A DNA stretch of 43,862 nt from Actinomycetes bacterium (GTDB lineage: Bacteria; Actinomycetota; Acidimicrobiia; Acidimicrobiales; RAAP-2). Below the pieces are notes generated by a model that saw nothing but the letters and a program-made list of their open reading frames with translations, ran no database searches and had not been told where the DNA came from. The stretch covers positions 1 to 43,862 of the forward strand of contig JAJZJT010000002.1 of assembly GCA_021809995.1 (NCBI GenBank), given 5' to 3'. The position numbers were made by a program, and so were the translations under genes. Of this stretch, positions 1 to 43,862 are shown one piece after another. Position 1 is the first letter of the stretch, and every line of letters begins with the position of its first letter.

Positions 1-1629
1 GCGCGCCGCGGCGTCGCGGCGTGCCGCAGACGGCCGCCACCTCCCCCGCAGGAGGAAGATCGTGGGCAGGAACACCACCTGCCCGGCGACGCACACCCAC
101 CACCACGCCTGCCACTGCCCGGGGGCCGTCGTGCGGGCGGCGAGCACCGCCGGGCCGTGGGCACGCAGGTAGGCGAGGTCCCGCTCGGGGACGTGCTTGA
201 GCGCCACCAGACGGGCCACGGCAACCGGCTCGCTCACGTGCTCGACGGCACGGACCTTGGCGAGGGCCTCGGCGAGGGCACCCGGCGCCGGAGGCGTGGT
301 CCGCAGTCCGGCCAGGATGGTCGGGCCGACCTCGTGGATGGTACGGACCTGCTCCGGGTAGGCGGCCTGGATCGCCTGCAGCGTGGGCCCGTAGTTGGCG
401 ATCGGCGAGACGGCCGTCACGACGAAGGGTGCGACGAGGAACGAGAGCGCGGCGATGCCCCGGAGGATCCACCCCCACAGGGCGAGCCCGGTGGCGACGA
501 GCGCCGGGTTGCGTGCCTCGAGCGTCTCGGAGAACGCCGTCATCCACGGCGAGTAGGCGGCGCCCCGGGCGAACGAGAGGACCGAGATGATCACCACGAA
601 GGTCGTGTAGGTCGTCAGGGGATCGGTGGCCCGCGTGGCGAAGACCGATGTCATGACGATGCCGAGCACCGTCCCCGCCAGGATGAACGGCTTGCGGACC
701 CCGAACCGGTCCGACAGCAGTCCGACCACGACGACGGCGGTCGCGTCCGCCGCCCAGAACCAGTTGCCGAGCCCGTTCGCGCGCGCCTGGGTGAACCCGA
801 AGACGGAGTTGAAGTAGACGACGAAGAACCCGACGGCGGCGTAGTAGATGAGCAGGAACGCGCTGATGCCGATCGACGGCAGGACGACGTCGAGGCGGAG
901 CATCTGGCGCCACGGGTTCCGGACGCTCTCGGTGAGGTCGAGCCCGTGCGCCCGAGCCTCGACGAGCGCTCGCTCGCGCGCCGAGACCATCAGCTGGTCG
1001 CGGAGCCCCGGGGAGAGCTCGCGCAGGGTGAAGAAGACGACGACGAAGAGCACGAGCCCGGTGGCCCCGGCGATGTGGTACTGGTCCTGCCAGGCGTGCA
1101 GGTGGTCGAGGGTGTTCGAGGCCACCTCGGTGACGACGAGACTGCCGATCACCGGCCCCATCGTCCACACCCCCATCGCCGCGCCCCGGCGGACCTGGGG
1201 GGAGAAGTCGCGCACGAGCGCCGGCGTCGCCACGAGCACCATGCCCTCGACGAAGCCGACCACCGACGCGAAGAACCCGAACTCGTAGCCGTTGGTCGCC
1301 GACGGGATCCCGAAGCAGGTCGCCGCGCTGGCGACGAGCAGGCCCCACGCCACCAGGTTGGCCCGCCCCCACCGGTCGACGCGCGCCGCCAGCAGGGACG
1401 CCAGCGCGCCGATCACGTTCGAGACCACGATGACGGCCAGGTAGAAGTGGAAGCTGATCTGGTAATGGGCGAGGATGGCCGGCCCCACCGACCCGCCCAC
1501 GTAGGCCTCGTAGTAGAGGACGATCGTCGTGACCACGATGACGAGGAGGAACCCGGCGCGCGCCCGGGCGCTCGGGTACGTGTCGAGCTGTCGGTCCCAC
1601 AGGCGCAGCCGGCGCTGGCCGGCCGTCAC
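1..1629 (-). CDS. MFS transporter, C-terminus cut by window edge
   Basis: The reverse strand is open for all 543 codons from a GTG at 1629 to the window edge. It begins MTAGQRRLRLWDRQLDTYPS and then runs through repeated hydrophobic segments typical of a major facilitator transporter. The first membrane helix is around residues 27-50 and a cytoplasmic ARVDRWGRAN loop lies near residue 85. A second half starts near residue 260, with the loop LLSDRFGVRKPF resembling the MFS motif. The start overlaps the stop of the DinB-like gene by 4 bp (GTGA), so the two are probably translationally coupled and co-transcribed with the upstream sulfatase. I infer uptake or export of a sulfatase substrate or product; the substrate cannot be read from sequence. 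The stop codon lies outside the window. Confidence 0.85.
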   Translation of the reverse strand, partial: MTAGQRRLRLWDRQLDTYPSARARAGFLLVIVVTTIVLYYEAYVGGSVGPAILAHYQISFHFYLAVIVVSNVIGALASLLAARVDRWGRANLVAWGLLVASAATCFGIPSATNGYEFGFFASVVGFVEGMVLVATPALVRDFSPQVRRGAAMGVWTMGPVIGSLVVTEVASNTLDHLHAWQDQYHIAGATGLVLFVVVFFTLRELSPGLRDQLMVSARERALVEARAHGLDLTESVRNPWRQMLRLDVVLPSIGISAFLLIYYAAVGFFVVYFNSVFGFTQARANGLGNWFWAADATAVVVVGLLSDRFGVRKPFILAGTVLGIVMTSVFATRATDPLTTYTTFVVIISVLSFARGAAYSPWMTAFSETLEARNPALVATGLALWGWILRGIAALSFLVAPFVVTAVSPIANYGPTLQAIQAAYPEQVRTIHEVGPTILAGLRTTPPAPGALAEALAKVRAVEHVSEPVAVARLVALKHVPERDLAYLRAHGPAVLAARTTAPGQWQAWWWVCVAGQVVFLPTIFLLRGRWRPSAARRDAAAR

Positions 1630-2195
1630 GAGGTCATGCCGCCGAGCCCCACCAGTCCGCGAGCCAGCTCGATCTCGCCCATGTGGCGCAGCCCGTGCTG
1701 GTAGACCCAGCACTCGACGGCGTCCAGCAGGGTGATGCCCTCCTCCCCCGCCACCCGCGCGCTGTACGTGCTGGCGATCTGCGGGGGGAACGGCCGTGGC
1801 ACCACCAGCCGGGTGAGCTCGGCCGGGTCGAGCCCGGCGAGCCACGTCTCGACGCGGTCGAAGACGGCGTGGAGGTACTCCTCGAAGGCCTCGTAGTCAC
1901 CGATGCGCTGGTGGACCATCTCCTCGACCGTCCGGTGCTTGCCGTGGTCGGCGATGGCCGGCTTCACCCGGGCCTCCCACGCCTCGTCCCACAGCGGCGG
2001 CTCCCCGGTCATGAGGAAGAACGACGCGTCGACCATGTTGGCGATGTGGAACAGGCTGAAGGCGATGGGGACGACGCCCTCACGCTCGAAGTGGTTCACC
2101 TGGTCGAGGTCCATCGTCGCCAAGGCGTCGGCATAGAGCGAGTGCAGCGCACGCATGCGCCGCTGCAGCGAGTCGAGGATCAGTTCTTCGGCCAT
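1626..2195 (-). CDS. DinB-superfamily protein (putative mycothiol/metal-dependent enzyme)
   Basis: A 189-residue protein. ATG 2195 is chosen over upstream starts because GGAGGTGA sits just before it. The DinB four-helix metal site is visible as H50 (SLFHIAN), H167 and H171 (QHGLRH). Family members are metal-dependent thiol (mycothiol or bacillithiol) S-transferases or isomerases in actinobacteria and firmicutes. The N-terminal region has no signal peptide, so it is cytoplasmic. It lies 78 bp after the sulfatase and overlaps the MFS gene by 4 bp, placing it in a sulfatase-DinB-MFS operon. Its reaction is unknown; thiol-dependent processing of the desulfated product is an inference. Confidence 0.8.
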   Translation of the reverse strand: MAEELILDSLQRRMRALHSLYADALATMDLDQVNHFEREGVVPIAFSLFHIANMVDASFFLMTGEPPLWDEAWEARVKPAIADHGKHRTVEEMVHQRIGDYEAFEEYLHAVFDRVETWLAGLDPAELTRLVVPRPFPPQIASTYSARVAGEEGITLLDAVECWVYQHGLRHMGEIELARGLVGLGGMTS

Positions 2196-2273
2196 GGGCT
2201 CACCTCCGTGCGCGCTGATGGGACAGGACTGTGGCCAGAGAAGCAGGGCTGGCTCCAAGGACAGCGCTCGTCG

Positions 2274-4538
2274 TCACTCGCGGGCAAGCTCGGCCTGCGC
2301 GGTCGCCTCGACGTCGGCGGCCGAACGTCGGCCGCGGACCTCGACCACCACGCGCTCGAGGGCGCCCGTGAAGGGGTTCGGCCCGTCGTAGTCGTCGACC
2401 ACCGTCGAGAGCGCGTCGCGTCCGAGGTCCATCCCAGTCGAGCCGAGCATCCGGACGACCGAAGGCAGCTCGACCGACGCGAGGTCCCGGCCGTCTGCCC
2501 CGATCGTCAGCGTGCCACCGGGCCCCGACCGGTCGAAGCGGGCTGTCAGCTGGTGGCGCCCGGGCCCGAGGTCGACCGGCGCCGAGGCGCGGTGGTGGGT
2601 GCCGAGGGCGTTGTAGTCGAAGTGCAGCACCCCGTCCTCTCCCACGAAGAACGAGTGCCCCACGTTGGCGCTGCCACGCGCGTAGAGCACACCGGTCGGC
2701 GACGCGTCGCCCGCCACCACCGCCGCGGTGATCGTCCACGAGCGGCCGCCGAGGGCGGGTGACGCGTCGCTCGGCACGTGGGAGATCGGCGGTCGGTACT
2801 CGTAGACGCTCCGGGCATGCGGGCTGGCCACCGGGGGTGCCATGGCGAAGAGCTCGATCGAGCGGTCGTCGAGCGGCAGGACGCCCATGGCGCCGGCCTC
2901 CGCCCACCACCGGTCGACGAGCTCGGCGAGCTTCGCCGGCGCGTCGGCCGAGCGGTCGTGGCACTCGGAGAAGTCGGCGTCGAGATGGTACAGCGCCCAC
3001 TCGTCGGCGTCGTAGGGCTGGCCAGGGCGGTGGTAGGTGGTTGCCTTCCACCCGTCCGCCCAGATCCCCCGGTGGCCCATCTGCTCGAAGTACTGCACCG
3101 AGCGAGGCGGCGGGGCCGCCGGGTCGGCGAAGGTCGGCACGAGCGAGCGACCGTGGAGGGGGAGCTGCGGGTGCCCGCCGAACGACTCGGGCACCGGCGC
3201 CCCCGTCACGTCGAGGATGGTGGCGGCGACGTCCACGGCGTGGCAGAACTGGCCCCGGAACGTCCCAGCCTGCGCCGCGTCGATGCCGGACGGCCAGTGG
3301 ACGATGAGCGGGTCGCGCACCCCGCCCCCGTAGGTGTCCTGCTTGTACCACTTGAGCGGGGTGTTGCCCGCCTGGGCCCACCCCCACGGATAGTTCGAGT
3401 GGGACCGGGGCCCGCCGATGTCGTCGAGCCGCGTAGCCGCGAGCTCGTCGACGTCCTCTGGGCGGCCGTTGAAGAAGCTGAACTCGTCCATCACCCCGAA
3501 GGGCCCGCCCTCCTGGCTGGCGCCGTTGTCCGAGACGACGAGGAAGAGGGTGCCGTCGAGCAGGTCCTCGGCAGCGAGGAAGGCGACGAGGCGCCCGATC
3601 TGCTCGTCGGTGTGCTCGAGCTGGGCGGCGAAGGCCTCCTGGAGGCGGCAGGAGAACGCCCGCTGGCTGTCGGTCAGCTCGTCCCAGGCGGGAACGCCGG
3701 GGTTCCTCGGGGCGAGCTCGGTTCCCTCGGGGACGACGCCGAGCTCGAGCTGGCGCTCGTACCAACGGCGGCGAAGCACCTCGTAGCCCTCGTCGAACCG
3801 GCCGCGCCAGCGACGGCGGTAGGCCTCGGGGGCTTGGTGGGGCGCATGGGTGGCGCCGAAGGCCAGGTAGAGGAAGAAGGGGCGGTCCGGCCGCACCGAG
3901 ACGAGGTCTCGCACCCACCCCATCGAGCGGTCCACGATGTCCTCGCTCACGTGGTACCCGTCCTCGGGACGCCCCGGCGGGTCGACGTGGTGGTTGTCGT
4001 GGGTGAGCTCGGGATGGAATTGGTCGGTCTCGCCCTGCAGGAAGCCGTAGTACCGGTCGAACCCCTTGCGGAGCGGCCAGTTGTCGTGCGGCCCGGCCGC
4101 GGACGTCTCGTGCATGGGAGCGAGGTGCCACTTTCCCGCGGCGAAGGTGGCGTACCCGTGCGCGGACAACAGCTGGGCCACCGTCGCGGCCCGCGGGGTG
4201 ATCCCACCGCGCATGTTCGGGTAGCCGCTGCTCCAGTTCGACACGCCGCGCATGCCCACGGTGTGGTGGTTGCGTCCCGTGAGCAAACAGGCTCGCGTGG
4301 GCGAGCAGAGGGCGGTCGTGTGGAAGCCGGTGTAGCGGAGCCCGCCCGCAGCCAGCGCGTCGAGATGGGGCGTGGCGAGGGTCGACCCGTAGCAGCCCAG
4401 GTGGGCGAAGCCGGTGTCGTCCAGCACCACGAGCACGACGTTGGGACCGCCCAGCCCGGCGGGAGGGTCGGGCCACCACGGGACCGACTCGTGGTGCGTG
4501 CGGCCGATGCGGCCGCCGAACCCCGGCTCCGACGTCAT
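2274..4538 (-). CDS. Arylsulfatase-type sulfatase (type I, formylglycine)
   Basis: A 754-residue type I sulfatase. It hydrolyses a sulfate ester, releasing sulfate and an alcohol or phenol. Metal-binding DD at residues 40-41 (VVLDDTG) is followed by C78-SPTR, the motif whose Cys becomes formylglycine, then GKWH 135-138 and SDNG 336-339. A C-terminal domain of about 200 residues (about 540-754) is beta-rich, as in long AtsA-like enzymes. ATG 4538 gives the family's usual N-terminus (GRIGRTHHESVPWWP); upstream in-frame ATGs at 4604 and 4631 add non-conserved sequence. No signal peptide is seen, so a cytoplasmic enzyme is likely. It is first in a leftward operon with DinB and MFS genes, divergent from another cluster with its own sulfatase. 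The formylglycine-generating enzyme it needs is not in this window. Confidence 0.9.
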   Translation of the reverse strand: MTSEPGFGGRIGRTHHESVPWWPDPPAGLGGPNVVLVVLDDTGFAHLGCYGSTLATPHLDALAAGGLRYTGFHTTALCSPTRACLLTGRNHHTVGMRGVSNWSSGYPNMRGGITPRAATVAQLLSAHGYATFAAGKWHLAPMHETSAAGPHDNWPLRKGFDRYYGFLQGETDQFHPELTHDNHHVDPPGRPEDGYHVSEDIVDRSMGWVRDLVSVRPDRPFFLYLAFGATHAPHQAPEAYRRRWRGRFDEGYEVLRRRWYERQLELGVVPEGTELAPRNPGVPAWDELTDSQRAFSCRLQEAFAAQLEHTDEQIGRLVAFLAAEDLLDGTLFLVVSDNGASQEGGPFGVMDEFSFFNGRPEDVDELAATRLDDIGGPRSHSNYPWGWAQAGNTPLKWYKQDTYGGGVRDPLIVHWPSGIDAAQAGTFRGQFCHAVDVAATILDVTGAPVPESFGGHPQLPLHGRSLVPTFADPAAPPPRSVQYFEQMGHRGIWADGWKATTYHRPGQPYDADEWALYHLDADFSECHDRSADAPAKLAELVDRWWAEAGAMGVLPLDDRSIELFAMAPPVASPHARSVYEYRPPISHVPSDASPALGGRSWTITAAVVAGDASPTGVLYARGSANVGHSFFVGEDGVLHFDYNALGTHHRASAPVDLGPGRHQLTARFDRSGPGGTLTIGADGRDLASVELPSVVRMLGSTGMDLGRDALSTVVDDYDGPNPFTGALERVVVEVRGRRSAADVEATAQAELARE

Positions 4539-4612
4539 GACCACGGCGCTCCCCTCCGAACGCCGCGCCCGCAGGGCACGGCGCGCTCGATCGACGGCCC
4601 CCATCGAATCAC

Positions 4613-4641
4613 TTGTCATATCTACTGTCAACTGTTACGAT
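4613..4641 (+). promoter_or_regulatory. Promoter with ACTGTCA-like direct repeats, divergent sulfatase intergenic region
   Basis: TTGTCA (4613-4618), a 17-bp spacer and TACGAT (4636-4641) form the most sigma70-like rightward promoter of the divergent region, in an AT-rich island within GC-rich DNA. The same stretch holds three related direct repeats (ACTTGTCA, ACTGTCA, ACTGTTA; about 4611-4637), and TTGACA is present on the other strand at 4631-4626. The TetR gene of the rightward operon is a natural candidate to bind here. This is inference from sequence only. Confidence 0.5.
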
Positions 4642-4773
4642 GCGCCCGTGTCTCGCTCCGTCGAGCCGAGGGGCCGTGCCCGCAGGGCGCGGCGTCGAGG
4701 CCACTCCCCGTCGTGGCGGACGGCGACGGCCACCTCCCCGGCGCACACCGTGCCCGTCCGGTGGAGGTCGGCG

Positions 4774-4779
4774 TAGGGT
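4774..4779 (+). promoter_or_regulatory. TAGGGT hexamer 7 nt before ATG 4787 (possible leaderless -10)
   Basis: TAGGGT matches the actinobacterial -10 pattern TANNNT and ends 7 nt before the ATG of the DsbA-like gene, which would place the transcript start at the start codon. The same bases (AGGGTG) could instead act as a Shine-Dalgarno for a transcript from the 4613-4641 promoter, so the reading is ambiguous. Confidence 0.35.
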
Positions 4780-4786
4780 GGCGGCC

Positions 4787-5527
4787 ATGGGCGGCCCCGG
4801 GCACGACGCGGTGGACTTCCACTTCGACCTCATGTGCCCGTTCGCCTACCAGACCTCTCGGTGGATCCGCGAGGTCCGCGACCGGACCGGCCTCGCCGTC
4901 ACCTGGCGGTTCTTCAGCCTCGAGGAGGTCAACCGGCAGGAGGGCAAGAAGCACCCCTGGGAGCGGGAATGGTCGTACGGCTGGTCGATGATGCGGATCG
5001 GGGCGCTGCTCCGCCGCCACGACATGGCCGACCTCGACACGTGGTACGAGCGGGCGGGCAGCGCCCTCCACGCCGAGGGACGCAAGCCCCACGAGCCGGC
5101 AGTCGCCCGTGCCCTCCTCGAGGAGGTGGGCCTCGACCCGGGCCTGGTCGACGAGGCCATCGCCGACCCGACGACCGGCGAAGAGGTCCTCGCCGACCAC
5201 CGCCGGGTCGTCGACGCCGGGGGGTTCGGCGTGCCCACGCTGTTCTTCCCCGACGGCCAGTGCCTGTTCGGACCGGTCCTGGTCGACCCGCCGACCGGGG
5301 AGGCCGCCGTCCGGCTGTGGGAGGCGGTGGCGGCGTGGCGGGAATTCCCTCACCTCTACGAGCTGCAGCGCCCGAAGTCCAAGGCCGACGAGCAGGTCAT
5401 CGTCGCCACCCTGCGCCCCTACCTCGAGGCCCGCGACTGGGTCAGCGTGAACCGGGGCAAGGTCGTCGACGTCGGGAAGCTCGGGGCCACCCCGGACGAC
5501 ACCGTGGTGGGAGGAGCCGATGCCTGA
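4787..5527 (+). CDS. DsbA/FrnE-fold protein (Rv2466c-like family)
   Basis: A 246-residue thioredoxin-fold protein of the DsbA/FrnE group. The N-terminal strand leads into C17[10 protein letters not shown], then [24 protein letters not shown], a helical insertion, and the cis-Pro segment [13 protein letters not shown]. The best known relative is the mycobacterial mycothiol-dependent reductase Rv2466c, whose motif is CPWC. Here the second cysteine is Ala (CPFA), so any activity would be monothiol. ATG 4787 begins immediately before the conserved [10 protein letters not shown]; longer in-frame starts add low-complexity sequence. It is the first gene of the rightward operon and overlaps the next by 8 bp. 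A glutaredoxin-like or thiol-transferase role is an inference. Confidence 0.85.
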
Positions 5528-6353
5528 GCAGTCGCCCATCGGCGCGGGTGAGCGCCAGCGCGTCGTCGCCCTCCTCCGTGAGGAGTGGGGCGTCCTGGCC
5601 GAACTGCTCGGCGAGCTCGACGACGTCGCCTGGTCGACGCCCGCCCTGCCGGGCTGGGACGTCCACGACGTGGTCGCCCACCTGGTGGGGACGGAGCGGA
5701 TGCTGGCGGGCGCAACCGTCCCCACGGTGCCCGTCGAGGAGACCGACGGCCCGCACGTGAGAAACGACATCGCCCGAGCGAACGAGGCCTGGGTCGTCGC
5801 CCTTCGCTCCCGCACGCACGCCGAGCTCCTCGCCGACTTCCGGTCGGTGACCGCCGAGCGGCTCGCCGCCCTCGAGGCGATGTCGGACGCCGAGCTCGAC
5901 GCCCCGTCGTGGACGCCCGCCGGCAACGCCACCTACGGCCGGTTCATGGAGATCCGGGTGTTCGACTCGTGGATGCACGAGCAGGACGTCCGCGCCGCCG
6001 TCGGTCGCCCGGGGAACGAGGAGGGGCCCGTCGCCGAGCAGTGCGTCGGGGAGGTGGTCCGCGCACTCGGTTACATCGTGGGGAAGCGGGCCGGACTGCC
6101 CGACGGGTCGTCGGTGAGCCTCCGCCTCACCGGTCCGGTCGAGCGCACGGTGCACGTGGTCGTCGAGGGGCGGGCCGCCGTGGTCGACGCCCTCCCAGGG
6201 GCGGCGACGGCGGAGGTGGCGCTGTCGTCGAGCCTCTTCATGCGGCTGGCAGGCGGACGCGTGCGGGCCGAGGACGAGCTCGGTCACGTCAAGCTGTCCG
6301 GTGACGTCGAGCTGGCCCGCCAGGTGGCCTCGCACCTGGCCTTCACCATCTGA
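5520..6353 (+). CDS. Maleylpyruvate isomerase-family mycothiol-dependent enzyme
   Basis: A 277-residue protein with an N-terminal MDMPI/DinB domain (about 10-165) and a C-terminal MDMPI_C/SCP2-like domain (about 170-277). Likely metal ligands are H54 (DVVAHLVG), E144 and H153 (WMHEQDVR). The family includes mycothiol-dependent maleylpyruvate isomerase and many uncharacterised thiol S-transferases. It overlaps the DsbA-like gene by 8 bp, so the two are coupled. Two mycothiol-associated folds side by side, plus a DinB across the divergent promoter, suggest thiol-dependent detoxification or isomerisation of an aromatic or quinone intermediate released by the sulfatases; that part is inference. 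Confidence 0.88.
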
Positions 6354-6426
6354 GCGCAGAGACGCCCGAGCGCCGAGACGCCCGAGGAACCCGACCGCTG
6401 AACGCCGAGACGGCAGGGAGACCACT

Positions 6427-7122
6427 GTGAGCTTCGAGACGAACGAGCCCGCGCCGCTTCGCGGTGGCGACCCCGCACCGATCGCCAGCGACGGCGAGGG
6501 GGACGGTCGGCGGCTCCGCCGCGAGCGGAACCGCCAGGCGGTCGTCGAGGCGCTGCTCGACCTGTACCAGACGGGCAACCTCCGCCCGTCGACCGCCGAG
6601 GTGGCCGAGCGGGCCGGGCTGTCGCCGCGCTCCCTCTTCCGCTACTTCGACGACGTCGACGACCTGACCCGGGCGGCCGTCGAGGGCCAGCTGGAGCGGG
6701 CGGCCCCGCTCGTGCCCGTCACCGTCGTCCCGGACGCCCCGCTCGAGGTGCGGGTGGCGGCTCTGGTCGAGCAGCGCTTCCGGCTCTTCGACGCCGTGGC
6801 CCCGGCCGCAACCGTGTCGCGCCTGCGCTCGCCGTTCCAGCCCGTGCTCGCCGCCGAGCTGCGCCGGAACCGTTCGTACCTGCGAGACCAGGTGCGAACC
6901 CTCTTCGCCCTCGAGCTCAGCGCTCTCGACACGGAGCGGGCAGTGGAGGTGCTGGCGGCCTGCGACGTGGCCGCGTCGTTCGAGGCCCATCAGCTCCTCC
7001 TCCACGACCAGGGCCTGTCGCCCGAGCGCGCCCGCAGGGCGATGGCCCGCTCGCTCTATACGCTCCTTGCCACCGTCCCGGGCGGGGGGGGCGCGCCGCG
7101 CCGCTCGGGCTCAGGCTCGTGA
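6427..7122 (+). CDS. TetR-family transcriptional regulator
   Basis: A 231-residue protein. GTG 6427 is preceded by AGGGAG at good spacing. Residues 20-75 hold the TetR helix-turn-helix (STAEVAERAGLSPRSLFRYFDDVDDL), and the rest is a helical ligand domain with no similarity I can name. It sits inside the operon between the MDMPI-like gene and the SRPBCC gene. The 73-bp gap before it carries short GCCGAGACGCCCGAG-type repeats; its stop overlaps the next start by 4 bp. It probably controls the divergent sulfatase region (4613-4641) in response to a substrate or product. Confidence 0.9.
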   Translation: MSFETNEPAPLRGGDPAPIASDGEGDGRRLRRERNRQAVVEALLDLYQTGNLRPSTAEVAERAGLSPRSLFRYFDDVDDLTRAAVEGQLERAAPLVPVTVVPDAPLEVRVAALVEQRFRLFDAVAPAATVSRLRSPFQPVLAAELRRNRSYLRDQVRTLFALELSALDTERAVEVLAACDVAASFEAHQLLLHDQGLSPERARRAMARSLYTLLATVPGGGGAPRRSGSGS

Positions 7123-7541
7123 TCCCCCGGCGCGGCTCCGTCCGCCGCCAGGTGCGCGTGGCGCGTCCGGCAGCCGAGGTGTGGGCGTTGGTCGGTGATC
7201 CCGCCCGTCTCGCCGAGTGGTTCCCCGGCGTCACGTCGGTGACGGTCGAGGGCGACCACCGGCGCGTGGCGACGGCAGCAGGCGTCACCTTCGACGAGGA
7301 CCTGCTCACCGTCGACCCGCTGGCGCGTCGCTTCCAGTACCGGGTGACCGGCGGACTCTTCCACGAGCACCTCGGCACGCTCGACGTGCTGGACCTCGGG
7401 GACGGCACGTGCCTGGTCGTCTACGCCACCGACGCCGACCCGGCGACGCTCGCCCTCGTCGTCGGCGGGGCGGCGGGAGCCGGGATCGAACGCGCACGCT
7501 GCATCCTCGAAGGTGCACGACCCGTGGGCTGGGGAGCCTGA
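7119..7541 (+). CDS. SRPBCC (polyketide cyclase/START-like) family protein
   Basis: A 140-residue SRPBCC-fold protein starting with GTG 7119, which overlaps the TetR stop (GTGA). The opening RRQVRVARPAAEVWALVGDPARLAEWFPGVTSV is the typical START/polyketide-cyclase N-terminus with the first strand and the tryptophan-rich helix. The protein is soluble with a hydrophobic cavity that in this family binds small or polycyclic molecules. It overlaps the downstream sulfatase by 1 bp. It may bind or help turn over the same ligand as the sulfatase; function is not determined by sequence. Confidence 0.85.
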   Translation: MIPRRGSVRRQVRVARPAAEVWALVGDPARLAEWFPGVTSVTVEGDHRRVATAAGVTFDEDLLTVDPLARRFQYRVTGGLFHEHLGTLDVLDLGDGTCLVVYATDADPATLALVVGGAAGAGIERARCILEGARPVGWGA

Positions 7542-9088
7542 TGGCACGCCGCAAGATCCTCTTCGTCACCACCGACCAGCAGCGCTACGACACCCTCGGG
7601 TGCAACGGCGGGACCCTCGCCCGCACACCAGTGGTCGACGGGCTCGCCGCGGCCGGCATCCGCTACGAGCGCGCCGTGCCCCAGTCGGTCGTGTGCATGC
7701 CGTCGCGCTCGACCATGCTGACGGGCCAGCACCCGACCACGCACGGGGTGTGGATGAACGGCGTGCCGCTCCCCTCCGACGCCCCCTCGGTCGCCGCCGT
7801 GCTCCGTGACGCGGGCTACCGCACCGCGCTGGTGGGCAAAGCCCACTTCGAGCCGTTCCTCGACCCGTTCCTGCGGTTCCCCGAGAACGCCCTCGCACGA
7901 TCCGGCACGGTGCCGGTAGGCGGCCCCCACCGAGGCTTCGACCACCTCGAGCTCGCCACCCACGGCCCGGTCGGCCCCCTTCACTACGCCCGCTGGCTGG
8001 CCTCCGAGCACCCCGACGCGATCAGCGGCTTCTACCGCGTCCTCGACGCGGCCATGCAAGTCAATGCCGAGGGCGGTGGCGACACCGGCGCCCCTCAGGT
8101 CGGGGTCAATCCCATCGAGCGCGGCCTCTACCACACCGACTGGGTCGCGGAGCGCACGATCGCCTGGCTCGACGGCCTCGCGGCAGACGACGACTGGTTC
8201 TGCTGGATGAGCTTCCCCGACCCCCACCACCCGTGGGACCCGCCCCAGTCCGAGGTGGGGCGCGTCGACTGGCGGGAGGTGCCCCTCCCCGCCGGCTACC
8301 CCGAGCAGGCATCCGAACGCGAGCGGATCCTCGACACCAAGCCCCGCCACTGGAGGCTGTGGTACGACGGCAAGCTCGTCTCCAACTACGAGGCGCCCGC
8401 CCAGTGGGTGCCTGCCACCCTCACGCCCGACCAGGTACGCGAGGTCAACGCCCGCAACGCCGTCGAGTGCGAGCTGATCGACGAGGCTCTCGGCCGGGTC
8501 CTGGCCCGCATCGCCGAACGGGGGTGGGCGGACGACGTCGACGTCGTCTTCACCAGCGACCACGGCGAGCTGCAAGGGGACTTCGGTCTTCTCTTCAAAG
8601 GCCCGTACCACGTCGACGCCCTGATGCGCCTCCCGCTCGTGTGGCGGCCCGCACCCTCCGCCGGCGTCGCGCCGGCCGTCGTGACCCGCCCGGTCGGGCT
8701 CGTCGACCTCGCCCCGACGTTTTGCGCAGTCGCCGGGCTCGAGCCCCCGCCCTTCCTCGAGGGCCGGCGCCTCCCTGTCCACGACGCGGACGCCACAGAC
8801 CGAGGCTTCGACCGGGTCCTCACCGAGTGGGACAGCGAGCTCTTCGGCACCGATGTCCACGTTCGGACGCTGACCCGCGACCGCTGGGTGGTCACGACGT
8901 ACCTGCCGGGAACCTGCCACGACGGCAGCGAGGGCGAGCTCTACGACCTCGTGGAGGACCCGCTGCAGCGGGTCAATCGCTTCGACGACCCGGCGCTGCG
9001 CTCGCTACGCGACGACCTCGTCGCCGACCTGCGAGACCACCTGCTTCGGCCCCGCGTCCCCCGCCTCGAGGTCGAGGCACCGGTATGA
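7541..9088 (+). CDS. Sulfatase (type I, DQ-type)
   Basis: A 515-residue sulfatase or alkaline-phosphatase-superfamily hydrolase. D12-Q13 (TTDQQRYDTLGC) is the metal pair, C52-MPSR the formylglycine motif, and TSDHGELQGDFGLLFKGPYH the distal metal and lysine segment. The DQ form and the WFCWMSFPDPHHPWDPP segment resemble choline-sulfatase and phosphonate-monoester-hydrolase-like members, and it is distinct from the 754-residue enzyme divergent to it. No signal peptide is visible. ATG 7541 overlaps the SRPBCC stop by 1 bp, and its stop overlaps the next gene by 4 bp. It hydrolyses a sulfate (or possibly phosphonate) ester; the substrate is unknown. Confidence 0.9.
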   Translation: MARRKILFVTTDQQRYDTLGCNGGTLARTPVVDGLAAAGIRYERAVPQSVVCMPSRSTMLTGQHPTTHGVWMNGVPLPSDAPSVAAVLRDAGYRTALVGKAHFEPFLDPFLRFPENALARSGTVPVGGPHRGFDHLELATHGPVGPLHYARWLASEHPDAISGFYRVLDAAMQVNAEGGGDTGAPQVGVNPIERGLYHTDWVAERTIAWLDGLAADDDWFCWMSFPDPHHPWDPPQSEVGRVDWREVPLPAGYPEQASERERILDTKPRHWRLWYDGKLVSNYEAPAQWVPATLTPDQVREVNARNAVECELIDEALGRVLARIAERGWADDVDVVFTSDHGELQGDFGLLFKGPYHVDALMRLPLVWRPAPSAGVAPAVVTRPVGLVDLAPTFCAVAGLEPPPFLEGRRLPVHDADATDRGFDRVLTEWDSELFGTDVHVRTLTRDRWVVTTYLPGTCHDGSEGELYDLVEDPLQRVNRFDDPALRSLRDDLVADLRDHLLRPRVPRLEVEAPV

Positions 9089-10341
9089 CGGCGCCCGGCT
9101 ACTGGCCAGGGCCGTGGTCGTGCGAGGACGGCGGGCCGGACCGCCGTCAGACCGTTGCAGCCGGCGGGCTGCTCGGGCCGAACGGCGGGCTCGACGTCAC
9201 GTCGCGATCCGCGATTGCCTCGACGATGGTGGTCACCCGCGAGCCGGGCGAGGTGTTCCTCCTCGGCCACACGGCCGGCGACGACGCCGTCTCCTTCGTC
9301 GAGCGCATCGACCCGCGCTCCCTCGAGCCGCTGGCGCGCTCGGCAGACCTCACCGGCGGGCCGGCGTGGCCAGGGAGCATCGCCGCCCACGAGGACGGCT
9401 CGCTCGTCGTGGTGTTCGGCGACCATGCCCACAAGCTCGCCCCGGACCTTGCCGTCGAGGCGTCGGTCGCCCTCCCGCGCCGGCGGCCCTACAACGGTTT
9501 CGTCGTGCTCCCCGACGGGACGATCGTCACGAAGGACTTCGCCGGCTCCCGTCCCGGCTCCCCCGTCGCCGCCGACGCCCGCGAGCCCTGCCAGCTCGTC
9601 GCCCTCGACCCCCAGCACCTCGAGGTGGTCGCCACCCTCGACCTGCCTGAGCCCTCGGTCGCCCGGCTGTCGGCGGACGGCCCGACCGTCTACGTCGTCG
9701 GGGACACGGGCCTGCTGCGGGCCCGCTTCGACGGCTCCTTCCACCTCGACGAGGAGTTCGCCCCCCGCTACCGGACACGGCCCGGCCAGACCTACGGCTG
9801 GGACTGCGTCCTGGTCGACGGAGCCGCCTACTTCCTCGACGACGGCGAGGGCTCCGACGCCTACGACGGCACGCTTCGCGGGCACGGGACGTCGACGGCA
9901 CCACTCCAACTGCTCCGCGTCGACCTCGGGACCGGGGCGCTCTCGGCGGTCGAGGTGTGCGGCCGACCGGGGGGGCTCGTGGCCAACCCGCCCGTCGTCG
10001 ACCCGGTCCGCAGGGTCGCCGTCGCCTACGACAGCGGCAACGGGGTCCTCGCCGGGTTCACCGTCGGTGACGACGGCAGCCTCGCCCCACGGTGGCGCCG
10101 CGACCAGGACCACGGCGCCCACCTCGTCCTCTTCGCCGAGACGGGTGAGGTCGTCACCGGCGACCACGACGCAGCCGCCGGTCGCGAGGACGTCGTCGTG
10201 CTCGACGTGACCAGCGGTGAGGAGCTCGCCCGGGCCGACACCGGGAGCCCCCTACAGGGCGTGCTGTTCCCGGCGCGCGGGTTCGACGACGACGTCTACC
10301 TCTGCACGTTCTCGACGGTGACCAGGCTGGCCGGTCGCTGA
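9085..10341 (+). CDS. Beta-propeller-like hypothetical protein
   Basis: A 418-residue protein in ATGA overlap with the sulfatase. I do not recognise a named family. It has repeated strand-rich units with Gly/Asp turns (GSIAAHEDGSLVVVFG, YNGFVVLPDGTIVTKDF, LSADGPTVYVVGDTG, DPVRRVAVAYDSGNGVLAGF), as in SMP-30/PQQ-like six- or seven-bladed propellers. The N-terminus (MTAPGYWPGPWSCEDGG) has no signal peptide. It is the last gene of the rightward operon, before a convergent PIG-L gene. It could be a lactonase or esterase-type propeller acting on the desulfated product, but no catalytic residues can be assigned with confidence. Confidence 0.75.
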   Translation: MTAPGYWPGPWSCEDGGPDRRQTVAAGGLLGPNGGLDVTSRSAIASTMVVTREPGEVFLLGHTAGDDAVSFVERIDPRSLEPLARSADLTGGPAWPGSIAAHEDGSLVVVFGDHAHKLAPDLAVEASVALPRRRPYNGFVVLPDGTIVTKDFAGSRPGSPVAADAREPCQLVALDPQHLEVVATLDLPEPSVARLSADGPTVYVVGDTGLLRARFDGSFHLDEEFAPRYRTRPGQTYGWDCVLVDGAAYFLDDGEGSDAYDGTLRGHGTSTAPLQLLRVDLGTGALSAVEVCGRPGGLVANPPVVDPVRRVAVAYDSGNGVLAGFTVGDDGSLAPRWRRDQDHGAHLVLFAETGEVVTGDHDAAAGREDVVVLDVTSGEELARADTGSPLQGVLFPARGFDDDVYLCTFSTVTRLAGR

Positions 10342-10384
10342 ACCGGAGGCCCGGCCGGCCCGGCCGGCCCCGGCCGGCCCGGTT
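10341..10384. terminator. GC-rich inverted repeats between convergent genes
   Basis: AACCGG (10341-10346) and CCGGTT (10379-10384) bracket nested GGCCGGCC repeats that can fold into a stable hairpin in either strand. It lies immediately after the propeller gene and just before the end of the convergent PIG-L gene, as expected for a bidirectional terminator. There is no T-tract. Confidence 0.5.
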
Positions 10385-10399
10385 GGGCTCAGGGCCGCC

Positions 10400-11086
10400 C
10401 TATCCCGGCGTACGGAGCCAGCAGAGCACCTCGACGTCGCCCTGGAGCTCGAGGCGGCGCCACAGCACCGGATTGTCGGCAGCCTGGCTGGCGTGGCAGG
10501 CGATGGCCCGCAGCTGGACGCTCCGGTCGACGCGGACGCGGAGGTCGGGGACATCGGTCCCGCTGAAGGAGGTGCCCAGCTCGGCATTGAGGGCGGCCGC
10601 CACCGCTGTCTCGAGCGTCCACGCGAGAAGGGGCAGGCCAGCCCGGTCGGCCACCACCGCCGCGGCCTCGGTCGCCCGGGCGTGGTCAGGGTGACCGGTC
10701 ACCCCGTCGGGAGCGAAGGCGAGCAGGAGGTCGGCACCGGCATCGGCTACCGCCGCGCCCGCCTCGGCGGCGAGGTCCCCGAGCGGCTCGTCGGCCAGCC
10801 TGCCGTCCGCGTGGTCCGAGAGCACGACGGCCCCGACGCCGAGGGTGGCGGCAGCTTCCTCGAGCTCGGCGGCACGGACCCGGTCGAGGTCGGCGTTCGA
10901 GCCGAGCGTGGACGCCTCGCCGCGGGTGAGGCACACGACGGTGGTGCGGGCGCCGCCGGCGGCGAGGGCGGCGAGCACGGCACCGAGCCCGAACGCCTCG
11001 TCGTCGGGGTGGGCACAGACCGCCACCACGGAGCGGGCCGCGGGCAGGTTGTCGAGCGCGGCGTACGGGTGCTCGACGGCGGCCAT
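10400..11086 (-). CDS. PIG-L/LmbE-family N-deacetylase
   Basis: A 228-residue zinc-dependent deacetylase of the PIG-L family. AHPDDE at residues 25-30 supplies two zinc ligands and the general base, and GHPDH at 131-135 supplies the remaining site. MshB (mycothiol synthesis) and Mca are longer, about 290-300 residues, so this is more likely a general PIG-L deacetylase acting on an N-acetylated sugar or conjugate. ATG 11086 is preceded by no Shine-Dalgarno, but TAGCGT lies 6 nt upstream, consistent with a leaderless mRNA. The gene is divergent from the antiporter and convergent with the sulfatase operon. Confidence 0.88.
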   Translation of the reverse strand: MAAVEHPYAALDNLPAARSVVAVCAHPDDEAFGLGAVLAALAAGGARTTVVCLTRGEASTLGSNADLDRVRAAELEEAAATLGVGAVVLSDHADGRLADEPLGDLAAEAGAAVADAGADLLLAFAPDGVTGHPDHARATEAAAVVADRAGLPLLAWTLETAVAAALNAELGTSFSGTDVPDLRVRVDRSVQLRAIACHASQAADNPVLWRRLELQGDVEVLCWLRTPG

Positions 11087-11092
11087 GTCCCG

Positions 11093-11098
11093 ACGCTA
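11093..11098 (-). promoter_or_regulatory. TAGCGT -10 element, leaderless start of PIG-L gene
   Basis: On the reverse strand TAGCGT is followed by 6 nt and then the ATG of the PIG-L gene. No purine-rich Shine-Dalgarno is present between them. The spacing fits transcription starting at the A of ATG. Confidence 0.55.
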
Positions 11099-11144
11099 CC
11101 CGTGACGGCTCGCCGTGCCCGCGCACCGGCCGCAGGGTCCGGGC

Positions 11145-11150
11145 TAGTGT
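11145..11150 (+). promoter_or_regulatory. TAGTGT -10 element for antiporter gene
   Basis: TAGTGT precedes a predicted transcript start near 11157. This gives the antiporter a leader of about 64 nt when GTG 11221 is used as the start. Confidence 0.45.
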
Positions 11151-11173
11151 CAGACCCGGTGTGCCGGGAAGGC

Positions 11174-11194
11174 TGGTCGGCGAACGTGCGACCA
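11174..11194 (+). other. Hairpin in antiporter mRNA leader
   Basis: TGGTCG (11174-11179) and CGACCA (11189-11194) form a 6-bp stem with a 9-nt loop in the leader. The sequence after it (CCCCAGCAACCCGGGAGG) ends in the ribosome binding site. I compared it mentally with SAM, c-di-AMP and cobalamin riboswitch consensus elements and found no convincing match, so it is recorded only as a structured leader. Confidence 0.35.
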
Positions 11195-11220
11195 ACCCCA
11201 GCAACCCGGGAGGCCACGCC

Positions 11221-12702
11221 GTGACCGCCACCAACCCGTTCGTCCTCGCCGTCCTGCTGACGGCAGCAGCCGGCCTGCTGGCCGTCCTCTCGAGCCGCGT
11301 GACGACCTGGTCGCGGGTGCCGGCGCCGGCGCTCTTCCTCGTGGCTGCCGCCGTCGCCGCCGCCTTCGACCGGCACTTGCGGGCCTCGCCCCGGCCCACC
11401 GTCGAGCGCCTGGTGACCGTCGCCCTCGTGGCCATCCTCTTCGACGGCGGCATGCACCTCGGACGGGCACGGCTCACCACGGCGGCGGGCCCGGTGGCGG
11501 CAACGGGGGTCCTCGGCACGTTCCTGACTGCCGCGGGCGCCGCCGTCCTCGTGCACGGCGCGTTCGGGCTCGGGTGGTACCCGGCGGCCCTCGTGGGCAC
11601 GGCAGTCTCCCCGACCGACCCGGCCGTCGTCTTCTCCGTGCTCGGACGGCGGGAGGTGGCGGGTCGGAGCGGGACGATCCTCGAAGGGGAGTCGGGGGCG
11701 AACGACCCCGCGAGCATCGCCCTCATGGCCGGCCTGGTCACCGCCGGCGGGGTGGGCGTCGGCGCCCTCGGAGGCGTCGCCGGCACCTTCGCGCTCCAGA
11801 TGGCCGTGGGGCTCGCCGTCGGGCTGGTGGGCGGACGCGCCCTCGCCTGGCTGGTCCGGCGGGTCCCCCTACCCGGCGAAGGCCTCTACCCGCTCCGCAC
11901 GCTCGCCGGCGCCTTCCTGCTCTTCGGCATCGGGTCCGTCGCCCACGGCTCGGGGTTCCTCGCCGTGTTCGTCGCGGGGATCGTCGCCGGTGACGAGGAC
12001 GCCCCTTACCACCGCGAGATCGAGCGCTTCCACGGCGCGCTCGCCTCGCTCGGCGAGATCGTCGCCTTCATCGCCCTGGGCCTGACCGTCGACCTCGGGG
12101 TGCTCGCGCACCGCGACGTCTGGCTGCCCGGGATCGTCCTCGGGGTGGTGCTCGCCTTCGTCATCCGCCCGCTCGCCGTCGGGCTGTGCCTGCTACCCAC
12201 CCGCCTCGACCGGAACGAGCGACGCTTCGTCAGCTTCGCCGGGTTGAAGGGGGCGGTGCCGATCCTGCTCGGCACCTACCTGTTCGGGACCGCCGTGCAC
12301 CAGCCCGACCGGCTGTACGGCATCGTCGTCGTCGTCGTGCTCTTCTCGGTCGTCGTCCAGGGCGGGCTCGTACCGGTCGTCGCGCGGGTCCTCTCGATCC
12401 CCATGCGGCTGGTGGAGCCCGAGCCGTTCTCGCTCGGCGTGCGCCTCCGACGCCAGCCCGACCAGGTGTCGCGGGTCACCTTGGCCGCGTCGGCGCCGGC
12501 CGACGGCCGGACGCTCGGCGAGCTCGCCGCCGAGGGCCTTGTCCCCGAAGGGATGTGGATCAGCTTCCTCGTCCGCGACGGGGTGCTCGTGCCCGTGGGC
12601 GGTTCCACCCGGCTCGTGGCCGGCGACGACCTCGTGGTGCTCGCCGAGCCGGGCCGCGGCGGGGACGTCGCCCGGCTCTTCGCGCCCAGAGGTCGCACCT
12701 GA
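11221..12702 (+). CDS. Cation:proton antiporter, CPA1 type with RCK_C tail
   Basis: A 493-residue membrane protein. GTG 11221 is preceded by GGGAGG at 8-nt spacing; the longer GTG 11161 start adds a polar stretch not expected before the first helix. Residues 1-400 hold about twelve hydrophobic helices, with SPTDPAVVFSVL (130-141) and the ND pair N161-D162 in EGESGANDPAS, typical of electroneutral CPA1 exchangers. Residues about 410-490 form a TrkA-C/RCK_C-like regulatory domain, as in NhaP2/CvrA K+/H+ antiporters. It exchanges K+ or Na+ for protons across the cytoplasmic membrane; which ion is unclear. It stands alone, divergent from the PIG-L gene. Confidence 0.9.
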   Translation: MTATNPFVLAVLLTAAAGLLAVLSSRVTTWSRVPAPALFLVAAAVAAAFDRHLRASPRPTVERLVTVALVAILFDGGMHLGRARLTTAAGPVAATGVLGTFLTAAGAAVLVHGAFGLGWYPAALVGTAVSPTDPAVVFSVLGRREVAGRSGTILEGESGANDPASIALMAGLVTAGGVGVGALGGVAGTFALQMAVGLAVGLVGGRALAWLVRRVPLPGEGLYPLRTLAGAFLLFGIGSVAHGSGFLAVFVAGIVAGDEDAPYHREIERFHGALASLGEIVAFIALGLTVDLGVLAHRDVWLPGIVLGVVLAFVIRPLAVGLCLLPTRLDRNERRFVSFAGLKGAVPILLGTYLFGTAVHQPDRLYGIVVVVVLFSVVVQGGLVPVVARVLSIPMRLVEPEPFSLGVRLRRQPDQVSRVTLAASAPADGRTLGELAAEGLVPEGMWISFLVRDGVLVPVGGSTRLVAGDDLVVLAEPGRGGDVARLFAPRGRT

Positions 12703-12730
12703 CAGAGGCACCTGACAGAGGCACCTGGCG

Positions 12731-12802
12731 GCACGCCGGGCACGCCGGGCACGCCGGGCACGCCGGGCACGCCGGGCACGCCGGGCACGCCGGGCACGCC
12801 GG
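12731..12802. repeat. 9-bp tandem repeat, eight copies
   Basis: GCACGCCGG is repeated eight times without interruption, directly after a short duplication (AGGCACCTGACAG) at the end of the antiporter gene. It is non-coding and lies about 10 bp before the MarR operator region. It is a slippage-prone array, and a spacing or terminator effect is possible. Confidence 0.9.
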
Positions 12803-12811
12803 CGGGAATAG

Positions 12812-12835
12812 CTGTAGCCCCTCCTACAGTTGTAG
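12812..12835. promoter_or_regulatory. Palindromic MarR-type operators
   Basis: CTGTAG (12812-12817) pairs with CTACAG (12824-12829), and the overlapping CTACAGTTGTAG (12824-12835) is CTACA-GT-TGTAG, a perfect palindrome. They lie in an AT-richer pocket upstream of a MarR-family gene and its efflux pump, as expected for an autoregulated operator. Confidence 0.6.
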
Positions 12836-12978
12836 AGGGCTGGACGGAAAGGCGCACCCGGCGGGGCGGTCGGTCCGCTCGATCGACTGGCCCCAGAGGG
12901 GTCACCGTCCGGGGCGACACGGTGCGGGCGACCGGACCGTTCCCCCGCCCAGTCGTCCCCGATCGAAGGGAAGGACCC

Positions 12979-13530
12979 ATGGTCACGACCGCGTCACCAC
13001 GGAGCGAGCGCGTCATGCCGGCACGCCGGCACGTGGCGGCTCGGTTCGGCGCCTCACGCGAGCTCGGGCTGGGCTTCCGGCTCAGCCGGCTGGCCCGCGC
13101 CCTGCGGCGCGACTGGGCCGACGAGCTCGTCGGCTCTGAGCTCACGCCGCCCCAGGCCGCCGTCTTGCGCGGCGTGGACGCGAGCCCGGGCTGCTCGCTG
13201 CGGGCTCTGGCCCGTACCCTCGGGTCGGACCCCATGAACGTCAAGCGGTCCGTCGACGAGCTCGAGGACCGCGGTCTCCTCGAGAGCGCCCACCGCTCGA
13301 CGGACCGTCGCTCGCGGACCCTCACCCTCACCGCCCGGGGCCGCGCGGCTGTCGTCGAGGTCGGCGCGATCGTCGACCGCCACGAGTCGTGGCTGACCGC
13401 CGCTCTCGGCAGGGACGGTCGCCGGGCGCTCGAGGCAGCGGTCGGCCGGCTGGAGGTCCTCCTCGGGCTGGCTGCCCCCGACACGGCGACAGCGATCAGC
13501 CCGGGACCGGGAGCAGGGAGCGAGCGATGA
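12979..13530 (+). CDS. MarR-family transcriptional regulator
   Basis: A 183-residue protein. ATG 12979 follows AGGGAAGGA. A winged helix spans about residues 45-125: LTPPQAAVLRGVDASPGCSLRALARTLGSDPMNVKRSVDELEDRGLLESAHRSTDRRSRTLTLTARG, with the DRRSR wing typical of MarR. It shares an ATGA overlap with a DHA2 efflux gene and lies behind palindromic operators at 12812-12835. It most likely represses itself and the pump until a phenolic or drug-like ligand binds. The 140-bp leader between operator and gene shows no further feature that I can name. Confidence 0.92.
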   Translation: MVTTASPRSERVMPARRHVAARFGASRELGLGFRLSRLARALRRDWADELVGSELTPPQAAVLRGVDASPGCSLRALARTLGSDPMNVKRSVDELEDRGLLESAHRSTDRRSRTLTLTARGRAAVVEVGAIVDRHESWLTAALGRDGRRALEAAVGRLEVLLGLAAPDTATAISPGPGAGSER

Positions 13531-15056
13531 GCGCACCACCGACCGCGGTCAGCACCGTGGCCCCACCCGCCTCGGACGCTGCCGCCGGCGTGGTTCCGCA
13601 CCGGCGGCACGGGCTCGCCCTCGTGGCCATCGCCGCCGCCCAGCTGATGGTCATGCTCGACCTCACCATCGTGAACATCGCCTTGCCGTCGATGCAGCAC
13701 GAGCTGCACTTCTCGAGCACGAACCTGACATGGGTCATCGACGCCTACGTGCTCGTCTTCGGCGGCCTCCTCCTGCTCGGCGGACGGGCCGGCGACCTCT
13801 TCGGGAGACGGCGGGCCTTCCTCTTCGGGATCGCGCTGTTCGCGGGGGCATCGTTGCTCGGCGGGCTCGCGACGACCCAGGCGTGGCTCATCGCCGCCCG
13901 GGCCATCCAGGGCATCGGGGCCGCCGTCGCCTCCCCGACCGCGCTCTCCCTCATCGCCACCACGTTCGACGAGGGACCGGAGCGGAACCGGGCCATGGCC
14001 GTCTACGCCGGCATGTCGGGAGCGGGGGCCGCCCTCGGCCTCCTGCTCGGCGGGGCGCTGGTCGATGTCTCCTCGTGGCGGTGGGTCCTCTTCGTGAACG
14101 TGCCGATCGGGGTCGCGGTGCTCGCCATCGCCCCCTTCGTCCTGCCGCGCACGCCGGGCCACGGTGGCCGGCTCGACGTCCCCGGAGCCGTCACCGTGTC
14201 GGCAGGTATGGCGTCCCTCGTCTACGGCCTGGTCCGGGCGCCCGACGCCGGTTGGCTCGCTGGCTCCACGCTGGCCGCCTTCGCCGTCGCCGTCGTGCTG
14301 CTCGCCGCCTTCGTCGTCATCGAGGCGAAGAGCGCCCAACCCGTGCTGCCGCTGCGCTTCCTGGCCGACCGGAACCGGGCCGGTGGCTACGGCGTGATGC
14401 TCCTGCTCGGGGCGTCGATGCTGTCGCTCATCTTCTTCCTCACGCAGTTCCTCCAGGAGGTGCTGCACTACAGCCCGGTCGTCGCCGGCGTGGCGTACCT
14501 GCCCATACCCGTCATGGTCGGGGGAACGGGGCTCGTCGTCTCCCGCCTCGTCAAGCGGTTCGGCACGCGGCCCTTCGTCGTCGTCGGACCTGCGGTGGTC
14601 GCCGTCGGGCTCGCCTGGGTGTCGTTCGTCACCGCCTCCTCCGGCTACGGGTCGGTCTTCGGGCCACTCGTGCTCGTCGGCCTCGGGATGGGGCTCTCCT
14701 TCGTCCCCCTCACCCTGAACGCCGTGTCGTCGGTGGCGCGCCACGAGTCAGGCCTCGCCTCCGCGCTGCTCAACACCAGCCAGCAGGTCGGCGGCTCGCT
14801 CGGGCTCGCCGCCCTCGTCACGGTGGCGGCGACGGCGACGCGCGACGCGCTCCGCCATGCCTCGGCCGCCGGGCACGGGGCCGCAGCGCTCCATGCGGCG
14901 GCCACCACGGCGTCCGTGCACGGCTACCAGGTGGCCTTCCGGACCGGAGCTGCCGCGGCCGCCCTCGCCTTCGTCATCGCCGTCGTCGCCGTGCGGGCGC
15001 GCGGCGGCCTGCCCGAGGACGGCAGCGGGCTCGCACCCGCCGCCGGCGTGGGCTGA
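13527..15056 (+). CDS. DHA2-family MFS multidrug efflux transporter
   Basis: A 509-residue, 14-helix major facilitator of the EmrB/QacA (DHA2) family. MVMLDLTIVNIALPSMQ near residue 50 is the family signature (motif D1). GGRAGDLFGRRR is motif A, and AMAVYAGMSGAGAALGLLLGGALVD resembles motif C of drug:H+ antiporters. The last helix is close to the C-terminus. It overlaps the MarR stop by 4 bp, so it is coupled to and probably repressed by it. It exports hydrophobic drugs or dyes using the proton gradient; the substrate is unknown. Confidence 0.93.
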   Translation: MSAPPTAVSTVAPPASDAAAGVVPHRRHGLALVAIAAAQLMVMLDLTIVNIALPSMQHELHFSSTNLTWVIDAYVLVFGGLLLLGGRAGDLFGRRRAFLFGIALFAGASLLGGLATTQAWLIAARAIQGIGAAVASPTALSLIATTFDEGPERNRAMAVYAGMSGAGAALGLLLGGALVDVSSWRWVLFVNVPIGVAVLAIAPFVLPRTPGHGGRLDVPGAVTVSAGMASLVYGLVRAPDAGWLAGSTLAAFAVAVVLLAAFVVIEAKSAQPVLPLRFLADRNRAGGYGVMLLLGASMLSLIFFLTQFLQEVLHYSPVVAGVAYLPIPVMVGGTGLVVSRLVKRFGTRPFVVVGPAVVAVGLAWVSFVTASSGYGSVFGPLVLVGLGMGLSFVPLTLNAVSSVARHESGLASALLNTSQQVGGSLGLAALVTVAATATRDALRHASAAGHGAAALHAAATTASVHGYQVAFRTGAAAAALAFVIAVVAVRARGGLPEDGSGLAPAAGVG

Positions 15057-15125
15057 TCCGCCGGCAGGGCTGATCCGCCGGCTGGGCCTGCGGTGGTGGA
15101 CACCGATGGGACCGTGGTTACCCGA

Positions 15126-15140
15126 GAGCGGCTCCCGCTC
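15126..15140. terminator. Short hairpin between convergent MFS and cysE
   Basis: GAGCGG-CTC-CCGCTC is a 6-bp stem with a 3-nt loop in the 120-bp convergent gap. The same gap contains a direct duplication of GCTGATCCGCCGGC (about 15051-15081). No T-tract follows. Confidence 0.35.
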
Positions 15141-15176
15141 CCGGCACGTCGGCCCTCGGGACCCGAACACGAGGGG

Positions 15177-15896
15177 TCAGATCGAGAAGTCCTCGCCTCG
15201 CCACACGCCGTCGTCGGAGGGCCGGATGGCCGGGACGGTGACCCGGCCGTGGAGCTCCTCCTCGATGGCGTCGACCCGACGCTGGAGCGCCCCGAGGCTC
15301 ACACCCACCAGGTCGGGCAGGATGCTGTCGTCGACCCCGGCCGGCACCGACGGCGGGCGGGGACGGCTGCGGGCGATGACCTGGCCGGGGACACCGACTA
15401 CGACGGCGTCGGACGGCACGTCGCGCACCACCACGGCGTTGGCCCCGATCCGGCTGTCGTCGCCGACCACCACCGGGCCGAGGACCTTCGCCCCCGCTCC
15501 GATGGTGACGCGGTGCCCGACGGTGGGATGCCGCTTGCCGGGCTCGAGGCTGGTGCCGCCGAGGGTGACCCCCTGGTAGAGGGTGACGTCGTCGCCCACC
15601 TCCGCCGTCTCGCCGATCACGACGCCGGTGGCGTGGTCGATGAAGCAGCCGGCGCCGACGACGGCACCCGGGTGGATGTCGACGCCGGTGACGAGGTGGA
15701 CAGCCTCGGCGAGGAGCCGGGCGGTGAGCCGGTGGCCTCGGGTCCACAGCCTGTGGGCGATTCGGTGTCCCCACACGGCATGGAGCCCCGGGTAGGCGAG
15801 GACGACCTCGAGGGCCGAGCGTGCCGCGGGGTCGCGCTCGAGCACGGCCTCGACGTCGCGTCGGAGCGTCGAACGCAGTCCTTCCTCGGCCCGCAT
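15177..15896 (-). CDS. cysE: Serine O-acetyltransferase
   Basis: A 239-residue acetyltransferase that makes O-acetylserine from serine and acetyl-CoA, the first step of cysteine synthesis. The N-terminal helical part is followed by left-handed beta-helix hexapeptide repeats: GVDIHPGAVVGAGCFIDHATGVVIGETAEVGDDVTLYQGVTLGGT. This segment contains the catalytic DHATG histidine and the GVTLGGT motif. ATG 15896 lies 2 bp after the cysK stop, giving a cysK-cysE operon. After about residue 180 the C-terminus (SRPRPPSVPAGVDDSIL...) diverges from the short canonical tail. Cytoplasmic; probably in a complex with CysK. Confidence 0.95.
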   Translation of the reverse strand: MRAEEGLRSTLRRDVEAVLERDPAARSALEVVLAYPGLHAVWGHRIAHRLWTRGHRLTARLLAEAVHLVTGVDIHPGAVVGAGCFIDHATGVVIGETAEVGDDVTLYQGVTLGGTSLEPGKRHPTVGHRVTIGAGAKVLGPVVVGDDSRIGANAVVVRDVPSDAVVVGVPGQVIARSRPRPPSVPAGVDDSILPDLVGVSLGALQRRVDAIEEELHGRVTVPAIRPSDDGVWRGEDFSI

Positions 15897-15898
15897 CG

Positions 15899-16831
15899 TC
15901 AGTCGCCGAGTCCTTCGAAGAGCTGCGTGCTCAGGTAGCGCTCCCCGAACGACGGGACGATGACCACGACGAGCTGGCCGGCATGCTCGGGACGGCGGGC
16001 GACCTCGAGGGCCGCCCACACGGCCGCCCCTGACGAGATGCCGACCAGGAGCCCCTCCTCGCGGGCCAAGCGGCGAGCCGTCGAGAAGGCGTCCTCGTTG
16101 GCGACGGTGACGACCTCGTCGACGACACCCTGGTCGAGGACCGAGGGGACGAAGCCCGCCCCGATGCCCTGGATGGGGTGCGGACCCTTCTCGCCGCCCG
16201 ACAGCACGGGGGACGCGGCCGGCTCGACGGCCACGACCTTGGCGGCGGGCTTGCGCTCCTTCAGCATCTGGCCGATGCCGGTGATCGTGCCGCCGGTGCC
16301 GACGCCGGCCACGACCACGTCGACCCGGCCATCGGTGTCCGCCCAGATCTCCTCGGCCGTGGTGCGGCGGTGGATCGCGGGGTTCGCGGGGTTCTCGAAC
16401 TGCTGGGGCACGAAGACGTTGGTGTCAGCCTTGGCGAGCTCCTCAGCCTTGGCGATGGCACCGGCCATTCCGTCGGGACCAGGGGTGAGCACCAGTTCGG
16501 CACCGAAGCCGCGCAGCAGCATGCGCCGCTCGCGGCTCATCGTCTCGGGCATGGTGAAGATGCAGCGGTAGCCGCGTGCGGCGCACACCATGGCGAGGGC
16601 GATCCCGGTGTTGCCGCTGGTGGGCTCCACGACGACGGTGTCCGGCCCGATGAGGCCCGCCTCCTCGGCGGCGTCCACCATGGCGACGGCGATCCGGTCC
16701 TTCACGCTGCCACCGGGGTTGAAGAACTCGAGCTTGGCGACCACGTCCGCCCCCGCCCCGTCTGTCACCCGTCGGAGCCGCACGAGCGGCGTGTTGCCGA
16801 TCAGCTGCGTGACGTCGTCGGCGATGCGCAT
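15899..16831 (-). CDS. cysK: Cysteine synthase (O-acetylserine sulfhydrylase)
   Basis: A 310-residue fold-type II PLP enzyme converting O-acetylserine and sulfide to cysteine. IGNTPLVRL opens the protein. K44 in NPGGSVKDR is the Schiff-base lysine, TSGNTG (71-76) binds the substrate carboxylate, and GTGGT in [11 protein letters not shown] holds the PLP phosphate. Length and motifs match CysK rather than CysM. ATG 16831 follows GGAGGGAA. It is first in the cysK-cysE operon. In a window with three sulfatases this provides a sink for sulfur only after sulfate reduction, for which no genes are present here. Confidence 0.95.
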
Positions 16832-17252
16832 GGTTCCCTCCGTCCGGCCCGGTGGCGGCCTCGATTGCGGCTTCGGTGACGTCGGCCCCCACGAGGAGCC
16901 GATTCTCGACCCAATCTATTGACTTTCGGCCCGACATGGTTCGGCGGGGCGGGCCACGCCGTCACCAGCCGGCATGGAGCGAGGTCGACACCGGCGCCCA
17001 CGCACCGGATCGACACGTACCGCCACGACTGGGTCATCGAGCGCCCCCGGTGCCCTGGCACGCCACGTGCGCGCGGGACCACCGCCGAGGACGTCGACCA
17101 CGGAGCGTGTCCGCGACACGACCACGAGGAGTTCGTCATATTTGGAGACGACTCACACTGGCATGCCATGAGACATTTGCACGGCTCCTGCAAGAACAGG
17201 GGCTCCGAGGACGGCGAGTCCCACCTCGGACACGAGTGGGGAAGGGGCACGT
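16832..17252. other. Divergent intergenic region, cysK / tasA-like
   Basis: 421 bp without a convincing gene. Leftward, TAGATT (16918-16913) is a possible -10 for cysK, giving a leader of about 75 nt. Rightward, an AT-rich stretch at 17131-17175 is the likely promoter zone for the tasA-like gene. TCCGAGG (17204-17210) and CCTCGGA (17224-17230) form a 7-bp stem with a 13-nt loop in its leader, followed by a GGGGAAGGGG ribosome binding site. No known riboswitch was recognised. Confidence 0.4.
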
Positions 17253-18014
17253 ATGCGATACCGAACTCCGTTGATCGCGGGCGCCGTAGGAGCGGGCGCG
17301 CTGACATTGGTCCTCGTCGGGCCGGGCAGCTTCGCCAGCTTCGTCAGCACCACCTCGGCCAACCAGTCGTTCAAGGCGGGAACGTTCCAGCTCGAGTCCG
17401 TCGCCGGCACACCGTCGGTGTCCGGGCCGCTCATCGGCGACGCCAACTCGATCGGCCAGCCGAAGCTGTCCTCGTCGACGGGCGCGTTGCCCGCCGTCCC
17501 GAACGGGAACGCGTTGCAGTTCACGCTCGACAACCTCAACCCCGGAGACACCTACACGGAGCCGGTGACCATCTACGACGTGGGCACGCTCCAGGGCCAG
17601 GTCGACAAGGTCACGTACACGCCGGACGCGAGCGCTTCGGCGCAGGCGCTCGAGCGCTACCTGACCGTCGAGGTGCAGGTGCAGGTCAACGGCGTGTGGA
17701 CCGACGTCCACACGAGCGACAGCAGCGGCGCGCCCGGTGCTCCGATGCCGGCGAACGCCCCCTACACCTTCTACCTCGACTACTCGTTCGGGCCCCAATT
17801 CCTCCAGCCGAACCCGAACCTCTACTCGGTCAGCCAGGCGAGCGCGAACGGCTTCAGCACGAACGAGCTCTCGACGTCGTTCCGCATCGTCTTCGCCTTC
17901 ACCAATCAGACGACGAACCCGAACGAGGCGAGTGGCTCGATCCAGAACCAGAACATCGCCCAGGGCACGAGCGCTTCGCCCACGGTGAGCTTCATCGCCA
18001 CGAACACCCCGTAG
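17253..18014 (+). CDS. TasA/camelysin (CalY)-like secreted fibre protein
   Basis: A 253-residue exported protein. MRYRTPLIAGAVGAGALTLVLVG is a signal sequence. It is followed by SFASFVSTTSANQSFKAGTFQLE, which matches the SipW-processed pattern (aromatic/F-S-T...N-F-AGT-L) of TasA and camelysin. The mature part is beta-rich with NLNPGDTYTEPVTIYDVG, as in the TasA jellyroll. In Bacillus, TasA forms extracellular biofilm fibres after cleavage by SipW. ATG 17253 has GGGGAAGGGG upstream. The next gene is a SipW-like signal peptidase, which supports the call. Whether it forms fibres is untested. Camelysin protease activity is an alternative, but no metal motif (HExxH) is seen. Confidence 0.8.
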   Translation: MRYRTPLIAGAVGAGALTLVLVGPGSFASFVSTTSANQSFKAGTFQLESVAGTPSVSGPLIGDANSIGQPKLSSSTGALPAVPNGNALQFTLDNLNPGDTYTEPVTIYDVGTLQGQVDKVTYTPDASASAQALERYLTVEVQVQVNGVWTDVHTSDSSGAPGAPMPANAPYTFYLDYSFGPQFLQPNPNLYSVSQASANGFSTNELSTSFRIVFAFTNQTTNPNEASGSIQNQNIAQGTSASPTVSFIATNTP

Positions 18015-18156
18015 CGACCTGACGCAGCGAGCCGGTCCCGCCCCGGACCCCGCAGTCGTGCACCGCACGCCACCGGGTCCGGGGCCGCCGGCGCGCCAAA
18101 GCGCTTCGATGGCTGCCTGCAGACCCCGGTCGCGGACCGTGAACGTGGAGGACGAC

Positions 18157-18780
18157 GTGGCGACACCGACCGACGCAACGAGCGCGCACTCCGGCGCACG
18201 CAAGGCGGGCACGCGTGCCCGCAGGCCGGCGCTGCGCCGGCTCGTCACGGCAACCGTGCTCGCCGCCCTCCTCGCTGCGGCCGCGACGGCGATCGCCGGC
18301 GTCGCCTCGGGTGGCTGGCAGGTACGACCCATCCTGTCGGGCAGCATGCGCCCGGGCTTCCCCGTCGGGGGCGTCGTGGTGACCCAGCGCGTGCCCCTCG
18401 ACAGCCTCCATGTCGGCGACGTCGTCGTGTTCCACATCCCACACGACCCCGGCGCGACCTACGTCCACCGCATCGTGTGGCTCGAGCACCGTGGCAGCGA
18501 GCTCCTCGTGCGCACGAAAGGTGACGCCAACACGGTCCCCGACCCATGGACCCTCGCTGTCCACGGTCCCGTCGCCTACCAGGCTCGCTTCACGCTGCCG
18601 CTCCTCGGCTACGCCGCCGTCTGGCTCCACTCCCCGACCGGCAGGAGCGACATGGAAGCGGTCGCCGGTCTTGCCTTCGTCGTCGGAGCACTGGCCCTCG
18701 TCGTCGAGCTGGCCCGGGGTCGCCGTGCACGCCGGGCGACGAGCGACGCGTCGAGCACGCTGTCGTCGTCGACCTCCTGA
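18157..18780 (+). CDS. SipW-like (ER-type) signal peptidase I
   Basis: A 207-residue S26B peptidase. GTG 18157 is chosen because GGAGG ends 5 nt before it; longer starts add arginine-rich filler. An N-terminal helix (28-50) anchors it. S63 in PILSGSMRPGF is the nucleophile and H104 in TYVHRIV replaces the bacterial lysine, giving the Ser-His form of archaeal, ER and SipW peptidases. KGDANTVPD (121-129) is the conserved Asp box, and a second helix (about 167-190) closes the protein. It lies 142 bp after the TasA-like gene and most likely cleaves its signal peptide. No TapA-like gene is present. Confidence 0.88.
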   Translation: MATPTDATSAHSGARKAGTRARRPALRRLVTATVLAALLAAAATAIAGVASGGWQVRPILSGSMRPGFPVGGVVVTQRVPLDSLHVGDVVVFHIPHDPGATYVHRIVWLEHRGSELLVRTKGDANTVPDPWTLAVHGPVAYQARFTLPLLGYAAVWLHSPTGRSDMEAVAGLAFVVGALALVVELARGRRARRATSDASSTLSSSTS

Positions 18781-18860
18781 GCGCGCAGCCGACAGGTGCT
18801 TCCCCGTCGTCGGCGGGAGCACCGGCGCCGAAAGAGCGCCCCGACAGCGATGACGGCTTC

Positions 18861-19185
18861 GTGGCGGCTTCGTGGCGGCTCGGCACCTTGGCCCGCGCGG
18901 TGGACCCCTTCGGGCGCACACCGCTGCCCGAGCGCGGCAGGCCGCGCACCGAAGTGCTCGACGAGCTGACCGCACTGAAGGACGGCGACCGCGACTGGCG
19001 GAGCGGCAAGGTCTTCAGCCTCGTGTACTCGGCCGGCGAGCGGCACCACCGCCTCCTCGGGCAGGCCCTCGGCCTCTCTGCCGCCGAGAACGTCCTGGAC
19101 GTCCTGGCGTTCCCGAGCATCGGGCGGCTCCAGCACGACCTCGTGCGCAACACCGCGTCGCTGCTCGGCGCCCGCCTACCCGACG
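18861..19185 (+). pseudogene. Truncated PLP-dependent decarboxylase / sphingosine-phosphate-lyase-like fragment
   Basis: From about 18900 the frame reads LPERGRPRTEVLDELTALKDGDRDWRSGKVFSLVYSAGERHHRLLGQALGLSAAENVLDVLAFPSIGRLQHDLVRNTASLLG in several segments. This matches the N-terminus of bacterial sphingosine-1-phosphate-lyase-like group II decarboxylases. Similarity stops near 19180, just where GGxGxxTSGGTES should begin, and the frame then runs through unrelated codons to 19331. The PLP lysine domain is missing. GTG 18861 is an arbitrary in-frame start. The break coincides with the 3' end of the opposing membrane-protein gene (19190), suggesting a deletion or rearrangement junction. Probably non-functional. 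Confidence 0.7.
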
Positions 19186-19189
19186 GGTG

Positions 19190-19513
19190 TCATCGCCACC
19201 AGAGGAACACCATGGAGGACGCCAGCGCACAGAGGACCCCGAGGCCGACGACGCAGCCCGAGCGGAGCGTCACCGCCTGTCTCCGGCTGCTCGCCTGCGT
19301 GAGCTCGACGATTGCCAGCCACTCCTCGTAGCGCAGACCTCCGCCGGCCGGACGACCGCTGTCCTCGCCGTCCGGAAGGACCTCGTCCGCCAATCGTGCG
19401 AGCGACCCGAGGGCGGCGAGCGTCCGTCGCTGCCCCCGGACGAGGAGGGCCAAGCCGACGAGCACGAGGATTGCGGCCGCCCAGTCGAGGGTGGTCAGCG
19501 TGATCCGGAGCAC
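19190..19513 (-). CDS. Small two-helix membrane protein, unknown function
   Basis: A 107-residue protein from GTG 19513 (MLRITLTTLDWAAAILVLVGLALLVRG). The N-terminal helix spans about residues 7-27. A polar, Arg/Asp-rich middle (RRTLAALGSLARLADEVLPDGEDSGRPAGGGLRYEEWLAIVELTQASSRRQ) follows, then a C-terminal helix (GCVVGLGVLCALASSMVFLW). The pattern resembles small hypothetical membrane proteins with a cytoplasmic loop. A longer ATG start at 19648 adds basic, non-conserved sequence. No family is recognised. It ends against the truncated PLP fragment. Confidence 0.5.
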   Translation of the reverse strand: MLRITLTTLDWAAAILVLVGLALLVRGQRRTLAALGSLARLADEVLPDGEDSGRPAGGGLRYEEWLAIVELTQASSRRQAVTLRSGCVVGLGVLCALASSMVFLWWR

Positions 19514-19831
19514 ACGCTCACCGTAAGTTCCCGACGGCCGCAACCGCCAGGCCGAAGCCCGGTCCGGCACGTCGTCAGGTCCAGACCGCGACCCGTTGGC
19601 CGGCCCACCGGGCAGACGCACCGGCATCCGTCGTCCCGTGCTCGGCAACGGATCAACGAGCCGTGGAGACCGACACCGTCGGTACCCGGACCCTCGCGCA
19701 TCCCCCGGTGAGCCAGCGGCGCTGGGTTCCTCGCACGTCCGCGACGAGGTCGTCTGGCACCTCCACCGGGCGGCCCGAAGGCCCGCGTCAACCGACCGGC
19801 GTGCGACCGTGCTGGTCCGGGGCCCGCCCGG
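19514..19831. other. Intergenic region, no supported gene
   Basis: About 320 bp between the small membrane protein and the isochorismatase-family gene, both leftward. All six frames give Arg/Pro/Gly-rich translations without recognisable domains. No RNA gene or clear promoter was seen. Confidence 0.5.
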
Positions 19832-20455
19832 TCAGCCGGCGTTCCCGCCGGCAGCGCGGCTGGCCATGTGGCTGGTCCACTCCGCCACCGAGAGCACCTC
19901 GGCCTGGCGGGGGAAGACCTTCTCGGTGAGCACTCGGTGGACCTCGGCGTCGGCGTCCGCACAAGCGTCGTGCAGCACGGTGAGCTGGTAGTCGCGGTCC
20001 GCCGCCTCCCGCAGCGTGGAGAGCACCACACCGCTCGTGGCGATACCGGTCAGCACCAGGTGCGTCACCCGGAGCGAGCGGAGCAGGACCTCGAGGTCGC
20101 TGCCGGCGAAAGCGCTCACCCGCTTCTTCACGACCACGGGTTCCTCTGGCCGGGGGTCGAGGGCGGGATGGAGCTGGGTGGCCTCGTCGCCCTCGCCGAA
20201 CGCGCCTTGCTCCCCGGTGGCGATCCTCGCGAAGGTCCGGTTCCGGGAGCTCACCTCGGGATGGCCCGGACGGAAGGCGACCCGCACGAAGACGACGGGC
20301 AGACCGACCGACCTCGCTGCGTCCACGGCCCGGCGGAGGTGGTCGAGGAGCGTGCCGTCGCCGGCGTAGCGGTCCACCACCCCCCGTTGGACGTCCATGA
20401 CGAGCAGGGCGGCATCCACGAGGCTGTCGGCCACGAAGGGGAACGCTACCGCCAC
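19832..20455 (-). CDS. Isochorismatase-family protein lacking the catalytic cysteine
   Basis: A 207-residue protein with the isochorismatase-like fold: ALLVMDVQRGVVDRY (D21), the lysine of the triad in VVVKKRVSAFAGSDLEVLLRSL (K110/K111), and LTGIATSGVVLSTLREAADRDY. In cysteine hydrolases the last motif is T-x-x-C-V-x-x-T; here the Cys position is V143. Asp and Lys remain, so covalent hydrolase chemistry is unlikely. The TSGVVLST variant looks like an established subfamily rather than decay. GTG 20455 is chosen to keep the first strand (PFVADSLVDAALLVMD); no strong ribosome binding site is present, and ATG 20398 is too short. Role unknown. Confidence 0.8.
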   Translation of the reverse strand: MAVAFPFVADSLVDAALLVMDVQRGVVDRYAGDGTLLDHLRRAVDAARSVGLPVVFVRVAFRPGHPEVSSRNRTFARIATGEQGAFGEGDEATQLHPALDPRPEEPVVVKKRVSAFAGSDLEVLLRSLRVTHLVLTGIATSGVVLSTLREAADRDYQLTVLHDACADADAEVHRVLTEKVFPRQAEVLSVAEWTSHMASRAAGGNAG

Positions 20456-20944
20456 CGGTGATCCCGGTGTCCCGGTCCCCGCCGACCACGGGGTGCCGGC
20501 CCGTCGGCGGCGAGGTCCGTTGCCGTCCGTGGTCGGGTCCGAGGGCTCCTCACGACGGGCTCGGGAAGTGGAGGAGCCCTGTCCTGCGGCCAGAGGTCGA
20601 CCTTCGGCTTCCAGCCTCGTGGCATGGGCTGGCGGACGCCGATGGCGAGACGTTCGCTGTCTCGCCGCCACCGGGCTTCGTGCTCCCCGGCATCCCCTTC
20701 GCCCTCGAGGTGACAGGGCGCGTCCCACGACGTCTTCGACGACCTCAGCGTCTTCGGGGGCGACGGCGGCTCCCCTGCCTCCCCCGGGTTGGTACCCCGA
20801 TCCCGTGACTGCGGGAGCGCACCGATGGTTCGACGGCAGGGCAGGGCAGGGCAGGGCAGGGCTCGCTCGCGTCCCCGGGTCCTCGCCACCCCCCGTCCGG
20901 CGCCCAGCGTCGAGCACGGTCGCGTCGGAGGGCTCGTCCGCCCC
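20456..20944. other. Degraded intergenic region
   Basis: About 490 bp with no intact gene. A DUF2510-like remnant is present near 20779-20845 (separate entry). Upstream of it a rightward frame reads DGETFAVSPPPGFVLPGIPFALEV, which might belong to the same decayed gene. Rightward, a GGCAG-type pentamer array runs at about 20838-20862. Confidence 0.45.
20779..20845 (+). pseudogene. DUF2510 domain remnant
   Basis: The frame reads LPPPGWYPDPVTAGAHRWFDGR, matching the DUF2510 core (PGWYPDP...RYWDG) found near the ends of many actinobacterial membrane proteins. It then runs into a pentamer array (GGCAG repeats at about 20838-20862) that translates as AGQGRAGQGRAG and loses the expected WT. No plausible start or membrane segment is joined to it, so it looks like a relic. 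Confidence 0.5.
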
Positions 20945-21521
20945 TCAGGGCTCGGCGCCCCCATCCACACTGGAGCGGAACCGGGATTCGTAGCCGTCGG
21001 CGAGCGCCATCAGTGCGACCGAGCAGTCGCCGACGAACTGCGTCGCCGTCCTCTCATAGAAGAGCAGCCCGGCGTCCCACCCGTGGGGGAGGTGCGGCGT
21101 GTCGACCCACGTGACGCGTTTGGCACCGAGCTCGAGAGAGCCACCGTCGACCACGGCGTGGGGCGGGCGGATCGCCAGGTCACCGAGCGGGACGCTCGCC
21201 CCGAGCTCACCGTGCACGGCCGAGGCCCGAGCCCCGAGCTCACCGTGCACGGCCGAGGCCCGAGCCCCGAGCGTCAGCCAGTCGTTCATGGCGCCGCACT
21301 CGTCGGCCTCGAGGTGGCCGAAGCTCACCCACCGCACCTCGCTGGGATCGAGCACCGCGCCCACTGCCTCGGCGACCTGGGGGAAGGTTGTGGTCACCGA
21401 GATGGAAGACCAGCGGCCCGTCGGCCACGAGGAGGAACTGGTTGAAGACCATCCCCGACGGGTCGCAGTACGTCGACAGTCGGTAGGCACCGTCGGCGAT
21501 CACGGCAACGGTGGTCTTCAT
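20945..21521 (-). pseudogene. MBL-fold (ODP/flavodiiron-like) metallohydrolase, frameshifted and internally deleted
   Basis: Starting at ATG 21521 the frame gives MKTTVAVIADGAYRLSTYCDPSGMVFNQFLLVADGPLVFHLG. The homologous continuation TTTFPQVAEAVGAVLDPSEVRWVSFGHLEADECGAMNDW is in another frame, so one extra base lies near 21395. HLEAD is the diiron HxExD motif. After GWDAGLLFYERTATQFVGD the usual 60-80 residues are absent and the frame joins ALMALADGYESRF, which resembles the family's C-terminus. A 33-bp tandem duplication (21199-21264) repeats GARASAVHGEL. Three separate lesions make a pseudogene the best call; a sequencing error would explain only the frameshift. Confidence 0.75.
21199..21264. 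repeat. 33-bp tandem duplication inside MBL pseudogene
   Basis: Two perfect 33-bp units (21199-21231 and 21232-21264), with the first few bases of a third. The unit is in frame and encodes an 11-residue repeat. Confidence 0.9.
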
Positions 21522-21632
21522 GTGGGGCCCCTTGTGTCGGCGCACTGCGGCGCCGGGAGACCCCCTGCCCGCCCGTTGCTCGACCGGTGCCCGCCGAGTT
21601 GCTGGTCGTGTGCTGCTCGTGCAGGCACCCCA

Positions 21633-21708
21633 TGGCAGTCCCAACGGGGTTCGAACCCGTGTCTCCACCTTGAGAGGGTGGTGTCCTAGGCCGCTAGACG
21701 ATGGGACC
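21633..21708 (-). tRNA. tRNA-Glu (CTC)
   Basis: The reverse strand reads GGTCCCATCGTCTAGCGGCC and onward. The acceptor stem is GGTCCCA/TGGGACT, the anticodon stem CCACC/GGTGG carries loop CTCTCAA (anticodon CTC), and the T-arm contains GGTTCGAACC. Discriminator G is followed by an encoded CCA (21635-21633). Confidence 0.95.
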
Positions 21709-21744
21709 TCGCGCCGGGTCCTCCGAGGGAGGCTGCCAGCGGAG

Positions 21745-21817
21745 CTCGGGGGGGAGGGCTCGAACCTCCAACCTCATGAACCAGAATCATGCGCGCTGCC
21801 AGTTGCGCCACCCCCGA
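21745..21817 (-). tRNA. tRNA-Gln (CTG)
   Basis: The reverse strand reads TCGGGGGTGGCGCAACTGGC and onward. The acceptor is TCGGGGG/CCCCCGA, the anticodon stem CATGA/TCATG carries loop TTCTGGT (anticodon CTG), and the T-arm is GGAGG/CCTCC with TTCGAGC. No CCA is encoded. It lies 36 bp upstream of tRNA-Glu, so the two are probably one transcript. Confidence 0.95.
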
Positions 21818-22026
21818 ACGGGCGCAGGCCACTCTATCGGAACTCGCCAGCACCGTCGCCAACGCCGGCACGGACCCAGGTGCACGTGGGGCGACCCGGC
21901 GCCGGCGAACGTGCCCGGGCTCCCACTCCGGGACCGTCTCCTCCGGGCCCTCGCTCCCCGACCGCCCCCGACCAGGACGTCACCGCCCGCGACCAGGACC
22001 GGACCGGCGGCACGGCTCGGGCGCCC

Positions 22027-22055
22027 TTGTGTTTTTCCTAGAGTCATTTACTCTA
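22027..22055 (+). promoter_or_regulatory. Promoter with palindromic operator before radical SAM operon
   Basis: TTGTGT (22027-22032), a 16-bp spacer and TACTCT (22049-22054) form a promoter in an AT-rich island. The palindrome TAGAGTcatttACTCTA (22039-22055) covers the -10. The expected transcript start falls at about 22061, next to GTG 22062, so the first gene may be leaderless. A repressor bound to the palindrome would block the promoter; the regulator is not known. Confidence 0.6.
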
Positions 22056-22061
22056 CGTAGT

Positions 22062-23195
22062 GTGACAAACTATTCCGAGTCGCAGTCCGGACGCAGAGTG
22101 GGCCCTCCGGTGCACGACGTAGGGCCACCGGACTTCGCGAGCGCGCCCATGACGCTCGCCTGGGAGCTGACCCGGGCCTGCCCCCTGCGGTGCGTTCACT
22201 GCCGGGCCGAGGCCCAACCCCGCCGGCACCCCGCCGAGCTCACCACGGACGAGGGTCGCGCCCTCCTCGACGACGCCGCCGCCATGGGGACCAAGGTCGT
22301 CGTGCTGACGGGCGGCGACCCGCTCGCCCGACCCGACGTCTTCGACCTCCTCGCCCACGCCTCCGGCACCGGCGTCCACGTCGGCTTCTCCCCGTCGGTC
22401 ACCGGCCGGCTGCGCTCGGGTGCCTTGGCTCGGGCTGTCGAAGCAGGGGCCGGCACCTTGCACCTGAGCCTCGATGGGGCCACCCCGGCGACCCACGACG
22501 GGTTCCGCGGCGTCCCGGGCCACTTCCTCCGCACGCTCGACGCCATCCGCACCGCGGCCTCGCTGGACGTCGGCCTCCAGGTCGGGACCACCGTGTCGCG
22601 CCGTACTGTCGCCGAGCTGCCGGCGATGGTCGAGCTGCTCGACGGCCTGGTCTCCACCTGGACGCTGTTCTTCCTCGTCCCCACCGGGCGGGCGCTGGCG
22701 GACGACCTCGTCGAGCCCGAGGTCGAAGAGAGCGTGCTCGAATGGCTCGCCGCCTCCGAGTTCCCTTTCCGGGTCCGCACCGTCGAAGCCCCCCAGCTCC
22801 GGCGGGTCCTCGCCCAGCAGGGGCACCGCGTCGCGCCGGGCGTGACCGACGGCAACGGGTTCTGTTTCGTCTCCCACGTCGGTGACGTCCAGCCCTCGGG
22901 CTTCCTGCCGCTCACCGTGGGCAATGTCCGCGAGCGACCGGTGTCGTGGTGGTACCGCGAGGCACCGCTCTTCCTCGACCTCCGCGACCAGGCGCGCCGC
23001 GACGGCGCGTGCGGGCGGTGCCCGTTCCTCGGCATCTGCGGCGGCAGCCGTGCCCGGGCGTGGGCCGCAACCGGTGACCCACTGGCCGGGGACCCCTCGT
23101 GCGCCTTCGGGAAGGCACTTGCCACCGCCACGGCGTGGAGAGCCACCAGCACGGCGGTGCCGGCCGACGCCGTGGCCGCCTCGGGGCCCGGGTGA
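22062..23195 (+). CDS. Radical SAM/SPASM-type protein
   Basis: 377 residues from GTG 22062. C40-PLRC-VHC (CxxxCxxC: C40, C44, C47) binds the S-adenosylmethionine iron-sulfur cluster, and LTGGDPLARPDVFDL is the GGxP-like SAM motif. The C-terminal segment FCFVSHVGDVQPSGFLPLTVGNVRE with C-x2-C-x5-C (GACGRCPFLGICGG) binds further clusters, as in SPASM proteins related to heme d1/AhbD and the TIGR04053 group. GTG 22110 is an alternative start; 22062 fits a leaderless transcript. The stop overlaps an acyl-CoA dehydrogenase start (GTGA). The product is unknown; a peptide or tetrapyrrole-like substrate is possible, but no precursor peptide is adjacent. Confidence 0.85.
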   Translation: MTNYSESQSGRRVGPPVHDVGPPDFASAPMTLAWELTRACPLRCVHCRAEAQPRRHPAELTTDEGRALLDDAAAMGTKVVVLTGGDPLARPDVFDLLAHASGTGVHVGFSPSVTGRLRSGALARAVEAGAGTLHLSLDGATPATHDGFRGVPGHFLRTLDAIRTAASLDVGLQVGTTVSRRTVAELPAMVELLDGLVSTWTLFFLVPTGRALADDLVEPEVEESVLEWLAASEFPFRVRTVEAPQLRRVLAQQGHRVAPGVTDGNGFCFVSHVGDVQPSGFLPLTVGNVRERPVSWWYREAPLFLDLRDQARRDGACGRCPFLGICGGSRARAWAATGDPLAGDPSCAFGKALATATAWRATSTAVPADAVAASGPG

Positions 23196-24502
23196 CGCTG
23201 GCGCCGGCCTTCGACCTCTCCGAGCTCTCCGACGAGGAGCAGCTCGCCCGCCGCGAGGCCCACCGAGTGGCCGAGGAGGTCCTGCGCCCGGCCGCCCAAG
23301 CCCTCGACGCCATGAGCCCGTCCGAGCGCGTGGCCTCCGGCTCGCCGTTCTTCGCCGCCATGGCCACCCTCAAGTCCCTTGGCTATCACCGGCTCTTCGT
23401 CTCCGCGGACAGCGCCGGCAGGGAGGACCCCGCCGCCTGGCGCGTCCGCTCCCTCGTGGTCGAGGAGCTCGGTTGGGGAAGCCTGGGTCTCGCCACGGCT
23501 TTCCTCGTCGACATGCTCCCCTTCGTGTCCGTGGCCCGCTTCGGCACCGACGAGCTGCGCGCCGAGCTCCTGCAACCTTGGCTGGAGGACGAAGTCGCCT
23601 CGTGGCACGGGTGCTGGGCCATCACCGAACCCGACCACGGCAGCGACTACCTGGGCCTGCGCGACGACGACCCGGGCTCCTTCGGCCGGTCCGGACTGCT
23701 CGCCACGCGGAGCGAGGGGGGCTGGGTGCTCCGGGGGCAGAAGTCGGCGTGGGTCAGCTCGGCCCCGGTGGCCACCCACGCCGCCGTCCACGCCCAGGTG
23801 GCCTCCGAGCGCGACCTGCACCACAGCCTCTTCGCCGTCGTCCCTCTCGACGACCCGGGCGTCCGCCGCGGTCCGCCCGTCGCCATGCTCGGTGTGCGGG
23901 ACGACCCTCAGGGCGAGCTCTTCTTCGACGAGGTCTTCGTGCCCGACCACCGCGTCCTCGTGCCGCCGGGGCCCCTCTACCCCGTCTTCGGCGACCAGCT
24001 CCTGTGCATGACCAGCTCGATCATCGCCCTCGCCGCCGTCGGCGTGGCCCGGGCCGCCTTCGAGGAGGCCCTGGCGTACGCCAGGAGCCGGGTGCAGGGC
24101 GGGCGCGTCATCGCCTCGCACAAGAACATCCAGCTGACGTTGTACGGGATGTTCGAGCGGGTCGAGACCGCCCGCGCCTACGCCCGGGCCGTGCTCGCCC
24201 ACACGTTCCGGAACGTGCTCGGCGCCGGCTCGTCGGGCACGGGTGCGTCCCCGCGGCACACGCGCACCTCGCAGGTCTACTGCAAGCGGGTCGCCTTCGA
24301 GGTCGCCCACGACGCCGTGCAGGTCTGCGGGGCCTCCGGGCTGGTGCAGGGCACCCTCGTCGAGCGGCTCTTCCGCGACGCCCGGAGCCTTCTCATCGAG
24401 GACGGCACCGTGGAGGTGCTCGGCCTCGACGCGGCGCGCGACCTCGTCGGCAACTACGAGCACGACCACTACGACGTCGAGGAGATGATGCAGCGATGGT
24501 GA
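23192..24502 (+). CDS. Acyl-CoA dehydrogenase-family protein
   Basis: 436 residues from GTG 23192. It has the three-domain acyl-CoA dehydrogenase layout: helical N-terminus, a middle beta domain with HGCWAITEPDHGSDYLGLR (the A-x-TEP-x-x-GSD flavin/substrate motif), and a C-terminal helical domain with VQVCGASGLVQGTLVERLFRDARSLLIEDGTVEVL. The last segment aligns with the YEGT catalytic-base region, with an inserted Asp. FAD-dependent oxidation of an acyl thioester is expected. Its overlaps with the radical SAM gene and with an acetoacetate-decarboxylase-like gene (7 bp) suggest a dedicated three-step pathway rather than general beta-oxidation. Confidence 0.88.
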   Translation: MTLAPAFDLSELSDEEQLARREAHRVAEEVLRPAAQALDAMSPSERVASGSPFFAAMATLKSLGYHRLFVSADSAGREDPAAWRVRSLVVEELGWGSLGLATAFLVDMLPFVSVARFGTDELRAELLQPWLEDEVASWHGCWAITEPDHGSDYLGLRDDDPGSFGRSGLLATRSEGGWVLRGQKSAWVSSAPVATHAAVHAQVASERDLHHSLFAVVPLDDPGVRRGPPVAMLGVRDDPQGELFFDEVFVPDHRVLVPPGPLYPVFGDQLLCMTSSIIALAAVGVARAAFEEALAYARSRVQGGRVIASHKNIQLTLYGMFERVETARAYARAVLAHTFRNVLGAGSSGTGASPRHTRTSQVYCKRVAFEVAHDAVQVCGASGLVQGTLVERLFRDARSLLIEDGTVEVLGLDAARDLVGNYEHDHYDVEEMMQRW

Positions 24503-25305
24503 CCGACACCCCACCCCAGGCACCCCCGGCCGTCGGCGTCCACGTGACCTCCATGCCGCTCGACGCACCCCTGTACCGCCTCGACCCCGAGCGGGGGGCC
24601 GAGTACTGGGGCTGCCGGGGCCTCATGTCCGTCTTCACCGTCGACGGCGACGTCTCCGACCTCGTCCCCGACGGGCTCGCCCTCGACGAGCCCGCCATCG
24701 GCGCCGTGCTGGTCGCCGAGTACGGAGCCAGCACGCTCGGCCCCTACGGCGAGTTCGTCTCGATGCTCCGGGTCGTCGACGACCAGGGCACCTCCGGGCT
24801 CTACATCCCCTACATCTACGTGACCAATGACGCCGCCCTCACCGCCGGACGCGAGGTGCTCGGCGCCCCGAAGAAGCTCGCCAGCGTCACGGTCACCGCC
24901 GCCCAGGAGCTCGTCGTGGGAAGCCTCGAGCGGCCGGCGGGCCAGCCGCTCGCCACCGTCACCCTCGCTCCCAGCCAACGGCTCGGCGACGAGGTCCTCG
25001 ACGCCTTCCTGCCGGGGGGGACGCCGTGCTTCTCGCACCGGGTCGTCCCCGGCCCTCCCGGGGCCACCATCGTCGACGAGCTCGTGCGCTGGCACGTCGA
25101 CCTGGCCGTCCGCACCGACGCCTTCGGGGACGGGCTGCGCTTCACGGGACCCGGGGGGCTCGCCTACCCCACGAGCTCCGCCGTGGACCCGGTCGGCCGG
25201 CTCGCAGTCGGCACCCCGATCGCCACCGCCTACCTCGAGTTCGACATGCGGCTGCGGGCGGGCGGGGTGGTCTGGTCGCGGACGGTCGCACCGGGCAGGG
25301 ACTGA
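24496..25305 (+). CDS. Acetoacetate decarboxylase-family protein
   Basis: 269 residues from ATG 24496, overlapping the dehydrogenase by 7 bp. The ADC-fold signature GREVLGAPKKLASVTV places K126/K127 as the Schiff-base and modulating lysines; upstream EYGASTLGPYGEFV and IPYIYVTNDAA are also family-typical. ADC-like enzymes decarboxylate beta-keto acids or catalyse aldol/dehydration chemistry through a Schiff base. As the last gene of the operon it could act on a beta-keto product of the dehydrogenase. No thioesterase or CoA ligase is adjacent. Confidence 0.85.
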   Translation: MVTDTPPQAPPAVGVHVTSMPLDAPLYRLDPERGAEYWGCRGLMSVFTVDGDVSDLVPDGLALDEPAIGAVLVAEYGASTLGPYGEFVSMLRVVDDQGTSGLYIPYIYVTNDAALTAGREVLGAPKKLASVTVTAAQELVVGSLERPAGQPLATVTLAPSQRLGDEVLDAFLPGGTPCFSHRVVPGPPGATIVDELVRWHVDLAVRTDAFGDGLRFTGPGGLAYPTSSAVDPVGRLAVGTPIATAYLEFDMRLRAGGVVWSRTVAPGRD

Positions 25306-25403
25306 CCGGTTGGGAACCCCCGACGGTCGCGGCACCACGCCGGGCCCGGCGGGTACCGCAGCCACCGCGGACCCGTTCGGCCCGCCAGGGTGCCGGGGCC
25401 GCT

Positions 25404-25431
25404 GGTGACTGGTGACTGGTCACCGGTCACC
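25404..25431. terminator. Inverted GGTGAC/GTCACC repeats between convergent genes
   Basis: GGTGACTGGTGAC and GTCACCGGTCACC pair at 12 of 13 positions with a 2-nt loop. A third GTCACC follows and reaches into the ydcF stop codon. It is a likely bidirectional terminator without a T-tract. Confidence 0.5.
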
Positions 25432-25433
25432 GG

Positions 25434-26093
25434 TCACCCGAGGGCGTGGTGCACAGCGGTCAGGTGGTTGAACCCGATGATCCGGCCGAGAGCCACGCCG
25501 ACGGCCTCCTTGGCGTAGTAGGGCACGACCGACCAGCCTCGGATCGGCGACGTCTGCGTCGGAGTGGGCGAGGCCGTGAGGCCGACGCCCGTGGCGATGG
25601 CCAGGCTGCGGTCCTCGTGGAACGGGTCGGTGACGAGCAGGACGTGGGTCGCGTGGCGCGCCACGAGCAGGGCGGCGGCGTCCGCCAGGTTCGCCCACGA
25701 GTCGTGCCCACCCGCCTCGAGCACGTCGGCCGCCGGTACGCCGTGGAGCTCGAGGTAGGTCGCCGAGGCCTGCGCCTCGGTGTAGTGGTCGCCGGGCAGC
25801 TTCGACCCGGTCACGACGACGAGCGGCGCCAGGTGCTGACGCCACAGAAGCAGTGCCTCGTCGAGACGGGCCCGGAGGTCGGGGGACGGCGACCCGTTGT
25901 ACTGGGCCGCCCCCATCACGACGATCGCCTGGGCAGGGTGGGGGTCGTAGCGGCGGCCCGTCAGCCACACCTGCACGGCCGTCACCCCGACGTAGACGAC
26001 CGCCGCCGCCACCACGAGCACCACGAGCCGGAGGACGAGCCGGAGGACGAACCGGAGGAGCCGGAGCCCGGCGACGAGCCCGAGGAAGGGCAA
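25434..26093 (-). CDS. YdcF/SanA-type DUF218 membrane-anchored protein
   Basis: 219 residues. A TTG start (26093) gives MPFLGLVAGLRLLRFVLRLVLRLVVLVVAAAVVYVGV, an N-terminal membrane anchor whose coding DNA contains short tandem repeats. The DUF218 domain follows: QAIVVMGAAQYNGSPSPDLRARLDEAL, LVVVTGSKLPGDHYTEAQASATYLELHGVP, SWANLADAAALL and THVLLVTDPFHEDRS. Relatives (SanA, ElyC, YdcF) affect envelope or cell-wall precursor metabolism. It starts 3 bp after the gltX stop, so it is co-transcribed. The TTG start is uncertain, lacking a good Shine-Dalgarno. Confidence 0.8.
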   Translation of the reverse strand: MPFLGLVAGLRLLRFVLRLVLRLVVLVVAAAVVYVGVTAVQVWLTGRRYDPHPAQAIVVMGAAQYNGSPSPDLRARLDEALLLWRQHLAPLVVVTGSKLPGDHYTEAQASATYLELHGVPAADVLEAGGHDSWANLADAAALLVARHATHVLLVTDPFHEDRSLAIATGVGLTASPTPTQTSPIRGWSVVPYYAKEAVGVALGRIIGFNHLTAVHHALG

Positions 26094-26096
26094 CGG

Positions 26097-27638
26097 TCAG
26101 CCAGTCCCGGTGCCGCCCGCCCCCGCGACGCGGGCCCGGGCTCGCCCGATCCGCTCGAGCACCCGCCGTGGCCCGAGGACCTCCATCGACTCGAAGAGCG
26201 GGGGGCCCACCCGGCGGCCGGTCACTGCCACCCGCACCGGCGCCTGTGCCTTGCCGAGCTTGCGCCCGGCGCCCTCGGCCACCGCCTCGGTGGCCCGGTG
26301 GAGCGCGTCCGCCGTCCACGTCCCGGCCGCCTCGAGCCCCCGGTAGGCGGCAGCAGCAGCGTCCAGCAGCTCCCCTGCCTGCGGGTCGCCGACGACCGCC
26401 TTCTCCCACGACGCCTCGTCCATCTCGACCGGGTCGGTGAAGAGGAAGCCGACCATGTCGGGGACCTCGCCGAGGACGGCTACCCGCTCCTGGACGAGCG
26501 GGGCCATCCGGGCGAACACCTCGGGGTCGAAGTCCTCGCTCCGCCACCGGGCAAGGTGTCCCTTCGTCCACGGTGCGCACGCCTCGACGAACGCGTCGGT
26601 CGAGAGCGCCCGGACGTGCTCGCCGTTCAGGTGGGTCAGCTTGGCGACGTCGAAGAAGGCCGGCGAGTGGTTGACGTCGGCCAGGTCGAACCACGAGACG
26701 AGCTCGTCCACCGAGAACAGCTCTCGGTCCACCGGGGGGCTCCAGCCCAACAGGGCCAGGTAGTTCACGAACGCCTGGGGCAGGTAGCCCTCGTCTCGGT
26801 AACGCTCGACGGCCACCGGGTCGCGCCGCTTCGAGAGCTTCTTGCGCTGCTCGTTGACGAGCATGGGGAGATGGGCGAACACCGGCAGCGGGATGCGCTC
26901 GTCCGGGGCCGCCCGCTCGCCATCCGCTGATCGGACGCCGGTCGGCGTGCCCTCGGGCTGCCACCCCGCAGCGGCCAGCGCCTGCCAGACGAGGATGCCC
27001 CGGGGCGTAGTCGGCAGCAGGTCCTCGCCCCGGATGACGTGCGTGATGGCCATGTCGATGTCGTCGACGACGTTGGCCAGCACGAACAGCGGCCCACCGT
27101 TCGCCTTCACGGCCACGAAGTCCTCCATGGCCGAGCACGGGAACTCGACCCGTCCTCGCACGACGTCGTCGACCGCCACCGTGCCCTCGTCGGGCGTACG
27201 GAACCGCAGGGCACGCGGCGGCTCGCCGGAGCCCGCCACGCGAGCGAGGCCCCGGCCGCGGCAGTGGCCGTCGTAGCCGGGGGTGAGCACGCCGGCCGCC
27301 TTCGTGCGCCCCTCGACCTGGTCGCGGGTGCAGTCGCACGCGTAGAGGACGCCCGCCTCCCACAGCATGTCGACGGCCTGGCGGTAGCGCTCGGTGCGGG
27401 CCGACTGCCGGTACGGCCCCTCGTCGGCATCCATCCCCAACCAGGCCAGAGCAGCGAGGATGCCGTCCACCCACTCCTCGCGATTGCGCTCGGCGTCGGT
27501 GTCCTCGATCCGCAGGATGAACGTCCCGCCCGCCCGCCGGGCAACCAGCCAATTGAACAGGGCCGTGCGGGCGCTGCCCACGTGGAAGTAGCCCGTCGGT
27601 GACGGGGCGAAGCGGACCCGCAGGGTGACCCCCGGCAC
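26097..27638 (-). CDS. gltX: Glutamyl-tRNA synthetase
   Basis: 513 residues. It charges tRNA-Glu, and in actinobacteria also tRNA-Gln for later amidation. FAPSPTGYFHVGSART holds the HIGH-type motif (HVGS from H19), a CDC...HC zinc-like cluster lies near residues 100-130, and KKLSKRRDP is the KMSKS motif. The C-terminal anticodon domain is present (VRVAVTGRRVGPPLFESMEVLG). The GTG start at 27638 sits in the loop of a perfect hairpin (27629-27646) that fills the 8-bp gap after the ferredoxin gene. It is followed by ydcF. tRNA-Glu and tRNA-Gln genes lie 4.3 kb away. Confidence 0.96.
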   Translation of the reverse strand: MPGVTLRVRFAPSPTGYFHVGSARTALFNWLVARRAGGTFILRIEDTDAERNREEWVDGILAALAWLGMDADEGPYRQSARTERYRQAVDMLWEAGVLYACDCTRDQVEGRTKAAGVLTPGYDGHCRGRGLARVAGSGEPPRALRFRTPDEGTVAVDDVVRGRVEFPCSAMEDFVAVKANGGPLFVLANVVDDIDMAITHVIRGEDLLPTTPRGILVWQALAAAGWQPEGTPTGVRSADGERAAPDERIPLPVFAHLPMLVNEQRKKLSKRRDPVAVERYRDEGYLPQAFVNYLALLGWSPPVDRELFSVDELVSWFDLADVNHSPAFFDVAKLTHLNGEHVRALSTDAFVEACAPWTKGHLARWRSEDFDPEVFARMAPLVQERVAVLGEVPDMVGFLFTDPVEMDEASWEKAVVGDPQAGELLDAAAAAYRGLEAAGTWTADALHRATEAVAEGAGRKLGKAQAPVRVAVTGRRVGPPLFESMEVLGPRRVLERIGRARARVAGAGGTGTG

Positions 27639-27646
27639 GCCGGGGG
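27629..27646 (-). promoter_or_regulatory. Hairpin enclosing the gltX start codon
   Basis: CCCCCGGC-GT-GCCGGGGG is a perfect 8-bp inverted repeat (about 7 bp with a realistic 4-nt loop) whose loop contains the GTG start codon. Its 5' arm is exactly the 8-nt spacer after the ferredoxin stop, and no good Shine-Dalgarno is visible. Translation may depend on ribosomes arriving from the ferredoxin gene. Confidence 0.5.
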
Positions 27647-27844
27647 CTACTCGTCCTCGACGAGGGTGATGGCGCCCGTGGGGCAGCTGTTGGCCGCCTG
27701 GCGCACCTTCTCCCAGAGCGGCTCACCGGGGTGCTCGTCGAGCACGTAGAGGTACCCGTCGTCACGCACCTCGAAGACCTCGGGGGCGATCCCCATGCAG
27801 ACGGCGTTGCTCGCGCACACGTCGAAGTCGACGGCGACCTTCAT
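27647..27844 (-). CDS. 3Fe-4S type ferredoxin
   Basis: A 65-residue ferredoxin: MKVAVDFDVCASNAVCMGIAPEVFEV...CPTGAITLVEDE. Cysteines C10, C16 and C54 are kept while the second position of the usual four is Asn (N13), giving a 3Fe-4S cluster as in cytochrome P450 redox partners. ATG 27844 follows AGGAGGG. No P450 gene is in the window. The five-hairpin repeat lies upstream and gltX 8 bp downstream. It may serve oxygenases of the neighbouring steroid-like locus; that is inference. Confidence 0.92.
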   Translation of the reverse strand: MKVAVDFDVCASNAVCMGIAPEVFEVRDDGYLYVLDEHPGEPLWEKVRQAANSCPTGAITLVEDE

Positions 27845-27946
27845 GGGCCCTCCTGTGGTCCGAAGCAACTGGCCCTGCCCCGGTGGTCGCAGGCACCGGG
27901 TGTGCCGGTGCAACCCTAACGCGGCAGGTGCGCCCCGAGGTGCCGG

Positions 27947-28081
27947 GGCACGGCCGGTCCCACCGGCCTGAGGGGCACGGCCGGTCCCACCGGCCTGAGG
28001 GGCACGGCCGGTCCCACCGGCCTGAGGGGCACGGCCGGTCCCACCGGCCCGAGGGGCACGGCCGGTCCCACCGGCCCGACC
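27947..28081. repeat. 27-bp tandem repeat, five copies, each a hairpin
   Basis: Five contiguous 27-bp units (27947, 27974, 28001, 28028 and 28055). Each contains GGCCGGT-CCC-ACCGGCC, a 7-bp perfect stem with a 3-nt loop. Units 4 and 5 carry one substitution (CCTGAGG to CCCGAGG, or the final variant). The array fills most of the gap between the thiolase stop (28088) and the ferredoxin promoter region. No spacers are present, so it is not CRISPR. Confidence 0.95.
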
Positions 28082-28087
28082 GGCCCG

Positions 28088-29245
28088 TCAGGGCTTGGCC
28101 GCCCCCACCACCCACATGGCGAAGAATTGCGAACCGCCGCCGTAGGCGTGCCCGAGGGCGAGGCGGGCGCCGTCGATCTGGTGCTCGCCGGCCTGACCAC
28201 GCACCTGCATCGCTGCCTCGAGGAAGCGGAGCATGCCGGAGGCCCCGATCGGGTTCGACGAGAGCACGCCGCCCGAGCAGTTCCACGGGATGTCCCCGTC
28301 CATGGCCGTCGCCCCCGACTCGGTGAGCTTCCACCCCTCGCCCGGCTCGGCGAAGCCGAGGTTCTCGAGCCACATCGGCTCGTACCAGCTGAAGGGGACG
28401 TAGACCTCGGCCACGTCGATCTGCTCGCGCGGCCGGGTCACCCCAGCCTGGCCGAAGACGTCGGCTACGCACTCTCGCCCGGCCCGGGGGCTCACCTGGT
28501 CCCGCCCGGCGAACATCGTGGGCTCCGAGCGCATGGCCATCCCGTGCACCCAGGCCGGCGGGAACGCGGGACTGCCGAGCGCGCCCTCGCTGGCGAGCAC
28601 CATGGCCGCCGCCCCGTCCGAGGACGGGCACGCCTCGAGGTAGCGGAGCGGGTCCCACAGCATCACCGACTCCTCGACCATCTTGAGATCGATGTCGGGC
28701 AGGTGGAGGTGGGCGTACGGGTTCTTCAGGGCGTTCAGCCTGTCCTTGACGGCAACGATGCGGCCGATGTGCTCGGGCGCGCCCGAGCGCCGCATGTAGG
28801 CGCGGATGTGCGGGGCGAAGTACCCACCCGCCCCGGCAAGCAGCGGTGCCGAGAAGGGCTGGGGCACCGACAGCGCCCACATGGCATCCGAGTCCGACTG
28901 CTTCTCGTAGGCCACGGTGAGGACGCGCTCGTGGATGCCGGCAGCCACCAGGTGCGCCGCCACCAGCGCCGTCGAGCCTCCGACCGATCCGGCCGTGTGG
29001 ACCCGGAACATCGGCTTGCCCACCGCACCGAGAGCGGGGGCGAGCGACAGCTCGGGCATCATCGTCCCCTCGAACATGTCGGGGGCCTTCCCGATGACGA
29101 CGGCGTCGATGTCGTCCCAGCCGACGCCGGCATCCGCCAGCGCCGCCTTGGCCGCTTCGCGCACGAGGCCGGGGATGGAGACGTCGTCGCGCTTGGACCG
29201 CAGCAGGGTCTGCCCGACCCCGACCACCGCGCATCGCTCGGCCAT
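28088..29245 (-). CDS. Thiolase-fold lipid-transfer/aldolase protein (Ltp3-like)
   Basis: A 385-residue thiolase-fold protein that I recognise as close to mycobacterial Ltp3 (Rv3523): VREAAKAALADAGVGWDDIDAVVIGKAPDMFEGTMMPEL, RVHTAGSVGGST and EKQSDSDAMWALSVPQPF are family-typical. The thiolase nucleophilic Cys is absent (HTAGSVGG), so it is not a canonical thiolase; SCP2/Ltp-type aldolase or acyl-CoA retro-aldol chemistry fits. GHAYGGGSQFFAMW is the C-terminal loop. ATG 29245 follows GGAGGAGGTG and overlaps the previous stop by 1 bp. It is last in a DUF35-DUF35-Ltp4-Ltp3 operon, likely for side-chain cleavage of steroid-like CoA esters. Confidence 0.88.
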   Translation of the reverse strand: MAERCAVVGVGQTLLRSKRDDVSIPGLVREAAKAALADAGVGWDDIDAVVIGKAPDMFEGTMMPELSLAPALGAVGKPMFRVHTAGSVGGSTALVAAHLVAAGIHERVLTVAYEKQSDSDAMWALSVPQPFSAPLLAGAGGYFAPHIRAYMRRSGAPEHIGRIVAVKDRLNALKNPYAHLHLPDIDLKMVEESVMLWDPLRYLEACPSSDGAAAMVLASEGALGSPAFPPAWVHGMAMRSEPTMFAGRDQVSPRAGRECVADVFGQAGVTRPREQIDVAEVYVPFSWYEPMWLENLGFAEPGEGWKLTESGATAMDGDIPWNCSGGVLSSNPIGASGMLRFLEAAMQVRGQAGEHQIDGARLALGHAYGGGSQFFAMWVVGAAKP

Positions 29246-30345
29246 CACGCACCTCCTCCGACGACCGCACCGTCCGAAGCGTCGAGCACGCACACCAGGT
29301 TCTGTTGGAGGCAAGGCCCCGACGTGGCGTGCGCCACCGCCCGCTCCGACTCCGCCGCCCAGATCCGGGCCGCCGCCTCGCCGATGCGGATCAGGCCCGC
29401 CGACATGACCGGATTGGCCGCCAGCGCCCCGCCCGAAGGGTTGACCGTGACGGCGTCGCCGAGCTCGAGAGCGCGCCGCACGATGAGCTCCTGGTGGGCG
29501 AAGGGAGCGTGCACCTCGGCGAGGTCGACGGGCGGGCCCTCGAACAGACCGGCCCGCTCGGCAGCGAGCGCTGTCGACGGCGAACGCGTCAGGTCGCGAC
29601 AGCCCAGGGCGTGGGTCTCGATGCGGTGGTCGATACCGGTGATCCACGCCGGGCGTTCCCGCCACTCGCGGGCCTTCTCGCCCGCTGCCAGCACGATGGC
29701 AGCCGCGCCGTCGGTGATCGGGGGCAGCGCGTGGCGACGCAGCGGAGCGACCACGTACTCGTCGGCCAGCAGCTCCTCCGGGCTCGCGTCGGAGACGACC
29801 TGGGCGTTCGGGTTGGCACGCGCCGCCGAGCGGTTGCGGGCGGCCACCTCCGCCAGCTCCTCCTCGGTCGCCTCACCGGCGTCGATGAGCGCCTGGGCTT
29901 GGAGGGCGGCGAGGGCCACGGGTGACGGCCACAGCGGGGCCGTCACGTACGGGTCCAACTGCAGGGCGAGGATCTCGGTGACGTCACCGGGCGACGAGCG
30001 CCCGAACGAGTAGACGAGGGCCGCGTCGATGGCGCCCTCCTGCATCAGCACCCACGCCTCGTAGAGGGCGAACGCCCCGTCCATCTCGACGTGGCTCTCG
30101 GCGCGGGGCGGCCACACCCCCACGGCGTCGAGGGCGGTCACGAAGCTGAACGGTCCGCCCACCAGGTAGTCGGTCGAACCCGAGCAGATGAACCCCATGT
30201 CGTCCTTGGACGCTCCGATGGCGGCGAAGACCTCCGAGACGACCGGCATGAGCAGCTCGACCTCGTTGCGGGAAGCCTCGCGCCGGACGTTCCTGGCCTG
30301 GGCGAAGGACACCACGGCCACCGGACGGCGGGCGGGCGCGCTCAC
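29245..30345 (-). CDS. Thiolase-fold protein (Ltp4-like)
   Basis: 366 residues from GTG 30345 (GTGA overlap with the DUF35 gene). The N-terminus RRPVAVVSFAQARNVRREASRNEVELLMPVVSEVFAAIGASKDDMGFICSGSTDYLVGGPFSFVTALDAVGVWPPRAESHVEMD closely follows mycobacterial Ltp4 (Rv3522) as I recall it. VNPSGGALAANPVMSAGLIRIGEAA is the C-terminal thiolase-fold loop. No typical catalytic Cys/His pair is obvious at the SCP2 positions, so it is probably a partner subunit or a diverged aldolase with Ltp3. Such proteins commonly need a DUF35 partner, and two are encoded directly upstream. Confidence 0.88.
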   Translation of the reverse strand: MSAPARRPVAVVSFAQARNVRREASRNEVELLMPVVSEVFAAIGASKDDMGFICSGSTDYLVGGPFSFVTALDAVGVWPPRAESHVEMDGAFALYEAWVLMQEGAIDAALVYSFGRSSPGDVTEILALQLDPYVTAPLWPSPVALAALQAQALIDAGEATEEELAEVAARNRSAARANPNAQVVSDASPEELLADEYVVAPLRRHALPPITDGAAAIVLAAGEKAREWRERPAWITGIDHRIETHALGCRDLTRSPSTALAAERAGLFEGPPVDLAEVHAPFAHQELIVRRALELGDAVTVNPSGGALAANPVMSAGLIRIGEAAARIWAAESERAVAHATSGPCLQQNLVCVLDASDGAVVGGGA

Positions 30346-30848
30346 AGGTACTCCTCGTAGCTCTCGTAGAGGGCGTCGGGCTCGCCCGTCGGGCGGAAGT
30401 ACTTCACGGAGGCGAGCGACGGCCCGAGCTCGTCGGGCGGGACCCACACGGCCTCGACCCGCATCCCCATGCGGACCTGATCGGCCGGGACCTCCTGGAT
30501 GAGGCCCATGAACGAGATGTTCGCCCCGTCGAGGAGCACCTGGGCGCAGGTGTAGGGGATCTCGACCGCCTGGCCGGCGAAGGGAACGTTGACGACGCAG
30601 TACGTCGTCACGATGCCGGTGTCGGGCAGCTCGACCACCTCGTCGGTCGCCACGCCGTCGACCGGACAGGAGCCCCGTGACGGGATGTAGACCTTGCCGC
30701 ACGTCGGGCACCGCTGGCCGAGGAACACGCCGCGGGCGAGACCGCGCAGGAAGATCGACTGGGCGATGCCGGGCGTGAAGACGTAGTCGAGGTGGATGGG
30801 GGTCTCGAGGACCGTGACGGGCTGGGTGCCCGCCTCGGCGCCGCTCAC
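30342..30848 (-). CDS. DUF35 OB-fold protein with zinc ribbon
   Basis: 168 residues from GTG 30848 (GTGA overlap). The N-terminal helix leads to a zinc ribbon, RCPTCGKVYIPSRGSCP (CxxC...C), followed by the OB-fold (GIVTTYCVVNVPFAGQAVEIPYTCAQVLLDGANISFMG). DUF35 proteins are obligatory partners of thiolase-fold aldolases such as Ltp2 in cholesterol side-chain degradation, where they complete the acyl-CoA binding site. This one and the following DUF35 gene together match the length of the single two-domain Rv3521 protein of mycobacteria (from memory), so they may be a split version. Confidence 0.9.
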   Translation of the reverse strand: MSGAEAGTQPVTVLETPIHLDYVFTPGIAQSIFLRGLARGVFLGQRCPTCGKVYIPSRGSCPVDGVATDEVVELPDTGIVTTYCVVNVPFAGQAVEIPYTCAQVLLDGANISFMGLIQEVPADQVRMGMRVEAVWVPPDELGPSLASVKYFRPTGEPDALYESYEEYL

Positions 30849-31309
30849 CGTCCGCCCCCGTCCGGCTCGGGGACGAACGCCTCGAGGTCGAGCACGTGGC
30901 CCCGGCGCTCGGCAGGAGGCCGGAAGCGGGCCGTCACCCGCATGCCGGTGGCCATGGCGCCGGGGTCACCGGCGTCGACGACGTGGAGCATGGCCGTGGT
31001 TGCGCCGTCGAGGCGCACGAGCGCCCACGCGAACGGGTGGTCCAGGTGGTGCTTGCGCCCCGGGGCCACCTGCCACGACCAGGCCGTCACGACGCCGCCG
31101 GGCCCGACGTCGCGGAGCTCCCCGACGTCCTCACCCGTGAGCGGGTCGTACTCGGTCGGCGGGACGATCACCGCCCCGTCGGAACCCTCCACCCCGACGA
31201 TCCGACCCTCGCTGAGCGCCGTGAAGAACGCGCCGAGGACGGGCCCGACCGAGCGGGCGTAGGGATAGTCGAGCACGTGGTTGGCGACCAGCACGTCACC
31301 GTCGGACAT
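30845..31309 (-). CDS. DUF35 OB-fold protein
   Basis: 154 residues from ATG 31309, preceded by GGGGAGGT. The N-terminal helical hairpin (NHVLDYPYARSVGPVLGAFFTALSEGRIVGVEGSDGAVIVPPTEYDP) and OB-fold (WSWQVAPGRKHHLDHPFAWALVRLDGATTAMLHVVDAG) are DUF35-like, but the zinc-binding cysteines are missing. It is first in the operon, under a TTGACG promoter with a KstR-like box, and overlaps the next DUF35 gene by 4 bp. It is likely one half of an acyl-CoA binding partner for the Ltp proteins. Confidence 0.88.
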   Translation of the reverse strand: MSDGDVLVANHVLDYPYARSVGPVLGAFFTALSEGRIVGVEGSDGAVIVPPTEYDPLTGEDVGELRDVGPGGVVTAWSWQVAPGRKHHLDHPFAWALVRLDGATTAMLHVVDAGDPGAMATGMRVTARFRPPAERRGHVLDLEAFVPEPDGGGR

Positions 31310-31386
31310 CGACGACCTCCCCCTGCTCCTCTGGCTCCAAGCCGTAGCCCCGGCCTCGGACGACCGGCGGGCTCCACCGCCGGAAG

Positions 31387-31414
31387 TAGAACACATTTCA
31401 GTTTTTCCCGTCAA
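31387..31414 (-). promoter_or_regulatory. Promoter with KstR-like operator (DUF35/Ltp operon)
   Basis: TTGACG (31414-31409) with 17-18 bp to TTCTAC/TCTACT makes a leftward promoter about 80 bp before ATG 31309. TAGAACACATTTCA (31387-31400) fits the KstR consensus TnnAACnnGTTnnA with one mismatch (ATT for GTT) and overlaps the -10. KstR is the TetR repressor of cholesterol catabolism in mycobacteria; no KstR gene is in the window. Confidence 0.5.
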
Positions 31415-31500
31415 CGCGTCCCCGTCGCCGCTACCCTGGGTGCTGCCCTGGGGCGCGCCGCGCCCGCCGGGGCTGTCCCCGCGTGGACGAGGAGCGGCCG

Positions 31501-33087
31501 ATGGCACGAGACGGGGAGGACCGCGGCGGCGGGACCGCCGGGGCGCGCCGACCCGGCGGCGCGGGAGCCTCGCTGCAGCCCAACATCCTCCTCGTCGTCT
31601 CCGACCAGGAGCGGGCGTGGGAGTGGCTGCCCGACGGGGTCGAGCTGCCCTGGCGAGCGCGACTGCGGGCGGAGGGCCTGACGTTCGCCAACCACCACAC
31701 GCACTCGTCGCCGTGCTCGCCGAGCCGGGCGAGCCTCGTGACCGGCCGCTACCTGACGGGCCACGGCGTCCTCGACAACGTCATCATGCCCGAGCACCAC
31801 GAGCTGGAGCCGACGATCCCCACCCTCGGTTCGCTGCTCGCCGGGGCCGGGTACCGCTCGTCGTACATCGGCAAGTGGCACCTCTCCCAGTCGGCCACCC
31901 CCGACCTCGCCTCCTACGGCTTCGCCGACTGGGAGGGCAACGACCGCCACTTCATGGGGTGGGCCGGCACCGGCGTGCACTTCGACCCCCGCATCGCGGC
32001 GAACGCCGCCCACTGGCTCCGCACGAACGCCCGGCGGGGGGCTGGCGACCGGGGTGACGGCGCACAGCCGTGGTTCCTCACCGTCGCGCTCGTCAACCCA
32101 CACGACGTCATGTGGTTCCCCATCGACCAGCCCGGCTACGCCGAGGCCCACCCCGAGGAGGTCGCGGGCGTCCGCCGGCTCCTCGAGGCCGCCGCGTGGA
32201 AGGACGACGACCCGCTCCCCGTCTTCGCCGAGCGGTACCCCGAGGTGGTCGACCAGCTCCCCCCCAACTTCGACGACGACCTCCACACCAAGCCCGAGGC
32301 CCACAGGCAGTGGCGTTACGACCAGCAGCACGGCCTGTGGGGCTACCTCGACCCCCGGGACGCGCGCTCGTGGCTCCGCCACCTCGACTACTACGCCCAC
32401 CTCCACACGCTGGCCGACGAGAGCCTCGGGACCGTGCTCCAGGCCCTCGTCGAGGCCGGGGCGTGGGACGACACCGTCGTGATCTTCACGTCCGACCACG
32501 GCGACATGTGCGGCTCGCACGGCCTGCGCTCGAAGGGGCCCTTCGTCTACGACGAGATCATGCGGGTCCCGCTCGTCGTTCGCGTCCCCGGGCTGACCCA
32601 GCCGGGATCGGTGACCACGTCCCTCTCCTCCCACGTCGACCTGACCGCCACGGTGTGCGCCATCGCCGGCGTGGACCCGGCGAGCACCGCGTCCACCGTG
32701 CAGGGCACCGACCTCAGCCCCGTGCTCGCCGACCCGTCGGCCTCCGTCGTCGAGCACGTCCTCTTCGCCCAGGACTCGGCTCAGACCGAAGGGCTCAACA
32801 CCGTCCGCTACGCGCTGCGGGGCTTCACCGACGGACGCACGAAGTACGCCCGCTACTACGGCGTCGGCGGCGGCCTCCCCTCGACCGGGCTGTGGGGGCG
32901 GGACCCCGGGCGCAAGCGCTTCGACGTCGACTGCGACTTCGACGACAACGACCACGAGCTCTACGACCTCGGAGACGACCCTCACGAGCTCGTCAACCTG
33001 GCCAACGAACGGTCGAGGCGGCGCGCCGTCCGCGACGCCTACGAGCGCCTGCTGGCCTACGAGGCCGAGTCGTTCGTCACCTGGTGA
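31501..33087 (+). CDS. Sulfatase (type I), divergent from Ltp operon
   Basis: A 528-residue sulfatase. D35-Q36 (VVSDQERAWEW) is the metal pair and C72-SPSR in SSPCSPSRASLVTGRY the formylglycine motif. IGKWHLS follows, and TSDHGDMCGSHGLRSKGPFVYDEIMRVPLVV holds the distal metal and lysine residues. ATG 31501 is preceded by GAGGAG. It lacks a signal peptide. It is unlike the other two sulfatases in the window (754 and 515 residues). Ten bp downstream an FAD oxidoreductase begins. Its divergent neighbours are Ltp/DUF35 genes, so a sulfated steroid or similar polycycle is an attractive but unproven substrate. Confidence 0.9.
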   Translation: MARDGEDRGGGTAGARRPGGAGASLQPNILLVVSDQERAWEWLPDGVELPWRARLRAEGLTFANHHTHSSPCSPSRASLVTGRYLTGHGVLDNVIMPEHHELEPTIPTLGSLLAGAGYRSSYIGKWHLSQSATPDLASYGFADWEGNDRHFMGWAGTGVHFDPRIAANAAHWLRTNARRGAGDRGDGAQPWFLTVALVNPHDVMWFPIDQPGYAEAHPEEVAGVRRLLEAAAWKDDDPLPVFAERYPEVVDQLPPNFDDDLHTKPEAHRQWRYDQQHGLWGYLDPRDARSWLRHLDYYAHLHTLADESLGTVLQALVEAGAWDDTVVIFTSDHGDMCGSHGLRSKGPFVYDEIMRVPLVVRVPGLTQPGSVTTSLSSHVDLTATVCAIAGVDPASTASTVQGTDLSPVLADPSASVVEHVLFAQDSAQTEGLNTVRYALRGFTDGRTKYARYYGVGGGLPSTGLWGRDPGRKRFDVDCDFDDNDHELYDLGDDPHELVNLANERSRRRAVRDAYERLLAYEAESFVTW

Positions 33088-33097
33088 GCACCGACCG

Positions 33098-34600
33098 GTG
33101 AGCCGCCGACGCGACGTCGACGCCGTCGTCGTCGGGTCGGGACCGAACGGCCTGGCCGCCGCCTTGGCCCTGGCCGAGGCCGGGCGCACGGTGGTCGTCC
33201 TCGAGGGAGCGGCCACCCCTGGCGGCGGATGCCGGACGACCGAGCGCACGTTGCCAGGGCACCGCCACGACGTCTGCGCCACGGTCCTGCCGCTGCTCGC
33301 CGCCTCACCGTTCGCCACGGCGATCGGGCTCCTCGCCGACGGTGCGGTCCGGCTGCTCACACCTGAGGTGTCCTTCGCCCACGTCCTCGACGGCAGCCAG
33401 GCCGTCGCCGTCGCCCGTTCGCTCGAGGTCACCCTCGACGGGCTCGGACGCGACGGCCCCGCCTACCGGCGCCTCCTCGCCCCGCTCCTCGACCACGCCG
33501 ACGCGCTCGTCGGCGACGTGCTCGCCTCGCACCGATCGTGGCCCTCGGACCCGATCGCCCTGGCCGCCTTCGCCCGCCTCGCCGTCCGTCCGGCCACCGG
33601 CCTCGCCCGCCGGTTCGACGGCGAGCGCGCTCGTGCCGTCCTCGCCGGTCTCGCCGCGCACGCCACCCGGCCGCTCGACGCCCCGCTCACCGGCGGGTTC
33701 GCCCTCTTCCTCGCCGTGCTCGCCCACCACGTCGGCTGGCCGCTCGCCGCCGGAGGCACCCAGGCGGTCACCGACGCCCTCCTCGCCCGCCTCGCCGCCC
33801 TCGGCGTGGCGGTCGAGACGGGGAGCGCCGTCGGGACGCTCGACGAGCTCGACGCCTACGGGCCTCCTCGGCTGGTCCTCCTCGACGTCACGCCCCGCCA
33901 GCTCGCCGCCCTCGCCGGCAGTCGGCTCCGGCCGAGCCAGCGGCGGTCACTCGAGGGGTACCGCTACGGCCCCGGCGTCCACAAGGTCGACTGGGCGCTC
34001 AGCGAGCCCGTGCCGTGGCGCTCCGACACCTGCCGGGCGGCGCCGACGGTCCACCTCGGCGGCGACTTCGCCGCCGTCGCCCGAGCACAAGCCGATGTCG
34101 CCGCCGGACGCCACCCCGAGCGTCCCAGCTGCATCGTGGTCCAGCCGACCGTGGTGGACCCGTCGCGGGCGCCGGCGGGCCGCCACGTGCTGTGGGCCAC
34201 GTGCGCCGTACCCCACGGGTCGACCCGCGACGTGACCGCTCTCGTCGAGGCGGAGCTCGAGCGGGCCGCTCCCGGCTTCCGCGACGTCGTCGTGGCACGA
34301 GCCTCGACGACGGCCGCGGCAAGCGAGGCGGTCAATCCCAACCACGTCGGCGGCGACATCAACGGTGGCGCCGCCACCCTCGCCCACACACTCGTCGGGC
34401 CTCAGGTGCGCCTCGACCCCTACCGCACCCCGTTGCCCGGCGTCTTCCTGTGCTCGTCGTCGGTCCCGCCGGGTGGCGGCGTGCACGGGATGTGCGGTTG
34501 GCTCGCCGCCCAGTCGGCCCTCGGCGCCGAGGCGGCGAGGGCCTCGAAGAACGGCCGGTCGGCGAGGAGGGGGACGTCGGCGAGGAACAGCTTGCCGTAG
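33098..34600 (+). CDS. FAD-dependent oxidoreductase (phytoene-dehydrogenase-like)
   Basis: 500 residues from GTG 33098. GSGPNGLAAALALAEAGRTVVVLE is the N-terminal dinucleotide motif (GxGxxG). PGGGCRTTERTLPGHRHDVCATVLP and the terminal LCSSSVPPGGGVHGMCGWLAA are typical of the COG1233 (PYROXD2/phytoene dehydrogenase-like) group, which desaturates or oxidises isoprenoid or polycyclic substrates. The conserved part ends near 34540. The remaining residues (SKNGRSARRGTSARNSLP) are read from the antisense of the opposing ABC1 kinase gene, so the 3' ends overlap by 181 bp. It is co-transcribed with the sulfatase. Confidence 0.88.
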   Translation: MSRRRDVDAVVVGSGPNGLAAALALAEAGRTVVVLEGAATPGGGCRTTERTLPGHRHDVCATVLPLLAASPFATAIGLLADGAVRLLTPEVSFAHVLDGSQAVAVARSLEVTLDGLGRDGPAYRRLLAPLLDHADALVGDVLASHRSWPSDPIALAAFARLAVRPATGLARRFDGERARAVLAGLAAHATRPLDAPLTGGFALFLAVLAHHVGWPLAAGGTQAVTDALLARLAALGVAVETGSAVGTLDELDAYGPPRLVLLDVTPRQLAALAGSRLRPSQRRSLEGYRYGPGVHKVDWALSEPVPWRSDTCRAAPTVHLGGDFAAVARAQADVAAGRHPERPSCIVVQPTVVDPSRAPAGRHVLWATCAVPHGSTRDVTALVEAELERAAPGFRDVVVARASTTAAASEAVNPNHVGGDINGGAATLAHTLVGPQVRLDPYRTPLPGVFLCSSSVPPGGGVHGMCGWLAAQSALGAEAARASKNGRSARRGTSARNSLP

Positions 34601-35976
34601 CGCTCGAAGTAGAGCAGCTGCTTGCCGAGCAGGAAGGCACCCCGGTCGAACGCCGACGCCGTGCCCCCCGACTGGTCGGCCAAGCGGCGCAGCCGGCGCT
34701 TGGCCCGCAGCCGCCCGAGCGACGCCCTGAGCGAGCGTGCCTCGGCGTCGATCCCCTGGGCCCGGGCCGCCTGCAGCTGGGGGGCCTGGATGAGGGCGCC
34801 CAGGCTCACCTCGCCGAAGGGGCGCAGGAGCGTGGGCTCGACGAGGGAGCGGATGAACCGGGCCAGCTCGTCGTCGGAGAGCCCGAGGCCCTGCTGCATG
34901 GCCGGGCCGTACGTGGCGACCATGTGGGCGGCGACGTCGCCCCAGGCCTCCTCGTCGCCGAGGACACCATCGAGCACCCGGACGAAGAAGCGGTGCGTCT
35001 CGGCGTCGAGCCTCCCGACGATGCCCCAGTCGACGATGCCGAGCCGGCCGTCGCGCAGCAAGAGCATGTTGCCGGCGTGGACGTCTCCGTGGAAGGCACC
35101 CCACCGAACGGCCGTCACGAAGAACGACCGCACGACCTCCTCGATGAGCGGCGCCGGGTCGATGCCGAGGGCGGCCGCGCCGCCCAGGTCGTCGATGGGG
35201 ACGCCGTCCAGGAGCTCCATGGTGACGACGTTGCGACCCGAGCGCTCGGGGAACGGCTCGGGCACGACGAGCCGACTGAGGGGACCGCCGGGCAGGTCGG
35301 GCCGGGCGAGCAGGTCACGGAAGGCGGCGAGGGCACGCGCCTCGTTGCGCAGGTCGAGCTCCTCGCCGACCTGGTCCCGGAAGCCGAAGAAGATCTGGGT
35401 CAGGACTCCCGCCGCCTCGTCCCCGGTCTCGCGCGCCACCAGCTCGAGGAGGGGCTGGAGGAGGGCGAGGTCGACGGCGACCAGGGCTTCGATGCCCGGG
35501 CGAAGGATCTTGACGGCCACCGGGCGCCCGTCGGGCAGCGTGGCGCGGTGGACCACGGCGATCGACGCCCGCCCGATCGGCTCGGGGTCGAAGGTGGCGA
35601 AGGCGTCCTCGAGCGGCATGCCGAGGTCCTCCTCCACGACGGCCCGCACGGCGGCGAAGGGGACCGCCGGCCCCGTGTCGAGGAAGGTCCGGAACGCCTC
35701 GGCCGTCTCGTCGCCGAAGACCCCGGGTGACGACGCAACCAGCTGGCCGAACTTGACGAAGGTGCCGCCCAGCTCCTCGAAGGTCTGCCGGAGGGGGACG
35801 GCGAGCGCCGACAGCGGCGGACGTCGCCGGGGCCGGCGGCGGGCCTCGCCCACGGCCACCGGGAGGAAGTGCCGGGCCGCCATGCGCCCGACTTCGACCC
35901 CCCGCCGGGCCCGCTCGGCGCGCCCGGGGCGGGGCAGGCGCCGGGGGAACACCCGGGGTGCGCCGGCTGGAGGCAT
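34420..35976 (-). CDS. ABC1/UbiB-family protein kinase-like protein
   Basis: 518 residues. FVKFGQLVASSPGVFGDE is the KxGQ motif, VAVKILRPG the ATP-binding lysine, and HGDVHAGNMLLLRDGRLGIVDWG the catalytic loop with DWG in place of DFG. In bacteria the family supports quinone biosynthesis or lipid handling; in actinobacteria the role is less clear. ATG 35976 has no Shine-Dalgarno but carries TAGTGT 6 nt upstream. After LADRPFFEALAA (about 34540) the C-terminus (APRADWAASQPHIPCTPPPGG...) is antisense to the FAD oxidoreductase, consistent with loss of the original stop and extension. Confidence 0.9.
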   Translation of the reverse strand: MPPAGAPRVFPRRLPRPGRAERARRGVEVGRMAARHFLPVAVGEARRRPRRRPPLSALAVPLRQTFEELGGTFVKFGQLVASSPGVFGDETAEAFRTFLDTGPAVPFAAVRAVVEEDLGMPLEDAFATFDPEPIGRASIAVVHRATLPDGRPVAVKILRPGIEALVAVDLALLQPLLELVARETGDEAAGVLTQIFFGFRDQVGEELDLRNEARALAAFRDLLARPDLPGGPLSRLVVPEPFPERSGRNVVTMELLDGVPIDDLGGAAALGIDPAPLIEEVVRSFFVTAVRWGAFHGDVHAGNMLLLRDGRLGIVDWGIVGRLDAETHRFFVRVLDGVLGDEEAWGDVAAHMVATYGPAMQQGLGLSDDELARFIRSLVEPTLLRPFGEVSLGALIQAPQLQAARAQGIDAEARSLRASLGRLRAKRRLRRLADQSGGTASAFDRGAFLLGKQLLYFERYGKLFLADVPLLADRPFFEALAASAPRADWAASQPHIPCTPPPGGTDDEHRKTPGNGVR

Positions 35977-35982
35977 GGCTGC

Positions 35983-35988
35983 ACACTA
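35983..35988 (-). promoter_or_regulatory. TAGTGT -10 element, leaderless start of ABC1 gene
   Basis: On the reverse strand TAGTGT, 6 nt, then ATG 35976. No ribosome binding site lies between. The opposite strand has TAGGGT (36055-36060) for the divergent PPOX gene, making a compact divergent promoter. Confidence 0.5.
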
Positions 35989-36054
35989 CGGCGCACGTGC
36001 GTCCCCCCGGTCACGCGTCGGACACGCCGTCCGACCCTCGACCGACGCCGAGGC

Positions 36055-36060
36055 TAGGGT
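36055..36060 (+). promoter_or_regulatory. TAGGGT -10 candidate for PPOX-SDR genes
   Basis: TAGGGT ends 9 nt before an in-frame GTG (36070) and 48 nt before ATG 36109, which has its own GGGGAG ribosome binding site. The transcript start is expected near 36067. Confidence 0.35.
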
Positions 36061-36108
36061 GACCGCCGGGTGCCGGGTCGGCCGGCGAACGACCCGGGGG
36101 GGGAGCCG

Positions 36109-36768
36109 ATGCCAGAGCCGAGCCGTACCACCTCGTCGGAGCCAGCGGCCAGCCCGGCGACGACGTCGGCGGGCGACGCGGGACCGGCAGGGTGCGCCGC
36201 CGGGAGCCCGCTCGACGACGCACTCGACGACGCACTCGACGACGCGCCCGACGACACGGCCACCGCGGCGATGGGGCACGGGGTCAAGCAGCGCGCCCTC
36301 GTGCGGATGACGGCCGACGAGGTCGATGCCTTCCTCCACGAGCGGCGTCCCCTGACCCTGTGCACGCTCAACCACGACGGGTCGGTGCATGCGGTGGCGA
36401 TGTGGTACGGCTTCCTCGACGGCTGCGTCGCCATCGAGACGAAGGCCAAGTCGCAGAAGGCCGTCAACCTGCGGCGCGACCCTCGGGTCACCTGCCTGAT
36501 GGAGGACGGCGACGCCTACGAGGAGCTCCGGGGGGTCGAGCTGGTCGGCCGGGCCGAGCTGGTCGACGACCCCGACCAGCGCTTCGCGCTCGGCGTCGAC
36601 CTCTTCGAGCGGTACTACGGCTCCTATGGCGAGGAGCTACGCCCGTTCATAGAGACGATGCTCCACAAGCGCGTCGTGGCCAAGGTGCACGTCGAGCGGA
36701 CGGTCTCGTGGGACCACCGCAAGCTCGGTCTGCCGCCGACCCGGCCGGCCGATGGGGCCGGCTCGTGA
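36109..36768 (+). CDS. Pyridoxamine 5'-phosphate oxidase-like (PPOX/FDOR) protein
   Basis: 219 residues from ATG 36109, which has GGGGAG before it. Residues 1-60 are low-complexity (Ser/Ala/Thr, then [15 protein letters not shown], encoded by 12-bp tandem repeats). The split-barrel flavin-binding domain follows: [55 protein letters not shown]. The family uses FMN or F420 to reduce or oxidise small molecules. An ATG near 36271 ([13 protein letters not shown]) would give a shorter, more canonical protein. It overlaps the SDR gene by 4 bp, suggesting two redox steps on one substrate. Confidence 0.85.
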
Positions 36769-37553
36769 TCCTCGACCGCTTCACCCTGGCCGGTCGGGCG
36801 GCCGTCGTGACCGGCGCCGGGCGTGGCATCGGCGCGGCGACAGCGGTCGCCCTCGCCGAGGCAGGTGCGGACGTCGTCGTGGCGGCCCGCACCCCCGCCC
36901 AGCTCGAGGAGGTGGCCGACCGCGTCCGTGCTGTCGGGCGCCGCGCCGTCGTCCACCCGGCCGACCTGTCCGACCTCACCGCCATGCCAGCGCTCGTCGA
37001 CACGGCCGTCGCGGCGCTCGGACGCCTCGACCTCGTGGTCAACAACGTCGGCGGGACGCTGCCGCGCGCCTTCCTCGACACGACGCCCGGGGAGCTCGAG
37101 GCCGCTTTCCACTTCAACGTGTCGACGGCGCACGCCCTCACGCGCGCCGCTGTTCCCGCCCTCCTCGACCAGGGCGGCGGCTCGGTCGTCAACATCTCGT
37201 CGGTGATGGGCCGCCTGAGCGGCCGCGGCTACCTCGCCTACGGGACGGCAAAGGCGGCCCTCGCCCACTACACGCGGCTCGCTGCCGCCGACCTCGCGCC
37301 CCGCATCCGGGTCAACGCCGTCGCCTCGGGCTCGGTAGCCACCTCGGCCCTCGACATCGTCATGCGCTCCGACGAGCTGCGAGGCGCCATCGAGGACGCC
37401 ACCCCCCTCCACCGGATCGGCGATCCCGAGGAGATCGCCGCCGCCGTCGTGTTCCTGGCGTCGCCGGCGGGGTCCTTCGTCACGGGCAAGGTGATCGAGG
37501 TCGATGGGGGCACCGAGGCCCCGACGTTGAGCCTCGGCCTGCCCGACCTGTGA
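36765..37553 (+). CDS. Short-chain dehydrogenase/reductase
   Basis: 262 residues from GTG 36765 (GTGA overlap with the PPOX gene). TGAGRGIG (16-23) binds the nucleotide, NNVGG is the NNAG-like motif, NISS contributes the catalytic Ser, and [11 protein letters not shown] the Tyr-x-x-x-Lys pair. GKVIEVDGG is the usual C-terminal strand. It is a classical SDR, 7-alpha-hydroxysteroid or FabG-like in appearance, oxidising or reducing a hydroxyl/keto group with NAD(P). The substrate is unknown; steroid-type chemistry would fit the neighbourhood. Confidence 0.92.
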
Positions 37554-37591
37554 GCCGGCCGGGCCCGCCGGCCCGGCCTGGCGGTGAGCCC

Positions 37592-37647
37592 GCCCCGTGC
37601 CCGGGGCGACGCCACCGCGATCACCGCGAGCAGCCCCGAACGGGGCT
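37592..37647 (+). other. Two consecutive hairpins upstream of DHDPR-fold gene
   Basis: GCCCCG-TGCC-CGGGGC (37592-37607) and AGCCCCG-AA-CGGGGCT (37632-37647) follow the SDR stop. The second ends 22 nt before ATG 37670. They could terminate the PPOX-SDR transcript or structure the next leader. Confidence 0.4.
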
Positions 37648-37669
37648 CGTCCGAGAGGAGCAACCGACG

Positions 37670-38770
37670 ATGCGCAGCGAGCGACGTAGCCGGACCGGCA
37701 CGCCACGCTACCGGGTGGTCGAGTGGAGCACGGGCAACGTCGGCCGGCACGCCATCGCCGGGATCGACGCCCGGCCCGACCTCGAGCTCGTCGGAGTGTG
37801 GGTGTCCAACCCCGCCAAGGTCGGCCGGGACGCCGGGCAGCTCGCCGGGCTCGGGCGCGACCTCGGGGTCGTGGCCACCGACGACGCCGAGGCCCTGCTC
37901 GACCTCGAGCCCGACGCCGTCGTGCACACGGCCATGGCCGACCACCGCCTCCCCGACGCCCTCGCCGACCTCCGACGCATGCTGGGCTCGGGTGCCAACG
38001 TGGTCTCGTCCGGGCCCGTGTTCCTCCAGTACCCCTACGGCGTGGTCGACGACGCGCTCATCGCCCCCGTGCGAGATGCCGCTCTCGACGGCGGCGTCTC
38101 GCTGTTCGTCAACGGCGTCGACCCCGGCTTCGCCAACGATGTCCTGCCCCTCGCCCTCTCCGGCGTGTGCGAGCGCATCGACGAGCTGCGCTGCTCCGAG
38201 GTGCTCAATTACGCGACGTACGACCAGCCGATGGTCCTCTTCGACATCATGGGGTTCGGGCACTCGCTCGACGAGGTCCCGATGCTGCTCCAGCCGGGCG
38301 TGCTCACCATGGCGTGGGGCAGCGTCGTCAGGCAGCTCGCCGCCGAGCTCGAGGTCGAGCTCGACGCCGTCGAGGAGCACTACGAGCGGGTGGCCGCGCC
38401 CGAGCGGTTCACCGTGGCAGCCGGGACGATCGAAGCGGGCACCGCCGCCGGCCTCCGCTTCGAGGTGCGCGGCGTACGCGACGGGCGACCGATCGTGGTC
38501 CTCGAGCACGTGACCCGCCTGCGCGACGACCTCGCCCCCGACTGGCCCCAGCCGGCAGGGGCCGGCTGCTACCGGGTGCAGGTCACCGGCGAGCCCACCT
38601 ACACCCTCGACCTCCAGCTGCTCGGGTCCGACGGGGACCACAACACCGCAGGCCTCAAGGCGACCGCCATGCGGCTCGTGAACGCCGTGCCCGCCGTCGT
38701 CGAGGCCCCGGCCGGCCTGCTCACCGCGCTGGACCTGCCACCGGTCACCGGCCGCGGCCTGCTGGGCTGA
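37670..38770 (+). CDS. NAD(P)-binding dihydrodipicolinate-reductase-like dehydrogenase
   Basis: 366 residues from ATG 37670 with GAGGAG upstream. YRVVEWSTGNVGRHAIAGIDARPDLELVGVWVSNPAKVGRDAG is the N-terminal Rossmann domain of the DapB-like/2,4-diaminopentanoate-dehydrogenase-like group common in mycobacteria. The C-terminal domain contains GVDPGFANDVLPLALSG. It is not DapB itself: longer, and without the HHxxK motif. Related proteins are annotated as amine dehydrogenases or as unknown lipid-associated reductases. It stands 116 bp after the SDR gene. Confidence 0.85.
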   Translation: MRSERRSRTGTPRYRVVEWSTGNVGRHAIAGIDARPDLELVGVWVSNPAKVGRDAGQLAGLGRDLGVVATDDAEALLDLEPDAVVHTAMADHRLPDALADLRRMLGSGANVVSSGPVFLQYPYGVVDDALIAPVRDAALDGGVSLFVNGVDPGFANDVLPLALSGVCERIDELRCSEVLNYATYDQPMVLFDIMGFGHSLDEVPMLLQPGVLTMAWGSVVRQLAAELEVELDAVEEHYERVAAPERFTVAAGTIEAGTAAGLRFEVRGVRDGRPIVVLEHVTRLRDDLAPDWPQPAGAGCYRVQVTGEPTYTLDLQLLGSDGDHNTAGLKATAMRLVNAVPAVVEAPAGLLTALDLPPVTGRGLLG

Positions 38771-38820
38771 CCGAGCGCGCGGCGACGTCGCCGGCCGGCC
38801 ACGCCCGTGGCGGGCGACGG

Positions 38821-38826
38821 TAGGGT
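38821..38826 (+). promoter_or_regulatory. TAGGGT -10 element, leaderless start of ABC transporter gene
   Basis: TAGGGT is followed by 6 nt and ATG 38833, the same arrangement as upstream of the PIG-L and ABC1 genes. Confidence 0.5.
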
Positions 38827-38832
38827 CCTGCC

Positions 38833-40737
38833 ATGGCTCTCGGAGCGCGCGGTGGCGGCATGGGCTACGGACAGTTCGGCTCGGTCATGCGGTCCATGCG
38901 CCGTGACGGGTCGGTGGTCTCCCAGCACGTCACGCCGGGAACGGCGAAGCGGATGCTGCACTTCGCCCGCCCCTACCGGGGCATCCTCACCCTGTTCCTG
39001 GTGCTCATCGTGGTCGACGCCGTCATCGGCGTGGCCAACCCGCTGCTCTTCCGGGCCATCATCAACACCGGCATCCTCCACCACCGCACGGGCGTGATCG
39101 TGACGCTTGCGGCCGTCGCCGCGGGGCTCGCCGTGGTGGGCGCCGGTCTGTCGATCGGCGAGCGGTGGGTGTCGGCCAAGGTGGGCGAGGGGCTCATCTA
39201 CGACATGCGCTCACAGGTCTTCGCCCACGTGCAGCGGATGCCGCTCGCCTTCTTCACCCGCACCCAGACCGGGGCGCTCATCACCCGGCTCAACAACGAC
39301 GTGCTCGGTGCCCAACAGGCCTTCACCGACACGCTCTCCTCGGTCGTCTCGAACCTCGTCGGCGTGACGTTGGTCCTGGCGGCGATGTTGGTCCTGTCGT
39401 GGCAGATCACCCTGGTCAGCTTGGTGATCCTGCCCGTGTTCGTGCTGCCCGCCAAGCGGGTGGGCCGCAGGCTGTCGGTCATCACCCGCGAGTCCTACGC
39501 CCTCAACGCCCAGATGAACACCACCATGACGGAGCGGTTCAACGTCGCCGGTGCCCTGCTCGTCAAGCTCTTCGGCCGGCCGGCTGCCGAGCAGCGCGCC
39601 TTCGACCAGAAGGCCGGTCGCGTCCGCGACATCGGCGTCACGCAGGCGATGTACGCCCGCTTCTTCATCGCCGCCCTGATGCTCACGGCGTCGCTCGCCA
39701 CCGCGCTCGTCTACGGGTGGGGCGGCGTCCAGGCGGTGGACGGAGCCCTGTCGGTCGGGACGGTCGTGGCGCTCGCCGCCTACCTGAACCGTCTCTACGG
39801 GCCGCTCACCGCCCTCTCCAACGTGCAGGTCGACGTCATGACGGCGCTCGTCTCCTTCGACCGGGTCTTCGAGGTCCTCGACCTCGAGCCGATGATCGTC
39901 GAGCGACCGGGGGCGGTCCCGGTGCCGCCGGGCCCGGTGACCGTCGAGCTGTCCCACGTCGACTTCCGGTACCCCTCCGCCGAGGACGTGTCGCTCGCCT
40001 CGCTCGAGTCCGTGGCCGTGCTCGAGACGACGACGCCCCAACAGGTCCTCTTCGACGTGTCCTTTACCGTCGAGCCGGGCCAGCTGGTGGCGCTGGTCGG
40101 TCCCTCGGGCGCCGGCAAGACGACGATCAGCCACCTGGTCCCCCGCCTCTACGACGTGACGGCGGGTTCCGTGTCGCTGAACGGCGTCGACGTGCGCGAC
40201 GTGACCCTCGCCTCGCTCACCGACACGATCGGAGTCGTCACCCAGGACTCCCACCTCTTCCACGAGACCGTCGGCGACAACCTCCGCTACGCCAAGCCCG
40301 ACGCGACCGACGACGAGCTGCGCGCCGCCCTGGCGGGGGCCCAGATCCTCGATCTCGTCGACGCCCTCCCTGACGGCCTCGACACGGTGGTCGGCGAGCG
40401 CGGCTACCGCCTCTCCGGCGGCGAGAAGCAGCGTCTCGCCATGGCGCGCCTCCTGCTCAAGGCACCGCGTGTCGTCGTGCTCGACGAGGCCACGGCCCAC
40501 CTCGACTCCGAGTCCGAGGCGGCGGTCCAGCAGGCGCTTGCCACCGCCCTCCACGGCCGCACGTCGATCGTCATCGCCCACCGCCTCTCCACCGTGCGGG
40601 ACGCCGACTGCATCCTCGTCATCGAGGGCGGCCGGATCGTCGAGCGGGGCCGCCACGAGGAGCTGCTCGCCGCCGGCGGCGTGTACGCCGAGCTCTACCG
40701 GATCCAGTTCGCCGGCCAGACGGTCAGCGGGCGCTGA
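38833..40737 (+). CDS. ABC exporter, fused membrane and ATP-binding domains
   Basis: 634 residues, a half-transporter that should dimerise. The membrane domain (about 40-330) begins LHFARPYRGILTLFLVLIVVDAVIG. The nucleotide-binding domain has Walker A GPSGAGKTT, Q-loop TQDSHLF, signature LSGGEKQR, Walker B VVVLDEAT and switch IAHRLS. It belongs to the MsbA/LmrA-like lipid and drug exporter group; there is no C39 peptidase domain, so peptide maturation is not indicated. A short insert (SAEDVSLASLESVAVLETTTPQQ) precedes the core of the nucleotide domain. The substrate is unknown; a small peptide gene lies just downstream on the other strand. Confidence 0.95.
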   Translation: MALGARGGGMGYGQFGSVMRSMRRDGSVVSQHVTPGTAKRMLHFARPYRGILTLFLVLIVVDAVIGVANPLLFRAIINTGILHHRTGVIVTLAAVAAGLAVVGAGLSIGERWVSAKVGEGLIYDMRSQVFAHVQRMPLAFFTRTQTGALITRLNNDVLGAQQAFTDTLSSVVSNLVGVTLVLAAMLVLSWQITLVSLVILPVFVLPAKRVGRRLSVITRESYALNAQMNTTMTERFNVAGALLVKLFGRPAAEQRAFDQKAGRVRDIGVTQAMYARFFIAALMLTASLATALVYGWGGVQAVDGALSVGTVVALAAYLNRLYGPLTALSNVQVDVMTALVSFDRVFEVLDLEPMIVERPGAVPVPPGPVTVELSHVDFRYPSAEDVSLASLESVAVLETTTPQQVLFDVSFTVEPGQLVALVGPSGAGKTTISHLVPRLYDVTAGSVSLNGVDVRDVTLASLTDTIGVVTQDSHLFHETVGDNLRYAKPDATDDELRAALAGAQILDLVDALPDGLDTVVGERGYRLSGGEKQRLAMARLLLKAPRVVVLDEATAHLDSESEAAVQQALATALHGRTSIVIAHRLSTVRDADCILVIEGGRIVERGRHEELLAAGGVYAELYRIQFAGQTVSGR

Positions 40738-40802
40738 CCGGAGCCGGCCAGAGCGCCGTCCGCAGAGCCGACCTTCCTCCGGTGCAGCCCTCCGGCTCGT
40801 GG

Positions 40803-40836
40803 GAAGGCGCACGGACCGGCCGGTCCGTGCGCCTTC
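40803..40836. terminator. Perfect 34-bp palindrome between convergent genes
   Basis: Seventeen bases (40803-40819) are followed directly by their exact reverse complement (40820-40836). It begins 65 bp after the ABC transporter stop and touches the stop codon of the opposing small gene (40837-40835). This is a strong bidirectional terminator or cruciform candidate, with no T-tract on either side. Confidence 0.75.
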
Positions 40837-41053
40837 AGGCGGCCTCTCCCACACAGAGCGTCTGCTCACCCCGCAGGTGTCCGTCGCCGTCGGCGACGGT
40901 GTCGGCCGGGGACCAGGGGGCACGGCCGTGACCGGTCGCGCCCGCTCCGGGCGGACCGCCCCCGGTGGGGTGGCGGTCGCCCGCCGGCACTCCGACGGCG
41001 AACCGGCCGGTCTGCGTGGTGGTCTCCGTCGTGGTCTCCGTGATGGTCGTCAT
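40835..41053 (-). CDS. Small 72-residue peptide, unknown (Thr-rich N-terminus)
   Basis: ATG 41053 is preceded by GAGGA at 6-nt spacing and the frame has high GC at third positions to the stop at 40835. The peptide begins MTTITETTTETTTQTGRFAV, continues GVPAGDRHPTGGGPPGAGATG and ends GEQTLCVGEAA, with one Cys. It has no signal peptide and no family I recognise. The frame stays open upstream to TTG 41221, and that part contains a second copy of the VGVP...PTGGxPG pattern but with weaker codon bias. Its stop abuts the 34-bp palindrome. A ribosomally made precursor peptide is one possibility; a spurious frame is another. Confidence 0.4.
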   Translation of the reverse strand: MTTITETTTETTTQTGRFAVGVPAGDRHPTGGGPPGAGATGHGRAPWSPADTVADGDGHLRGEQTLCVGEAA

Positions 41054-41221
41054 GGTTCGTCCTCGGTGGTCGATGGGTGGTGGTGTGTCGGTGGTCTGTT
41101 GGTGGCGTGTCGGTGGTGCTGCGATCGGCGACCCGGGCTCGCCGCCCGTCGGTGGGCATTGCTGGGCCGATGGCACGCCGACGGTGATGACGCCGGACTT
41201 CCGGATGGGGCAGGTCTCCAA

Positions 41222-41580
41222 GATGGCGAGCCCGCCGCACGGTCCGGAGACGAGAGCGGGCCACCGAGCGGCCCAGCGGTCCGACGAGACCCGGTTGTGT
41301 CAGTCAGCGAGTGCCGCTCCCGTCGCCCGGCAGGCGGCGGGACGGGACGACGGCGAGGCAAGCAGCCCGGCCAATGGCGCACCAGCTGCCGGCGGGCGCT
41401 CGTCCTCGCCGGCTACGGCAGCCGACATTCGCCGCAGTGCGCGGGAACGGGAGCAAGCTGCCGAGTGCATGGGTCGATGGTACCAGCGAGCCTCCGGAAC
41501 CGTGTCGCGGCTTTCCGAGGCAGCGACGGCGTCACGGGCGCGGGCGCGGGCCCGACGCGGACGGTCTCCGGGCAAGGAGG
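41222..41580. other. Intergenic region, no supported gene
   Basis: About 360 bp between the small peptide frame and the Dyp peroxidase stop, both leftward. The region 41060-41115 just downstream on the plus strand is GGTGG/GTCGGTGG-rich. No domain, tRNA or clear promoter was recognised in any frame. Confidence 0.45.
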
Positions 41581-42474
41581 TCACCCCTCGGCGCGGAGCG
41601 CCTCCAACGGGGGGGTGAAGTAGTAGGCGCTCCGCACCGGCGCCGAGAAACGCGTCAGCCGGTCGCGAGGGCCGCCGTCGGCCCCGGCCATGCGGGCGAG
41701 CATCAGGTCGAGGCGGCGTTGGTCGGCGCTGAAACCGACGAACTGCAGGCCGTGCTCCGACAGCGACCCGAACGGCGTGGACCGGCGGAAGATCTCGAGC
41801 TCCCCTCCCTCCTCTTCGACGACCACGCGCGAGATGTGAGCGTCGTCGGGCCGGTCGTCCTCGTCCAGCTCGGTGCTGTCCGGCTTGGTCCGTCCGATGA
41901 CCGCCTCCTGCTGGGCCACGGTGAGCCGCTCGAAGGCGGCGAGGTCGTGGACCCACCGCTGCACGACGACCACGCTGCCTCCCGCCCCGGGCCGACCGTC
42001 GGGGATGGTGGCCTCGGTGACCGCCTCGTGGACCGAGGGGTTCTCGGTACCGTCGACGAACCCGGTCAGGTCACGGCTGTCGCGGTACGCGAAGCCATGC
42101 TGCTCGTAGGCGACGTCGCAGACGCTGTCCAGACCGGCAGCGACGGTCCGGGCATGGTCGAAGACGACGTCTTCGCCGCTGCCGGCGAGCCACGCCCAGA
42201 CGTCGCACTGGGTGGCCGGCACCGTGAAGCCGTCGGGTCCGACGACGGGCTGGAACGCCGTCATTCCATCGGGGACCTCGCCGCCCGCAGCCGCCCACGT
42301 CCGCGCCCCGAAGCCCACGACCAGGTCCACCCCGCTCGTCGTCGCCCGCTCGCGCGCGAACGACCGCACGGCGTCCACGAGGGCGGCGGGGGTGACGCCC
42401 TCCCGCAACGTGGCCTCGAGGTGCCAATGTGCCGAGGCACCGAGGGCGAAGATGCCAGGTTGGGGGTGCGCCAT
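41581..42474 (-). CDS. Dyp-type heme peroxidase
   Basis: 297 residues from ATG 42474 with GGAGG upstream. GFVDGTENP (139-146) is the Dyp GxxDG motif with catalytic Asp141. H213 (DDAHISRVVV) is the proximal heme ligand, and LEIFRRSTPFG carries the distal arginine. QRWVHDLAAFERLTVAQQEAVIGRTKPDS is typical of class B (YfeX-like) enzymes. No Tat signal is present, so it is cytoplasmic. The C-terminus (PPLEALRAEG) lacks an obvious encapsulin-targeting tail and no encapsulin gene is nearby. It reduces hydrogen peroxide while oxidising dyes, lignin-type phenols or porphyrinogens. Confidence 0.95.
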   Translation of the reverse strand: MAHPQPGIFALGASAHWHLEATLREGVTPAALVDAVRSFARERATTSGVDLVVGFGARTWAAAGGEVPDGMTAFQPVVGPDGFTVPATQCDVWAWLAGSGEDVVFDHARTVAAGLDSVCDVAYEQHGFAYRDSRDLTGFVDGTENPSVHEAVTEATIPDGRPGAGGSVVVVQRWVHDLAAFERLTVAQQEAVIGRTKPDSTELDEDDRPDDAHISRVVVEEEGGELEIFRRSTPFGSLSEHGLQFVGFSADQRRLDLMLARMAGADGGPRDRLTRFSAPVRSAYYFTPPLEALRAEG

Positions 42475-42523
42475 CGTGGGTCTGGCCTCCGGGTGCTCAC
42501 GTGCTCGGACCGGGACGCGGTCG

Positions 42524-42529
42524 ACTCTA
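42524..42529 (-). promoter_or_regulatory. TAGAGT -10 candidate for Dyp peroxidase
   Basis: TAGAGT on the reverse strand lies 50 nt before ATG 42474, leaving a leader of about 43 nt that contains a GGAGG ribosome binding site. Confidence 0.4.
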
Positions 42530-42542
42530 GCGACGAGGTTCC

Positions 42543-42647
42543 AGGCCGCCGACCGTCACGACGGCGGTCGCGACGACAGGCCGCCGACCGTCAGGACGGC
42601 GGTCGCGACGACAGGCCGCCGACCGTCAGGACGGCGGTCGCGACGAC
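42543..42647. repeat. 35-bp tandem repeat, three copies, at thioesterase 3' end
   Basis: Units at 42543-42577, 42578-42612 and 42613-42647. Units 2 and 3 are identical and unit 1 differs by one base. The unit derives from the end of the thioesterase coding region (VVATAVLTVGGL). Because 35 is not a multiple of three, the second copy is read out of frame and supplies a TGA. Confidence 0.9.
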
Positions 42648-43517
42648 ACGGTCGTCGACCCCGGTGTCGCGGAGCGTGACCTCGACCACCCAGCCGTCCA
42701 CCCGCTCGCCGAGGACCGTTGCCCGCGCCACCACCGGCCCGACCCGCACCGGGCGGAGGTAGTGGACCTCGGCGTCCCGGGCGACGACCGGGCCCACGGC
42801 ACCGGCCGCGACCGCCGCCCGGGTGGCCGCGGCATCGGCCAGCGCGGCAACCGCTCCGCCGTGGAGGATCCCCCAGGGGTTGCGCAGGTGGTCGGCGACC
42901 TCCAGCACCGCGGAGCCATTGCCTCCCGGCGAGATGCAGAAGAACGCCTCGGGCGCCATGCCGCCGGGGTCGGCCGGCGGGGCATCGAAGACCACCGGAC
43001 GGGCAAGGTCGAGATCGAGGCTCCCCGGGTCGAGGACGGCACAGGTCACCTCGGCGGTGGCGACGAGGACCCCGCCACCGCCCTCGTCGCGCACGCGGAC
43101 GTCCGCGGTCGCCGAGCGCCGCCCGGCCCGGACCACTCGCCCGTCCACTTCAAGCGGACCTGTGTGCCCGGGCCGGAACACCCGGACGAGGAGTGTCGAG
43201 GTCACGATCCACCCGGGCAGGACGGCGAGGCCGCACGCCATCCCACCGATGGAGTCGACGTGGGTGACGATCCCGCTCGTCGTCAGGCCACCAGCCGGCG
43301 AGCGGTGGTGGGGGTCGATCGGCGCCCGGCCGACCAGGTGGACGAGCTCGCCGGGGCCGGCCGGCAGCTCTCGCCGTGACAGCCGGAAGTAGGAGCTCAC
43401 TCGCCGGCCGGGCCGCTCCGACGGGCCGCGCCGACCGCTCGCGTCCTCGCCGACCGACGGACGCGCCGGTGCGCCACCAGCTCCGCGTGGCTCCTCGGGC
43501 AGTGCCGCCCCGGTCAC
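42591..43517 (-). CDS. PaaI-like double-hotdog thioesterase
   Basis: 308 residues from GTG 43517 (GTGA overlap with the upstream gene). After a low-complexity N-terminus (1-40) come two hotdog domains. The first is around 60-175 (TSGIVTHVDSIGGMACGLAVLPGWIVTSTLLVRVFRP). The second is around 200-300, with NPWGILHGGAVAALADAAATRAAV, the HGG active-site helix, and VHYLRPVRVGPVVARATVLGER. It hydrolyses acyl- or aryl-CoA thioesters. The C-terminal SSRPPS comes from a 35-bp duplication that shifted the frame and created the present stop. Confidence 0.88.
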   Translation of the reverse strand: MTGAALPEEPRGAGGAPARPSVGEDASGRRGPSERPGRRVSSYFRLSRRELPAGPGELVHLVGRAPIDPHHRSPAGGLTTSGIVTHVDSIGGMACGLAVLPGWIVTSTLLVRVFRPGHTGPLEVDGRVVRAGRRSATADVRVRDEGGGGVLVATAEVTCAVLDPGSLDLDLARPVVFDAPPADPGGMAPEAFFCISPGGNGSAVLEVADHLRNPWGILHGGAVAALADAAATRAAVAAGAVGPVVARDAEVHYLRPVRVGPVVARATVLGERVDGWVVEVTLRDTGVDDRVVATAVLTVGGLSSRPPS

Positions 43518-43862
43518 GACGCTACGGCCACGGCGCTCGCCAGCGCGACGGTCCGCCCGCCGTCACCCACGTCGACGAGCGTCACCCGGGCCGTCCCCCA
43601 CCCGGCGCCCGGAGGTGCGACGAGCACCTCGGCGGTGGCCGTCACCGGGCCGACCCGCGGGACGGCGAGGTAGGTGAGGTGCAGGTCGGCGACCGTGGGC
43701 GTGCGGCCGAGGGCTCTGCGGAGGGCCGACGCCGCCGACACCTCGGCGACCAGAGCGGTCACGCCGCCCTGCAGTGCCCCGAAGGAGTTCCGAACGTGCG
43801 CCGCGAGCGGCAGGACGACCACCCCCGAAGCCTCGTCGCGCATCGACAGCCCGACGGCGTCG
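43514..43862 (-). CDS. Hotdog-fold thioesterase, N-terminus beyond window
   Basis: The frame is open from the window edge (DAVGLS before the ATG at 43843) and continues MRDEASGVVVLPLAAHVRNSFGALQGGVTALVAEVSAASALRRAL...LTYLAVPRVGPVTATAEVLV, a PaaI-like hotdog domain with LQGG in place of HGG. The sequence before 43843 reads as coding and related proteins have two such domains, so the gene probably starts outside the window. It overlaps the next thioesterase by 4 bp; two related enzymes in tandem suggest a heteromer or a duplication. Confidence 0.75.
   Translation of the reverse strand, partial: DAVGLSMRDEASGVVVLPLAAHVRNSFGALQGGVTALVAEVSAASALRRALGRTPTVADLHLTYLAVPRVGPVTATAEVLVAPPGAGWGTARVTLVDVGDGGRTVALASAVAVAS

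Follow-up and report, generated by a model that had tools for sequence, protein, structure and literature searches.

A radical SAM operon of an uncultured actinobacterium that may join an AhbD-like haem enzyme to an acyl-CoA dehydrogenase/decarboxylase-fold pair

The window, i.e. the whole stretch of 43,862 nucleotides that was analyzed, comes from an uncultured actinobacterium, probably acidimicrobial (genome G000, with G001 as sister species). It carries three overlapping genes on the forward strand, encoding in order a radical SAM protein (rSAM), an acyl-CoA dehydrogenase (ACAD) and an enzyme of the acetoacetate decarboxylase (ADC) fold:

22025..22066, + strand: putative promoter/operator block 5' of rSAM; 41 of 42 bases the same in G001
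22050-22063: element ACTCTACGTAGTGT, nearly palindromic and conserved, overlapping a 17-bp palindrome, TAGAGT-N5-ACTCTA
22110 (GTG) or 22149 (ATG) to 23195, + strand: rSAM gene, radical SAM protein, 361 aa from GTG 22110
22179..22202, + strand: CPLRCVHC, of the CX3CX2C type, for the [4Fe-4S] cluster that cleaves SAM; conserved in the clade
23010..23102, + strand: auxiliary cluster motif CX2CX5CX20C, its four Cys invariant in 23 relatives
23192..24502, + strand: ACAD gene, 436 aa, from Pfam ACAD domains, predicted fold and subfamily alignment
24398..24403, + strand: Glu403-Asp404, with Asp at the ACAD catalytic Glu position and Glu replacing the usual Tyr
24496..25305, + strand: ADC gene, 269 aa, from PF06314 and a predicted model
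24871..24876, + strand: Lys126-Lys127, Schiff-base lysine pair in a PKK motif aligned with solved ADCs

The rSAM stop codon (23193-23195) overlaps the GTG start of ACAD at 23192 by 4 bp and the ACAD stop codon (24500-24502) overlaps the ATG start of ADC at 24496 by 7 bp, as the original prediction had it. Its family assignments were also confirmed with Pfam (PF04055, 65 bits; ACAD domains, 81, 57, 54 and 35 bits; PF06314, 147 bits). The feature start it gave, 22027, had to be revised, as this position lies in the promoter and outside the gene. The rSAM gene probably starts at GTG 22110 or ATG 22149, and in alignments conservation of the protein begins at about the latter. A start at GTG 22029, reading through the promoter, was discarded because the block is conserved at the DNA level and conservation of the protein sets in close to ATG 22149.

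Alignment of the 42-bp block with G001 showed a single base difference, while the flanks diverge on both sides. A dedicated palindromic promoter had been proposed, and a conserved block is indeed present 5' of rSAM, but the 17-bp palindrome (22039-22055) is disrupted by the one differing base in G001 and was therefore rejected as operator; the conserved near-palindrome is the overlapping ACTCTACGTAGTGT. This element has one exact site in the whole G000 genome, for a pattern partly derived from that very site, and related TACGTA-type elements were found 5' of rSAM in G020, G017, G023/G067 and G294/G313/G429. When one mismatch was allowed, genome-wide counts were not enriched over a reversed-pattern control in most genomes, and for this reason exact sites alone were used. 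The motif also occurs, suggestively, near ADC homologues at loci L226 and L231. An Rrf2 homologue was present in 8/8 rSAM genomes as compared to 79/397 overall (p 2e-6), and likewise in every checked rSAM genome of the window's family, and the regulator gene adjoins some rSAM relatives. An Rrf2-type Fe-S regulator probably controls rSAM expression through the palindromic element; a literature search on Rrf2 in Acidimicrobiia returned no match.

Judged from its sequence, rSAM is a member of the TIGR04053/AhbD/NirJ class. It scored 388.1 bits against TIGR04053, borderline under the NCBIfam equivalog cut-off of 395, which three relatives of its clade pass (395.2, 397.5 and 397.0 bits), and 267.7 bits against the AhbD haem b synthase profile TIGR04545, far under the equivalog cut-off of 500. 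Since it falls under both cut-offs, its substrate could differ. The protein has the Cys pattern of AhbD-type enzymes, CX3CX2C together with an auxiliary motif like the CX2CX5CX20-21C described for NirJ (PMC10548856), and the earlier label "SPASM-type" was thus fair. No match was found in the literature on TIGR04053. We also considered that rSAM could be a SPASM-kind peptide maturase, mycofactocin- or sactipeptide-like, with ACAD and ADC tailoring a ribosomal peptide. The protein does match the profiles of the mycofactocin maturase MftC (TIGR03962, 129.5 bits), PqqE and sactipeptide maturases, but all far under the cut-offs (265 for MftC) and well below TIGR04053/AhbD, and no precursor-like gene was seen to recur beside the relatives among ORFs of at least 60 aa, which makes this reading highly improbable.

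We favour an oxygen-independent haem step, like that of coprohaem decarboxylase, as the role of rSAM, because of its class and because its relatives adjoin hemY, ctaA and the Rrf2 regulator gene. ctaA lies beside rSAM relatives in G017, G023/G067, G102 and G146, in three orientations, and hemY in G023/G067; G103 and G209 have hemY next to members of the broader family. ahbD has been reported to co-localise with hemY/hemH/hemQ (PMC10548856). In the window, rSAM has no gene of haem synthesis as a neighbour, and this, like the two missed cut-offs, speaks against the assignment. HemQ was found in 28/28 genomes tested, the window genome included, which rules out rSAM as a strict replacement of HemQ. 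Haloferax retains both ChdC and AhbD, the latter serving anaerobic growth (PMC5746218). Most likely, rSAM would decarboxylate the propionate side chains of haem in a reaction that needs neither oxygen nor peroxide, converting coprohaem to haem b or performing a closely related step, as a low-oxygen companion of HemQ.

In ACAD the N, middle and C domains are present, and the predicted fold (pLDDT 90) matches SCAD and MCAD structures; no NCBIfam equivalog cut-off was reached. The catalytic Glu of the IYEGT motif is missing. This Glu is not universal among acyl-CoA dehydrogenases. Alignment to solved ACADs placed Asp404, preceded by Glu403, at its position. In the subfamily alignment Glu-Asp instead of Tyr-Glu is invariant among the members from bacteria and archaea alike, hereafter ED-ACAD, and Asp works as base in ACAD10/ACAD11 (PMC12440821). 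The third protein belongs to the ADC superfamily, with 146.7 bits against PF06314 (cut-off 29.8), the ADC fold (pLDDT 90) and the Schiff-base Lys with its neighbouring Lys. Among 46 relatives K126 and E86 are invariant and K127 is kept in at least 90%. Against acetoacetate decarboxylase proper (NF002614) it reached 57.4 bits, under the NCBIfam subfamily cut-off of 150. Homologues of ADC include decarboxylases, aldolase-dehydratases and cyclases, so that the reaction cannot be read from the fold, a point against the reaction proposed below.

The two genes are deeply conserved together, in Acidimicrobiia, Archaeoglobi, Chloroflexi, Vulcanisaeta and others, and are adjacent in nearly all of ~50 loci from two domains of life, in both gene orders. 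A lack of co-occurrence of the three genes elsewhere had been named as what would refute the original prediction. ACAD and ADC do occur together, in 28/397 genomes vs 3 expected (p ~6e-31), but the exact trio was not found in any other genome searched, and G001 has rSAM without the pair. On this comparative evidence, ACAD-ADC is an ancient two-gene acyl-CoA dehydrogenase/decarboxylase unit common to bacteria and archaea. The ED-ACAD would oxidise an acyl-CoA via the Asp base with electrons passing to ETF, in line with etfB following the pair in two Dehalococcoidia, and the ADC-fold partner would then, through a Lys Schiff base, act on a keto acid from that substrate by decarboxylation or retro-aldol cleavage. 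Literature searches on ACAD with ADC (also with SCP2, and for the ADC family in an operon) found no match, and the reaction of the pair is seemingly undescribed.

Taken together, our results suggest, with about even confidence, that two modules have been joined in this operon behind the promoter of rSAM, an AhbD-like haem enzyme and an ACAD-ADC catabolic unit. This is supported by the pair's adjacency at many loci and by G001, where rSAM is 91% identical and lies in equivalent tRNA/gltX synteny behind the shared block, but without ACAD-ADC; of the pair G001 holds one 19-bp match, taken as chance. The difference can be either a gain in G000 or a loss in G001. Because of the overlapping stop and start codons the pair is probably co-transcribed and translationally coupled with rSAM in this species, and under its control.

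Two independent modules leave unexplained that rSAM recurs next to ADC or ED-ACAD genes. In G146 (L138) an ADC homologue lies immediately 5' of rSAM and ctaA 3' of it, in G056 (L112) and G132 (L139) an ED-ACAD is divergent from rSAM, and in G104 (L219) a 5-kb stretch holds a more distantly related TIGR04053 rSAM along with ADC and ED-ACAD. With this genus, adjacencies were seen in three genera (the others being g41 and g97), as compared to ~0.01 expected by a rough estimate (13 ADC/ED-ACAD units, 2 flanking slots, ~3000 genes). Moreover, an ADC homologue was present in 5/8 rSAM genomes vs 0.75 expected (p 2.5e-4, relatedness ignored). These observations argue for one dedicated pathway on a haem-derived or lipid-like compound, in which rSAM performs a radical step, ED-ACAD a dehydrogenation and ADC a C-C cleavage, the other genera holding a rearranged version of a single gene set. 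On the other hand, no such rSAM was found within the flanks searched at ~40 pair loci from archaea, Chloroflexi and acidimicrobial genomes, G001 has rSAM with no detectable ADC, and G017 and G023 carry both unlinked. We regard this pathway as rather unlikely. A related version, in which ED-ACAD and ADC form an undescribed two-enzyme catabolic step of archaea and bacteria that was joined in Acidimicrobiia, in several arrangements, to a haem-type rSAM under Fe-S (Rrf2) control, as one pathway on a haem- or lipid-derived acid, seems unlikely.

Chance landing of an itinerant ACAD-ADC cassette behind an expressed gene in one species, functionally unrelated to rSAM, would fit the variable neighbours of the pair among acidimicrobial genera and the several nearby segments that differ between G000 and G001 (e.g. 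27.9-33.1 kb with thiolase/ChsH2 genes). Against it stand the adjacencies in g41 and g97, the excess co-occurrence and the tight 4-bp coupling, and we find it quite unlikely. As to the two-module reading, a weaker link joins the modules, with rSAM relatives adjoining ED-ACAD or ADC in another two genera and more shared genomes than expected, and a single pathway is therefore possible. Of the single specific pathway first proposed, this looser association stands, while the exact trio was seen in this species alone among the genomes searched; its "modified acyl or cofactor-like molecule" is right in part, with rSAM pointing to haem and the pair to acyl-CoA oxidation.

The operon thereby resolves into two testable units. 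The pair is found from Archaeoglobus and Vulcanisaeta through to Acidimicrobiia, the active site of its dehydrogenase carries a diagnostic change, and a single assay would annotate many genomes. If rSAM is an AhbD-like enzyme working alongside HemQ, the two-route haem strategy of Haloferax would also exist in bacteria of the coproporphyrin pathway.

Among known systems, rSAM is closest to the TIGR04053 radical SAM/SPASM family, although the proteins of its clade carry an additional Cys, in GFCFVSH, and are without an insert that several other acidimicrobial members have. AhbD, the oxygen-independent coprohaem decarboxylase of e.g. Haloferax, shares full-length similarity, the Cys motif type, hemY neighbours of relatives and a genome that also holds HemQ, as in Haloferax, but it is separated from rSAM by the score and by relatives that also adjoin ctaA and ADC/ED-ACAD genes. 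The ACAD model shares the fold (TM ~0.80 by query, 0.91-0.93 by target) and the domain architecture of the short-chain acyl-CoA dehydrogenases 1jqi and 2vig at ~25% identity, differing in the invariant Glu-Asp. With ACAD10/ACAD11/LvaC it has the catalytic Asp in common (PMC12440821), but it reads IEDGT and has no kinase partner, and may belong to another subfamily. In G008 the ACAD adjoining rSAM carries LADGPDEVH, an ACAD11-like sequence. For the ADC model the best structural match was the acetoacetate decarboxylase 3bgt (Z 29.7, rmsd 2.0 over 230 residues); relative to 3bgt/3bh3 and 3c8w it keeps the Lys-Lys and the conserved Glu, but is 25% identical, is linked to an ACAD, and belongs to a subfamily in which the Arg near the barrel start is not conserved. 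A second look with VIA-align found no chain of Z 8 or higher outside the ADC superfamily. Swit_4259, the S. bingchenggensis aldolase-dehydratase (4zbt, 6eej) and MppR share this superfamily (Z 24-26), but are structurally farther from the window enzyme than the annotated decarboxylases and occur in another genomic setting.

Translation of the window gave three plus-strand genes with the overlaps originally predicted, and Pfam matched the enzyme families proposed for them:

ends at 23195, plus strand, radical SAM protein (rSAM; Radical_SAM)
23192-24502, plus strand, acyl-CoA dehydrogenase (ACAD; ACAD domains)
24496-25305, plus strand, acetoacetate-decarboxylase-fold enzyme (ADC; ADC domain)

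Two tRNA genes lie directly upstream of rSAM on the opposite strand. The host genome (G000) is a 2.89 Mb draft, 93% complete; among named genomes, those closest to it are MAGs of Acidimicrobiaceae/Acidimicrobiales and of other actinobacteria. Genes in the relatives were called with a home-made codon scorer and key calls were checked with Pfam, NCBIfam or tblastn; because most of these genomes are fragmented MAGs, the absence of a neighbour carries little weight. The window also holds three sulfatase-like genes (2274-4544 and 7541-9088, judged from N-terminal sequence only, and 31483-33087, with a Pfam sulfatase domain).

The locus is best accounted for as two modules behind one promoter, rSAM and the ACAD-ADC pair. 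The sister species G001, of the same genus, carries rSAM (91% identity), and ADC was not found in that genome. Synteny extends on both sides of the locus at about 80-87% nucleotide identity, in the order tRNAs and promoter, rSAM, DUF218-like gene and gltX. The counterpart of 23160-25432 is missing from this otherwise syntenic locus, thus the pair was either gained in G000 or lost in G001. Region 27949-33070 is also missing from the sister genome; it encodes a PF22691 thiolase, another thiolase-like protein that has no Pfam match, two OB-fold proteins of the ChsH2 type and a sulfatase, which together recall steroid/lipid side-chain degradation.

Of about 50 loci, nearly all have ACAD and ADC side by side, in both gene orders, with 52-69% identity in Acidimicrobiia and further loci in Archaeoglobi, Ignisphaera, Nezhaarchaeota, Dehalococcoidia, Hadesarchaea, Bathyarchaeota, Vulcanisaeta and Halorutilus. 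In the order sample of 397 genomes, 37 have ADC homologues and 32 have ACADs of the same subfamily (ED-type, with Glu-Asp at the catalytic-base motif); 28 genomes have both, vs 3 expected, and the protein distance matrices correlate (r 0.73). Neighbours of the pair suggest an acyl-CoA oxidation setting: an SCP2-like protein accompanies it in 17 archaeal and Chloroflexi loci, Archaeoglobi have 3-hydroxyacyl-CoA dehydrogenase there and Dehalococcoidia have EtfB. In four Archaeoglobi loci (L042, L045, L051, L036) the ED-type ACAD is followed by two ADC-family genes in tandem, and 3-hydroxyacyl-CoA dehydrogenase is encoded close by. In Actinobacteria bacterium UBA5176 (L025:109-1917) a MerR-type DNA-binding domain is fused N-terminally to the ED-type ACAD preceding ADC, in a single 603-aa frame. 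A second ED-type ACAD in G000 (contig C6, L229:2819-9809) heads an operon with AMP-ligase, thiolase and nitroreductase, conserved in L228, L230, L231 and L237 and usually divergent from a CofD-like gene (F420 biosynthesis family).

The original prediction of one co-occurring three-gene set therefore holds for the pair, but the complete trio was seen in G000 only and G001 has rSAM without ADC. That all three enzymes nevertheless serve one pathway is rather unlikely in our judgement, and several loci speak in its favour. In G146 rSAM has an ADC homologue directly upstream and ctaA downstream; in G056 and G132 it is divergent from an ED-type ACAD; and G104 has ADC, ED-type ACAD and a more distant TIGR04053 rSAM within 5 kb. 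Three genera, including that of G000, show adjacency, expected by chance about 0.01 times in all (a rough count, with one to three units per genome), and rSAM genomes overlap with ADC genomes in 5 cases vs 0.75 expected (p 2.5e-4) and with ED-type ACAD genomes in 4 vs 0.64 (p 2e-3), figures that ignore relatedness and were framed after the data were seen.

For each module, the reactions are those we infer. In the alignment ACAD has IEDGT where solved ACADs have IYEGT, which puts Asp404 at the position of the base Glu and Glu403 at that of the Tyr. Within the subfamily this Glu-Asp is invariant, in bacteria and archaea alike; a second archaeal group, likewise paired with this ADC, retains IYEGT. 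ADC retains Lys126-Lys127 and Glu86.

The promoter of the rSAM module includes a 42-bp block (22025-22066) in which one base differs in G001, while both flanks have diverged. Four more genera have related elements of the TACGTA type upstream of rSAM; in G017 the element falls in the short interval that separates the divergent rSAM and ctaA genes. G000, G001, G017, G294 and G429 each have a single copy of the exact pattern, a partly circular result since the pattern was derived from these sites. An Rrf2 regulator gene adjoins rSAM in G020, where TACGTA-type elements precede rSAM and also lie between Rrf2 and the Fe-S operon. Rrf2 homologues were present in 8/8 rSAM genomes vs 79/397 overall in the order sample (p 2e-6), and also in the checked rSAM genomes of the window's family. 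We infer that Rrf2 acts at the rSAM promoter. Its gene is commonly divergent from those of a membrane Fe-S protein and an Fe-S flavoprotein, which could supply electrons. With a membrane 4Fe-4S protein this arrangement is a recurring acidimicrobial module (L107:2022-7595, L284, L288, L291, L296-L298), and WACGTCAAGT-like sequences occur in its shared intergenic region.

The best profiles for rSAM are TIGR04053 (388 bits, under the cut-off of 395, which some relatives exceed), AhbD (268, cut-off 500) and NirJ2 (184); the mycofactocin maturase profile scores 129 (cut-off 265). Among 14 loci of the clade, those of G017, G023, G067, G102 and G146 have ctaA next to rSAM, with three different orientations between them, and those of G023 and G067 also have hemY next to it; G103 and G209 show the same hemY adjacency in the wider family. 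A Dyp-type (haem) peroxidase gene lies elsewhere in the window (41581-42474, minus strand).

Compared with known systems, the predicted ADC model (pLDDT 90) best matches structures annotated as acetoacetate decarboxylases (3bgt, Z 29.7, rmsd 2.0 over 230 residues), with aldolase-dehydratases and MppR next (Z 24-26), and the ACAD model (pLDDT 90) matches short-chain ACADs. An Asp catalytic base, as proposed here, is known in ACAD10/11 (PMC12440821). rSAM contains CX3CX2C and CX2CX5CX20C, the latter being the published auxiliary motif of NirJ, and ahbD has been reported to co-localise with hemY/hemH/hemQ (PMC10548856). Together with the profiles and the hemY and ctaA neighbours, these parallels with NirJ and AhbD lead us to propose rSAM as a putative haem enzyme. 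As HemQ was present in 28/28 genomes tested, rSAM would provide a second, oxygen-independent route alongside it, much as Haloferax has AhbD besides ChdC (PMC5746218).
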